Positions 1 through 64,000 of a stretch of 64,000 nucleotides of DNA are shown here, in pieces. The stretch comes from Alligator mississippiensis. Taxonomy: Eukaryota; Chordata; Crocodylia; Alligatoridae. The notes beneath the pieces were generated by a model that saw nothing but the letters and a program-made list of their open reading frames with translations, searched no databases and was not told where the DNA came from. The DNA lies in assembly GCF_030867095.1 (NCBI RefSeq), contig NC_081825.1:263324954-263388953 (forward strand), in the 5' to 3' direction. The translations under genes were made by a program, and so were the position numbers. Every line of letters begins with the position of its first letter. Within the stretch, counting starts at the first letter, position 1.

Positions 1-204
1 TAAAAAGTCAGGTTTAACAAAATATAAAACAAACAGAGCAAACAATACTGGTTGGGGAAATATAAAAAGGCACAAAATACAAAATGTCAAAGGACCAAGA
101 AATATAGGGCCTAGGTACCTGGAAAGGGAGAAAATGGAAAACACAATGGCCCCTTTCCATTGCAAGAGGAATTTTTCCTTGGTAGGTCATTCACCCCAAG
201 TCAC

Positions 205-275
205 CAAAACTGAGAGTTGAACTTGGATCTCCTATGTGGTAGGCACAAACACTTGCCACACAGCTACCAGTACTA
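205..275 (-). repeat. tRNA-derived sequence (pseudo-tRNA or SINE head)
   Basis: Read on the minus strand, this stretch has an A-box-like TAGCTGTGTGG (267-257) and a B-box GTTCAACTC (222-214) that fits GWTCRANNC. The spacing is that of a tRNA. A clean acceptor stem and a 3' CCA context are not evident, so it is not called as a functional tRNA. It may be the head of a tRNA-derived SINE or a decayed tRNA copy. Confidence 0.4.
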
Positions 276-669
276 GGACTATTTCAAGCTGCTAGGGGCC
301 TTGACCTTCCTGGAGCCCTGGCCTCACATTGAGCAGCCTGATCTCTGATTGGAGGAGCTGGAAGCTGAGCTGAGAACCCCTCAGGTCGCTGCTCAGATTC
401 TTGCTGAAGCGGGAAGCCTCTCCTGCTGGCCACAGCCTCTTGTAGGGGATCCTGGAGCCCAACAGGAAGCTTCTCCTGCCAGTCACACGCCATGCTGCTA
501 AGGGTCCAACTACTGCCTGCTTCTACCCCTCTGGCTCAGCTTTTTGAAGCTCCTTCCTCATGGTCCCTCACTCGTCTCTTGCCTGAGTCAGCTGTGCTGC
601 CCCTTTTATCCCCCTCCAGGTGACCCAAGGGGCCAATCAGGGGACATGAGGGGTGAGTCTCTGGGGCCT

Positions 670-823
670 GATTGGTGAGGAAAGGGAATCCCAAATCTTC
701 CAATCATCTTTTACCCCTTCAAAACCCCTGGGCCAAATCATTACCAGATTGGTGAGGAAAGGGAATCCCAAATCCTCCAATCATCTTTTGCCTTTTCAAA
801 ACCCCTGGGCTAGGTCACTGCCA
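670..823. repeat. Direct tandem duplication, 77-bp unit, two copies
   Basis: The motif GATTGGTGAGGAAAGGGAAT starts at 670 and again at 747, and the similarity continues through AAAACCCCTGGGC in both copies. The two units differ by a handful of substitutions. The surrounding bases 1-1030 contain no gene that I can support. Confidence 0.8.
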
Positions 824-1030
824 GCCAGCTCGACACACAATAATATCATGTTTCAAATCCATAGCCCTGGAAAAAAAACCTGGGATTAGGCTGGGATTAT
901 GAGGCAAAATCCTTTTCAATTCACCCCAAACCACACACCTCTGCAATCAGGGGCTCTCCTAAAGGAGCCTGGGCCCCGTCCTGCCCAACCCAAAGCTTGG
1001 TTTCTGTGTGGCAGGCTGGCAACTCACAAA

Positions 1031-1500
1031 GATTCATAGACATTAGGGCTGGAAGGGACCTCGCAAGATCATCAGGTCCAGCCCCCTGCCCAAGGGCCAG
1101 AAAGTCAGCTGGGGTCAAAGGATCCCAGCAAAATAGACATCCAAGTGCTTCTTGAAAGTGTCCAGAGTAGGTGCTTGCACCACCTCTGGGGGAAGTCTGT
1201 TCCAGGCCCAGGGGGCTTGGACAGTAAACAAGTTTTCCTTATGTCCAGTCTAAAACGGTCTTCCAGCAGTTTGTGACCATTAGACCTTGTCTTCCCGTGA
1301 GGTGCCCTGGTGAACAGACGTTCTCCCAGTTCCTGATGCACACCCCTTATATACTTATAGGCTGCCACCAAGTCATCCCTGAGCCTGCGCTTCTTCAGGC
1401 AGAAAAGTCCCACGTCCCTCAGGCTCTCCTCATAAGGCCTGCTCTCTTGTCCTCTAACCATGTGTGTGGCTCTCCTCTGGACCCTTTTCAAGCTTCTCAT
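1031..1500 (-). mobile_element. CR1 LINE 3' fragment
   Basis: This is a 5'-truncated CR1 in reverse orientation. The low-coordinate end has the CR1 3' terminus (TTCATAGACATTAGGGCTGG on the plus strand). The minus-strand frame at 1105-1500 carries the typical CR1 reverse transcriptase C-terminus, with RRATHMVRGQESRPYEESL followed by LRDDLVAAYKYIRG. Stops and substitutions show it is inactive. Confidence 0.92.
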
Positions 1501-2443
1501 GGCCTCTCAGGCCTGAATTAAGAGCTGGGTTTGGGTTGGGAAAACCAGTGGAAATACTTTTCCAGTTACCCCAGGTGACATGTATCTGCCATCCCCACTG
1601 GCTGTGCTCCTTCCCTCGCTGCCGTTGGTGGGGTGAGCCATCTCCTCTCTCACATTCCTCAGGCAGGAAGTCAAACACAGAGAAGCTGCAATGAAAGCAG
1701 GGAATGTCTGTGTTCAGCATCTGTGTTGAGAAGGACCAGGATAGCTGCTCAGAAAATGTGCGGGCAAGAGGTGTGGTGGGGGAGGGAACACAGCAGAGTT
1801 CTGAGCCCCCTTCCAGATGAAGAGAATGTGAGAGATGGGACAGCAGCTGAAAGGAGGCATCTTTTATAGAAACCAAAGGGTTAATGAAGAAATTAATGTC
1901 AAATTGAAGAGAAGAGTGGGTCAGTCACTGAAATGTCTATGTAAGAGAGAAATAGTGCACCGTGTATGGGAGAAAATAGCCCTGGGGTTTGGCTAGGGAC
2001 TCACAATAGTAAAGCTCTGCAGGCCAACCACACTGCTAGATAGGGTGGAACCAGACATTGCTTTCGTGCCCTTGTAAGACAGCCCGGGGCTCCTTGTTCC
2101 TTTAAGATAAAAGCAGTCCAGTCAGGCAGCTGTGGCAGCAAGTGCAGGTTGCTGCGCCAACAGACCAGGGAGGCAATTACTAGGCACCTGCAGGCAGCCT
2201 GCTGACCAGAAGTAGGCTGGGCCCTGGGAGCATATAAGCCTGGGGCTTGGGCTGGCAACATAGTCTAACCTTGGCTGCAGGGTTAGGAGCTGCCCAGGGG
2301 TGAGAGGCTGCCTGTGGGAACACAGAGGCTCAGGGAGTGCACAGGGAGCACAGGCCGGGAGGTATGCCAATGCAAGGGGTGAAGGAAGGTTTGCCCTCTT
2401 AAAGGGGCAGAGGGCTGCTTTCACTACTTTTGTTTGTTATAGC
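1501..2443. other. Intergenic stretch, no gene recognised
   Basis: No coding region is supported. A TATA-like GCATATAAGCC at about 2230 within a GC-rich, repeat-like context could belong to an old LTR into which the neighbouring hAT element inserted. I cannot define its ends. Confidence 0.4.
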
Positions 2444-4300
2444 TAGAGGTCTACTGAATTCATGGCAGAAGTGGGGTGCACTGTGGCTCCTTTAATCTTG
2501 CAGGTTCCCCCATACCTTTCCCCCCTACTGATTGGTGGAGGGGCCCCACTTGTGGCTCACTTCTGATCAGCAGGGACCCTGATTTTCCGCAATAAAAAAA
2601 TCACAAATTCTCTGATAAAAATCACAAAATCCATGGTTAAAATGAAATGCCCCCCACAGCCCTGTTGGTGTCCCTCACTGCCCTCGGCCCACAGCCCTCC
2701 AGTCCTGCTTGTGCCCCTTGTCCCCCACCTGCAGCCCCTGCCCCCCAGCTCTGCCCCCAAAGGAAGGCAGCAGCTGCTACAGCAGGAGCACAAGCCAGTT
2801 CCCCCCCTGCTGCCTTCCTGCTGCAGGCCTGGGCGGGGTAAACTCCCCCTGGCAGTGTGCACTCCTGGGGGGCTGGGGGGACCTGTGCACTCCTGGGGAG
2901 CTGGGGGGCTGGGGGGACCTCTGGGCGGGGGAAGGGTCGGTGCAGGCTTCAGGCTCATGCTTCCCACTCTGCTGCCCTCCCCCAGGCCCTCCAGAGCTCA
3001 GTGTGTGCAACCCGGTGCAACAGCACACGGGGGGGGGATGTGCATGAAAGCTGCCTGCTGCTGCAAGCTCCATTTTGCCCTGGTCATACTTCCTCTGCAG
3101 ACGGGGGCAGCAGTGAGGGACACAATCCTGTGCTGTCCCCATGCACACAGAGAAAGTGTGGCCAGGGCAGTGTGGAGCTTGCAGTGGCAAGCAGCTTTCG
3201 TGCATGGCCCTGCTGTGCCCTGCTGCGCTAGTCGCACATGCTGTGCTCTGGAGGGCCTGCAGGAGGGCAGCAGAGTGGGGAGTGCAGCATTTGCAACCCA
3301 GGGTTTGCAGCTGGCCATGCACTCCAGATGAGGGATGAGGGAGAGGGGGAGGGGGCTTGCAGTCTTCCTGCTCCTGGCTGGAGTGCCTGGCCAGCTGCAA
3401 ACTGCCTCCTCTGGCCAGAGAGTGCCCAAGCTGGCTGGGGGCTGAGGAGCAGGGGAGGCTGCAAACCCCACCCCTCCTCCTGGCCAGAGTGCCTGGCCGG
3501 CTGCAAACCTCCTCATTCCCTCAGCCAGCTTGGGTACTCTCCAGCCAGGCACTCTGGCTGGGGGGGGGGGGGGTTGCAGCTGGCCAGGAGTGGAAGAGGT
3601 TTGCAGCCAGCCAAGCACTCCAGCCGGGAGTGGGGAAGCTGAAAAATCCCTTTCCTGCTCCCTCATCCCCTAGCCAGCTTCCCCAACCCCAGCTGTGCCC
3701 TGCAACCCCCAATCCCCCCTTACCTCCAGCAAGAAGAGTGAGCCTAAAGCAGCCTCCAGTAAGTGTGAGTATTGGGCCCTGCCTTTCCCCCTCACCATTC
3801 CCCTCAGGGCAGGGTTGAGGGTTTCCCTGCCCCTTTTGCAAACAGATCTTGGAGGCTGGAACTCAGCCAGCCTGCAGAGCTCTTTGCAAAAGGGGGAAAT
3901 CCACGGGTTTCTCTTCTAAAAGGGAAAATCCATGTTTTCTCTGATAAAAATGGGAAATCCGTGGTTTTCTCTGTTTTTCCATGGGAAACGGAAAACCCAG
4001 AACCCTGCTAATCAGCAGGGAAGCAAAAACTGCAGTTTTAAATATGGTGCTGTTCTTACCTTCCATCACTGATTGGCTGAGGGGCCCTGGACAGCCCTGC
4101 TGTTTGCTGCTGACTGGTGGGGAGGCAAAAAAGGCACTGTGCTTAAAACCATGGTTTTAGCTTCCCTGCTGATCAGGAGGAAGTGGCGGGGTCCTCTGCT
4201 AATGTAGGGAGGGTAAGGGAAGAGGTGCACGCAGGGGAACATGCAAGATTAATGGAGCCACTGCACACTCTGCTTCCACTGTGAATTTGGTAGGTCCCTA
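2444..4300. mobile_element. hAT-like non-autonomous DNA transposon (outer)
   Basis: The ends form long diverged terminal inverted repeats. The left end begins TAGAGGTCTACTGAATTCA, and the right end reads TAGGGACCTACCAAATTCA on the minus strand. Similarity continues about 70 bp inward, through TTAATCTTGCA. Flanking 8-bp duplications are GTTATAGC (2436-2443) and ATTATAGC (4301-4308), one mismatch apart. No transposase frame is visible. The interior is mostly occupied by a second element at 2571-4007. Confidence 0.78.
2571..4007. mobile_element. hAT-like non-autonomous DNA transposon (inner, nested)
   Basis: The left end CAGGGACCCTGATTTTCCG is inverted at the right end, where the minus strand reads CAGGGTTCTGGGTTTTCCG. 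Flanking 8-bp sites CTGATCAG (2563-2570) and CTAATCAG (4008-4015) differ at one base and fit the hAT target pattern nTnnnnAn. The interior is GC-rich, with CTGCAAAC/CTGGCCAG-type internal repeats and a G16 run near 3560. Long open frames here are low-complexity shadows, not genes. A related left end occurs at 31991. Confidence 0.82.
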
Positions 4301-6300
4301 ATTATAGCCTGAGGGCTTATATTTATGTTGTGTTTACACGGTGGTTCGGGTTGGGACTATAGAGGTGGTATAAGGAGGTCCCATTAGTGCCTGAGGGGCA
4401 TACAATTGCCTTGACCCCTGCCAGGGACAGACTGAAGGCTTGAGCTACTGTTGAGCTCAGAGAGGGGCAGACTGTAAGGCTGCAGAACCAGACAGGGGCC
4501 AGAGGCCTGGCTCCTGAGCAGGGCACAGCCAGACAGGGGCTAGGGGCACAGTCACAGGAAGTTGTTGAGCCTGGAGTGGGCACAGTGCTACATTAAGGCC
4601 ATGGAGCAAGACGGGGACCCAGTACCCAAGAAGGGTGCAACGAAATGGGCCTGGCACCCAAGAGGGGTGCAGCCACACAGGGGCCACAGGCTTAGCAGAC
4701 AGAGGCCAGGGGCCTGGCACCCAAGAGGGACAAACCAGAGCTAGTGCCTCAGAGCCAGGTCTGACACAGTGGGCCCACACTGCCCTTTTACTCTCAGCTA
4801 GGCCAAAGCCCCAACAGGAGAACAACAATAATGTAACACCCACAAGGCTTGGGGGATGGTATAGGGAAGGATTTGGAGCCACACAATTAGCCTCTATGGC
4901 TTGAGGTGCTCTGCAGAGGTACAGTTATAGAGAGAGGTCCAGCAAGGGGCCTGAGGACCAGTAGGGTGCTAGGCATTGGTGACACATAGGGGTTGCACAC
5001 AGGTGCACATGCACCCCCTGCAAAAAGTGCTGCCAATGGGTGGCTGCCGCTCACCACCCTCCGCCTCGCCACTGATACCACCAGCGGTATCTATGGGCAG
5101 TCCCCAATCGTCGCTGGCCGCTGCTGACACTGCTGGTGGCATTTGCAGGTGGTCACCAGTGGTGCTTGCCAACCCCCCCTGCTGCCAACACTGCCTCAGC
5201 CTGTGGGAGCTCCCTACTCACCACTGCCACACCCTGCTGCTGACACTGGCACTGCTGCCTGTAGGCGGTCACCATGCCCCGCCAGCTTCTGGGGGCACAC
5301 AGCATTCATGGTGCCAGGTAACCCTAACAGGGAGTTCATTGGAACCAGGGCCATGTGAAGGCCCATGGCCAGCCTCCCTATTATCATTATTATTACATCA
5401 AGGCATGGCAGATGAGAAGGGAAGGCACCCTAGGGGCAGAGTGGGACACGGTGGCAGAACCACCAAAGGGAGTCACAGCTGCCTCTGGGACCCTGACATG
5501 CTACAGCCATCATAAAAATGTTTTATGGCAGTACAAAGCAAAAGCAAACACATGTCCATACCTTCTGTCATGCCACAGGGTACAGACAGAACTTACGTTT
5601 GTCATGCAATCAGTTCCTTAAAAGTGTTCTATAGCCATGCCCTGACAAGTGCACAACTGCAGAACACTTTAAAAGTGCCCAATCACACAACAGTCTGAAC
5701 TCTCATTACATGAGGGTTCAGATGAAGACACTCCAAAGTGGAATGCCTTCATTACGTTCTGTCAGCATGCACCAGGAGCAGGGCTGTGTTGATACAGCCT
5801 AGCCCTCACCTTATTGTTATCTTCAGAATGGGAGAGGGAGAAGGGGAGGGAACTGTCTGAGGTTTGCCCGGCCTGTACTGGAGTGGGGGAGCAGTGGATT
5901 GGAGCCCCCTTCTCTGAGGTGTCCGTGTCCATAAATACTCACATTTTTAGCCACAACAGAAGGTAGTGATAAACTGTGTCACTTTATTGCAGTCAGTGTC
6001 TGTCTGTTTACTGCAGGAAGGCACAGGCAGCTCAAAGCTGTCCTCATGCTCTCCTGCCACCCACCACAGGCAGGGACTCTATGGGCTTGAAGGCCTGGTC
6101 CTGTGCATCCTGGGAATTCTGGGGCAGGATTGGGCCCCTTGATCCTTGGGAGTGTCTGCCTCACTTCCCCGCACTTACCCAGATGCATCCCAGTGATCTC
6201 CAGGGATGCATCTCAGTAAGTGGGGAAAATCAGGGTTATCTGCTTATCCGGACACATACCCAGGGTCTCATGGCATTTTAAGGCTTCACCCCAACACAGG
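4301..6300. other. Intergenic repeats, unclassified
   Basis: No gene is supported. Bases 4450-4760 contain degenerate copies of a CAGGGGCC / GGCACCCAAGAGGG motif, a loose minisatellite. Bases about 4965-5330 are a C-rich block starting near CATTGGTGACACATAGGGG; its GGTGCACATGCACCCC stretch resembles the hAT-like element at 25698-26012, but I could not find a matching duplication. The remainder looks unremarkable. Confidence 0.4.
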
Positions 6301-7395
6301 GCTCATGTTTCTGTAAAGGTGCTGAAGGATTTGTAAGCCCAATCAGGGTGTTTACACCATTGGGATGTGGATTTGCAGCAGACTGTGCATACAGATACAG
6401 CAGCGAGATAACCAGCTGAAGCTTGGAACTGAAGGCTGTAGCATGTATTCACACATTGGACAGCTACAGCTCCGGGGCAGGAAACCCAGGAAAAAAGGGA
6501 GAGTGCTGGGAGACAGAGTAGCTGAGGGCTGCGGGAAGAAGATCTGTTTCTGAAGAGGGCTGCTACCAGAACAGTTGCTTCTGAGAGGACTACTGGCTGC
6601 TGAGTGGTTGCTGAGTGAGATGCTACTGAGTACCCAGGATCACCTGGATCCTTTACTAAAGGAGCAGCCTTTGCGCAAAGCAGTTCCTTTCCCCACTCTT
6701 TAGTTCCCTGGGTGCAGGGATTTACTGGGAGGGACTCAGGGAAAGGGGCTGCTAGAGAAGGTTTTCTGGGAGAGCTAAAGAAAGTAGCAGGGAATTGTGG
6801 CTTTGTGGGAGCTCCAGCAGAAAGCTTAATAAAGTACAGCCGAGAAGGTGCCAAACATGGGGGAGCTACCTTAGGGAAGCATTCGGGGACGGTGTGATTG
6901 TTTGCAGGCATCCAGGAAAGACTGGAAAAGGGAAGAAACCCTGGTTTCAGGAGCAACTGCACCTGAGGTCCTGACAGAGGACTCCATCTTCTGACCAGAT
7001 GACAACATTGCCACACCTCTTCTGAGGCAGAGTGAGCACCACTCCATAGGTGCTCAACTTCAACCATCTCGCAGGTCATTGATTTGCTGCGGGCAGACTG
7101 ATTCTGTGGGGATCTGGCTGATCAGGTGTATATACCTGTTATAAGTTGCCTGTGTGCTAAGTTGATAATATAGTTGCTTTAGCTATCTGATAAGTATTTC
7201 CTTCTATTTGCTGGTATAGAGTATTATTGAGCTAACTGAAAATATTGTGTTTGTTATCTATGTGATGTTGAACCTGTTAATTTCTCGGTTACTATTGTAA
7301 ATAATAAATTATTGTAAATAGTCATTTAGTGTGTGGTTTGGTGCAGGGAGAACCACAGGAGAGCACTCCACTGAGTGGGGGCTCCCAACCTGTAG
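6301..7395. other. Unclassified repeat-like stretch, possibly LTR-derived
   Basis: No coding region is supported. The end of this stretch (about 7270-7350) is AT-rich, with repeated AATAAAT/ATTGTAAAT motifs followed by GTGTGTGGTTTGGTGCA. This resembles the polyadenylation end of an LTR. Ends and duplications could not be fixed, so this remains a guess. Confidence 0.25.
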
Positions 7396-7479
7396 ATGGA
7401 GCTGGAGTTGACTGAGACCTATTGGCACCCCAGGATCCTAAAAATGTGGACATGGCTGCAGGCAGCACTGCCACCAGAG

Positions 7480-7960
7480 TTACATCTGCAAGCAGAGGTT
7501 CTCAACTTTCAGGCATGCACAGTGTCGTGTGCCAGGGAAATCCATCTTCAGGGGATTTCCGCAGCATGTGTCTACAAGTGCAGAGGTGGAAATCTCCCAT
7601 AGGGTGTCCTCACTCTGTTTGCAGCCCATGCCCTGTGCTGCTGCTAGAAATGTATGCCAGGAGCCTTGGGAGGTCCCTCACCTCCAGGCTTTCAAAGGTG
7701 TGAACCGGGGAAATCCCCTGTGAAGGGATCCTTCCAGCATGTGTATCTACACCCTGGGGCTGGCGGGGAGTGGTGTCTGCAGGGATTTTGGGGGGGGGGG
7801 ATCCCTGTGGCACATCTCCCCTTCTGCACTTGCAAATACACACCAGGGATCCTCCTGCTCCCCAACATAGGTGTATCTGCAAATGGGCTTTTTCCCTACT
7901 TGCAGACACATCCCAAGTCAGGGCACAGCACCCAGCAATATCTATGGATGTCTGTGGAGC
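7480..7960. repeat. Degenerate internal repeats
   Basis: The related phrases CAGCATGTGTCTAC (7562) and CAGCATGTGTATCTAC (7736) recur, with further TGTATCTGCAAATGGGC-like variants to about 7930. The block also has a G12 run near 7788. It looks like an old duplicated or foldback repeat. No gene is supported. Confidence 0.35.
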
Positions 7961-8574
7961 ATGACCAACTGTGCTGCAACATGTCACAGCACAGTCGATT
8001 GCACTCCACAGGCAGCATGTTCACATCCACAGACACCAGCATGTCACAATACTGCTTAAAGACTTTGCAGATATGATCCAACCCATTCTGGTCCATTGGA
8101 GGGAAATCTGGAGTGGAACTGTCACAGCCAACTACATCAGTAGTGGCAGTTCTGTAAAACAAAAAGCTTCAGGACACAAGTTATAACCATGCAATGGCTG
8201 TAGGATGGAACCAAGCCACTTCACTTGCCTCATCCATATACAGAAAAGAACTCTAAACTTCCAGGGATATATTGTCCTAAATAGCGTGTACTCCCCCTCC
8301 ATTGCAAAACACTAGATCACTAGAGATCAACAAAATTAATCCAAACCAAATGCAAATCTAATCCTATAAAAGGTCTTTTAAGTCCTTGATAGTACAACTT
8401 GGAGTAGGATCCAGAAGCCCAAGGCCCAGGGAAGGGCTGGGACTGTGATGTGCGGATCCTGGAGCACAAAGCAGAGCTGAGAGCGAGGGCGAGAACAAAG
8501 AAAGTCTAAAGACAGAGAGAGTGTCTAAGTGTGGGAGCACGAGATCCAGGATCCAGGGATTGGCTGAAAGTCAG

Positions 8575-8840
8575 ATTAGAGGGTCTACAGGCCCAGAGAA
8601 GGGGTGAGAGTCAGGCCAGAGGGTCCATGAGTCTGAGAGGGACTGTGAGCCGGACCAAAGGGTCCTCGAGCCCACAGAAGGGGTGGGAGTCAGATTAGAG
8701 GGCCCATGAGCCCAGGAAGAGGGGGCTGAGCATGGAAATCAGGGTCTGAGAACCCAGCAAGAGGCTGTGGGTGGGACCAGAGGGTCTGAGAGCCCTGAGA
8801 GAGGGGCTGAGAGTATTGAGGAGCCTGGAGAGGGGGTAAG
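8575..8840. repeat. Minisatellite, ~40-bp unit, about 6-7 degenerate copies
   Basis: The motif GAGGGTC(T/C)A followed by a GAGCCCAGAGAAGGGG-type stretch and GGGTGAGAGTCAG recurs at roughly 8578, 8619, 8659, 8699, 8744 and 8782. Copies differ by substitutions and small indels. It lies just left of the solo LTR at 8961. Confidence 0.7.
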
Positions 8841-8960
8841 TATAACAAACACCAGGTGACATCATTGACCAATAATACCCACGAGGCATGGGACCTGGTG
8901 TAGAGGGACATTTCCATGATATTAGGAAAGGCACTAGGAAAATGGATGCTTTCATGTCAC

Positions 8961-9496
8961 TGTAACAGGGGGGCCTTCCTGGGGCAGGTTAGAAGTTGGC
9001 CCACACACCTATTTCTGGGCTAACCACCTGCCTCTCTTGTCTGCCATGCCTTGATGGAAAATTATTAAGCTATTACTCAGGTGGGAGGCTGCCCATTTCC
9101 TGCCCTGATGTCAAAGGGGTTACCTATCCAGTTGTGGGGGCTGGGGTTATTAAGCTGCCCTGACCCATCTTTCACCAGGGTGGTAACTGGTCTGGCATTT
9201 CCTGGGGGTTCCCACACCCCCAGGAGCCCCACCAGACCATCCTTCCCCAGCTGGGTGCAGTTTTAGGTCATGCTCAGGACTAGGAGCCTCCTCCATCCCC
9301 ATAGCCCCAGCCCATAAACCTCCAAGCTGTTCCTGAGCCTCAGCTCTGCCAGCTGATGTCTCTCACGGCTGCTAGCACCAAACTGCTGCTTCACCCTATA
9401 TATATCCTGGGTCTCAAAATGGCTGCGGTACTCAAGCACCTAGCTGCTGCCTGCTCCAGCCCTTAAAGTGGCTGGCACCAACAGTGCCCTGCCACA
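8961..9496. mobile_element. Solo LTR, family shared with 54563-55459
   Basis: The segment starts TGTAACAGGGGGGCC and ends GCCCTGCCACA. It is flanked by a perfect 5-bp duplication GTCAC (8956-8960 and 9497-9501). A TATA-like CTATATATATCC lies near 9400. It shares stretches such as CACCTGCCTCTC/TGCCATGCCTTG and GGGAGGCTGCCC with the LTR at 54563. No internal region is attached, so a retroelement has recombined out. Orientation follows the TATA position (plus) but is not certain. Confidence 0.82.
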
Positions 9497-9501
9497 GTCA
9501 C

Positions 9502-12500
9502 ATTTCCATTCCTGTCCTGCTTTGCCCTGAGGGAAATGAATCCAGACACCTCATCCGGCCATTTAAGTTAAAGAGCTGCAAAACTAGTTACCATGGGTAA
9601 GGAGGATGAATATCAAGAGGCTGTCGTCTCTTACAGCTAAATTAATCATTTTGACAGGGGGTGGGATCAGCTTTTTGCATCTCATTTCTGCTTCTGGGAT
9701 GGGAGATGGGGCAGGGTGTCCTGTCTTCTGCATGGAAGAAGATGATTTATGTATCCCCACTATGTCATATTTTAAGTAATTAGAAGGATACCCTTCTTTT
9801 TAATTTCAAGCCTAAAGCTACTAGAGGTGTGTGACATATGGGCTAGGAACAGATGTTGCATTTGTCCCTGGAGAGGTTGTGCCTGTGCTTGTCCTAGAAC
9901 AGAAATACCCTGGAATTTTCATGTATACACATCACCCTTATAATAAAGGCTTGGTGAGTGGCTAATGCACTGACACTTTTCTGCCACTGATTCTTAAACT
10001 GTGAACCCTTCTAGGAGTTATCCTGGGAAAACAGACATGGATTGCAGTTTGTCCCAGAATAAAATGGTTTATCCTGGGACAAATGTACCACCTGTTTGTA
10101 ATTTTGCTTCCTTTAGAGAACCTTCAGGCGACCACAAATGGAGGTGATTATAGCATCTTAGTAACTCGGGGACCTGGGAAACCAAGCATATGGTTAAGGA
10201 AAAAATCCAGGCTGAAGCACACAATAACACACTGTTATTTGTGTTTATCTACTTAAAACCATACAAAGCTTAAAAATTACTCATTCCTGGCTGGTGAAAG
10301 CCAGTGGAGAAGCACTGGGTCTATTACTCCTGGAGACCGTTGCTTCCTTGCTACAAAGAGGAACTATGCCAGATTCTCTCATGAGACCTGTTGCATGACC
10401 TTCACTCAACAAACCAATACTTGGTGCTCTTGGTCTGGTTTTCATCATCAGCCAGAATCACTTCCTTCATGCTGGATCGGATTACAGAATAGTAAGTTAT
10501 GGTGAAATGACTCTCTGAGTAGGCAGATGCCTCGGATCTTTTTGCTCCTTGCTGTCCTGGAGATGGACCAGGGTATGGGACTGAAACAGGACCAATAGCA
10601 GTGGGAGGTGATTTTTTTTCTTGATGTTGAATACTAAGCCTGCATGTGGATATTATTTGATGCACTGGTGACATTTGATGGTGCTACTGACCATAAGGAG
10701 CAGTTGGCTCCTTTGCAGTAAGTGGCAGAGAGAAGAAGCTGCAGATTCTGGGTGGCACCACTATTTTCATGTGGAGCCCTTCCAGAAAATTGTTCCTTCT
10801 TCCTCAGGACATTAGCCACTCGGGTTCTTCAGGGTTTCATTCTCTGTCCACATCTGTGGGGCATGATCTATAAGGCTTTCAATAAGTTGATCGTATCCAG
10901 CTTTATGTCTTCCTTTAACTCAATCCAAGAGCCATTGCTCTTCAACACAAAATACAGCATCTGGAAGAGACTGGAGCATGCGTGGGAATCAGTTGGTTGA
11001 AGATCCCTTCAAGTAAGACTCAGCTGATGCTGGTAAACTATGAGGGGATGGTGAGAGTTTTCCAGTGCCATGATCTGTAAATGCACAATCTGGAGATGCT
11101 GTTTGGTCTCCCATTTGCCTTTGGACAATCATGTTGAAGCCATGGCTAGAAATACTTCCATGAGCTGGCCCTACCTGGACTGTGGTGCTCCAATACTGAC
11201 CTTGTTAGTAGGATCCCTGCCTTTGTCACCCTGAGCCTTGCTATGGAGCTACACCTTATAGGTGTCCCATGACATAACCTGGTGTTAACTGTGGCAGCCT
11301 TCATGTTACATGGTGTTTCTGATGGCATCAGAAGTTACCACTGCGCAATGATTTACACTGGCTGCCTCTGTATTGTGGGTGGTGTTTCAGGATCTGGTTT
11401 GATTCAGTAAAAGCCTGAAGGACTTTAACCTTTCCTGCCTCAGAATCTGTCAACACACAGTGGGTGTGTTGGATAATGGGATCTGGGGCCTTTAACTTCT
11501 GCAACCTTCAAATCTCATCCAGCCATAGGTCTAGGAGAGGGTCTTGGTTCAGTGGCTTCAGGGAACAGGATACAGACACTTTCTTCTCTAGGCCACTGGC
11601 TCCATCATGGCCCAGGGTTGGGGCTACTGGATGCCTCAAGGAAGAGCTAAGAGACAAAACTCCTGGGTTCTCTTCCTGACACTGAGGTATTAAACAATAT
11701 TCAATTAAAACCAGGTGAGCTACCTTGGTCTAAATCACTTTTCCTAGTCAAGACTAGGTTTAGAAAAGGTGTTATGTGCTAAGTCCATCAGGGGCTTGGG
11801 GCCACGTAACAATTCAATGAGAATTACGTACCAGGCTTTTCTATTATCTTACTATCATCTCCTCCTCCCATGCAAAATGAGCTCCGTAGATGTTTATTTG
11901 CCTTGGATGAACAAGTAATCACATTTGGTCTTGTTGCTAGATAGGGCAAAAACTGTCTGAGCTGGACTCCCCTCTCTTCCCAGGAAGGAAGCAATCCCTC
12001 TAGGTCAAGGCTGAGGCACACTGGTACAGACTACAGTCATGTAAGAGATTATTGTAACTGCTCATTATCTTGTGTAATTAATTGGTGGCCTCAGGCTGCA
12101 AACTGCTGGCCTCTCAGCTGCAGTGGCTCCTGCAGGGGAAAAACATGGAAATGCCTTTTCTTACGCTCTTTTAACTTATAGCAGAATATATCAGGCATGA
12201 CTCAACTAGATCAAAAGGAGAATCAAGCTTTTTATTTTCAGTCACATATAGGCCTCTTCAAAGAATCAGGCCCCGAGCCACTGAAAGAACTAAGGGCCTT
12301 GTTACACCTGACATCGTGAGCCTCACAAATGCTAATGGATGTTAGGGATGTAAGGTAAGAGCAGTTGCACTGCAGGCCAGCAGGAGCCTGGAGGACTGAA
12401 AGGTAAAAATCTCCCTCCTCCCATTCCAGGCTTCCCCCTGCCCCTCAGGGTTGCCCCCAGCTCCTTAGGTGGCCACTGACGCACCCACAGAATACAGGAC

Positions 12501-12526
12501 ATGCCCTTGGTGAAGGGATGGCCTCC
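9502..12526. other. Intergenic stretch, mostly unremarkable
   Basis: Apart from the possible coding remnant at 10390-11160, I see no gene, no clear repeat boundaries and no RNA gene. Composition is ordinary, with no CpG island. Confidence 0.4.
10390..11160 (-). pseudogene. Possible degenerate coding remnant, unrecognised
   Basis: Two adjoining minus-strand frames (10634-10819 and 10402-10674) read as non-repetitive, protein-like sequence, for example ITYYSVIRSSMKEVILADDE and KKEQFSGRAPHENSG. The conceptual reading continues upstream to about 11160 through several stops and frameshifts, without splice signals at the breaks. This pattern would suit a decayed processed copy of a cellular gene. 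I do not recognise the parent, and it may instead be chance open frame. Confidence 0.25.
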
Positions 12527-12645
12527 TTGGCCAATCAGCCATGAGGGCTGGGACTGCTGCCTCTTTGGCCAATCAGCAGTGAGGGGTAGAGCCACTGGGC
12601 CCTTTGGCCAATCAACAGCAAGGGGCAAGGCCACCTCAAAAGGGC
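12527..12645. repeat. Three ~39-bp tandem units each carrying GGCCAATCA
   Basis: TTGGCCAATCA recurs at 12527, 12565 and 12604, each followed by a GC(A/C)..GAGGG(C/G) stretch. Each unit contains a CCAAT-box core (CCAAT within GGCCAATCA), the sequence bound by NF-Y. Whether it ever acted as an enhancer (for instance in an LTR) is unknown. Confidence 0.65.
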
Positions 12646-13157
12646 CTCCTCCATCCCTCCCTGTCTGGGAACCCCGCTCCTCCTGGCTATGCACCGCCCT
12701 ATCTCTAGGCACAGCTCATAGAATTGCAAAGACAAATGATTGACATGTATTTCCACCAAAGAAATGAAAATCAGGACTTTTTGCAGTCTGTTCCTCATTT
12801 AGAAATGGACAGGGGACAAAGGGTTTAAAATTAGGATGGTCCAGTATAAAATGGTACTAATGGCTACCCTATACCTCCTGCCTCCTCCTGCCCCTGGGGC
12901 ATTACTTACTTAGGGCTGCCTGGCCTATCTGTCCCAGGGGAGCAGGCAGCGTAACCCTTTCCTGCCTGCTCCCCAAGGACAGACAACGCAAGCAGCCACA
13001 AGTAAGCTGGGGAGGAGGAAGGGGGAGGGGACAGTAAGTAGGAATGTGCGTTGTGAGGAGGGCAGGGACAGGGACAGTGGGTCCAATCTGGGCCAGCAGA
13101 AAAGGGGGGCAGGTGGGGCATTTACACAAGGTGTAGCCACTCTAGGTGTAACATGTA

Positions 13158-15083
13158 AGTGTGCCTTAAGGAAATGATCCTTCGGGCACAAAGCGAGACG
13201 ATCCCGATGCGAGGAAAAAGAGGGAAAGGGGCCAGGAGGCTTCCTTGGCTGACCAGAGAAATCCAGGGCAGCCTAAGGGACAAAAGGGGAGCACATAAAA
13301 AGTGGAAACAGGGAGAGATCACCAAAGACGAATATACCTCCTCTGCTTGCACTTGTAGGGAGGCAGTTAGACGGGCCAAAGCTATCATGGAGCTGAGGAT
13401 GGCATCCCAAGTAAAGGACAACAAGAAATTGTTTCTTAGATATATAGGGAGTAAAAGGAAGGCCCAGGGAGGAATAGGACCCCTACTAAATGGGCAGAAG
13501 CAATTGGTGATGGACAGGGGGGACAAGGCTGAACTCCTCAACGAGTTCTTTGCCTCAGTGTTCCTAAGAGAGGGGCAGGACAAGTCTCTCACTGGGGTTG
13601 TAGAGAGGCAGCAGCAAGGCGCCAGACTTTCATGCGTAGACCCTGAGATGGTGCAGAGTCACTTGGAAGAACTGGATGCCTTTAAGTCGGCAGGCCCAGA
13701 TAAGCTCCATCCAAGGGTGCTGAAGGCACTGGCCGACATCATTGCAGAGCCACTGGCGGGAATATTTGAATGCTTGTGGCAAACAGGCCAAGTCCCAGAG
13801 GACTGGAAAAGGGCCAATGTGGTCCCCATTTTCAAGAAGGGGAGGAAGGAGGACCCAGGCAACTGTAGGCCAGTCAGTCTCACCTCCATCCTTGGAAAAA
13901 TCTTTGAAAAAATTATCAAGGCTCACATTTGTGAGAGCCCGGCAGGACAAATTATGCTGAGGGGAAACCAGCACGGGTTCATAGCAAGTAGATCATGCCT
14001 GACTAATCTAGTCTCCTTTTATGACCAGGTTACGAAATGCCTGGACACAGGAGGAGGGGTGGATGTCGTATACTTAGACTTCAGGAAGGCCTTTGATACG
14101 GTATCCCACCCCATACTGGTGAACAAGTTAAGAGGTTGTGACTTGGATGACTACACAGTCTGGTGGGTGGCAAATTGGCTAGAGGGTCGCACCCAGAGAG
14201 TCGTGGTGGATGGGCCGGTTTCGACCTGGAAGGGTGTGGGCAGTGGGGTCCCGCAGGGCTTGGTCCTTGGACCGATACTCTTTAATGTCTTCATCAGCGA
14301 CTTGGACGAGGGAGTGAAGTGTACTCTGTCCAAGTTTGTGGATGACACAAAGCTATGGGGAGAAGTGGACATGCTGGAGGGCAGGGAACAGCTGCAGGCA
14401 GACCTGGACAGGTTGGACAAGTGAGCAGAAAACAACAGAATGCAGTTCAACAAGGAGAAATGCAAAGTGCTGCACCTAGGGAGGAAAAATGTCCAGCACA
14501 CCTACAGCCTAGGGAGTGACCTGCTGGGTGGCACGGAAGTGGAAAGGGATCTTGGAGTCCTAGCGGACTCCAAGATGAACATGATTTGGCAGTGTGACGA
14601 AGCCATCAGAAAAGCCAATGGCACTTTATCGTGCATCAGCAGATGCATGACGAATAGGTCCAAGGAGGTGATACTTCCCCTCTATCGGGCGCTGGTCAGA
14701 CCGCAGTTGGAGTACTGCGTGCAATTCTGGGCACCGCACTTCAAGAGGGATGCGGATAACCTGGAGAGGGTCCAGAGAAGGGCCACTCGTATGGTTAAGG
14801 GCTTGCAGACCAAGCCCTATGAGGAGAGACTAGAGAACCTGGACCTTTTCAGCCTCCGCAAGAGAAGGTTGAGAGGTGACCTTGTGGCTGCCTATAAGTT
14901 CATCACGGGGGCACAGAATGGAATTGGTGAGGTTTTATTCACCAAGGCGCCACTGGGGGTTACAAGAAATAATGGCCACAAGCTAGCAGAGAGCAGATTT
15001 AGATTGGACATTAGGAAGAACTTCTTCACAGTTAGAGTGGCCAAGGTCTGGAATGGGCTCCCAAGTGAGGTGGTGCTCTCCCC
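13158..15083 (+). mobile_element. CR1 LINE, reverse transcriptase part (left part of a split copy)
   Basis: The copy is 5'-truncated in the endonuclease-RT linker ([16 protein letters not shown]) and runs through the whole RT. The frame at 13159-14424 includes [37 protein letters not shown] and FVDDTKLWG, where the usual FADD catalytic motif reads FVDD. A TGG-to-TGA change at 14422 stops the frame, which resumes at 14440-15201. The element is broken at 15083 by the LTR element, and its 3' end continues at 18332. It is inactive. Confidence 0.95.
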
Positions 15084-15778
15084 TGTGCGGGCCAGGAGTG
15101 ATCCAGGCCCTTTTTCGCGCCGCGCGGGCTGTGGCCAGCAGCCTGGGCACGCTGGGTCGGAGAAAACAGGCGGCACGCTAGAATTAGTCACGGACGCGTA
15201 ATGGTTGATTCAAGATTGTTTACTTACACCAAAGATGGTCACGGTGTAGGCTGGACAGTTTCCCAGGCACAGCTCCACTTAAATCCTCATTTGAGGACTC
15301 AGACAATATTCGGATCACTCCTACGGAGTTGTCGAGGCTCCGTGGATCCTTTTGCGCGCAGGGAGAGGGATACGTCGAGGACTGCGAACGGCGACGGGGA
15401 GAGGCTAGAGGCTGATCATACCTCTGTTGCCTGCTTGAAATGCGCTGGGTCCGATAGGCTCTGCAGCGCTTAGAGATCTTCACACAGCGTGAAGTCTCCT
15501 CCTCCTGGTGTTCGTGGAGTCCTCCAATTTGGGCAGAAACCACTCAAGCTTCTTATACGGCTAGCAAGCCAATCACTAGCTGCCACGTGTGAATAATTTA
15601 ATGCAAGCCAATAATGGGGCTCGAATTATAATACAAATGGCGGGAACTCTTTGCACCGTGCATCTCTGTGCTGCAAAGAAGAAATGCACACTGCAAAGAA
15701 AGCTACAATTTGGCGGGAAAATAATTCAGTGGTGCCAAAGCGCACACAGAACAAAAATCATACCTTTGGGTTGTGACA
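15084..15778 (-). repeat. 3' LTR of the 15084-18331 element
   Basis: On its own (minus) strand it begins TGTCACAACCCAAAGG and ends GGCCCGCACA. A TATA-like GTATAAGAAG lies at about 15560-15549. It aligns end to end with the other LTR without net length change. Confidence 0.92.
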
Positions 15779-15791
15779 TCCCCCCCTTGCT
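15779..15791 (-). other. Polypurine tract
   Basis: The minus strand reads AGCAAGGGGGGGA immediately before the 3' LTR. This is where the plus-strand DNA primer is normally made in LTR elements, and it fixes the element's orientation. Confidence 0.75.
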
Positions 15792-16208
15792 GAAGGCACA
15801 ACTGAATTATGCTGCACGCTTGTCATTCGAGTGATCCAGAGCTTTATCACAAGTCGTCAAACGAACAGACAAACAAACAAACATAAAATTCCCCAACATA
15901 AAATTCGCTCTCCTCGGATTGAGCTGCACAATAACCAACACAAATACACATAATCAGATTCATAACAAAACTACACAATCAGGGCTTCAGTGGGCGTCAT
16001 GGCAAAGTCATACGTCAGGCCCTCACTTCTTCCGATGATGTTATCCTTCTCAGGGCTTCTCTTTACCATGCACTCTGAATTCCGGATCTGTAAACAAAAA
16101 ACTCTCAAAAAAAAATAGGTTAACGCATCTCAACGTATTTACAAAGTTTCCATGGAACTTTACTATAATACAAGTGTTCACCACCCTAAACTACCCTCTT
16201 TTGTACAC

Positions 16209-16523
16209 TCAGCTAGATGAAATTGTTGAGGAGCTGTCATCTAGCTCTTCTAGATAACGGAAACCTAACTCGTAGGCCAGCTGCCATTGGCCTGCATCCC
16301 CTAAAATCCGAAGTTGCTGCTTATTGAGTCCAGAACGCTGTAGGAGAAATCCAAACATGTATCGCTCCTCTGGTGTTCTCTGTGGCAATGATGGAAGATC
16401 GGATTCACGATGTCTTGTGCCTTGAATCTCGGTCGGGTGTCGACGGTCCTGATCAATAGATAATCTTGGCTCCATCAGGATACGCAGTCGTGACAACTGA
16501 CAAAAGAGAGGCCAATTAGTCAT
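16209..16523 (-). CDS. LTR-element reading frame C, unknown 104-aa protein
   Basis: The frame starts inside the stop region of frame B. The overlap ATGACTAA contains the start of C (ATG, 16523) and the stop of B (TAA). The product has a charged N-terminal half and a C-terminal part (PEERYMFGFLLQRSGLNKQQ, then an acidic YLEELDD segment) that looks helical. No zinc knuckle, protease D[ST]G, or RT motif is visible. The tight overlap suggests coupled translation or a frameshift from B. Function is not recognised; it could be a relic of gag or a captured sequence. Confidence 0.5.
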   Translation of the reverse strand: MTNWPLFCQLSRLRILMEPRLSIDQDRRHPTEIQGTRHRESDLPSLPQRTPEERYMFGFLLQRSGLNKQQLRILGDAGQWQLAYELGFRYLEELDDSSSTISSS

Positions 16524-17415
16524 GCTTAAACTCCATGGACATGAGTTCCAGCCATGAGACTATAGCCTCGTCAGACTCCATTTCAGATTCTTTGTATAGC
16601 TGTTGTAATTCCATCCAAGCACGAATGCGACTGGTGACGACATCTCGCTCATCTGTTACTTGATTGATTGTGGCTGTAGGACAAGCTGCTCTTTCGGGAG
16701 TTGATGTTGTTACAGGCTGAACTGCTGCTGCGGGAGTCACTGTTGCTGTTACTTCTTCAGGCAGGAGGGGCGGATGCACTCCTCCACTTGACTCTCTCTT
16801 TCGTCGGCAGGAAGGCGTGGTCGGCAGAGGCGTCGCCGCATCGCTAGGCGGGGTTGCTGGAGACAACGCTGCGTCGATGGGCGGAGTCGCTGACCGAACT
16901 CTCGCGGATTCCTCCGAAGCTCCACCCTTCTCTTCTGGTTCTTCCACGCGGTCTCCCTCTTGCTCGGCGCCATCTTGGGCTGGCGTTTCAGGATCCCTTC
17001 TCTCAGCCGCTTCTTTGACCGCCTGAACAGCCATACGCAGCTGGGCCTTTAAACTTAAATTCTTGTTCATTAAATCAGCAATTGTACAGAAAGTTGCACT
17101 TAACTCTCCCCCCTTGTCGTACCGCGGGGCCACCCTCTCATCTGCAGCGCGTTCCTCCGTCTCCAGATCTTTGCGGAGCTCAGATGGAAGCTCGCGACCC
17201 CTTAATCTAGACGCCATGAGGGGAGGGAACCAGCCGATCGGCACCAGCTCTTCACTCTCCCGAGCATATCGTAGGCATCGGTCACGCTCCCGGGTGAGGG
17301 TCAGGTTCACTGCGCCCGCTGGGTTGACTCTGGTGAGGGACACAGTATCGAGGGGCCTGAACAGGACCCACTCGTCACTCATTATACACCTGAACACCGC
17401 AGGGAGCAAATACAC
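16516..17415 (-). CDS. LTR-element reading frame B, unknown 299-aa protein
   Basis: It is the longest open frame of the element, in the same frame as A (17455-17637) and separated from it by one TAA at 17457-17455 plus 13 codons. The first third is basic to mixed and ends in a likely amphipathic helix (LKAQLRMAVQAVKEAAERRD, about residues 122-141). The middle is rich in Pro, Thr, Ser and Ala, and the last third has an acidic, helix-prone segment (WMELQQLYKESEMESDEA). The size and the helix-plus-disordered layout would fit a Gag-like protein, but no capsid or zinc-knuckle motif is recognisable. The in-frame stop may be a mutation or a programmed readthrough site. Confidence 0.55.
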   Translation of the reverse strand: MYLLPAVFRCIMSDEWVLFRPLDTVSLTRVNPAGAVNLTLTRERDRCLRYARESEELVPIGWFPPLMASRLRGRELPSELRKDLETEERAADERVAPRYDKGGELSATFCTIADLMNKNLSLKAQLRMAVQAVKEAAERRDPETPAQDGAEQEGDRVEEPEEKGGASEESARVRSATPPIDAALSPATPPSDAATPLPTTPSCRRKRESSGGVHPPLLPEEVTATVTPAAAVQPVTTSTPERAACPTATINQVTDERDVVTSRIRAWMELQQLYKESEMESDEAIVSWLELMSMEFKHD

Positions 17416-17454
17416 TTCTCTCTCTCTCGGGGCTCCGTCTTCAGAGGCTCCCTC

Positions 17455-17637
17455 TTATCCCTTCAGCGAAAGGCGTCCGCTGATAAATCTCTCACCCGTT
17501 CTGCCCGCCTGGTGGTAAGCAATATGCACCTCCAGCTCCTCAAAACTTTTAATTTGGCATTTGTTATCGCGCCAAGGGCAGTTCTTAACTAATTCTAGCT
17601 CTAGCGTGTTTTCTCCTGATCCCATCCTCGTCGCCAT
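17455..17637 (-). CDS. LTR-element reading frame A, 60 aa with C2H2-like zinc finger
   Basis: The ATG at 17637-17635 uses the last base of the 5' LTR and the first two bases of the primer-binding site, so the frame begins exactly at the junction. Residues 20-42 read CPWRDNKCQIKSFEELEVH followed by IAYH, giving C20-x6-C27-x10-H38-x3-H42. This resembles a C2H2 zinc finger, including the Phe and Leu core positions. The frame ends at TAA (17457-17455) and stays open beyond it into frame B. I do not recognise the family. Confidence 0.55.
   Translation of the reverse strand: MATRMGSGENTLELELVKNCPWRDNKCQIKSFEELEVHIAYHQAGRTGERFISGRLSLKG
17619..17636 (-). promoter_or_regulatory. Primer-binding-site candidate
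   Basis: Directly after the 5' LTR the minus strand reads TGGCGACGAGGATGGGAT. TGG pairs with a tRNA CCA tail. TGGCGAC plus the later TGGGAT matches, from memory, the 3' end of a vertebrate tRNA-Arg (TCT) with a few mismatches. The tRNA identity is an inference. Confidence 0.6.
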
Positions 17638-18331
17638 GTGCAGGCCGGGAGCGATCCGGGCCCTTTTTCACGCCGCGCGGGCTGTGGCCAGCAGCCCAGG
17701 CACGCTGGGTCGGAGAAAACAGGCGGTACGCTAGAATTAGCCACGGACGCGTAATGGTTGATTCAAGATTGTTTACTTACACCGAAGATGGTCGTGGTGT
17801 AGGCTGGACAGTTTCCCAGGCACAGCTCCGCTTAAAACTTCGTTTGAGGACTCAGACAATATTCGGATCACTCCCACGGAGTTGTCGAGGCTCCGCGGAT
17901 CCTTTTGCATGCAGGGAGAGGCATATGTCGAGGATTGCGAACGGCGACGGGGAGAGGCTAGAGGCTGATCAGACCTCTGTTGCCTGCTTGAAATGCGCTG
18001 GGTCCGATAGGATCCGCAGCGCTTAGAGATCTTCACACTGCGTGAAGTCTCCTCCTCCTGGTGTTCGTGGAGTCCTCCAATTTGGGCAGAAACCACTCAA
18101 GCTTCTTATACGGCTAGCAAGCCAATCGCTAGCCTCCACGTCTGAATAATTTAACACAAGCCAATAATGGGGCTCGAATTATAATACAAATGGCGGGAAC
18201 TCTTTGCACCGTGCATCTCTGTGCTGCAAAGAAGAAATGCACACTGCAAAGAAAGCTACAATTTGGTGGGAAAATAATTCAGTGGTGCCAAAGCACACAC
18301 AGAACAAAAATCATACCCTTGGGTTGTGACA
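17637..18331 (-). repeat. 5' LTR of the 15084-18331 element
   Basis: It has the same 695-bp length and the same ends as the 3' LTR. A TATA-like GTATAAGAAG lies at about 18113-18102 and would start transcripts running toward lower coordinates. Confidence 0.92.
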
Positions 18332-18490
18332 TCCCCTACCCTGGGGGTCTTCAAGAGGAGGTTAGATAAGCATCTAGCTGGGGTCATCTAAACCCAGCAC
18401 TCTTTCCTGCCTATGCAGGGGGTAGGACTTGATGATCTATTGAGGTCCCTTCCAACCCTAACATCTATGAATCTATGAATCTATGAGTGG
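18332..18490 (+). mobile_element. CR1 3' end (right part of the copy at 13158)
   Basis: After the TCCCC duplication the sequence resumes at TACCCTGGGGGTCTTCAAGA and ends in the CR1 3' terminus with ATCTATGA repeats. It completes the CR1 that the LTR element split. Confidence 0.93.
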
Positions 18491-18795
18491 GTAACATGGA
18501 TCAGAGAGAATCCTGCCCTTGAGTGGCATAACTCTGAGCTGCATAACAAGTGTTTAAAACCATTTTCAGGTGTTAATGTGCAGATAAACCAGAGATTAAG
18601 AGTTCCAGGAGCCGCCCAAAATTACCATGTAACAAGGCCCTAAATCAGCATATGCTGGCTCAATCAGTAAGCTTTCATATCATCACCTTCATGCTATTTT
18701 ACCCTTGCAAGGAGCTTCCCATTAATACCCACAAAGCTACCTCAGAATTATCCTTCACAGCTCATCTTAAAACTATCTTTCGTCACAGTGCTAAG

Positions 18796-19065
18796 CAGAG
18801 CTGACCTGAGCAGGGTGCGGGGCTCAGGGCAAATCAGCCCATGCGGGGCCCCGCCCTCACCCCCCCCCCCCCAATCCTATGGGCCCCAGACCCGAAAAAG
18901 CTGCCACTGCCATTGGTGGTGGCAGTGTTGGGGGGGTGGGGGGGGCGTAGCAAGTGGCTGGATATGGAGCCACTGCTTCGCCCAGCTCTGCAGGCCTCCC
19001 AAAGCACAGGGCCTGGGGCAGTTGCCCCGATTCGCCCTCCCCGCTTCCCGCCCGGGATGGCCCTG
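18796..19065. mobile_element. Short hAT-like non-autonomous element
   Basis: The left end is CAGAGCTGACCTGAGCAGGG. The right end inverts to CAGGGCCATCCCGGGCGGG, with mismatches mostly transitions. Flanks GTGCTAAG (18788-18795) and ATGCTAAC (19066-19073) share six central bases, consistent with an old 8-bp duplication. It has a C14 run and a G-rich run internally and no coding capacity. Confidence 0.6.
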
Positions 19066-19073
19066 ATGCTAAC

Positions 19074-20452
19074 AAAATCTAGGTAGTGGCTAGGCTACTA
19101 ATGTGCTGAGGTCACTGCCTGCCATGCTGGATCTACCCTGACTCACTGTTTTCTTCTCCTCCCTCTGTTCTCCTGTACCCACCTGTTGCCTCCTGTCTTA
19201 AAATGTAACCTCTCTAGGGCAGGGCCCAGCTGTTTGTTCCATGTCTACAGGTGCTTCATCCAACCACATGATTGTATGTCTGCACTGCAGTTTGTATGGA
19301 CATACTTGAGAGAGTTCTGTACCAGGTTGCTTGGGTACTGCCAGCAGGGATGTCACAAACAACAAGGAGCTCAGGGCAGATAAATTGCTTGAGAAGTGAG
19401 GAACAATTTCATCAAGTTGTCAGAAAATAATGATAATAATTAATAATAATTATATATATTTTTTAAATCTGTGTAAGATTGGTAAGTAAATGCCAGTCCT
19501 AAGGCTTGAGGAATGGAGAAAGATGTCAGATGATTGTCAGATGATTTAAGATGTTCTGCTACAGAATTATCAGCCACAAAATGGACACCTTATATCAATT
19601 CCAGATACTGTGTGAAGCCCCAGGCTGGACCAACTGTATCCGTTTCTGACAGCTACAAAGCTTATCTTGCTGCTAAAGTTTCATTGAAGTGGATTGAATG
19701 GTATGGCTAGTTCTTTGCATGCTAGAGAAAGTTAAACTTGCATCTAAGCTGAGGTGACAGGGCTTTGTGTCTAGAAGGCTTAAGATTTTTCTGTGGCAAA
19801 CTTTGTCAATATTCACTTGAAACCATGGAACTGCCTTGCTTTGGTGACCTGCACCATGTCTGACTGATGTACCAGGATTGACCAGGAGAGGGAACTGTGC
19901 ACTTAGGGAAAAAAAAAAAGTGTTTCCCTCCAGCCTGGCACAGCCCTGAGGAGCGTGCAGATCATCAAATCCTGCTATCAAAAGCCATTAGAGATGTTGA
20001 CACAGTGTATGCTCAGGTGGCAGGCCCTCTGACTGTGCTGTTTGGCCAAGTATGATCAAGCATCCCAGTGACGGGGAGCGAGACACTGCTGGTAATTTTT
20101 GGGTGCACAAAAGAGGGGTTGGAAATTAAAGTTGCCACCTTGAGATGCTTGCTGCATTGGGGAATAGAAACTGCTTCATTCAAAAGCACTATGACAATTA
20201 AGTGCCTGGTACTGAAAAGGGGCAATAGTGAGGAAAGGCACTACTAAAATTATGGCGTGTACAAGTGCAGTAGAAGCTATTGCATTCAGGAGCTGTGGAG
20301 ATATAGCAGCTCATGTTCAAGCCCTCTGGGGGTAGGAGAATAACAAAACTTGTCACATTTACAGATGCTGTTTGATACATAGGCTGGACAGATTCATCAG
20401 CACCAGGAAGACAGAAGCTGTGGGATTTAGCTGCACAGAGGGCAAAGGACTG
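19074..20452. other. Intergenic, no gene recognised
   Basis: There is an AT-rich simple stretch (TAATAATAATTATATATATT) near 19435-19460. Nothing else distinctive is visible. Confidence 0.4.
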
Positions 20453-22088
20453 TTTCATAGTTTCATAGTAGCTAGGGTCAGGAGGGACCTGAACAGATCA
20501 TCTAGCCTGACCCCCTGCCACAGGCAGGAATGAATGCTGGGTTCACAAGACCCCAGACAGGTGATCATCCAACCTCCTCTTGAATTTGCCCAAGGTAGGG
20601 GCGAGGACCACTTCCCTGGGAAGTTGGTTCCAGATTTTGGCCACCCTAACTGTAAAATATTGCCTTCTGATCTCTAACCTAAACCTATTCTCCATCAGCT
20701 TATTACCATTATTATTTGCAGCCTCTCTCTCCCTTCAAGTGTGCCCACCTCACCCCACATCTTAGTGTCATCAGCAAAGTTGGACAGCGTGCTTTCCACC
20801 CCCTTGTCCAAGTCGCTGATGAAGATGTTAAACAGTGCAGGCCCAAGGACTGAGCCCTGGGATATCCCACTGCTCACATCTCGCCAGGTGTAGTACAACC
20901 CGTACACCACTACTCTCTGGGTGTGCCCCATCAGCCAATTTTTTACCCATCCAACTGTGTAGGCATCAATGCCACAGTTGCTTAATTTATTGATGAGGAT
21001 GGGGTGAGAGACAGTGTCAAAGGCCTTCTTAAAGTCTAGAAAGGCTATGTCCACAGCGACACCATCATCCAAGGATTTAGTTACTTGGTCATAAAAGGCA
21101 ATCAGGTTGGTCAGGCAGGACCTGCCTTTGATGAACCCATGCTGATTGCCCCTGAGCATGATCTCCCCTGCAGGCCCCCCACAGATATGCTCCTTGATGA
21201 TTCTCTCCAAGATCTTCCTGAGCACCGAGGTGAGGCTTACAGGCCTATAGTTATTTGGGTCCTCCTTCCTCCCTTTCTTGAAAATTGGGACCACATTAGC
21301 CAGTTTCCAATCCCCTGGCACCTGGCCAGATGACCACGAATGCTCATACAGCCAGGCAAAGGGCTCCGCGATGACCCCTGCCAGCTCCCTCAACACTCTT
21401 GGGTGGAGGGCATCTGGATCTGCAGATTTAAAAATGTCTAGCCCTTCCAGAAGATCCCTAACTACATCTGCACTGACTGAAGGCCTGACAGAGCCTGAGC
21501 CCTGAGATTGTCCCTACCTCTAGTAGGTGGGATGTCCTGGTCCCTGTTCAAGAAAACAGAGGCAAAGAAACTGTTAAAAATATCAGCTTTCTTGTCTGGC
21601 ATAGCCAGAAGATTACCGTTTGTGTCTTGCAGGGGCTCTACATTGCCTGGTGCCCTCTTCTTGCTCCCAATGTACTTGAAAAAGGACTTTTTGTTGTCCT
21701 TAATCCTGGATGCTAGCCTGAGTTCCATCTCTGCCTTGGCCTTCCTAATAGCCCTCCTACACTCACAGGCTGAGGAGGAGCACTCCTCCTTGGTGATAGT
21801 TCCTCCCTTCCACTGGTTGTACGCCTCCCTTTTAGTCCTCAGGCATTGCTGAATGCCCTTGCTGAGCCAAGGGGGTTTCTGAGTACTCTTACCCCGCTTG
21901 CTTCTCTCAGGGACTGTTACCCTTTGGGCCTGGAGGATCACCCCCTTAATGTACGACCATCCCTCATGGACTCCCATCTCCTCTACCTTTTGGGCCCTCA
22001 GTGCCTTCCCCACTAGTTTCCTAAGCTCACTGAAGTTGGCCCTTCTGAAGTCAAGGGCTGTTGTAGGAGTTGTTCTGTCTCGCATGCC
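20453..22088 (-). mobile_element. CR1 LINE with internal deletion
   Basis: The 3' terminus (TTTCATAGTTTCATAG on plus) lies at 20453. Minus-strand frames 21462-22148 (linker, with LDFRRANFSELRKLVGKALR) and 20695-21396 (RT, including [31 protein letters not shown] and FADDTKMWGEV) are mostly open. Near 20712-20715 the RT jumps directly into the 3' region; compared with the copy at 59383, about 600 bp are missing. Its 3' end is nearly identical to that copy, so both belong to one fairly young subfamily. Confidence 0.93.
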
Positions 22089-25000
22089 ATAGAAGACTCC
22101 AGCTAGGACAATTGCAAAGCTAGTTGTGGAAAGGGTAGTGGATGGCATAAAGGTTTGGCTGATGGGGGCAGTACAGCAAAAAGGTGGTTTACAATGTAAA
22201 ATTCACTTTATGTTCTTTTATTCAGCTCAGTGAGTCAATTGTGCTCTTTCAAGCCCTCTTAGCCCTTTCTCACTGAAATATCCCTGGGTCTAAGATAGAC
22301 TGGTTTTGATCTGACAGTAAGGCATTCAGAGCATGTTTTTTGATGCTGCTGGTTCTGGGGAGACAGAACTATCTTTTGGTTGCCCCTCATTTGGCTGGTG
22401 TTGGGATGGGATCCTTGCTGCTCACCTGCTGATCAAAGTGCTGCTTGCAAGTGGTGATCCACAGTTGAAGAGCCAACTCAGGCCATGTAGAGACAAAGTC
22501 TGAGGTATTGGGGTATTTCTTCTTGGTCTCTTGAAGGCTTAGGACAAGCGTAGTGGCGTCTCAACCTGGCAGGGGAAACACCATGCATCTGTATCCAAGA
22601 AGGCTGTTTTCCTGAAGCACACCCTGGGAGAACTGCTCTTCTGGCGTGGTTCAGTACCCGCCGAGGTGCAGCAGCTTTAAGCCCAGTTTATGGAAATGGA
22701 AATCCCCTCCCTTGCTTGCTCCAAGGGCCATACAGCTAAGGGCAAGCAAAACTTGGGGGTATCTGAACCCCAAGCCTCTCGGCTTGGGCCTGCAAGTAGG
22801 ATGCCCACCAAAGGTTTTGGAAACATCTGAAGCCCCAGGTGCGGGTGGAGGATATTTGCTGGTAGTAGGGCCACTTATGGTTCTGGACACTTGGATTTGG
22901 AATTAGTTTTGGCTAATTTGGCCATGGTTACAAATTAAATTAAAAAAAAATTCTAGCAGGAGCTGCCAGGGAACTTATGACTGAAGATACATTTCTAGAA
23001 TGTGGGGTGGAATGGGCTTAAATAGTGGAGGTATGGCCAGGGGTGGTAGAGGGGTGTCCCAGCCAGGTCCCTAAAGGAGGTTCACTGTCTGAGGCAGCTC
23101 TTGGAGAAGGCAGCACAGTGCTCTGAGGGATACATCAGCACCACTGCACAAGCCATTCACCCTGCAATGAATATAACTCACTTGTTATGTAGCCCTACAA
23201 ACCTGAGGGCATGGCCTCCATGGTTGAGTGACCCAACCCACACTGCAAACTTCTTGCATGGTGGGAAGGTACATTTCAATCAGTTGAGGAGAAACAGTCC
23301 CTTACCTCTGGCAGGTTTCTCAAGTGTAACCAAGGATTTCCTAATCTGGCCTACTAAAGTCTCTGGCTGTTGCACTAACTCTAGTGCAACTCCTCCAGTG
23401 GGAGTGTAGATGGGGCTTAGGAGTTATCGCTGTCCTGTCACTTAGTCTTAGCAGGCCTGATGGGTAGTGGTAAAAATGCATTGTCTGCATTGCTCTGTCT
23501 GCATTGTGGGTGCACCAGTGAACTTGTACCTGAAGAGCAGCAGAGGCACCCAGTGTCAGTAGATAGCTTGTTGGTGATTTAGGACAGCCATTTTCAGCCT
23601 TGGCTTTGTCCTAGTGCGCAGATCCTTCGTCTGCTACTTGGACTGCAGGCCAGGAAATTAGGCTGGGGTTGACACTGCTTCACTATGAGACTTCAGAGAA
23701 AGTCCTTTCCCTTAGGACCTCACTTTTTCTCCCTTGGCAGGGGAGACTACAGCATTGGCCATCCTTCCCTGGCAGATGTCTGGGCTAATCTGTTCATGCA
23801 TTCAGGGCCCTTTACAGACAAACAACACTGAGATTTTTTCCCCATTCCCCCCAAAATGGGATGAAGAGGGAACTGCTGTGTCATGGCTGCAAAGTAAACA
23901 GCTCCAAAGGGCTGAAATCTAGTAACCAATGCACCATGGGATTAACCTGCTGCAGGAGTGGGGAGATGAGTTTATTCCTGCTTCCATGTTGCAGTCAGAA
24001 AGAGACAAACCAAAAAAATGGACAGAGCAGGACACACCAGCAATGTTCATACCTGTCTTGGGGCATCATGTGTGCAAGACAGAACGTGCATGAGGATGTG
24101 CTGAGTGTCTGTTGTTTGTGTGATGGTGATAGGTGTGTATGGTAAACATAGCATGTTGTGCAACCTTGTTGCTCATGGTAGGTATGTTGGGAATATAGGT
24201 TGTATAACGTGGTCAGGGGAAATGTGTGTTGCACAGTATATTTTGCCTGAATACGTGTAGTATGTGAAGTGTTTGTTGTGTACACAGGTATGTGCAGTGC
24301 ACTGCTGTGTTGCACACTAGAGGGTTATGCATGCTGTATAGAGTGTACTTGTGTGTGCATCGTGGATGTGGTTTGTGCGGTAGTGCGCTGCATGTGTTGG
24401 ACAGGAGGCAGCTGTGCTGGGAATGTCTGTATATAACAAAACAAGAGGATATTTTTCAGTTAAATGAGGCAAATCATCACCATGGCAACTCTGCTCTCTG
24501 CTTCCCACCAGATGCCATGTTCATGTAACTGAAAGTCCTGGTCCCATCTCCACTTCAAAGGATGTTGGCTGCCTATGCTGGACTGGAGATGGGGGCGGGG
24601 AGGGCACATCAAGGTCTGTCAAGAGGGAGATTCTCCAGTGTTCTCCGTGCAAAGCAGTCACTGGGATCTTCAGGGTGGAGCCACACACAACATGATGGGC
24701 CAAGGGGCCACATGCTGCCGTCTCCAATAGGAACTTGGAAGGGCTGCACTGTCTAGGAGCCTGAGCAACCATGTCGCACTCCTAAAATATTCTGGTTCCA
24801 CTCAACTCTGCAGAGACAACACTAGCTACAGCCTGTGCTGCAGAACCCATGCTCCAAGGCTAGATGGATAAGGTGCTGAGTGATTGATGCTGGCCCCAGG
24901 GCCAGACTGCTCTATAACATAATGCACCACTATAATCCACATCATGCAGCACCTTGTTCTCCCTCTCCTACAATACTAGGTTAGGGTTGTACCATGCTTA

Positions 25001-25574
25001 ACCACAAGTAGAGGGGATATTTCAATGATCTCTTTTCCTGCTTGACCTTGCTCCTTACACCATCATTCCCTGAGGCCACCTCTGTTCCCTTTCAAGATAT
25101 GTACATTTTATTACACTGCTCTAAGGACATCTTTGTCCTTTCCCACCCATCAGTGCAAACTTCATCCCAGCCTACTGCTGGGACAGTGATGACATAAGAA
25201 GCACAAAACCCATTTCAGAAGGCTGAGGTATCCCTTCTAGTCACTCTGTTAAACAAGTGCTCCCAACTATTCATGCTCATTACAGAGGCTGTTATAATTT
25301 TCTCTTTCCTGAAAATCTTCCTGTGGTTTCAGCTCCAAAGAAATTATTGTATATTGTTGCCACAAGCATCCAAAAGAATGCCAAGAGCTTTGGCAACAGA
25401 GCAAAGCATACCTTTTTGGCTACAGGGCAAAGGCAGACAGCTGCCCTTATCTTACAGGAGATGAAAGAAGAAAATACAGTGGCTTGGAGTCTCCTTTGCT
25501 TGCTACCTAAACAGCTGTTTGGCATGTTACTGTGTAGCTAAAACACTTTATGTATTCTACTCCAGAAAGGGCTG
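22089..25574. other. Intergenic, no gene recognised
   Basis: No coding region, RNA gene or clear mobile element is supported. Bases about 24090-24410 are a degenerate TG-rich stretch. The rest is ordinary in composition. Confidence 0.4.
24090..24410. repeat. Degenerate TG/GT-rich tract
   Basis: The stretch is dominated by TGTGT, TGTTG and GTATG words on the plus strand, with few C residues. It looks like an old expanded (TG)n or minisatellite-like repeat that has decayed. No period could be fixed by eye. Confidence 0.4.
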
Positions 25575-26060
25575 CATTTCAGTAGCAGGTAAAGGGGCAG
25601 GGGGAAGCATCTTGATGCCCATCTTGCTGGAGTAATCTGCTGATCCCAGCAGTCTTTTCTGCCCAAATCCAGTGGGGCTGGACCCAATGATCTGTAACAT
25701 GGGCAACTGGTGCCACCTTAGTCAGGGGAGGCATGTGCCCCCTCAGCGACTGGATTGGGGGCATCCCTCCATGGCCAATCTTGCTGACAGGGTGGGGTGG
25801 GGGGGGGGCCCTACCCCCATGGCAAAACTCACCAACTGGGACGTGGCCGCAGAGCTACATCCAGTACTTGCACTCCCCAGCTGACACTCGCAGGGGGGGC
25901 ATCGGCACTCCTGCCTGCCCCCCTGCCCATCGCCTAAGTGGGGAGTGCAGCTGGTCAAGGGTGCACCAGTACACTCAGGGGGTGCATGTGCACCCCCGAC
26001 GCATTGCCACTGATCTGTAAGGTCCCTTCCAGCCCTTAACAACTACAAAACTATGGATCC
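25575..26060 (+). mobile_element. CR1-like LINE 3' tail fragment, split by a hAT-like element
   Basis: CCAGTGGGGCTGGACCCAATGATCTGTAA (25669-25697), continuing after the insertion with GGTCCCTTCCAGCCC and a CTACAAAACTATGGATCC terminus (26021-26060), is a CR1-type 3' end. The intervening bases belong to the insertion. Confidence 0.7.
25698..26012. mobile_element. 315-bp hAT-like non-autonomous element
   Basis: A perfect 8-bp duplication ATCTGTAA (25690-25697 and 26013-26020) flanks it and fits nTnnnnAn. The ends are CATGGGCAACTGGTGCC and, inverted from the right, CAGTGGCAATGCGTCGG. Internally it is C-rich, with a GGGGTGCATGTGCACCCC palindrome near the right end. Removing it restores a continuous CR1 tail. 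Confidence 0.82.
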
Positions 26061-27730
26061 CTATTGATACATGGAAGTTTTCTAACTTACAGACATGGAA
26101 ACTTGTTGTGGACTTTTTGGAAGACACCCCCAACCAGAGATTGTTCAATATCTCCTAGCCACTAATTGAAAGTATTTCCAGTGGTGCTTGAGAAAATAGC
26201 AGTACAAATGATGCATTTCACCTCGCATTAATAATGCATTCTTTGTAAAATGAGCCCTCAGTAATATACTCATAGTTGAGCTGTGATTCCTATTCACTAA
26301 AACTCGACTAATTTCATCTGCTAATTTAATCTCTCCTGCTTTCTGCCTTTATGGTGCACAGGGCAGAATGAAAATTCAGGGATGAGTTGGACTTTTAATA
26401 TAAATCTCTGGACATCTGTTGGCCTTTTGTTGCTTAATTTATTCCAAATGGGGCCAAAAACATGCCTCTCCTGGTCCCAAATCACCTGCACCTACTTAAC
26501 ACTACTTATTGAGTAAATTCACAGTAAGACTGGCCAGGGAAAAGTGGGGGCAGTTATAGAAACACTAATCATGAGGCAACAGCTGCTGCTCCTGAACAAT
26601 ACTGGTATGGAGAGTGTGAAGGGTCATGGGTGAAGTTGTGCTCGTCTATCCTGCTAAAGGACATTTCCCCATCTTGTGCCAGATCCAGTGGAATTAAGAC
26701 AAGGCCACCTTCAGGACTTTAGGGAAGAACCATTAAGGTTATGCTTCTCCTTTGAGAGTTTATATTGGTGTCTCCCTTTCCTCCATCTTCTCTACCTAAG
26801 ACTAAAGCCCCCTTCGCTCTCTGATCTGACAGCAGTAGATTCCATAGCCCTATACTACACTGGAGTCTGCTGTATAAAAACCAGGAAAGCCTGCAAACAG
26901 GAGTCTGCAAAGAGGAGGCTCTGTGGTTCTAACTCTAACTTAAGTTAAGGCTGTAGGATAAGATCATAAGTTCTGAGGAGAGACTGGTCTGGTACAGTCT
27001 TGGCCTGGATTCCCCCAGGGCTGTAGGGGACAGCAGGTGGTCTTGGGGAGTCACACCTGGAACTACCGCTGTATTTGCCCCTCTTCCTCATCTCATGTCC
27101 CAAGACTGACAGATAAAGAGTACAGAGGCCTCTAAAACTCTTCTGAGCAGTAAGTAGCACATGAGCATCTTGAACATAACTCCATCAACATAAGAACTAA
27201 GGAGAAGGGGAGACTGCTAGCACAGCAAAGGCTACAGCCTTTTTTTGTGTTGCCTAAATCTGATATGCATCAAATAAGACCTTCACCTGTAAGCCTCAGC
27301 ATCCTTACTACTACATGCCTCTGGGTTGTCAACCACAGGGACAGCCTGTTGTAGTTAACTGTTTTCCTGCTGCTGGAAAAAAGACAGAAAAAATAGTCTT
27401 CTTGCTGCCACAGAAATCTCTTTGCTGCCATCCATTGCACTTCACCAAGGGATATCAATGGTGGAGGTTTCATGGCAACATATTAGCTGTTAATACAGAG
27501 TGGGTTCAGCCTGTTTATGGCTCAGTATGCTGACTGGGATGGGGAAAGCCATACCTGGAATAGCTCTCAGCCAGCAAAGTAGGACAGGCAGAGCAGGGCC
27601 TGACCTGTTCTTTTTCTTCTAGGAATGATGGGACCCAGAACACAGAAAGCAAAGATGAAAAGACTTGTCAGTTCCTAGCTTGATGACCATAGCCAATGCA
27701 GAATTGTTTCACCCTGTCTGCTTTCCTGAA
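26061..27730. other. Intergenic, no gene recognised
   Basis: I see no supported gene or delimited repeat. Short open frames here have no recognisable similarity. Confidence 0.4.
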
Positions 27731-27919
27731 CTTTGAGGTATTGGGCTAACGGAAACCTGGTGGGATTCATCCCATGACTGGGCGGTACATATTGAGGGCT
27801 ATAGATTGTACAGAAAGGACAGGGTGGGGAAGAAAGGGGGAGGGGTTGCGCTCTATGTTAGTTAGCAATATACGTCAACCCTCATCAAGACAGAATCCGA
27901 GGATGAGGAAGTAGAAGAA

Positions 27920-28609
27920 TTGTGGGTTAGGCTACTTGGGGGTCAAGAAGAAAGGGATTTGGTGGTAGGGGTCTGCTACAGACCCCCACATCAAGGGGAA
28001 GAAAGAGATTTGGGACTCCTGAGGCAACTCTCGGAGACCATAAAAGCTAAAGAGGCGGTAGCCATGGGGGACATAAACTACCCGGACATCTGCTGGGAGA
28101 CGCAGACAGCAAAGTCCCACCGCTCACGCAGGTTTCTAACCTGTGTACAGGACCTCCACCTGACACAGGAGGTGCATGGTCCCACTAGGGGGAATGCCAT
28201 ACTGGATCTGGTATTGGCAACGGGAGATGACATGGTAGCGGACCTCCAGATCGGTAACCATCTGGGGGACAGTGATCACCTAATAATAGAATACACCATA
28301 AGACGGCGAGTGGGTAAGGTAACTAGTAGGGTGAAAGTGCTAGACTTTAGGAAAGCTGATTTCAATGAACTCAGGCAATTAGTCAACGATGCACTGCAGA
28401 GTAGGAGATTTGAAGAAATGGAAGCCCAAGAAGGGTGGCTGTGCCTTAAGGAAACAATCCTTCGGGCACAAAGCAAGACGATCCCCGAGCGAGGCAAAAG
28501 AGGGAAAGGGGCCAGGAGGCTTCCTTGGCTGACCAGAGAAATCCAGGGCAGCCTAAGGGACAAAAGGGGAGCACATAAAAAGTGGAAACGGAGAGATCAC
28601 CAAAGATGA
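27920..28609 (+). pseudogene. CR1 ORF2, apurinic-like endonuclease part
   Basis: The frame carries the exonuclease-endonuclease-phosphatase fold motifs of CR1: VGVCYRPPH, MGDINYPDICW, ILDLVLATGDDM and LGDSDHLIIEY. The terminal SDH catalytic motif is retained. The N-terminal catalytic region is missing by 5' truncation or lies in unopened sequence from 27731. The frame ends in KRRDHQR after a 2-base deletion, which shifts it away from the reverse transcriptase frame. Confidence 0.88.
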
Positions 28610-28664
28610 ATATACCTCCTCTGCTCGTGCTTGCAGGGAGGCAGTTAGACGGGCCAAAGCTACC

Positions 28665-30263
28665 ATGAAGCTGAGGATGGCAACCCAAGTAAAAGACAAC
28701 AAGAAATTGTTTTTTAGATATATAGGGAGTAAAAGGAAGGCCCAGGGAGGAATAGGACCCCTGCTAAATGGGCAGAAACAATTGGTGACAGACAGGGGGG
28801 ACAAGGCTGAACTCCTCAACAAGTTCTTTGCCTCAGTGTTCCTAAGTGAGGGGCAGGACAAGTCTCTCACTGGGGTTGTAGAGAGGCAGCAGCAAGGCGC
28901 CAGACTTCCATGCGTAGACCCTGAGGTGGTGCAGAGTCACTTGGAAGAACTGGATGCCTTTAAGTCGGCAGGCCCGGATGAGCTCCATCCGAGGGTGCTG
29001 AAGACACTGGCCGACATCATTGCAGAGCCACTGGCAGGAATATTTGAACGCTCGTGGCGCACGGGCCAAGTCCTGGAGGACTGGAAAAGGGCCAACGTGG
29101 TCCCCATTTTCAAGAAGGGGAGGAAGGAGGACCCAGGCACCTATAGGCCAGTCAGTCTCACCTCCATCCTTGGCAAAATCTTTGAAAAAATTATCAAGGC
29201 TCACATTTGTGAGAGCCCAGCAGGACAAATTATGCTGAGGGGAAATCAGCACGGGTTCGTGGCAGGCAGATCGTGCCTGACCAATCTAGTCTCTTTCTAT
29301 GACCAGGTTACAAAACGCCTGGACACAGGAGTAGAGGTGGATGTCGTATACTTAGACTTCAGGAAGGCCTTTGATACGGTATCCCACCCCATACTGGTGA
29401 ACAAGTTAAGGGGTTGTGACTTGGATGACTACACAGTCCGGTGGGTGGCGAATTGGCTGGAGGGTCGCACCCAGAGAGTCGTGGTGGATGGGTCGGTTTC
29501 GACCTGGAAGGGTGTGGGCAGTGGGGTCCCGCAGGGTTCGGTCCTTGGACCGATACTCTTTAATGTCTTCATCAGTGACTTGGACGAGGGAGTCAAATGT
29601 ACTCTGTCCAAGTTTGCGGATGACACAAAGCTATGGGGGGATGTAGACACGTCGGAGGGCAGGGAACAGCTGCAAGCAGATCTGGACAGGTTGGACAAGT
29701 GGGCAGAAAACAACAGAATGCAGTTCAACAAGGAGAAATGCAAAGTGCTGCACCTAGGGAGGAAAAATGTCCAGCACACCTACAACCTAGGGAATGACCT
29801 GCTGGGTGGCACAGAGGTGGAAAGGGATCTTGGAGTCCTAGTGGACTCCAAGATGAACATGAGTCGGCAGTGTGACAAAGCCATCAAAAAAGCCAATGGC
29901 ACTTTATCATGCATCAGCAGATGCATGACGAGTAGGTCCAAGGAGGTGATACTTCCCCTCTATCGGGCGCTAGTCAGACCGCAGTTGGAGTACTGCGTGC
30001 AATTCTGGGCACCGCAATTCAAGAGGGATGTGGATAACCTGGAGAGGGTCCAGAGAAGGGCCACTCGTATGGTTAAGGGCCTGCAGACCAAGCCCTACGA
30101 GGAGAGACTAGAGAACCTGGACCTTTTCAGCCTCTGCAAGAGAAGGTTGAGAGGCGACCTTGTGGCTGCCTATAAGTTCATCACGGGGGCACAGAAGGGA
30201 ACTGGTGAGTTTTATTCACCAAGGCACCCCCGGGGGTTACAAGAAATAATGGCCACAATCTAG
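28665..30263 (+). pseudogene. CR1 ORF2, reverse transcriptase part
   Basis: This 532-residue frame holds an essentially complete reverse transcriptase. In order it shows [65 protein letters not shown] and the catalytic FADDTKLWG. The C-terminal region has RRATRMVKGLQTKPYEERL and RLRGDLVAAYKFITG. A 1-base deletion near 30210 shifts the last ~40 residues. The Asp-Asp pair is intact, unlike the copy at 13158. Confidence 0.92.
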
Positions 30264-30477
30264 CAGACAGCGGATTTAGATTGGACATCAGGAAGAACTT
30301 CTTCACAGTTCGAGTGGCCAGGGTCTGGAATGGGCTCCCAAGGGGTCTTCAAGAGGAGGTTAGATGAGCATCTAGCTGGGGTCATCTAGACCCAGCACTT
30401 TTTCCTGCTTATGCAGGGGGTCGGACTCGATGATCTATTGAGGTCCCTTCCGACCCTAACATCTATGAATCTATGGG

Positions 30478-31982
30478 CTCTCACCTCTTTATTTTGGGGA
30501 AACTAGTTTGATCAAATATCAGTATCATTAAGCACTTCCTGATGTTCACCTTTATTTTTCCTTTGTTCGGTTCCATTCACACAGCCTCAGAATCTAATGG
30601 TCTGACCTCCCATGAGTTCTTCAAGTGAATTTCCCTCTTAAAAACAAAGCAAACTTTGCAAACCCTACCAAACAACTAAGCCCTTCTTGTGGGCTAATTA
30701 AAGCAGCAGCATGACGTGAAGGATGAGCCTCCCTTTTGGGTTGCATGGTCTGTTCTAGCTTCTCCATCATTTAAAAAATCAATAGCTCTCTCCCATTCTC
30801 CTCCCCCTGATCTTCTCTTCCTCATTATGGTTCTAATTTGCCAGAGCAAAATTACACTCATTTTCCCTCCACCCTAATCAAGACGGCTTTCCATCAAGAC
30901 AAAAAGTTTCTTATCTAAGCCACTAACGTGGAACAAAGACAGAAATGATTGATGAGACGATCAGCTCTAGAAAGCCGAAGACTTCATTTGATTCTCAGTC
31001 CAAGGCAGTAATGCTTCATCCTTCTATGGTTAATGCAAATTAGTAAAGGATTTTAGACCCTTCCAGGCAAATTTAAATGGTATTGTAAGGTGCTGACTTG
31101 AATGAAAGTTGTAAAGTTGTGCTCCCTAATGGCACAAGTATCATTGGGAGTCAGAGACTTCACTTCAACTCAGAGATTTGGACAATGACTTATTGTGCCC
31201 CATCACACATCTGTGTATCATTTCCCTAATGTGCAGCAGAGAGGATGATATTGTCACACCTTTGCAATGTGCTTTGAGATCCTTACTTGAAAGGATAACA
31301 AAAAAAATACTGTTATTAATATTGCCTGGAATCAGCACAGCATGAGCAAGCTTCCCCTTGCTACTCTACTGCCAAAAGTCAAGTCCTGATGGGGAGGAGA
31401 GAGTTCAGTCTTAACAGCCTGGTCAGTCCAGTCAACATGGACACCCATCAGATGGGCAAAGTTCAGAAAGTAAATGGGACAGAAGGGACAGCCACATCAT
31501 ACAGAGGATATGTTATAACAGCAACACCAAGCAAAGTTGGATTTAGGCTGAGGGCACTCTCGCTGGCCCTGTCAACTTGGTCAAATACCCATTAAAACAG
31601 AACTGGAAGGTCTGTTTGCTGTGGTCCATCACTAACCCACTCAGAGAGGAAGCTATTCCTCTGTTCTGCAGAACAGAAAAGCTATGGCAGCCATAAAAGA
31701 AACCCCTTCTCCCTGCAAGTGCTGGAAGCAGTAGCTAGCTTCTCTGACACTTATCTGTGCAGAGGCCCTGGATTTGAATAAGCATAAAGTGTGGCTCCCA
31801 GCCAGAGCCCACGCTTACTTATGAAAGATAAGAATTTAGCAGGTTAACCTGTTCAGAGTGGGCACACACAGGACAGGGTGTACATTTAAAATAGCAGGAA
31901 CTGGGAAGAGAATGTGCTTGTTCAAACTAAACCTATCCACACCATTCCAGACTTCAGATCTGCCTAGACCACGGCTGTCTGA
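30478..31982. other. Intergenic, no gene recognised
   Basis: No coding region is supported. Bases about 31265-31325 (TGTGCTTTGAGATCCTTACT) resemble the 3' part of an ancient LINE or MIR-like repeat. The rest is unique-looking. Confidence 0.4.
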
Positions 31983-31990
31983 CTTATAAG

Positions 31991-32085
31991 CAGGGATCCT
32001 GGTTTTCTCTGATTAAAAATGGCAAATTCTGATTAAAAACCCAAAATCTGTGATAAAAATTAAAGGCCCCCCTCCCCCCACAGTC
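31991..32085. mobile_element. Truncated left end of the 2571-4007 hAT-like family
   Basis: CAGGGATCCTGGTTTTCTCTG followed by AT-rich GATTAAAAATGGCAAATTC and AAATTAAAGGCCCCCC parallels the left end at 2571. No matching right end or duplication was found, so it is a fragment. Confidence 0.6.
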
Positions 32086-32210
32086 TCAACAGCCTTTAAA
32101 TCTCACCTGTGAAATAATTGCTTCATGTTTAGCAACAGTCTAAGTAACTGTAAAAGTCAGAAATAGGAAAGGCTGACTTACACCCCAACCCATTCATTAC
32201 CAGGAAGGGG

Positions 32211-32945
32211 CATAGGCAGTGGAAGTGGGGGGCTAAGAGGGGTTGGCCCCTCCAAATGCAGAGCAGCAATAGGGCTGCAGGCGGCTGCAGCAGGGGTGAG
32301 GGAGGACCTGGGGCTGGGGCAGGTGCTGCACAGCCAGCAGGGCACGGGATTGAGCTGCGAGCAGCTCATCCGGCAGAAGCAGCTCCCTCCACTATGCGTA
32401 CCCCAGGAAGGTATGTGCCCCCAGATCTGCATGGGGTGGGCTGTGGCCTGCACCAGGCTCTTCCTGGCAGGGGACTGGGCTGGGCTGGGCTGCACTTGGA
32501 GCAGGTGGCGGTGGCACTGGGAGGGAGGCTGGGGGGGCGGGGGGGGACGGGTAGCTGCAGCCACCCCAAAATTTACTGTATCCCCCTGTAGTCTGCCTCC
32601 TAGTGCTGCCGCTGCCTGCCCAGAGCGTAGCATGGCCCAAACCCTACCACCCCCCGACCTGGAAGAGCCTGGCACAACTTCAGCCCGTTTGCCTCACATG
32701 CAGATCTGGGGGCACATGCCTCCTGTGCCCTCCCAGGGTGTGCACAGTGGCACCAGGCGTCCCTTGGACAAGCCACTCATGGCTCTGTCCCATGCCCACC
32801 CCAGCTGTGCAGGGCCTGCTCCTGCCCCAGCCCCACTCCCTCCCCCTGCCCTTTCTCCCAGACTTACCTCCGGGGGGGGGGGGGGTATGTACACATGCGC
32901 GTGTGTGCTCAGCCCCCCCAATAATTGTTTCTCCTTCTGCCTATG
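32211..32945. mobile_element. 735-bp hAT-like non-autonomous element, GC-rich
   Basis: The ends are CATAGGCAGTGGAAGTGGGG and, inverted from the right, CATAGGCAGAAGGAGAAAC. Flanks GGAAGGGG (32203-32210) and GGAAGGGA (32946-32953) differ at one base. The interior contains C- and G-runs and CAGGCAGCTGC-like repeats. Long open frames in it are low-complexity. It shares the CATAGGC start with the element at 39873. Confidence 0.7.
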
Positions 32946-32953
32946 GGAAGGGA

Positions 32954-33924
32954 CCACACCAGCAAGGCTTACTACAGTTAGCCAGGTCTAGTATTCTTTG
33001 TTCACTCAGCAGATAAAAGCAGGAGAAACTTTTGTGGCACTCGCTTGTGGAGGCCTCTTGGATTTAAACCCATCCCTAGGCTGTTTAAAGCAGAACATCC
33101 TTCCACCCTCAGGGGTTATGAATTTTTGCATCTTGAGCCTATAACTGGCCTTGGGGTCTTTCCTCAAAAGGATCAGTGGTAATACTGGGAGCATTAGGGG
33201 AAAAAACAGAGCACTAAAAGGACTGAAGAACAAGAAACATAGATATGGAACAACACAGTTCACAGGAGAGTGCCCACCTTCATGGTGCCTAGTGAGCTGT
33301 ACTTCACGCTTTACACAGCAAGAATCTCACCCCTCAGATACCATTATGATATTTTTCTTCTGGGACTTATTCAGATATTAAACATTACATTTGGAGCCAG
33401 CCACACTATGGCATACGTCCATGGCAGTATCAGTTCTCCCAAAACTGAACTGTTGGGTACACTGAAGACTAGGACATTAGGGGAACATTTCTGATGTAGG
33501 ATGATAGCAGCTGGAGATGGAAAACCTCCACTTCATTACATTACCCAACAAATTCCAAAGGAGCTCACCAATGATGATATTCTGAGGTACTATCCCCACA
33601 GACAGACAGATCCTGGTCTGAAGAGTTCTAAGAAATAAATAGGTCACCACTCCTACACTGAGAAGATACCAAACCCATATTAGAGTTGGGCTCAGCCAAG
33701 AGGCATCTAAATCAGTACCTCTGTGGTATTGCCCCAAAACCCCCAACCAGCACATCAAATGGCCCTGCAGAACTCCACAGGGTTCCTTCCCCACAGATGT
33801 CATATGGTAGTTGATCTGAAGAAGTCAGGAGACAGCAAGAGGGATATGGTAGCATTAACGACACAGCAAAATAACTAAACAGAAAAAAAGAAACAAACCC
33901 TCCAAGATCGATAGGAATCTTTAA
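32954..33924. other. Flank downstream of ALKBH1, no gene recognised
   Basis: I see no second gene, and no exon of the neighbour expected from mammalian gene order (SPTLC2). Confidence 0.4.
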
Positions 33925-33941
33925 TTTAAAAACAGAGTAAG

Positions 33942-33947
33942 TTTATT
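33942..33947 (-). terminator. Candidate ALKBH1 polyadenylation signal
   Basis: AATAAA on the minus strand lies about 1.05 kb past the stop codon, with an ATTAAA about 22 bases further on. No earlier AATAAA was found between it and the stop. No transcript evidence is available. Confidence 0.45.
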
Positions 33948-34679
33948 CATGGGGAAAGCATGACAAAATACCCCTGGGATAGAGCGTGGCACTCCAACAA
34001 TTAAAACTGCATTAAAAAGCAGATAGGAACGTCTGAGTCCTAAAGAGGATGGGCACAAAAGCCAGTGTTTTCCTTATTTAGTTTCAATATATTTACTTTT
34101 TGGGCAACAGAGATAGTCTCTGATTAATTTCTTTTTTAGGTACTTCATTTACAACTTCATTGTTTCAGATTTAAATTATTCTCCTCACTCTGCTCCTTAA
34201 AAAAGCCAGGCTGGGATTGCAGGACTGCATTTCTGTGGGCAACTAAAAGGACCAGTTCCAAAGTAGAGAGCTTCCATCACATGAGGAGTGGGGACAGGAA
34301 ACTTGAACAGAAGTCTCCAGATCATCTAGGAAAGCTGTTGCTCCTAATTATTTTGCTCTAGCCCCATTCATGAGCTTAGTCTCTGATAGTATGGAGGGCA
34401 GAACTGCAGCTGACTTAACTCTGTAATTGGTGTCATTCTGCCTTCTGCAGAAGACTGTTCAAGACAGTACTTTGTATAGGAGATGGCCCCACACTTAATG
34501 TGCTGAAAGTAGATATCTTCTTCAGGGGCCTGTTTTCATTTAGTCCTAAAGAGCCAGCAGCAAACTTCAGAAGGGCTTTTCCAACCCAAGAACCAACTTC
34601 AACATACAAGCAATCACTCTCTTGTCTGTGCTGGCACCTGCTACCCACAGACGCCACGGCATTTATAAACATTAAGAAA

Positions 34680-34825
34680 CTGAGTCTCCAAAACCAGTGA
34701 TGGGGGCATTTTACAGGTAGGAAAACTGAGGTACAGAACAGGAGTAATTTGCCCAAGGTCAAACAGAAACAGAAATTGCATCATAAGTCTCTGGCCTGTG
34801 CTCTGGTCACAAGACCAACCTTCTT
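34680..34825 (+). mobile_element. MIR SINE within the ALKBH1 3' UTR region
   Basis: The core ATTTTACAGGTAGGAAAACT-GAGGTACAGA and TTTGCCCAAGGTCAAACAG matches the MIR consensus closely. It lies antisense to ALKBH1, in its predicted 3' UTR. Confidence 0.85.
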
Positions 34826-34995
34826 TCTCTTTTAAACCTTCCTCCTTTTTCACCTCCATCTTCTAGCAATAAGGACTGCAACTACTTTGCCAGAGTTCCT
34901 CATTTCCTCTATAATTAGAGGGTGATGGGGACCATCTGCTCCATCTGGAGATTACCAGTCCAGTTTGGCCCAAAGGTCTGAGTTCTCTTCACATC

Positions 34996-35407
34996 TCAGC
35001 TGTCTGCATTTGGTTTGTGTCGCTTGGCTTTACTGTCTTCCTGATGGTAAGAGTCTTTAGAAACTGCTGTCTGCTCAGAATCCTCTGGAAAGCTCTGACC
35101 ATCAGGCAGCACCTGCCTGACGGTCATATTAATGCGGGAAGTCTGCAAGTACTTGGCACAGACCTGCCAGTCCTCTTCAGAGCTGTGCTCAATGACTGAG
35201 CCATCAGGAAAGTCTGAAGGGAGTGCCAGCTCCAGGCATGAGGGCAAAGCTGTCCCCTCAAGGTTGGGGAGGACTCGGGGAACGGCATGGTACAGTAGGC
35301 GGCTGAAGCCAGACATCACCATGATATCTCCACTGTGCATAAACATAGCTGTAGGGGCTTCCTCCCGCTTCAGGCCCCCCAACAAAAATATGGAAGATTG
35401 TCCAAAA
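34996..35407 (-). CDS. ALKBH1: ALKBH1 exon 6 (last coding exon)
   Basis: The acceptor is TTCCCTAG at 35408-35409. One base completes the codon split with exon 5, and the frame runs to TGA at 34998-34996. It encodes [20 protein letters not shown], then [20 protein letters not shown]. The His of LLYHAV (partial residue 226) matches human His287, the third iron ligand. NMTVRQVL supplies the 2-oxoglutarate-binding Arg region. The C-terminus is KRHKPNADS, close to the human tail. The preceding ~25 residues are less conserved, as is usual for this protein. Confidence 0.96.
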
Positions 35408-35880
35408 CTAGGGAACGAAGATGTGTGGAGAAAAAAACAGAGATAGAAGTCAATTAGTGCAATGATTATGTGGAAAACCAGGAGATTTTATCAACTACAT
35501 GCCTTTTAACAAATCTGAGAGAGCTGCAGTTACAAGTTTAGATTTAGCACATGAAGAGACTAACAGCACTGGCTTAAGCTAGGCAGTGTGGGCAGATGCC
35601 ATGCCAGATCGGCATATGCATTTCATCCTTGCCATTTAGCACCTTTGGCTACTCTGCTAGTCCAGAACCAAGCTCCCCACTCTGCTGAGGTATATCTCCA
35701 TCCTGAGCTGCAGCATCCACTGTTATTCAGGTCACTGAGCTTCCCTCAAGCATAGTCCGCTTATGAACCTTACTCCTCACCTACAGTGATCCTGCAAGTT
35801 TACAAAAAATGAATTCAACAGAAGATAAATGGATCTGCTCCCCTCCACAACGCACCAAGGTCTCCCCCCACCCAACTCAC

Positions 35881-36074
35881 CTGAATGATAAGAGAGGGTG
35901 GGAATGATCCAACTCGGATTCATCCACATGAATTCCCAGAGAAGAATCAAAGTGATAGTAATTCAGGATCCCTGCCTCAGCTTTGAAGCTCTGAAACCCG
36001 CATGCTGCAGCCACTTGCTTTGATAAGAAAGCAAGGTCTGAGGGGAAAGGAGTGTAGTGATCTGCTGAGTATTT
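35881..36074 (-). CDS. ALKBH1: ALKBH1 exon 5 (iron-binding HxD)
   Basis: The acceptor is TTCCAG before 36074 and the donor is CAG|GTGAGT at 35880. The exon encodes [20 protein letters not shown], then [20 protein letters not shown] and [18 protein letters not shown] contains the first two iron ligands (partial residues His170 and Asp172, human His231 and Asp233). NYY lies in the 2-oxoglutarate site of the double-stranded beta-helix. It is 194 nt, phase 0 to 2. Confidence 0.97.
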
Positions 36075-37289
36075 CTGGAAGGAGGAGGAAGAAGAGAGAA
36101 ATGTTTAAAAAAACCCAGAACCTAAGAGCCTAGACATTTAGTGAGAACTCAAGAGTATGGCTTGCAGTTTTGCAGAATGACATCTTAGTTGTCCCCACAG
36201 TGGTCACAGCATGAGCAACAGGAGGACAAAACTTCCCTCAGACCCTTGGGTAAATTCAGGCCTACTGACCCATTCAGTTCTAGGCCTATGCTGAGATTGC
36301 CCACACACTAGTAAGTATGCCAAGCAAAGGGGTATTTTGGGCCACAATTGAAGCCGATCTCAAGACCCTCTAGATTTCTCAAGGGCCATTGAGCATCTGT
36401 CAGAGAGGAGCTACTCGGTCATGACTTCAAGTTGCCAACCTAACAATGTAAGGCTCCATTTTCTATCACCAAAGCTCCAAGCTAACCAGCTTGTCTCCTC
36501 TTTGAAAAGTAAAACCAAACCAGAGTTGAAACCTTGTTACTTCCCATTTCTCCCTTTCTCAATGAGTATTTCTGACTGGGGAAACTGAGAAGCAGCAGCT
36601 GCATTTTTATTAAGGCTGCACAGTAACAGGTTTGCCCTGTACAGATAACGTTGCAGACTAATTTAGTTAAGTGTCTGCAATGTGCTGATAGACTGTGCTC
36701 TCTTTCTGCACTTTTCTCCCAGCCTCACAATCTGATTAGAAAGGCCATTTTTGTCTCAGAGATCTTCAGCTGCCTCAACCTGCCTGGTAGTTAGTGACAG
36801 TATGTTATTGCTTCAGGCTTGAAGTTTATGGTCAAAACCTCCTCCTGCCGTGTTCTCTCATTCACCCCTCATCAAAAGGCAACATTTTTCAGGAGTAGCC
36901 CATCTTCATGTACCTAATGCCAGGGAATACTCCTCACTCTTACAATTATAACTGATTCAAGTGCACATCCTTGCAATGAGGAAGAGACATTCTGTCACCT
37001 GAAAATAAAGGCTGAGGTCTGGAGGAGTAGCATGCACCACTGCACTACCTCCTAAAATCAAGAATGTAGCAGTCCACTTTTACCATTAAGCCTTCCATAT
37101 CTGGTTCAAACACCTCCTGAAGACAGACCCTTGTGGGACATGAGGATTTCACAGCCATATTATTCAAGAATGTCCTCTCCCACCCTTCTCCTAACATGTT
37201 TAACCCCTTTCTTGCCCCCTTCCCACTCCACCATCATAAGCAGGTAGGAAAAAAAAAGGAGAGGGGAAAGAGTAATTCCCTTTGAATAC

Positions 37290-37380
37290 CTTGTTATCCC
37301 AGTTGTAATGGTAACCAAGGGTCACCCAGCGTAGCTTTTCCAGTAAACTTTTGGGTTCTCCCTTACTGGAATTTTTCCTC
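37290..37380 (-). CDS. ALKBH1: ALKBH1 exon 4
   Basis: The acceptor is TTTTTAG before 37380. The donor AAG|GTATTC is weaker than the others but gives the correct phase-0 join WDNK-KYSAD. The exon encodes [20 protein letters not shown] and [10 protein letters not shown]; the [16 protein letters not shown] block is strongly conserved in ALKBH1. A minus-strand open frame continues past the donor into the intron and is not used. Confidence 0.95.
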
Positions 37381-39872
37381 CTAAAAAGGTTGAAATTAAA
37401 AAAAGACGACACATCAATTTCCAGCAGATTTTCTAACACTAGTGCATGTAGGAAGTCACTGTACATACAGCAGCCTATGGAACTTCTCTGATCTGCAGAG
37501 CCTGAAGCTTCTCCTCACCATGGCTGCTCTGAAAGTTCAGTTGATACCATTTGCACAAAGCTTTCTGGGGCTGATGCAAACTCCCTTCTCTGCACTGTCA
37601 ATATAAAACCTCCAGAGCAGGGAAAAGCAAAAAATATCAGTGGACTGGAGGAGTACATTTAGAAGAAAGGGAGACAACTGAATAGGTACCACATTGGTAA
37701 GTTATTGCTAAATGTGAGGAGGCTTAAGTCTCTGAACAGCTGATGGGTGTAAACACAGGAGGACTATTTATTTAAGGTAACATATAGGGTAGATCTAGAA
37801 GACAAGGAGAAATCCTGTGACAATAAGATGAGCTAGGTTGCATCTCAAGGGATGCGTTAGTAATTACTGCTTGGTGCATGTACAATGAGTTTGACAGACT
37901 GACTAGAAAATAACCTGTAGGAAACAATGCTGGTCTATGGACCATCTGTTGGGTGAGTTAACAAGTCTGCTTCATTTTGTAATCTTTCAGATTCCAGACT
38001 ACTGCTGCCATGCTATGCAGGACAAGCAACATAACCTGACATATTTTTATGCGAGACAATATCAGAATGGAAATGTCACAGCATTTTTTCAACAGCTGTT
38101 CTGAAGCAAAAACCCTAAATAGAGAGGCAATGGCCTGAGTCAGCTCAGCAGTTGAGAAAAGATGGAAGGCCTCAGACCAGTCACCTAAAATGTTCTACTG
38201 CTATAGGGATAGGACGATATTTGTCAGGATTCAGCAAAGTGTACTGCTATAGGAGGTCACACAACACCACACTGGTGGTAAATACAGAAGCAATCGCACA
38301 AAAAAAAGAGACAGCTTCCAATTCACTTAGTGCAACCCTGCAGCTCCCCTTTCAAGCAAGAACATGAAAAAAAAGGGGGGGGTATATGCAGAATATTGTA
38401 ATAAACAGTAGTGCCAGGTGGTTGCCTCATTTATAAGGCTATTAGCCTAATCGGACATATTGTTTCTTAGGAAGCAGGAGCTTCATGTCCTCTTGTCACA
38501 GCTGAATTTCACCCAAACTTCTGCACTCAGCCATTCCTTTTCTGTCTGAATAGAGACCTTGCTTTTTCTGCCCTCTAAAGTACAATGGTCTGCAAACAAC
38601 AACACACCCCTTTGCCTGCACATGGGGTAGGAGCTCAAGGGCCTTTTCCCTCATGTCTTAGGAACTTTCATGGTGCCAAGATCAGTGAGAAAGTCACCAC
38701 TCTAGTTTCCTTCTTTGAGATAAGGATAAGTAACTACACTTATCATAATGCAGCAACACACTAACTGCCATATGTGTGTTGAACTAAGCAACTGCGGTGT
38801 TTGAAGACAGGTGACATGGCATCAAAAGCAGAGGAGCTCAAGTCTGTCTCCAAACACAAGTCAAGAAAAACTTAACATTTGCGTTTAGGAAAGTTTAATG
38901 AGGACCTGTATTTTCAAATCACCCTTCATGATTTCATTACAGTGCCAGAGGCGTTCAGATGATGCCAGTGTCTCCACCATTGCATACTTATTTTTCCAGG
39001 CCTTCATATTTCATACATAGCTGCCGTGGAAGAAAGGATGATGCTTCACACACTGGGAAACTATAAATTCCTAAGAATGGACTAACATGGAGTGTTAGAG
39101 GTCAAGACTGTAAGGTTCTTAGCTAGATGGGGGTGGAGGAAGGTGTCAATACTGAAAAAAGGGTCCTGCTGATTAGAACTGAAGGGAGCTAGCTGAACTG
39201 TAGTGGGCACCAACAGGTCAAGAACAGCTTGGAGAACTTCAGACCAGGACTAAGATGCATCCACTTTGTGATGGGGAGGGTTCTAGTACTAGATAAGAGC
39301 AGGTCATGGGTCAGGCCTGAAATCCATTGGCAAAGATATGGAAGGAAGCTTGAATAAAGCCTGCCTGCAATAAGCCTAGCTCTAATTAGCTCTTAATTCT
39401 TCTCTTTCAAAAGTGCCATATTAACTTATTTCAAAAGCCCCACAGCAGCAGTGCTAAAAGGCATTTAATGGCTCCTCTGGAAAGTGAGTTTCTAGAGATC
39501 TTTTTGGTTTTTTTGGAAGCTGTATGCTCCAAAGCCTACCTCTTCCTGCTAGCATCACCTTCCTCCTCATTTCCCTAACAGTAAGGACCAGAATAAACCC
39601 CATTTCTCCCTTGACAAAACTACTGGATACACTAAAACGTCTGGAGTGCATGGTAGTTTCCATTACTCAGACCACCTAGGTTCCCTTCTGTCAAGGAGGA
39701 CAGCATGGAAGCCCCTAGATCCCACCCCAAGCATGGAGCTCCTGCCTGGATGGGATGAAACTGTACCATCATACAACCAGATTTAGCCATCTAGTTAATT
39801 GTTTTAAAAGCCATCTTAAAACTGTGTGCAGGCTTGAGGTGGACGCTTCCTTAGTTCAGCAACTCTTTCAGC

Positions 39873-40268
39873 CATAGGCACCGACTCTATGGGTGTTCCA
39901 GGGCTCAAGCACCCACCAAAAAAAATTAGTGTGTGCTCAGCAGGAGGCAGATGTTAAAATAAATAAAAAATATGTTTTACCAGAAGCAGCGTGCAACTTC
40001 AACCTGGCTCTGCAGCATCTGTAATGATTGGGTGCTTCAGCAGGGATTTTTGGTGCTTTTAGCTAAAGCTGATTCAATCAGCTATTACATAAAAACACCA
40101 AAAAAGCCCCACTAAAGCACCCAGTCTTTACAGATGATGCAGTGCCAGGCAGAAGTAACATGTGGGGCTTGGCACAAGAATGTGCTGAGTTAAAAGTGAA
40201 GTTCTGGGCTTTTTAGTTATTTATTATGTCTGCAAGCACCCACTGGCAAAAAAAAGTTGGCACCTATT
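39873..40268. mobile_element. 396-bp hAT-like foldback element in ALKBH1 intron
   Basis: The ends are CATAGGCACCGACTC and, inverted, AATAGGTGCCAACTT. Flanks CTTTCAGC (39865-39872) and CTCTCAGC (40269-40276) match at seven of eight bases. The centre (about 40009-40145) is a large imperfect palindrome: CATCTGTAATGATTGGGTGC on the left arm mirrors the right arm CACCCAGTCTTTACAGATG, around a perfect GCTGATTCAATCAGC core. No coding capacity is present. Confidence 0.75.
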
Positions 40269-42407
40269 CTCTCAGCAGCCCCCAAAAGCTTTTGCCTCAA
40301 GATGACAGATAAGCTGGCTGGGTTGCTCCCTATCCCCCAGTGAAAGCGCCCCTGCAGCAGTTGCTTACTGTCTCAGACAAGTGCTTAATAAAACTGCCAA
40401 TGTTTTGCCCAACCATTATGCTCCATGCAGCACTGCTTTCAACTGAACTGGAACCAGCTGCAAATTAACCTCTGTCCTGATCACTCTGTGCACATGTAGA
40501 GGATGCTGCTGGGAAAGGCATCAAGCATGAGCAGAAGTCCAGGGGGTGTTGTGGACCAGCTTTTCAAGGGCAATTTTCAAACTGGACTGAACATGGAAAT
40601 GTAAACCTAACACTTTAAAAACAAAGGGTTGTATGCTTCTGTATCCAATTCTGATTCTGGAAAACGGAGCGGAGAGCTCAACCAACCTGAATTCTCCCCC
40701 AGGTACAAGACCTCATCAGCCATAATCCTCCCTATGCAACACCACAGCCTGTGGCTGTGGAGATTTTGGGGATACAAACTCAGCATGTGTCATTTTACTG
40801 AAGAGGAGGATGTGGGTTGCAAAGGGAGGATGCCACAATAAGCAGTGAGATGTGAAATCAACAAGGCTAATGACATAAATTCTGTGAAGACTGAAGGATT
40901 GTAAACAAGCTACACATACATTTTATTTTTATATGTGACTTCAGTGCTGGAAGAGAGATGGCAATTTGACAGCCTGGAGAAATCCCCAATGTACCCTCAG
41001 ATCAGGTACAGCATAGGCAGTAGCAAGACATGCCTCCCTTATAAAGTGTGCCTGAGATTGATCACCTCTTGGGCTGAGGAAGGATGTGCATTAAATTATA
41101 TATTTAATATTTGGCTTCTTCACCAAGACTGGATGGAAAATTAATGCCAGCAGCAGTGATCAAACACCAGTCAGCAAAAGATGTGCGCAGGCAGAGGTTT
41201 TTCTGGAAAATTAATCCCTATAACTTATCAGAATGCAGGGTGGCTTCCTCCTCCTCCTCCCCTCTGTGGTGGAGAGAAAATAATATTTTACAGCAGGTTT
41301 GAAGGAACTTGTGGGGAAAATATTTTGCTTTTATAATGGGACTGTGGTGCCCCATCCACTCCTTCAGTATGCTAGACATTTCTCCTCCCTTGATAAAAAA
41401 TAAACCACACCAAAACAGCTGTTTTTCCTAGACAGGACAGGGAATGGCCATATCCATGGCAAGGGAGGAAGGAAAATAAATGGTTTTGGAAAGTATCCTT
41501 GGAAAATGAAACACAAGACTGACAAGGAAGGACAGAAAGACTGATTCTTTAGCAACTTTATTCAGGGGTTCGGGGTACAAAAAGTTGGCCCCTCTGGGGT
41601 CCAGGTCCAATATACAAAGCAAAGACAAACAAATTACCTTCAAACCAAGAGCACCCTGTCATTACATTCATAACATCACACTGTGACAGGCACCTTTGCT
41701 GTATTACACATTGTGCTAACATGCCGTTATGTGGTTGGGACACCGGCCACATGGTTGTATAGACCAAAGCCCTCTATAAACAAACGATTCCTACCCTGCT
41801 TTATTAAATCATACACGTGACAACACCTTCACCTTCCCACACAAATAAAAAAGCAACCTGGTGAGGGCCCAGGGTAGGAAGGAAGGAAGGAGCAACCTTT
41901 TATTTATAAAGCATCAGTTCTGATGTAGGGAGAGTAAGGGGAACTGACTGGCTCAGAGTGCTGAAGAAAAAAGTCCTTTTACCTCTAGAATATAGGTTCC
42001 AATCTAAGGTCTAGAAAAATTGTGCAGTCCTTAATGTTTGGATTCAGCGAGACACAGCTTCCTGATCTGTAGGATGTCAGTTCTGAGAAGCAATTGATAC
42101 TCTACACTTATCAGTTGGCTGATGGGTCAAAGCAGTTTGCAACTAAAGAATCCTATTCCCTGAGTGGGAAGTGGGAGGTTTAGCAAAAGTGAACAAACAG
42201 AACGAAGACCTAAATTGAATTTCAGATATGTCCAATTCAGTTCACCTCCCTTCCCCACTTGCATACCTCTTCTTGTGGGCAATCTTTGGCCAGTTCTCTT
42301 CCCCACTAATCTGTATCATATTAGCCAAACCAATCACTAAATCAAGTCTTGTTTAGATTTTTATTTTTTTTAAACTGTTTGAGGTTATTCTGAAGGATAG
42401 GACTCAC

Positions 42408-42570
42408 CTCAACTGCTCCTTGCTCTGCCCCCACAGATCAGTGGTCTCCTCAGCAGTCATGTGCTTGTCCAAGTTGCACACATTGGGCTTTTGTGGGTAC
42501 AGCTTCAGACACTGTTTCACCCAGTGACGCTGGCAGCCTGGAAGGAAGGGGTTTGGGATGAAGATGAACC
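42408..42570 (-). CDS. ALKBH1: ALKBH1 exon 3
   Basis: The acceptor is TGTTTTAG before 42570 and the donor is GAG|GTGAGT at 42407. The exon encodes FIFIPNPFLPGCQRHWVKQC, LKLYPQKPNVCNLDKHMTAE and ETTDLWGQSKEQL. It aligns with human ALKBH1 without gaps. It is 163 nt, phase 1 to 2. The next intron (37381-42407) contains a hAT-like element. Confidence 0.97.
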
Positions 42571-44165
42571 CTAAAACATGGAAATAAGAGAGAAAAGCAT
42601 GGTCAAGCATCTTTTCCTTTTTTTCTAAACCATTCGGAGTGAAGAGTGGTGCAAGAAAAGGGGGAAATGGGACTCTGCCTCATGTGCTCTTTCGCTGACC
42701 CTACATATCAACAGATGCAATCCATTCCTGAACTGAATCCATTTAATAACCTGTGGTTGAGTCAGAAATAAGGGGCTGAAAAACCCAAAGGCTTCTATGA
42801 GACAGGGTTTCAAGAAAGATGGACAGGAATTAGGCCAGCCTGAATAAAAAGAACTGACAGGAAGAGGTCTATTTCCCAGTTTAACCCCAATTACAGTTGA
42901 CAGGAGAGACGTGAATTTAGGAAGGAAGGAAGATAGTATTCACGGTCGCCTTACTGAATATGATTTTATTTTTGGAATGTTTCCTTATAATTCATCAATG
43001 AGCCCAGAATACTTAGACTGAGCCTGACTTTGACAGTCTCTCTAGGCTTCAAACTAATCTCATTGCGATGTCTGAACTCTGTGCTCTTTTTGATACCTCA
43101 GTGACCTGAATTGCACAGAATATTCCATAGACCCAGAGAGTCTGCAGCGTGAAATCTCTCTTTCCTTTGTTTTCTACCAATTTCCAAAGCAATCCAATTA
43201 AATCCAGCTTAATGTTTTATACCTGCTAATGCACAAAAGAGGAACATTAAAAATATGTCCAATCTCCCTGTTGCTGCAGTCCTAGTTGCTATCTATGTCT
43301 TTGTGATCGACTTTAATTAACAAACCAAACAAAACTTTGGCCAGGGTACATCCAAATGTCCCACTTAAGGTTCCAGCAGTAGTCTGCAGAAAAGGAAAAT
43401 AATAGTAAAAATGTACTGATTTTCTTAGTCCAGAACTCAGCAGACAGTAGTCCATATGACAATAGTCAGCACTACAATTTGTACTAACTGGTATTCCAGG
43501 AGAAGAGCCAAGGTCTGAAGTGACCTGAGACCTATTTATAAAAAGGGTTGTCTCCAGGCCAGGGAGGAAGCACAATGGTGATGCATGACATGCAGGGGAA
43601 GCTTGCCATTGCTCTGTTGCACCTGTGCTCTGGCTCTAGAACAGCTATCCAGCACTGTTAATTTGGCAAATTTCACCAACCCAAAATTAACCTACAAGAA
43701 ATTGTATGTGTGAAGTCATGTAGGGGAAAACAGGCAAGAGAAGTTCCAGAATTAGCTCTGTCAGGTCTTTGTGAGCTGTGAAGATGCCCAAGGTTAAACA
43801 GAGATGAAAGCAAAAGTAGGCAAAGGCTAGGCACAAAGTGTCTGTAGGATGCAAGCTTACCTTACAGCTTTGTGAAAGGGGTAATAAAAGCACAAGAAAG
43901 ACCTCCCGCCAGCACCTCTCACAAGCTGTGCAATAGTAAATTAATTAGCTTAGAAAAAGAACCCTCAGGGTATTAATATGCTATTGTTCACTTCACTCAC
44001 TCCCTTGCCCCCTCAGACCAGAAGGCACCTTCAGATAGCTTTGGTTACAATATGTTCCCTTGCCACAAGTATTAAAATTATTTTCTGTTGGTCTCTATAT
44101 GTAACAGAACAACAACACTTTTTTCTTCTGTGCATTTCTATCTGGGGTTCTTGAAGCACTTTACA

Positions 44166-44706
44166 ACATACTGCATTTACTCAAATAGAATAAAAGTTTT
44201 TTTTCCTTCATTTAAGATAAGGAAAAAGAAACCAGGTCTGAGATTCAAGTATCAGCCATGGCAGACCATGTGGTCTGGGCAGGAAAGATCATGTGACATG
44301 GTTTGGGGAGGGCAGAGACCACACAGTGGCAGAAGGCATGCTGCAGCTGTAGCTCTGACCCAGGGCAGCAGCTGGGTCTAGGACTAGGACTGGAGCTGCT
44401 GCCACTGCTGCTTGGCCAGGCTGAAGCTACCATGTGGTCTGTGCTCCAGAGTCAGAGCCAGAGAGCCACCACATAGGATAAGTGGCAGGTGGGACAGATG
44501 CCAGGGAGGGAGGCAACAGGGCATGCAGGCCCCAAAGGGGAGGGGAAGGCAAATTAGTCACAGGGAAGATGAATTTAAGATGATCCCCCCCAATAATTCT
44601 AGTCTATGAACGGAAAATATTAACAAGTTTATAATTTTCTGTGTAGAGAATCAAATTGGGGGGGTCTTCTTACATTCAAAGTTCTCCTGGATTCAGGTAA
44701 ATATAG
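44166..44706. mobile_element. Possible TIR element in ALKBH1 intron
   Basis: The left end GCATTTACTCAAATAGAA and the right end, inverted TATTTACCTGAATCCAGGAG, resemble each other. A GC-rich interior sits between AT-rich ends. The target duplication could not be confirmed. Confidence 0.35.
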
Positions 44707-44734
44707 CGCATGAATTAGTGCTAAGCTAGGATTA

Positions 44735-44850
44735 TCTCCATTTTATTGATATTGGAGTTGAGGCACAGAGGAAAGAATTGGGACTCACATGTGGAATTAG
44801 TGGAAAAGCAATGACCAGAACCAGGTGTTGTGATTACCCATCTGATGCTA
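44735..44850 (+). mobile_element. MIR SINE fragment
   Basis: ATTATCTCCATTTTATTGAT, GGAGTTGAGGCACAGAGGAA and GACCAGAACCAGGTG follow the MIR consensus order. Diverged. Confidence 0.6.
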
Positions 44851-45009
44851 CAGAATATATTTAATTCTCAGTAAATCTTTGTTGCCTGCTAGTTGAAATG
44901 GTATTCAAGGATCAAAAAACAGATCTGCTTGAGAATATGAATGGGGGAGGGAGTGAGGGCTTACTGGTAAAAAAAGGCTGATCACCTGTGCTACTTGGTT
45001 TCAGGCATA

Positions 45010-46525
45010 GATTTCATAGATTTCTAGGGTCGGAAGGGACCTATTAGATCATCGAGTCTGATCCCCTGCTCTGGGCAGGAAAGAGCACTGGGGTCAAGTA
45101 ACCCCAGTCAGGTGCTTGTCTAATCCTCTTTTAAAATGACTCCCTTGGAAGCCCATTCCATATTTTGGCAACCCTCACCATAAATTTTTTTTTCCTGATG
45201 TCCAATCTAAATTTGCTCTCCTTCAGTTTATGGACATTGTTTCTAGTAACCCCAAGGGTTGCCCTGGTAAACAAAGCATCCTCTATTCCCTGCTGACCCC
45301 CCTGATGAACTTGTAGACGGCCACAATATCACCTCTCAGCCTGCTCTTGCAGAGGCTGAAGAGATTCAGGTCCCTCAGTCTGTCTTCAAAGGATCTTACC
45401 TGCAGGCCCCCAACCATATAAGCAGCCCTCCTCTGAACGCTTTTCAGGTTATGCACATTCCTCTTGAAATGTGGCGCCCAAAACTGGATGCAGTACTCCA
45501 GCTTCGGCCTCACCAATGCCGCATAGAGGGGAAGTATCACCTCCCTAGACCTGTTCATGATGCACCTATACTTATGCATGAAAGAGTGTGGTTAGCTTTA
45601 TTACCTCGTCACATTGGCAATTTATGTTCATTTTTGGGTCGACTATGACCCCAAGATCCCTTTCCGCTGCTGTCCTACTTAGAATGGTACTTCCCAGTCT
45701 ATTTTTAGGTGATTCTTTCTCCCTAGGTGCAACACTTTGCACTTATCTTTGTTAAATTGCATTCTATTCTGATCTGCTCACTTCCCCAGTCTGTCCAAAT
45801 CTACCTGAATTCGCTCCCTAACCTCTAGTGCGTTTACTATACACCATAGTTTCGTGTTGTCTGCGAATCTGGACAGAGTGCTTTCTACACCCTCATCCAA
45901 ATCACTGATGAAAATATTGAACAGCACTGGTCCAAGGACAGAGCCTTGGGGGACACCACTGCCCACGTCCCTCCAGGTAGAAACCGACCCATCCACCACC
46001 ACTCTGTGTGTCCCATTAGCCAGTTTTACACACACCTGACTGAAAAATATCCATGACACAGCTACTTAGTTTATTTATAAGAACTGGGTGTGACACTGTC
46101 GAAAGCCTTTTTAAAATTCAAGTAAATAACATCTACCTCTACTCCTGCATCTAAGCACTTTGAGACCTGGTCATAAAGAGAAACCAGGTTAGTCAGGCAG
46201 GATCTGCCTGCTATAAACCCATGCTGGTTGCCCCTTAGCATTGTGTTACCTGCTGGCCCCCCACAAATGTGATCTTTAATGATTTTTTCTAAGGTCTTGC
46301 CAAGAATAGAGGTGAGGCTAACTGGCCTATAATTACCTGAGTCCTCCCTCCTCCCCTTCTTGAAAACAAGGACCACACTGGCCCTTTTCCAGTCCTCTGG
46401 GACCCGTCCTGAGCACCATGAACGCTCAAACATTTGCACTAGTGGTTTCACTGTGACACCGGCCAATTCCTTTAGTAACCTTGGGTGAAGACCATCAGGG
46501 CCTGCTGACTTAAATATATCCAATG
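45010..46525 (-). mobile_element. CR1 LINE, RT and 3' end
   Basis: The 3' terminus (TTTCATAGATTTCTAGGGTCG on plus) lies at 45010. Minus-strand frames at 46071-46523 ([33 protein letters not shown]), 45778-46059 ([20 protein letters not shown] where the catalytic FADD would be) and 45283-45579 (C-terminus) are separated by frameshifts. The 5' truncation point at 46525 abuts the plus-strand CR1 that follows, giving a head-to-head pair. It is inactive. Confidence 0.92.
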
Positions 46526-46529
46526 CAAG

Positions 46530-48905
46530 AGGAGGGAGGAAGAAGGAGAGAAGCCAGGCCAGGCACTAGATCCTTCCCAGGAAAGGTAAGTGATCCAGCT
46601 GCCTGTACCTTTGGTTTAGCTGACTGTTTGTTTGTTTGGTGGGTGTGTGCTCTGAGGAGCTGGGAGTGAGTGCTGAGTGACTGTTGATTTCTGTGGGATT
46701 GCTGCCTGGGCCTGAGTCAGCTTAGGCCCACAAGGGTATAAAAGGAGACTCCCCAGGTGACCAGGGAGCCTGTGACCAGGGACTGAAAACAAGGGAGCAG
46801 TTTGCAGGCTGTTCGCAGGCCAGTCGTGGGCAGGAATACATGAGAGTTTCTGACAGAGACTTCAGGTAAGTGAATGGGGAGGGGGCTGCTAGGGGGGTGG
46901 TGACACGGAGGGCAGCCAGGGCCCCTGCCCTGCTGCTGCCTCTTGCCCGGAGCTCCTGAGGCCTTCACCCAGACAGGCCCCTTGGATGGGTCGGCAGTGC
47001 CCTGGCCCCGTCTGTGGGGGTTGCCTGGTGGGACTTCTGAGGCCTGGGGGTAGCGTGGGGGCCGGGGTTCCCTTGCCAGTCCCACATGTGCCTGGATTGA
47101 GGCCCTGGAGGGGCAGGTGAGGGAACTCCAGGCAGAGGTGAGCAGGCTGTGGGGGGGATCAGGGCAATTGAAGAAGAGATTGATAGCTACTTTCATTCTC
47201 TGCAGGACAAGATGCCTGGTGAAGAAGCTGCGAGGAAATACCCTGAAGCAGATGCTGGTGAGTGGAGGACAGTCACCTCAGGGGCCAGACCTCTTGCTGC
47301 AGAAACAGCTCCCCCGGTGCAGCTGGGGAACAAATATGAGGCCCTGGCTGCACTGGAGGAGTGTGCGATAGGGGAAAGTGCACTGGAGGGGCCTGCCGCC
47401 ATCACTGAGTGAGCTGAGGGCTGGCCAGGCAAGCAGAAGAAGAGACGCTGCATCATCGTTGTAGGCGACTCCTCACTGAGAGGAATAGAGGGACCCATCT
47501 GTCATTCAGATCCCACAGTGTGCAAGGTCTGCTGCCTGCCTGCAGCCAGGATCAGGGATGTCACAGTGAGAATTCCTGACCTCATCCAGCCCTCTGACAA
47601 CTATCCTGTGGTCCTCATCCAAGTGGGAACAAATGATGTGGCCAGTAGTCCAGACTGTATCATGAGTAACTACAGGGCTCTAGGGACCAGGCTTAGGAAG
47701 ACGGGGGCACAGGTAGTCTTCTCGGTGATCCTCCTGGTCAGAGGTCACAGTAGGCATCACATCACCTTTGTCAGAGAAGTCAACCCGTGGCTCCGGAGTT
47801 GGTGCCATTGTACAGGTTTTGGCTTCCTGGACTGCACTTCCACGCAAGGGACCTCCTGGGATGCAATCGGTTTCATCCCTCCACAAAAGGTAAGAGTCTC
47901 TTTTCTTACAGGTTGGCTGACCTCCTACATCAGGCTTTAAACTAAGTACGACAGGGGACGGGGAGGCAGGAGATATAGAAAATCTAGAACCTACAAACTA
48001 CGAGACATACAGTAGTACACCCCAGGTATATTACTGTACGATACTAAATTGTGGGGTGAAGTGCACAATCCGGAGGGTAGGAAACAATTGCAGGCAGACC
48101 TGGACAGGTTAGAAGAGTGGGCAGTACACAATAGGATGCAGTACAACAAGGACAAATGTAGAGTGCTGCACCTAGAGCGCAAAAATGTCCAGCACACCTA
48201 CTGGCTGGGAAGTGACCCTCTCAGCAGCACAGAAGCGGAATGGGATCTCAGCGTCATAGTGGACCCCAAGATGAACATGAGTCGTCAGTGTGACGAAATC
48301 ATCAGCAAAGCTAACCGCCCTTTATCACGTATCAGCAGATGCATGACTAATAGAACCAAGGTGTTACTTCTCTATGCGGCATTGGTCAGACTGCAGTTGG
48401 AGTACTGCGTCCAGTTTTGGGCGCTGTACTTCAAGGAAGATATTGATAGACTTAAGAGGGTCCAGAGGAGGGCCACTTGTATGGTTAGGGGCTTACAGGA
48501 CAAGCCCTATAAGGAGAGACCGAGGGACCTGGACATCTTCAGCCTCCGCAAGAGAAGGCTGAGAGGTGATCTTGTGGTCGCCTACAAATTCATTAGGGGG
48601 ATGCAGCAAGGGTTTGGAGATGCCCTGTTTACCAAGGCGCCTCTTGGGGTAACAAGGAACAATGGTCACAAACTGACAGAGAGCAGATTTAGGCTAGATA
48701 TTAGGAAAAACTTCTTCACGGTAAGGGTGGCCAAAATTTAGAATGGACTTCCAAGGGAGGTGGTGCTCTCCCTTACCTTGGGAGTCTTTAAGAGAAAGCT
48801 GGAAAGGCATCTGGCTGGGGTCATCTGACCCCAGCACTCTTTCCTGCCCAGACAGGGGTGCGGACTCGATGATCTGTTGAGGTCCCTTCTGACCCTAGCA
48901 TCTAT
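46530..48905 (+). mobile_element. CR1 LINE with 5' region, ORF1 and 3' end, internally deleted
   Basis: Unlike the other copies, this one contains a 5' leader (including GGGTATAAAAGGAGACTCCC near 46734) and ORF1, then jumps near 48000 into the RT C-terminus. The latter frame (48049-48741) carries RRATCMVRGLQDKPYKERPR and RLRGDLVVAYKFIRG. The 3' end TGACCCTAGCATCTATGGATC is at 48905. The endonuclease and most of the RT, including the catalytic Asp pair, are missing. Confidence 0.85.
47149..47940 (+). pseudogene. CR1 ORF1 with SGNH-esterase-like domain
   Basis: One frame runs from 47149 to 47940 with a TGA at about 47410. Downstream of that stop it shows IIVVGDSSLRGIEG (GDS, the esterase Ser block) and VVLIQVGTNDVA (the GxND block). 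These are hallmarks of the esterase domain in CR1 ORF1. The C-terminal Asp-x-x-His block, usually DGVHL in this family, reads IGFIP here, so the catalytic pair is lost. This supports an old, inactive copy. Confidence 0.75.
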
Positions 48906-49524
48906 GGATCCAACCTCTTCAAGTGCCCCTTCCCTAGGTCAGCGCTGACCATTGGTGGATTGGTATCTCTCTCATGCCAGACTAAAGTCTCATTGGGTAT
49001 CTGACAGAAAATATCAAAGGTAACTGATAGAAAAAGCTAGCTTCCAGGTACAGCAAGCATAATTTTGCTATATAATCTTCACCAAAGCGCCAGACTTAAC
49101 CAGTTACTGAGGTGACTGGGCATGTGAACAGGCAGTGTGCTCATTTGTGTGGAAGTGAGAAGAATATAATCTGTTTGCTGTAACCCCTTTATCTGAATAA
49201 AAAGCACCCTGGGCAGACTCTAGGAGCAAGCCACTGAAACTTCATGTATCAGCACAGTAATAACTTAGAAACAGCTTAGGTAAGAGGGAAAGGAGAAATC
49301 TTTGGAGATCTATATGCAAGTGGAGCCCTCCTTGGCATTGGAGATGCAACTTGCTTCAGTCAAGGGAAGGCCAAGTCCTATAGGGAAAGAGAGTACCCTC
49401 AAATAAAAACTACTCAAGGAACCTCCCATGCCACCAAAACAGCATAACCACCTTCTCTCAAGAGCCACTATCCTTTACTATGCCCTGGGTTTATTGTGAA
49501 GCTATAAACAAGTCATTCACTTAT
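48906..49524. other. ALKBH1 intron sequence
   Basis: Nothing recognisable between the CR1 copy and the MIR fragment. Confidence 0.4.
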
Positions 49525-49640
49525 ATTTGCACAAGTGTAAAATAGCAATAATGCTGACTTACTTGAAAGCTGTATTGGGAGAAGTCAATCAAAGTGCCGA
49601 AATGTTCAGATGAAAGGTGCTACAGAAGAGTAAACAATTA
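49525..49640 (+). mobile_element. MIR-like SINE fragment
   Basis: GTGTAAAATAGCAATAATGC, TGACTTACTTGAAAG and ATGAAAGGTGCTACAGAAG follow the 3' half of MIR in order. Strongly diverged. Confidence 0.45.
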
Positions 49641-49921
49641 GCATTTCTGTCCCATACAGGCTTCAGTACCACTTTGCTGTTAAATGTAACTGAATATTTT
49701 CCAACGTATTTGTATTTTATAACAGGTTTTCCATGTCAAAGCAAAAGAAGGTACAAAGCCTTGAGAATACTCCATTTTGTTCAATGGGTAAGATGACTGG
49801 GAAGGGTCATCTAGGCACACAGAGATAAAATGATGATGACAGAAAATGCGAGAGCACGAGCAAGCATGTAAGTGTAGGTCCAGGCAGAGTAACTGCATCA
49901 CAGGTAAACAGAACAAAAGCT

Positions 49922-50801
49922 AAGAGGGGTTGTTGGTTGTAGCCGGGTTGGTCTGAGGATATAAGCATTTCTTAAAGAGATCTTTTCAGAATTGCCCATC
50001 CTAGCCTTTAAACAAACACCGAACCTCACCAACCTCATCACCAAAAGCAAACTTCCTATGATCCAAACCACACCAAATGGATCTAAACCATGCCAGGACA
50101 AGAAATTTAACACCTGCCAACACATGTCTACCAGTCCCACAATTACTACACCCCACAACAGAACCATCACCATTCCTGGATCTTAGGTCTGCACCTCCAG
50201 AAATGTAATATATCTCATCCAGTGCACCAAATGCCCTGATGGAAAATACATAGCAGAAACCAAACAACAACTGCGTACCAGAATGAACGCACACCAAAAA
50301 TCCATCAAAGACAAAAATATTCAATTACTTCTCACAAGACAATCACACTCCTTCTCTGATCTCTCAGTTCTGATCCTCAAAGGCAACTTACAAAACACGT
50401 TTTATAGATGAGCCTACGTACTTCACTCCATCAATCTACTGGACACAAAAAATCATGGACTTAATATAGATATTGGATTTATGATGCATTACAACCTGCC
50501 TGACATCTGACACCCCAGGTAGCCTGCCTCCAACTGACCACTTGCATTCCTTCACACATTTCCCTCCCTTCCTATCTCTATCCATTGTCTTCCTAACTTC
50601 CGTTCATTTGCATTTTCACAGACATGCTTGCTGTAAATTTGCTTCTTTTCTACCTGGGAGAACATATAACATCAACAGAGTCTCCCTATGCCTGACAAAG
50701 GGTGTTTGTGTCTGAAAGCTTGCAAAGATCTTTTTCCCAACTTTTGGTCTAATAAAAGATATCACATCTACCCAAAGAACTTCGCCTGCCAAAGCTAAGA
50801 G
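49922..50801 (+). mobile_element. Penelope-like element, 3' part with GIY-YIG nuclease remnant
   Basis: The plus-strand reading gives the linker LPILAFKQTPNLTNL...SKLP with Cys/His spacing (CQDKKFNTCQH). After a TAG near 50186 comes NVIYLIQCTKCPDGKYIAET, then LRTRMNAHQKSI, the GIY-YIG endonuclease pattern of Penelope-like elements (YLI, YIxET and the catalytic Arg). A second stop lies near 50405, followed by HGLNIDIGFMMHY. The 3' end AGCTTGCAAAGATC...GATATCACATCTACCC recurs inverted at 59090. The RT part is missing. It is inactive. Confidence 0.72.
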
Positions 50802-51522
50802 GGTGCACAGGTGAAAGGTTCTTGATGAGACTGTCCAATTCTTAGTACTTCAAAGAGACTAATGGTTACTGGGGTTGTCACAATTTCAGATATAGCTGAC
50901 TAGGCAGCTTCAGAGCACAGAAAGACCAGAGTTTTAATTTTCCCAGGCAGGAATTGTATTTGAGCCTAGGAAACTGCTTAGGTTACATTGAAAGGGAAGC
51001 TTACACAGCACATATTGCAGACAATGTGCACAAAAGAATGCTGAAACCACGAAGACTCAAGAGAAGAGAACTATCAGAAGCAACATCCTGTTGCTGGAAT
51101 CCACAGCTTGGGATCTTTTACCATCCACTTAATTCCTGGAAAAGGTCCATCTCCCTAAATTTCCCTGTATCTTCACTTACTGCATTCTTTGTTACATACA
51201 GTTGTTAAGTGTAGTTAAGCAGATGCCACATTCATCTTTCCAGAGATTGTTGCATTTCCGACAATGAGTGGAAGGATTCCTGCAACACTTGTTAACATCT
51301 AAGATAGAAGGATGTTGTGGAAATGTCTAATTGTCTTCACGAGATATATGTCTGAGTACTTGTAGTCTCAGGATCAAAGGCAGAGTTGGTGAAGCTAAGA
51401 AAAGAAAGTGCACTCTTCTGCTCCCATTTTCATGCCTACAAGCCTCCAAAGTTTTAAGTTAGCTTCCCACCATCCCCTCTTACATTTGGACTAAAATTTA
51501 CATTATGGTCAAACAATACCAA
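50802..51522. other. ALKBH1 intron sequence
   Basis: Nothing recognisable. Confidence 0.4.
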
Positions 51523-52695
51523 AGGGGTAGCAGTGGACGTAGTCTTTCTGGACTTTAGGAAGGCCTTTGACACTGTCTCTCACCCCATTCTCGCTAAAAA
51601 ACTAGGGGACTGTGACGTCAACACCTACACAGTCAAATGGGTCACTAACTGGCTGGAGGGCCGCACCCAGAGAGTGGTGGTGGATGGGTCATTTTCGACC
51701 TGGAGGGATGTGGGCAGTGGAGTCCCCCAGGGTTCGGTCCTCAGACCTGCACTGTTCGACATCTTCATCAGTGACTTGGACAAGGGGATAAAAAGCACCC
51801 TGGTCAAATTTGCTGACAACACTAAGATGTGGGGGGATGTGTGCACGCTAGAAGGGAGGAATAGGCTGCAATTGGACCTAGACAGGTTACAGGGGTGGGC
51901 AGGTGAGAACAGGATGGGTTTCAACACTGACAAATGCAAGGTGCTGCACCTGGGGGGAAGAACCAGCAGCATACCTACAGGCTGGGGACTCCCTTCTCGT
52001 CAGTGCAGAGGCAGAAAAGGATCTTGGAATCATTATTGATGCCAAAATGAACATGGGCCGACAGTGTGGGGACATGGTCAGGAAGGCCAACCACACCCTG
52101 TCATGCATCCACAGATGCATCTCGAGCAGGTCCAAGGAGATGATCCTCCCCCTCTATGTGGCATTGGTCAGACAGCAGTTGGAGTACTGCATCCAGTTCT
52201 GGGCACCGCACTTCAGAAGGGATGTGGCCAACTTGGAGCGGGTCCAGAGGAGGGCCACTCGCATGATCAGGGGCCAGCAGGGCAGGCCCTACAAGGGAGG
52301 CTAAGGGACCTGAACCTGTTCAGCCTCCACAAGAGAAGGCTGAGGAGGGATCTAGTGGCCTGTTACAAACTAGTCAGAGGGGACCAGCAGGCATTGGGGG
52401 AGCCCCTGTTCCCCCGAGCACTACCAGGAGTGACTAGAAATAATGATCACAAGCCGGAAGAGGGTAGATTCAGACTAGACATCAGGAGGCACTATTTCAC
52501 AGTCAGGGCAGCTAGGATCTGGAACCAACTTCCAAGTGAAGTGGTGCTGGCTCCTACCCTGGGGGTCTTTAAGAGGAGGTTAGACGAACACCTTGCTGGG
52601 GTCATTTGACCCCACTACTTTTTCCTGCCATGGCAGGGGGTCGGACTTGATCTGCTCAGGTCCCTTCTGACTCTACCAACTATGAAACTATGAAA
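51523..52695 (+). mobile_element. CR1 LINE, RT C-terminal half and 3' end
   Basis: The frame 51533-52039 opens in RT block A ([20 protein letters not shown]) and includes [16 protein letters not shown] and FADNTKMWGDV, in which the second catalytic Asp is replaced by Asn. Frameshifts near 51960 and 52290 follow. The 3' end is ACTCTACCAACTATGAAACTATGAAA. It sits about 120 bp from ALKBH1 exon 2, on the side of the donor site, in sense-opposite orientation. Confidence 0.93.
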
Positions 52696-52814
52696 TATCA
52701 ATTCTTTACACAGGGCAGGGTAAAGCCACAGAAACCAGGGAGAACAAGGGAGGGAAATGCTCAAACTAGTGCAAAAGGCCACATTTGATTTTACTTGAAG
52801 CCAAATGCACTTAC

Positions 52815-52923
52815 CGGGATAGCCATCTAGGCTGTAGGCTTTCCACTGGCGAACTGGCTGCAATCCTGCTCTGTAGGCATCTTGATCACTGACTGAAGAG
52901 ATGCTTAGCTGAGAGCCGACCAT
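52815..52923 (-). CDS. ALKBH1: ALKBH1 exon 2
   Basis: The acceptor is CTTCCTGTCAG before 52923 and the donor CCCG|GTAAGT at 52814 is strong. The exon encodes SQLSISSVSDQDAYRAGLQP and VRQWKAYSLDGYPG, matching human SQLNVSSVSEQNAYRAGLQP. An ATG is the first codon of the exon, but it falls at the human exon 1/2 boundary and is probably internal, not the start. The exon is 109 nt, phase 0 to 1. Confidence 0.95.
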
Positions 52924-54562
52924 CTGACAGGAAGGAAGCAGAGATCAGACAACAAAGCAGGTTAAAGATTTAATATGCTTCCAAAAAAAGCTGGGGTTAA
53001 ACAGGTTTATATTCAGCAGAGTTAAAAAAGGAGCAGGAAAATCCTTCCTGCAGTATGTGGAGGTCCAAAAGGGGTGCTGCCAAACTTTATACAGCTGTAT
53101 TGCACTGCATCAGCTTCTCAGAGATTCTAGTGAGGATAGGAGTTGTTCCCAGAGAAATATTTCCTCAGCAACCTTACAGGGAAATAAGGAAAAGTTAAAA
53201 AAATCAAGCAGAAGGTAAAGCCTTTATCATATGTGATGGGTCAGAAGGGAAGCAACTTACTACTCCAAGAATAAGAAAAAGCCATACAGGGCCAGAAAGA
53301 ATACTATATGACTAGCTAAGGTCATGCTGGCAGTGAATGGGCCACTCTGATTCATTAAAAAGACAACAGTACTTGGCACTTATTTAAAGCGCTTCCCAAA
53401 CCTTGGTAGCTCATCATTCATCTATCTTCCAGTGGGACGGTATTGCCTTTATTTTGCAGAACTTCCTCCCTATCCTGAACCGAGATATTTCTCTGCTTCT
53501 ATCAGCAGCTAAAGGGTTAAAAGAATCATTTTAAAGCCTTATTTGCAAAATTTATGTCCATGTTCTCTCCCAGTTCAGTTGTTCAGGGTGCACAGTGAGG
53601 AATGCGATATAAAATACTTAGGCAGAGCTCCCATCTCCTTTCAGACTCAAAGCTGACAGTGCCCCAGTTTACAATTTTCTAAACCAAAGGCAAAAACCAT
53701 ACGTATTTTATTTTAGTGTTAAGCTTAAATTATGCAGAAAATAGCAAGACCTGGGTAAAATCTGTGAAGTGACCCTGAATCCTTGACATTTTCACCAGGT
53801 AGCTCTATTCTGTCATAGAAAGACTTTCTGCTGCCAACCACGATGGGCCATTAGCTCCAAGACTCTGGTCTGCGGAACGTGCCTTAAAAAAGGTTTCTTC
53901 TGCAGTGAGGGGCATCACCACAAACTTCCCAGCTTCTCCCTCTCTTTCTCGATCTAAAAGCTGCTAATCCACCGGTGGCTGCCAGAGTTTCAGAATGATG
54001 GAAGCTGCTACTCCACCAAAGAGCTGCATGTACTGAATCAGTTAAATAAACCTCAGAGACAGGCAGCTGGGAGATGTCTCGCTTCATTGAAGCACTCAGT
54101 CATTTGCAGCAGTTTCTGGGAGAATAAGAAGAACAATATCTGGCTGACCTTTAATGGTCAATTATAATTCATAGGGAAGAAATGAACCTTTTTAGGTATA
54201 CGAAAAAAAAATCACTGGCAAGATATCAACTCATCTCAGATGATGGTAGGGCAGGAGAAAGACACACAGACAGCACTGACACCTGCAGTGCTTTCAGTGC
54301 TTGGAATGTCCCAAGTGGGCTGCAGCATGGGAGCACATCTATAGTGTTGATAAGAGGATGTCTCAAGCCCCCAAAAGGGATAAGACATCAACGAGTCCTG
54401 CATTCACTCAAATAATATTTGTCAAGTGTGGTTCAAGGTCCTGCATCAAGTTATCACAAGCTTCCTCCTACTGAAATAAGCACCACTAAACATCTATTGC
54501 ATATTTCATAAGGGGACGTCTATAATGCTTCACATCTTCCCCACATATCCAACATGCCTCCC
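52924..54562. other. ALKBH1 intron 1 or upstream sequence
   Basis: No exon 1 is recognised. Bases about 53370-53465 (AAAGCGCTTCCCAAACC...TTGCCTTTATTTTGCAGA) look like an old MIR- or L2-like fragment. The remainder shows nothing. Confidence 0.4.
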
Positions 54563-55459
54563 TGTAACAGGCGCCCGCTCTGGGCTGATCTAAACGTGGC
54601 CTGCACACCTGTTCCTGGGCCAACAGCCCACCTTCTCACCTGCCATGCCTTGTTGTTCATTGATTGACTGATGTTAATTAGCGGGAGGCTGCCCTTTTTG
54701 TGCCCTGATGCCAGGGGGCACTATCTGCGGCTCCGTTTCCTCCCCTACACCGCAGCCCACGCCTCACCGATGGTACTACCGTTGTTGTCTGGGCCTTGTT
54801 GAAATCTGGCACCCTCGTCCTCACTGGGCCCTCCTTCACTCTGTGCCTTCACTGGCACTCGGGCTTTTCCACAGCCCTGTCTGACACTGCGCCCTCCCTG
54901 GGGCTTCTCAACGCTGCCCCCTCTCTCTGGGGCTTCTCCAATGCTGCCCGCTCTGGGGCTTCTCCAGTGCTGCCCCCGCTCTGGGGCTGGGGTCGGTGCA
55001 CCCTGAATGCTGCGCCCTCGCTGGCGCTGGGGTCCCCACACTACTGTGAGCCTCCTTCGGAGGCCTCCTCCATCCCCATATAGCCTCTCCCAAGCCACCG
55101 GTCACAAACAGCAAAACAAAACACAAGCCTCTGGGCTATAACATAAAATCTAAACCATCTGGCTCCAACCTCATCTCGCCACACCCGAGTTGCTTCAGCT
55201 GTTCCAATATCTCAGGCCATACCTGCAGTCTGGCCCCTTCTCTTTGGCTCATTCCAGCAGGGCTCCTTCCCCCTTGGCTGCCAGCAGGGAACTCCCTCCT
55301 GGCCTCGGGCCTGTGGTGTATATAGGAGCCAGGACCTGCCCTTCCGGTCAGCTGACCAGGCAGGTGAGAGTCACTAGCTCCCTCCCGTTACCCTAGCAAC
55401 CAGCACCTGAGTAGTTACTCTGGCTCTACAAGTAGCAGGCACCCTACTGCCCTGCTACA
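54563..55459 (+). mobile_element. Solo LTR, family shared with 8961-9496
   Basis: It starts TGTAACAGGCGCCCGCTC and ends GCCCTGCTACA, with a perfect 5-bp duplication CTCCC (54558-54562 and 55460-55464). A TATA-like GTGTATATAGGAGCC lies near 55316. It is 897 bp, longer than its relative, partly because of a GGGGCTTCTC(C)A-type minisatellite at about 54898-55000. Frames over the GC-rich part are not genes. Orientation is set by the TATA element. Confidence 0.83.
54898..55000. repeat. Minisatellite inside the solo LTR
   Basis: Variants of CTGGGGCTTCTCCA(A/G)(T/C)GCTGCCC recur three to four times, with spacing of about 30 bp. Confidence 0.65.
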
Positions 55460-55564
55460 CTCCCACAACACTGCTACTAAGAAACTAAAGAAATATAAAC
55501 TAGATGAAAACACTGTAAGGTGGATACATAATACTGGTTAGAATGATCATCATGACCATGAGTA

Positions 55565-57150
55565 GACATCAATGTCTAGTTGGGTGGAGGTATCAAGTGG
55601 ACATCCCCAGGGGCCTCTCCTGGCTCCAGCATTAACATCTTCATTATTGATTTGGATGATGGGATCAACTGCATGCTTAGCAAATTTGCAGATGACATCA
55701 AGTTGGTTGGAGCTGCAAACACTGGAGGGGTAAGGCTAGGATCCAGAATGACCTGGATGGATTGGAAAAACCAAGCCACAATCAATCAGATGAGATTCAA
55801 AAAGAAGGACAAGTGCAAAGTCCCACACTTGCGATGAAATAACCGGATGCATCATACATACTGGAGAATGACTGGCTAGGCTGCACTACTCTAAAGAAGG
55901 ACCAGTGGATTACATCAGATCAATGGTGCTCAATTTTTTGGCCACGCTGGCCAAATGAGCAGTGTGGAACTGGATCAGAGACTGTGCACTGGAATCAGGA
56001 CCACATGCCCAGATCCAAATGGCACTGCTCAGCCTCAGAATACCATACAACTTCCACCTGGCCCTATATTTCAAGATCAGAGTGCTGGTGTGTGGGACAG
56101 TGTAGGGCCCAGTCCTGGCACAGGGAGTCCAGCAGAGGCAGTGCGGGGTCCCAGTGCCCCAGTACCTGGCACATGGAGCTGGGTGGGGTTGGTGCAGGGC
56201 CCCAGGACCCCACACTGCCTCTTGCTGGGTTCCCATGTGTAGAGACCAGGGCCCCAAGGCCCTGCACCACTTCCACACAGCCTCATGTGCAGGGATTGAT
56301 CCCTGTGCGTAGGGACTGGGATCCCAGGGTCCTGTACCACCACTGCCCAGCCCTGTGCACAGGGATCAGACCCTGCGTCGCCTTGCATGCTGGATCCAGC
56401 ATGCAGGGCTACAGCCCACAGGGCTCCCCACATACCCACAGGGAGCCCTGCAGATGAAATGGCGCAGCACAAGGAACTGGATCTGGCCTGTGGGTTCAGC
56501 ATCCCTACAGTAGACCATAAGTTGAATAGGAGCCAACAGTGTACTCTTGCTGCAGAAAGAGGTCAACACCAGTTTAGGTTGCATTAAGCAGAGCGTCACA
56601 TGCAAATCAAGGGAAGTAATTATTTTGCTTTATTCAGCATAGGTGAGGCCCCACTTGGAGTGCAGTGTCCAGTTTTGGGTCCCACACTTTAAGATGTGGA
56701 CAAATTTGAAAGAGCCCAGCGGAGACGGACAAAAACGGTTAGAGGCCTGGAAAGCATGACTTGTGAGGAAAGGCTGAAAGAGCTAGGTTTATTTAATTAG
56801 GAAAAGAAAAGACTGGGAAGAGCAGGGGTGGGTGTTGATAAATCTTCAAATGGGACTATTATAAACAGTATGGATATGGGTTTGTCTCTGTGGATGTAGG
56901 GGGCAGGGCTACGAGCACTGGTCTCAAACTCTAGCAGAGGAAATTTAGACCAGAGATTAGGAGGAAATTTCTGACTACTAGGGTAGTCAAGCATTGGAAC
57001 AGGCTACCGAAAAAAACTGTGGAATCTTCATCCTGGAACTTTTCAAGAGCGGGTTAGACAGACACTTGGTTGGGATGGTTTAGTCAGGAATGATCCTGCC
57101 ATGAGCAGGTAGCTTGACCAGCCCTATTCTTCCATGATCTTATATTTCAA
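55565..57150 (+). mobile_element. Ancient CR1/L3-like LINE, interrupted
   Basis: Translated plus-strand fragments retain the LINE order. First come NIFIIDLDDGINCMLSKFAD-D and KKDKCKVPHLR (55637-55830). After the insertion come GEAPLGVQCPVLGPTL-like and RRRTKTVRGLESMTCEERLK-like segments. The end is a GGTAGCTTGACCAGCCCTA tail near 57120. Many stops and frameshifts show it is much older than the other CR1 copies. Confidence 0.75.
55915..56504. mobile_element. Insertion of unknown class in the ancient LINE
   Basis: LINE homology stops after GTGGATTACA (55914) and resumes at CTACAGTAGACC (56505). The insert is GC-rich, with loosely repeated CCTGTGCGTAGGGACTGGG- and CCCTGCACCAC-type phrases. Clear inverted ends or a target duplication were not found. 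Confidence 0.5.
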
Positions 57151-58404
57151 AGGTTTTAGTAAGGCTTTCACATTTATCAATATCCTTTATTAGCCTTCTA
57201 TTTGTTGTACAATCTTATGGGAGGAAGCCCTGTTTAACAGTCTTTTAGATGGTATTTACTGTTCTTTTCTTTAAAGGACAAAAGTTGAATGGTGTGCAGC
57301 TGCTATTGTTATTGAGCCTGTTGGAGTCTGACCCTCCTTCCTTTGAGACAAAAGACCAACAGAAAGACTAGATGGTGCTGCCAGCTTCTTTGACCATGGG
57401 ATTGAGTAATCCTCCTCCAAGGAGGATTACTAGGAAGAGATGGGATTGAGATTAAGACTGATAAACGTTTAGGCTAGAAAAGACTATTATAATCACCTAC
57501 TCATGTCCCACATGGCACAGGCCACAGAAAACAACTGCTTTTTTTGTGAAAAATTCTTAGAGGCAAGAAATCCTGGGGAGAAGAAAAAAAAAGTGTTCCC
57601 AGGGCTCTCAGATTAGCATTTTTCACCATTGTTAGTTAGGCGTTTTGTTTTTTTAAACAGCACTCAACACAAAAAGCTAAATGGATGTACAGTTCAAACT
57701 GCCTTTCACTAAGAGAGATGCATCAGAATTAATACAGAGAACTTGGAAGGGTCAGCGTAGAGATACTCACATGGAGGTAATATCCATAGCACCATCACCC
57801 CTCAGACTGTTATGATGCATCAAGGAAAGCATTTGTGGGAAAGCAAAGCGGAATATGAACATGAAAATGCAGAGCAAGAGGAGGACACTTGGGACTGACC
57901 AGGGTTGCTACCTGTCCATAAATTTAAATGTAGATCATAAAAAAACATGGCTTAAAATGACTGAGAGAAAAGATGGAGTGGCAGTTAAAACAGCTAACAA
58001 CTTGATGGAGACAGCAGAGCAGTGCCACCTTGTGTCTGAGCCAAAGCACAGCACCCTGCACAGAGTACTTTTCTCAGGGCTTTGTAGCCCCCTTCCTCTC
58101 AGCCATCTCCTGCTGCTGCATCTCATCACCTGCCTGTAACATTGCTGGATCATAATTTAGGCAGACAGTTGTCCTTCTTCGGGTGGTCTGTGCCAGATTG
58201 ATTGGGGGGGGGGAGGGGTAAGGCTGAGGGTGGACCAGAGGGTGCAGAATGGTATGAGGTGCAGTCAGGGGTACCAGGATGTGAGGATGAGCAGGGGAAC
58301 CCTGGGGTGGGGGAAGCACAATATAAAATCATTGCTGTAGTCTGCAAGCTTTTTACTGACAGCCAAGTTTTTAAATATTATTTTGTGTGTTAAATATTTA
58401 AATT
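57151..58404. other. No gene recognised
   Basis: Nothing distinctive apart from a short direct repeat GGAGGATTACT near 57415-57435 and a G9 run near 58204. Confidence 0.4.
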
Positions 58405-58565
58405 CAGGGTGGATAAAAAAAAATCAACAATTTTTTTTTAAAACAATTGATTTTATTTAAATCAGATGTTTTTATTTAATCATATTTTTTGATTTTGTAA
58501 GATGCTTGTTAAAAAACAAACAAACCTACAGATAGTTTTAATTTAAGACATGTTAAATGGAATAG

Positions 58566-58841
58566 TAGAGGTGCACTGATAGAGATTTTTTGGGCCCATA
58601 CCAATGGTCAATTTTTAACATGCCATATTGGCCAGTACCAATCCAATTGCTGATATGCAGCCCAGCAGCTTAGAAAGCAGCATGCAGCTGGTAAGTCTGT
58701 TCTGGGGGAAGGGCTAGTGGGGAAGGAAGGGGCATGTGTGGGGGGCAGATTAAGGCCATGCGGTGAGGGGGTGGGGGAGTCGGGCTGGGGCAGAGGCAGG
58801 TGATGCCCAGCCAGGGCAGGGCATGGGATGGAGCACCTCTA
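58566..58841. mobile_element. Short hAT-like element nested in 58405-60154
   Basis: The ends are TAGAGGTGCACTGATAG and, inverted, TAGAGGTGCTCCATCCC. Flanks TGGAATAG (58558-58565) and TGGTACAG (58842-58849) match at six of eight bases. It contains a GGGCCCATACCAATGG / TTGGCCAGTACCAATCC repeat pair. Confidence 0.6.
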
Positions 58842-59089
58842 TGGTACAGGGTTTATAACTTCTATATTTGAGAGAATATATTTAATGTAACCTTTTTAGA
58901 AGTTTTATAAATAGGTCACAACATGCCATAGACTATATTGGGGACCCAATCTTATGGGATTCCCAGAGGCTCCTCTATAGATTAGTAAAGATTATGAAAA
59001 CGACTATACCCAGTGGGACTCAGTGCTCAGTCTAGAAGATCCCATTAAACATCTCTGTGATGCCGAGTTTCAGTTTTCAAACTGGATTT

Positions 59090-59310
59090 GTGTCTCCAGA
59101 GATCATAGGCAGACAAGGTTCTTGGGTAGATGTGATATATTTTAAAAGACCAACTTTAAAATTGGAAAAATTGTTCTTTGCAAGCTTTCAGGCACAAACA
59201 CCCTTCTTCAGGCATAGGGAGAGTTTGTTGTCTCCAGACATAAGATATTCATTAACAGCAAGCAGTACATGGAGATGAGAGAACAGACTTGACTACCCAC
59301 CCGTCAGCCC
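59090..59310 (-). mobile_element. Penelope-related 3' fragment
   Basis: The reverse complement of this stretch matches the 3' end at 50690-50801: TGCCTGAAGAAGGGTGTTTG, GAAAGCTTGCAAAGAAC and TATCACATCTACCCAAGAAC. No coding part is present. Confidence 0.7.
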
Positions 59311-59382
59311 TATTGTCTCTCTGCAAGTTTACGTACACACAGTCAAGCCCTTATCTTTCTCTAAAAATGCAAAGTTTCAAGA

Positions 59383-60050
59383 AGTTTCATAGTTGTTTCA
59401 TAGTTGCTAGGGTCAGGAGGGACCTGAACAGATCATCTAGCCTGACCCCCTGCCACAGGCAGGAATGAATGCTGGGTTCACAAGACCCCAGACAGGTGAT
59501 CATCCAACCTCCTCTTGAATTTGCCTAAGGTAGGGGCGAGGACCACTTCCCTGGGAAGTTGGTTCCAGATTTTGGCCACCCTAACTGTAAAATATTGCCT
59601 TCTGATCTCTAACCTAAACCTATTCTCCATTAGCTTATTACCATTATTCCTTATCACCCCAGGTGGTGCTGGGGAGAAAAGGGCTCTACCTATTTGCTGT
59701 TGATCTCCCCTGAGGAGTTTGTAGGCTGCCACCAGGTCTCCCCTCAGCCTCCTCTTGCTGAGGCTGAACAGGTTCAGGTCCTTCAGTCTCTCTTCGTAGG
59801 GCCTGTCCTGCTGCCCTCTCACCAAGCGGGTGGCCCTCCTCTGAACCCTCTCCAGGCTGGCCACATCCCTCTTGAAGTGTGGTGCCCAGTAGTGGACACA
59901 ATACTCCAACTGCGGCCTGACCAAAGTCGCATAGAGGGGGAGTATCACCTCTTTGAACTGGCTTGAGATGCGCCTTTGGATGCATGACAAGGTATGGTTG
60001 GCCTTGCTGGCTGTAGTCCGGCATTGGCGGCTCATGTTCATCTTGGAGTC
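59383..60050 (-). mobile_element. CR1 LINE 3' fragment, young subfamily
   Basis: The minus-strand frame 59478-60041 encodes the RT C-terminus in one open frame ([60 protein letters not shown]). The 3' terminus on plus is TTTCATAGTTGTTTCATAG. The last ~250 bp are nearly identical to the copy at 20453. Confidence 0.94.
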
Positions 60051-60439
60051 AATAATGAATAGAGGATATCAAACAACAAGAATGTACTTTTTGTTGAAAA
60101 CAATGATTAAATCGAGGCTTCCTGACCAACTTAATTTAAATCAAATTCGCCTCGTTTAAATTAGAAACCGGCCATGTCCAGGGCCTGGCAAAAGGGTTAC
60201 ATATTTATATTATGTAGAACAGGACAGTAAAAATGTGTGCCAGTAAAAAAAAGTTTGGTCAGGTGGAGAGGCTGGAGGCAGTTAAGGCAAAACCTTAACT
60301 ATTAACCTTTAACTGTAGCTCCAAATGGATCACAGTCACAGTCAGAGGCAAACCAACCTGGGGAGTTCCCTCCTAGCCAAGTCACTTGGGAAGGGAGTCT
60401 CACCCACAGCTGCCACCCAGGGACTCCACCACTTGTGGT

Positions 60440-63400
60440 CCAAAAGAAATTTCTTATTCAAGCCAGTTTACTTAGTGCAGTGGGCATGGCATGAAGAAAC
60501 CACACTCTGGCTCAGGCAAGACTCTCTGGTCAGGGGTGTCCAGGAGAGTCACCTAGTGCCACAGAGGCATGGTGTGGGGTGGCACAAAAAGGATTTGCAA
60601 TGATAATCTCAGGCCAAAACCCAGTTCCTTATTCAAGCCAATATATAGTACTAGCAAATTGCCTGTGAAGAATGACGGGGAGGGCGCAGGTACAAAGCCC
60701 CCCCCACCCCCACACACTTTGGGTGTGATCCCAATCCCCTCCTCCCTCCCACCCCTTCAGTCCGGTCCCACTCCCACCCCCTCCCCAATGCTTCAGGTCC
60801 GACCCCGTTTCCCTCCTTCCCCCCACAGCCGCTTAGGGTCTGCCTGGCCTGCATCTGCCTGCCTCCCTTCCCCTCATCTCCCTGTCCCTGCCAGTTGTCT
60901 GGGGTGGCATCCAGGATGCGAGACCACTGTGATACCCCACCGGCCCTCAGGCAGGAAGACATGGGGCAGCCCGGCTGCTCGGATGGCTGGGGCATGTTCC
61001 CCACTGCCAAAATTCCCTGGCAGCGGTGCAAACTTGGGCCTGTGCAGCATGTGCTGCCCAGCCAATCGCTGCCCGCCCTCTTGGAGGTGCACACGCAGCT
61101 GTCTAGAAGCATTACGGACAGACATGCAGACAGCCAGACTAAGCCTTTTATGATGTTAATGGATATGGGGGCTGCAGTTAGCAGCATGGCATGAAGAAAC
61201 CACACTTTGGGCCAGGCAAGACTCTGGTCAGAGATGTCCAGGGGAGTCTACCAGTGCCACAGAGTCATAGTGTGGGGTGGCCAAGAAGGATTTCCATTTC
61301 TAATCCCAGCCCAAAAAGAATTCTCTATTCAAGCCACTGTCCTTAGTACAGTCGCTGGGGGCAGGGGGAAGAGGAGGGTGCTCTGAGTTGACAGCATGAC
61401 AGAGCCAAATCACGCTTTGGGCCAGACAATACTCTGGTCAGGGATGCCTGAGAGAATTGCCCAGTGCCACAGTCATAGAGTGCGCTGGCCCAACAAGGAT
61501 TTCCATCTCTAATCCCAGCCCAAAAAAGTTCCTTATTCGAGCCATTATACTTAGAACAGTGGCTGGGGTGCTGTCACATAGCAGCCAGGCACAGCCAAAC
61601 CTCATTTTGGGTCGGGCAAGTCTCTGGTCAAAGATGTCCAAGAGAGTCCTCCGGGGGCACAGAGGTATGCCATGGGGTGGCCCAAGAAGGATTTCTAGCT
61701 GTAATCCTAGCTCAAAAACCTGTTCCTTATCTGGGTCCATACATCTAGCACAGTGGCTGGGGTGCTGTTAGTTAGCACCCTGGCATGGCCAAACTGCTTT
61801 TTGGGCCGGGCAAATTCTCTATTCAGAGATGTCTGGAAGCATTCTACCCCCCTCCCCCCCATGGCACAGAGGTGTGGTCTGGGGTGGCCCAAGAAGGATT
61901 TCTGGGAACAATCCCAGCCCCAAATCCAGTTCCTTATTCAGATCCAAGTACTTTGCACTGTGGCTGGGGGGCTGTCAGTTGGCAGCCTGGCATGTCTAAG
62001 CCACGCTTTGGTCTGGGCAAGTCTGTCCTCAGCAATGTGCAGGAGAGTCCCCTAGTGCCACAGAGGCATGGCGTGGGGTGGCCCAAAAAGGATTTCTAAC
62101 TATAATCCCAGCCCCAAATCCAGTTCCTTCTTCAGATCCATATACTTTGCACTGTGGCTGGGGGGCGGTGTCAGCTAGCAGCCTGGCATGCCCAAACCGT
62201 GCTTTAGGCCGGGTAAGTCTCTCATCAGAGATGCCCAATAGCGTCCCCTAGTGGCACAGAGACATGGTCTGGGGTGGCCCAAAAAGGATTTCTAGGTATA
62301 ATCCTATCGCAAATTCTAATTCCTTATTCGGATCCATATACTTTGCACTGTGCTGGGCTTTCAGTAGGAAGGCTGGCACAGCCAAACCGCACTTTGGGCC
62401 AGGCAAGTCTGTGGTCAGAGATGTCCAGGAGAGATCCCTGGTGCCACGAAGGCACAGCATGGGGTGACCCAAGAAGTATTTCTGGATATAATCTGAGCCC
62501 AAAATCCAGTTCCTTATTCGGGTCCAGATACTTAGCAGAGTGGCTGGTGTGGTGTCTGTTGGCAGCCTGGCATGGCCAAACTGTGCTTCAGACCGGGCAA
62601 GTCTCTGCTCAGAGATGTTCAGGACAGTCCCCCAGTGGCACAGAGACATGTTCTGGGGTGGCCCAAGAAGGATTTCTAGCTATATCCCAGCCCAAAATCC
62701 AATTCCTTATTTAGGTCCATTCATTTAGCACAGTGGCTGGGGTGCTGTTAATTGGCACCCTGGCACAGCCAAACTGTGTTTTAAACCGGGCAAGTTTCTA
62801 GTCAGAGATGTCTAGGAGTGTCTGCCAGTGGCCCAGAGACATGTTCCAAGGTGGACCAAGAAGGATTTCTGGGTATAATCCCAGCCCAGATTTCAGTTCC
62901 TTATTCGGGTCCAGATATTTAGCACAATATCTGGGGGTGGCGTCAGTTGGCAGCCTGGCATGGCCAAATCGCGCTTTGGGCTGGGCAAGTTTCTGGTTGG
63001 AGATGTCCAGGAGAGTCCCCCAATGCCACAGAGGTGCAGTCTGGGGTAGCCCAAAAAGGATTTCTGGGTGTAATCCCAGTCCGAAATCCAGTTCCTTATT
63101 CAATTCCATATACTTAGCACGGTGTCTGGGGGGTGATGGCAGCTGTCAACCTCGCACAGCTAAACAGCGTTTTGGCCCGGGGAAATCTCTGGTCAGAGAT
63201 GTCCAGGACAGTCCCCCACTGGCACAGGGAGATGGTCTGGGATGGCCCAAGAAGATTTCTGGGTATAATCCCAGCTCAAATTCCCATTCCGTATTCAGGC
63301 CCAGATACTTAGCAGTGTCTGGGGGGTGGTGTCAGTTGGCAACTTGGTACGGTTAAACTGCATTTTGGGATGGGCAGGTCTCTGGTCAGAGGTGTCCAGG

Positions 63401-63860
63401 AGCATCCCCCGGTGCCACAGAGGTGTGGTCTTGGGTGGCCCAAGAAGGATTTCTGGGTATAATCCCAGCCCAAAATCCAGTTCCTTATTCGGGTGTATAC
63501 AGTCAGCACAGTGGCTGGGGTGCTGTCTGTTGGCAGCCTGGCACAGCCAAACCACACTTTGGACTGGACAAGTCTCTGGTCACAGATGTGCAGGAGAGTC
63601 CCCCGGTCATGCAGAGGTGTTCTGATGGGTGGCCCAAGCAGAGTTTCTAGCCATAATCCCAGCCCAAAATCCAGTTCTTTCATCAAGCCATTATACTTAG
63701 TATAGTGGGCATGGGGACTGTTAATTGGCAGCCTGGCACAGCCAAACTGTGCTTTGGGCCAGGTGGGACTGTGGTCAGGGTTCTTTGGGACAGTCCCCCA
63801 GTGGCATCACCATGAAATTTGGGGTGGCCCAAGAAATATTTTGCCCCATAATCCCATCCT
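60440..63860. repeat. Tandem satellite, ~195-bp unit, about 15 copies
   Basis: The landmark GGGGTGGCCCAAGAAGGATT recurs at about 60576, 61275, 61478, 61676, 61882, 62078, 62271, 62462, 62655, 62850, 63043, 63240, 63434, 63630 and 63821. Spacing is 191-206 bp except for the first gap. Each unit also has CCAGTTCCTTATTC, ACTTAGCACAGTGGCTGGGG, TTGGCAGCCTGGCA and AGATGTCCAGGAGAGTCCCC. Units differ by roughly 10-20% by eye. As 195 is a multiple of three, open frames run across units on both strands (for example 62808-63356), and I do not call these genes. Confidence 0.93.
60645..61165. mobile_element. ~0.5-kb insertion in the satellite, class unknown
   Basis: The satellite unit breaks after CAAGCCAATATATAG and resumes at GGGGGCTGCAGTTAGCAGC. 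The gap of 699 bp between landmarks equals one unit plus about 500 bp. The insert begins TACTAGCAAATTGCCTGTGA and ends near AAGCCTTTTATGATGTTAAT. It is GC-rich with C-runs; no RT or transposase is visible. Confidence 0.6.
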
Positions 63861-64000
63861 AATCTGACCTCTGTTTAGGGCTCTGTACTTGATGTGAAAT
63901 ATTATTTGACATATTAATTAGTGCATAGGCATAGCTAATGAAATTCTGTCTCTTTAGGATGTGTAATTAATTAATAACAAGATATTATTGGGTCTAGATT
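63861..64000. other. AT-rich flank right of the satellite
   Basis: Satellite similarity stops around 63860 and the remaining bases are AT-rich with ATTAATTA words. Nothing else is seen. Confidence 0.5.

What the first reader, a model, noticed from the sequence alone, without database searches (positions are those of the whole stretch)
15084..18331. Complete LTR element with unrecognised reading frames and no replication enzymes
The structure is textbook: equal 695-bp LTRs, TG/CA ends, a TCCCC target duplication, a primer-binding site and a polypurine tract. The interior encodes three small unrecognised frames and no protease, reverse transcriptase or integrase. It is either a non-autonomous family mobilised in trans or a carrier of captured sequence. 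This is the best candidate in the window for something undescribed.
Basis: partly seen in the sequence, partly recalled or inferred. Interest (0 to 1): 0.75.

Follow-up and report, generated by a model that had tools for sequence, protein, structure and literature searches.

The report
Gag-only satellite retroelement of alligators
The element is one of many copies of an old alligator virus-like element that kept only pieces of a retroviral shell gene and appears to have spread by borrowing the enzymes of related retroviruses in the same genome; the surprise is that even its shortened shell-protein fragment seems to have been preserved by selection.

Summary
In detail: a complete 3,248-bp LTR element on the minus strand, inserted in a LINE, with 5-bp duplications, primer-binding site and polypurine tract. 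It is a non-autonomous family, but its frames are not unknown or captured sequence: they are pieces of one gag gene. Each piece tested matches, in order, the Gag of three pol-bearing endogenous retroviruses read in the same genome. These share its primer-binding site; profiles find protease and reverse transcriptase in one, reverse transcriptase and integrase in another. The genome is American alligator. Of 40 places scored, 35 carry the same interior nearly whole. Two forms share one backbone: a long one whose gag runs on through the capsid-like region, and the window's short one, in which a 0.2-kb module replaces 0.56 kb and cuts Gag short. An older short subfamily shares the module, so forms recombined. 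On internal branches of a 27-copy tree the module's changes are mostly silent (29 silent, 19 replacing; 0 of 300 neutral simulations as extreme). So the truncated protein itself appears to have been selected. Closest parallels: mammalian MaLR, plant TR-GAG, pol-less Athila. It may already be in Repbase, which I could not check.

The parts
15079..15083 (.). target-site duplication TCCCC (left)
15084..15778 (-). 3' LTR, 695 bp
   Evidence: 40 of 40 scored genome places (the window's two LTRs among them) at 93-100% identity
15779..15788 (-). polypurine tract AAGGGGGGGA
   Evidence: sequence; a like tract before the 3' LTR in the 6 other copies for which one search printed it, one with a G-to-A change
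15789..16208 (-). non-coding 3' region of the interior
   Evidence: no silent-change excess on internal branches when read as if coding (syn 14.8, nonsyn 47.2)
16209..16523 (-). ORF3, 104 codons: C-terminal part of Gag
   Evidence: matches the C-terminus of alligator proteins P0014, P0015, P0018 and of Gag in pol-bearing ERVs L053-L055
16510..16706 (-). short-form module: divergent capsid-region segment with the stop that truncates Gag
   Evidence: 48-51% as aligned to long-form copies but 85-89% to the older short subfamily; conserved protein in 27 copies
16516..17382 (-). ORF1b, 288 codons: middle part of Gag, truncated
   Evidence: 13 annotated but uncharacterised Alligator proteins, best E 4e-135; Gag of L053-L055
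17455..17637 (-). ORF1a, 60 codons: N-terminal part of Gag, cut off from ORF1b by one in-frame TAG
   Evidence: continuous with ORF1b in alligator proteins such as P0002-P0005; 57% to the Gag start in L053
17619..17636 (-). primer-binding site TGGCGACGAGGATGGGAT (tRNA-Ser(GCT) by recall)
   Evidence: the same site with a different next base occurs 265 times in the genome, 0 in the control
17637..18331 (-). 5' LTR, 695 bp
18332..18336 (.). target-site duplication TCCCC (right)

Best explanation
A copy of a non-autonomous endogenous-retrovirus (ERV) family of the American alligator that carries only gag. Shown: LTRs, primer-binding site, purine tract, Gag identity, multi-copy family, two recombining forms, and pol-bearing relatives with the same primer-binding site. 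Inferred: the element was transcribed from its LTR, its RNA was packaged with particle proteins of pol-bearing ERVs, primed by the same tRNA, and reverse-transcribed and integrated by their enzymes. The window's form makes at most a truncated Gag plus a C-terminal piece, so it needed helper capsid protein too. Its truncated product was nevertheless maintained by selection while the family spread. I take it to have helped its own RNA reach or compete for helper particles (least certain step).
For: Interior nearly whole in 35 of 40 scored places; 84-94% identity in the 34 other than the window. Of 18 regions read round LTR matches, 4 hold short-form and 6 long-form elements, 1 a rearranged copy, 7 solo LTRs; the interiors, 1.8-2.24 kb, leave no room for pol. 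Each window piece matches Gag of all three pol-bearing ERVs read: N-terminus 57% to L053, middle 29% to L055 (E 2e-27), module (part of the middle) 36% to L054 (E 2e-6), C-terminus 61% over 44 aa to L055. Retropepsin and RT in L053; RT and integrase in L075, which continues L054. PBS pattern: 265 hits, 0 control. Selection: module, internal branches 29 silent/19 replacing, 0 of 300 neutral simulations reach it; terminal branches 44/80. ORF1 (0-927) and ORF3 against the 3' region on internal branches p=0.002 and 0.018.
Against: The actual helper is not identified: the pol-bearing ERVs read share only 75-82% over 87-198 bp of LTR (plus 40- and 50-bp pieces) with the window, and about 40% of Gag with P0005 over most of its length. 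No expression or mobilisation data. A recalled tRNA-Ser(GCT) 3' end gave 0 matches in the genome, so the primer tRNA is not confirmed. AlphaFold gave no usable model (pLDDT 29.8), so a capsid fold is not shown. One of three pseudo-frames of the 3' region also looked near-coding in a side test (15 silent, 16 replacing). The 15 Gag codons just before the module show no silent excess.
Confidence: 0.9

Rival explanations
1. Pure passenger: the gag pieces are relics; the silent-change excess was inherited from gag-complete ancestors, and the short form spread only through its cis signals (LTR, PBS, packaging site).
For: Short and long forms are alike outside the module (90-97%), so selection on ORF1 and ORF3 could have acted in long-form copies. 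The window copy has an in-frame stop. In pairwise tests the module alone was not significant: 11 to 101 of 200 neutral simulations reached the observed value in its 7 pairs.
Against: Among the copies read the module occurs only in short forms, and it shows the clearest signal once internal and terminal branches are parted. 23 of 27 copies keep its frame free of stops (21 free of stops and gaps) and 26 of 27 keep the stop that truncates it.
Confidence: 0.25
2. One-off internal deletion of an ordinary ERV.
For: No pro or pol profile in the three frames.
Against: 35 of 40 scored places share the same interior nearly end to end, in subfamilies whose LTRs differ by about 19-26% over the aligned pieces.
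Confidence: 0.02
3. Carrier of captured host sequence.
For: The frames have no credible Pfam match, nor do the 11 relatives scanned.
Against: Every frame matches Gag of pol-bearing ERVs in order; all 18 distinct protein hits are uncharacterised or hypothetical Alligator proteins.
Confidence: 0.02
4. Ty3/Gypsy-type LTR retrotransposon rather than a retrovirus derivative.
For: 5-bp duplication and gag-only anatomy would also fit; env was not searched for in the relatives.
Against: RT and integrase of the relatives match retroviral enzymes best among solved structures, integrase to PFV integrase.
Confidence: 0.05

Closest known systems
MaLR (THE1, MST, MLT) of mammals
   Same: Pol-less ERV-derived family whose interior holds only a putative gag frame, unable to replicate alone (passages of PMC10735291).
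   Different: MaLR belongs to the mammalian ERV3/ERVL lineage; this family is alligator, with a Gag related to pol-bearing alligator ERVs. The short form has lost most of the capsid-like region. No sequence comparison with MaLR Gag was made.
Pol-less Athila families and TR-GAG elements of plants
   Same: LTR plus gag without pol; Athila gag under purifying selection and recombination between families (passages of PMC2410132); TR-GAG transposition seen directly (passages of PMC8704663).
   Different: Plant elements (Athila Ty3/Gypsy, the TR-GAG case ATCOPIA63), gag intact in the copies described; here a vertebrate ERV with a form carrying only gag fragments.
ERV4 / CrocERV groups (SFV1-*_AMi) of crocodilians
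   Same: 5-bp duplication, no zinc finger found in Gag; 22 of 45 crocodilian groups are ERV4, and a deletion derivative is mentioned (abstract, section 4 part 1, sections 8 and 10 and passages of PMC4299795).
   Different: Those groups are defined by pol; this family has none. Membership by RT phylogeny was not tested.
Cattle ERVK[2-1-LTR] D-type, MusD/ETn, KoRV/RecKoRV
   Same: Defective forms with a swapped central segment; in cattle they outnumber competent ones (passages of PMC10924933).
   Different: The cattle D-type lacks functional genes; here a coding fragment seems to have been under selection.

Membership tests
LTR retroelement (ERV type) | two LTRs, TG..CA, target duplication, PBS, PPT | tested here: met
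LTR retroelement (ERV type) | multi-copy family with the same structure | tested here: met
Non-autonomous gag-only family (MaLR-like / TR-GAG-like) | gag present, pro-pol absent, in many copies | tested here: met
   Pfam scan on the window's three frames, other copies judged by their length and alignment; in the short form gag is only partial
Non-autonomous gag-only family (MaLR-like / TR-GAG-like) | mobilised in trans by a helper | not testable with these tools
   pol-bearing ERVs with the same PBS exist, but no mobilisation data
MaLR (as a family) | descent from mammalian ERVL | not tested
   no MaLR or ERVL sequence compared; host is a crocodilian, so only 'works like' is claimed
ERV4 | 5-bp target duplication | tested here: met
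   window; exact in 8 of 10 other proviral copies and 14 of 16 solo LTRs
ERV4 | no zinc finger in Gag | tested here: met
   no Pfam zinc knuckle in 11 alligator proteins or in two L053 Gag pieces; L054 and L055 Gag not scanned
ERV4 | no dUTPase in pol | tested here: met
   no dUTPase hit in the L075 pol pieces, one copy only
ERV4 | no GPY/F motif after integrase | not tested
   no motif scan made
ERV4 | RT groups with ERV4 in phylogeny | not tested
   no reference ERV4 RT at hand; best solved relatives of RT and IN are foamy-virus type, by recall for entries 7o0h and 7kse, by name for PFV integrase
tRNA-Ser(GCT)-primed ERV | PBS complementary to the 3' end of that tRNA | tested here: inconclusive
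   tRNA end recalled only; a 22-base recalled pattern had 0 matches in the genome; a second pattern did not complete

The most novel reading that the evidence does not exclude
A satellite-like ERV lineage that lost pol and most of its capsid-like region yet kept, by selection during tens of millions of years of spread and across recombining backbones, a truncated Gag fragment that serves its own transmission, for example by steering its RNA into, or competing within, particles of foamy-like alligator ERVs.
Probability: 0.35. Interest if true: 0.7.

Novelty: new variant of a known kind. Interest (0 to 1): 0.45.

Why it matters
Gag-only retroelement families are known from mammals and plants, but whether they are plain parasites or contribute protein is open. 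Here one genome holds a pol-less family in two forms on one backbone, pol-bearing relatives with the same primer-binding site, and a codon-level sign that even a capsid-poor Gag fragment was selected. That makes 'does a defective element's own protein matter?' directly testable. It also explains 18 'uncharacterized' or 'hypothetical' Alligator proteins in public databases as retroviral gag or parts of it.

Tried and rejected
Pfam on the window frames and on 11 alligator proteins: nothing credible. Sequence search of solved structures with the window frames and P0005: only chance matches or none. AlphaFold on P0005 with 13 sequences: pLDDT 29.8, discarded, no fold search made. First pairwise dN/dS (0.38-0.62 for ORF1, 0.15-0.59 for ORF3, window against 7 copies) looked too good, since my neutral simulations give about 0.56-0.62 for ORF1 and 0.70-0.89 for ORF3, not 1. 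Against such simulations (200 each) the observed value was reached in at most 10 of 200 in 8 of 9 ORF1 pairs, 5 of 9 ORF3 pairs and 0 of 7 module pairs. I therefore rely on the branch split, where post-insertion decay is set apart. The 15 codons just 5' of the module show no such excess (internal branches 5 silent, 10 replacing). A count of group-fixed differences gave 28 silent, 26 replacing in ORF1 (short forms, tolerance 1) against 9/25, 3/22 and 15/16 in three pseudo-frames of the 3' region; pooled 27/63, p=0.013, but the third pseudo-frame alone looks like ORF1. L053's apparent 3' LTR has no purine tract before it, so that copy is broken; it is used only as evidence that gag, protease and RT lie together. 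The script stopped with an error after most of its output; frames of L037 and L038 were not listed. Distribution outside Alligator was not tested beyond the protein searches, which scored limited candidate lists.

Full report
What is there. The element occupies 15084-18331 and reads on the minus strand: 5' LTR 17637-18331, primer-binding site 17636-17619, three sense frames, purine tract 15788-15779, 3' LTR 15778-15084, flanked by TCCCC. The LTRs are equal in length and 659/695 identical, half of the 36 differences lying in CpG context. The target is the 3' part of a LINE (CR1-like by recall); joined flanks align across the junction without gaps to four other copies of that LINE in the window and with 26 gap positions to a fifth.

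Host. The genome is American alligator: contig C11 has exactly the length (75,951,454) given for the contig of alligator protein P0005; five other contigs agree within 0.01% and a sixth within 0.02% with contigs given for such proteins.

The frames are gag. Searching 5.8 billion proteins with ORF1b gave 13 hits, all uncharacterised Alligator proteins, 12 from A. mississippiensis and 1 from A. sinensis. In several of them ORF1a and ORF1b form one frame. ORF3 gave two hits, both A. mississippiensis, and longer relatives join the capsid-like region to ORF3 in one frame. So the three frames are one protein, interrupted in the window by an in-frame TAG and by a replaced middle. Pfam does not know it. 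Its identity came from the genome. The primer-binding site with a different next base occurs 265 times (0 in the reversed control). I read four such places: two taken from the list (L052, L053) and two chosen because an RT hit lay downstream (L054, L055). L052 is another pol-less long form, with an open run of 587 codons covering all but the N-terminal end of gag. L053, L054 and L055 carry a Gag that matches the alligator proteins nearly end to end. In L053 it is followed by retropepsin (PF00077, E 5e-4) and reverse transcriptase (PF00078, E 4e-12). L054 has a 100-codon frame with a DTGA motif after gag (by eye) and continues as L075, an 880-codon open frame with RT (E 1e-21) and integrase (PF00665, E 2e-9) and no RNase H hit. 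In L055 pol is known only from an RT hit. Each window piece, searched on its own, hits all three of these Gags in the right order (the database was four loci only, so E-values are for a small search). Matching by eye, at least 12 of the 100 listed primer-site places (of 265) have an RT hit 2.1-2.3 kb downstream on the same strand.

A family in two forms. All 40 scored LTR places, the window's two among them, are 93-100% identical over nearly the whole LTR (7,517 first-look candidates). Of the 30 LTR loci cut out, 14 adjoin interior sequence (two of them the window's own) and 16 are solo LTRs, 14 of these with an exact 5-bp duplication. Of 40 interior places scored (1,775 candidates), 35 span nearly the whole interior, the window included. 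Of 18 regions read, 4 hold short-form elements, 6 long-form, 1 a rearranged copy and 7 solo LTRs; the interiors are 1.8-2.24 kb and leave no room for pol. Outside interior positions 931-1127 the short and long forms of this subfamily are 90-97% alike. There the short form's 197 bp is only 48-51% alike to the long form as aligned, but 85-89% to an older short subfamily (L049-L051) whose LTRs are about 74-81% like the window's over the aligned pieces. The module is a distant homologue of the same Gag region. The forms are therefore mosaics made by recombination, as template switching between co-packaged RNAs would give (inference).

Age. K2P between LTRs is 0.030-0.054 in 10 copies, the window being the highest. 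With the rate used by Chong et al. (3.9e-10, passage of PMC4299795) this is roughly 38-69 million years, an upper range as CpG sites mutate fast; outside CpG context the window's LTRs differ at 3.0%.

Selection. In 27 short-form copies the module's 62 compared codons show 29 silent and 19 replacing changes on internal branches (positions 7/11/31) and 44 and 80 on terminal branches (38/39/52); Fisher p=0.004, third-position excess p=2e-5. None of 300 neutral simulations with CpG hypermutation reached the internal-branch values; on terminal branches 11 and 14 of 300 did, so a weak excess is there too. ORF1 and ORF3 show weaker signals of the same kind in 14 copies, which could come from long-form ancestors. 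23 of 27 copies have no stop in the module frame, 21 neither stop nor gap, and 26 keep the stop that truncates Gag. The 27 copies are the window plus 26 drawn from the best LTR or interior matches, not a random sample. Results that do not support selection are listed under Tried and rejected.

How it most likely works. Shown: anatomy, copy number, gag identity, coexistence with pol-bearing relatives sharing the primer site. Inferred: LTR transcription, packaging by helper proteins, priming by the shared tRNA, reverse transcription and integration by helper enzymes. Least certain: that the truncated Gag aids its own RNA. The window copy is old and its own gag is broken by a stop.

Comparison with what is known. 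Mechanistically it works like MaLR, TR-GAG and pol-less Athila families (passages read). Its relatives fit ERV4 in duplication length, lack of zinc finger and lack of dUTPase, but the defining RT phylogeny was not tested. No published description turned up in the searches listed under Tried and rejected; Chong et al. deposited 187 LTR and 109 internal consensus sequences from crocodilians in Repbase, so the family may well be there.

Noticed in passing
G000 C1:472.0-477.4 Mb and C115:39777-40235: Seven RT copies 97-100% identical to the L053 query (one is L053 itself), and six copies with an equal 877-codon open pol frame (five here, one on C115), lie in a few megabases near the end of the largest contig: a local amplification of pol-bearing ERVs.
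   Followed up: no
G000 C2:284129295-284133699: Two short-form interiors 2.6 kb apart on one strand, as in a tandem pair sharing a middle LTR.
   Followed up: no
window 61376-63806: Tandem array of a 194-bp unit, 12.5 copies, 73% matches.
   Followed up: no
window 13160-15065 and 28440-30342: Two LINE copies 94% identical; the LTR element lies at the 3' end of the first. Several further copies of this LINE are in the window.
   Followed up: partly
window 2960-3282 and 12905-13006: Sequences that match their own reverse complement at 73-76% (palindromes).
   Followed up: no
window 17637 and the alligator protein P0005: The gag frame's first ATG straddles the LTR end and the primer-binding site, and in P0005 the annotated protein starts further upstream; the true start is not known.
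   Followed up: no
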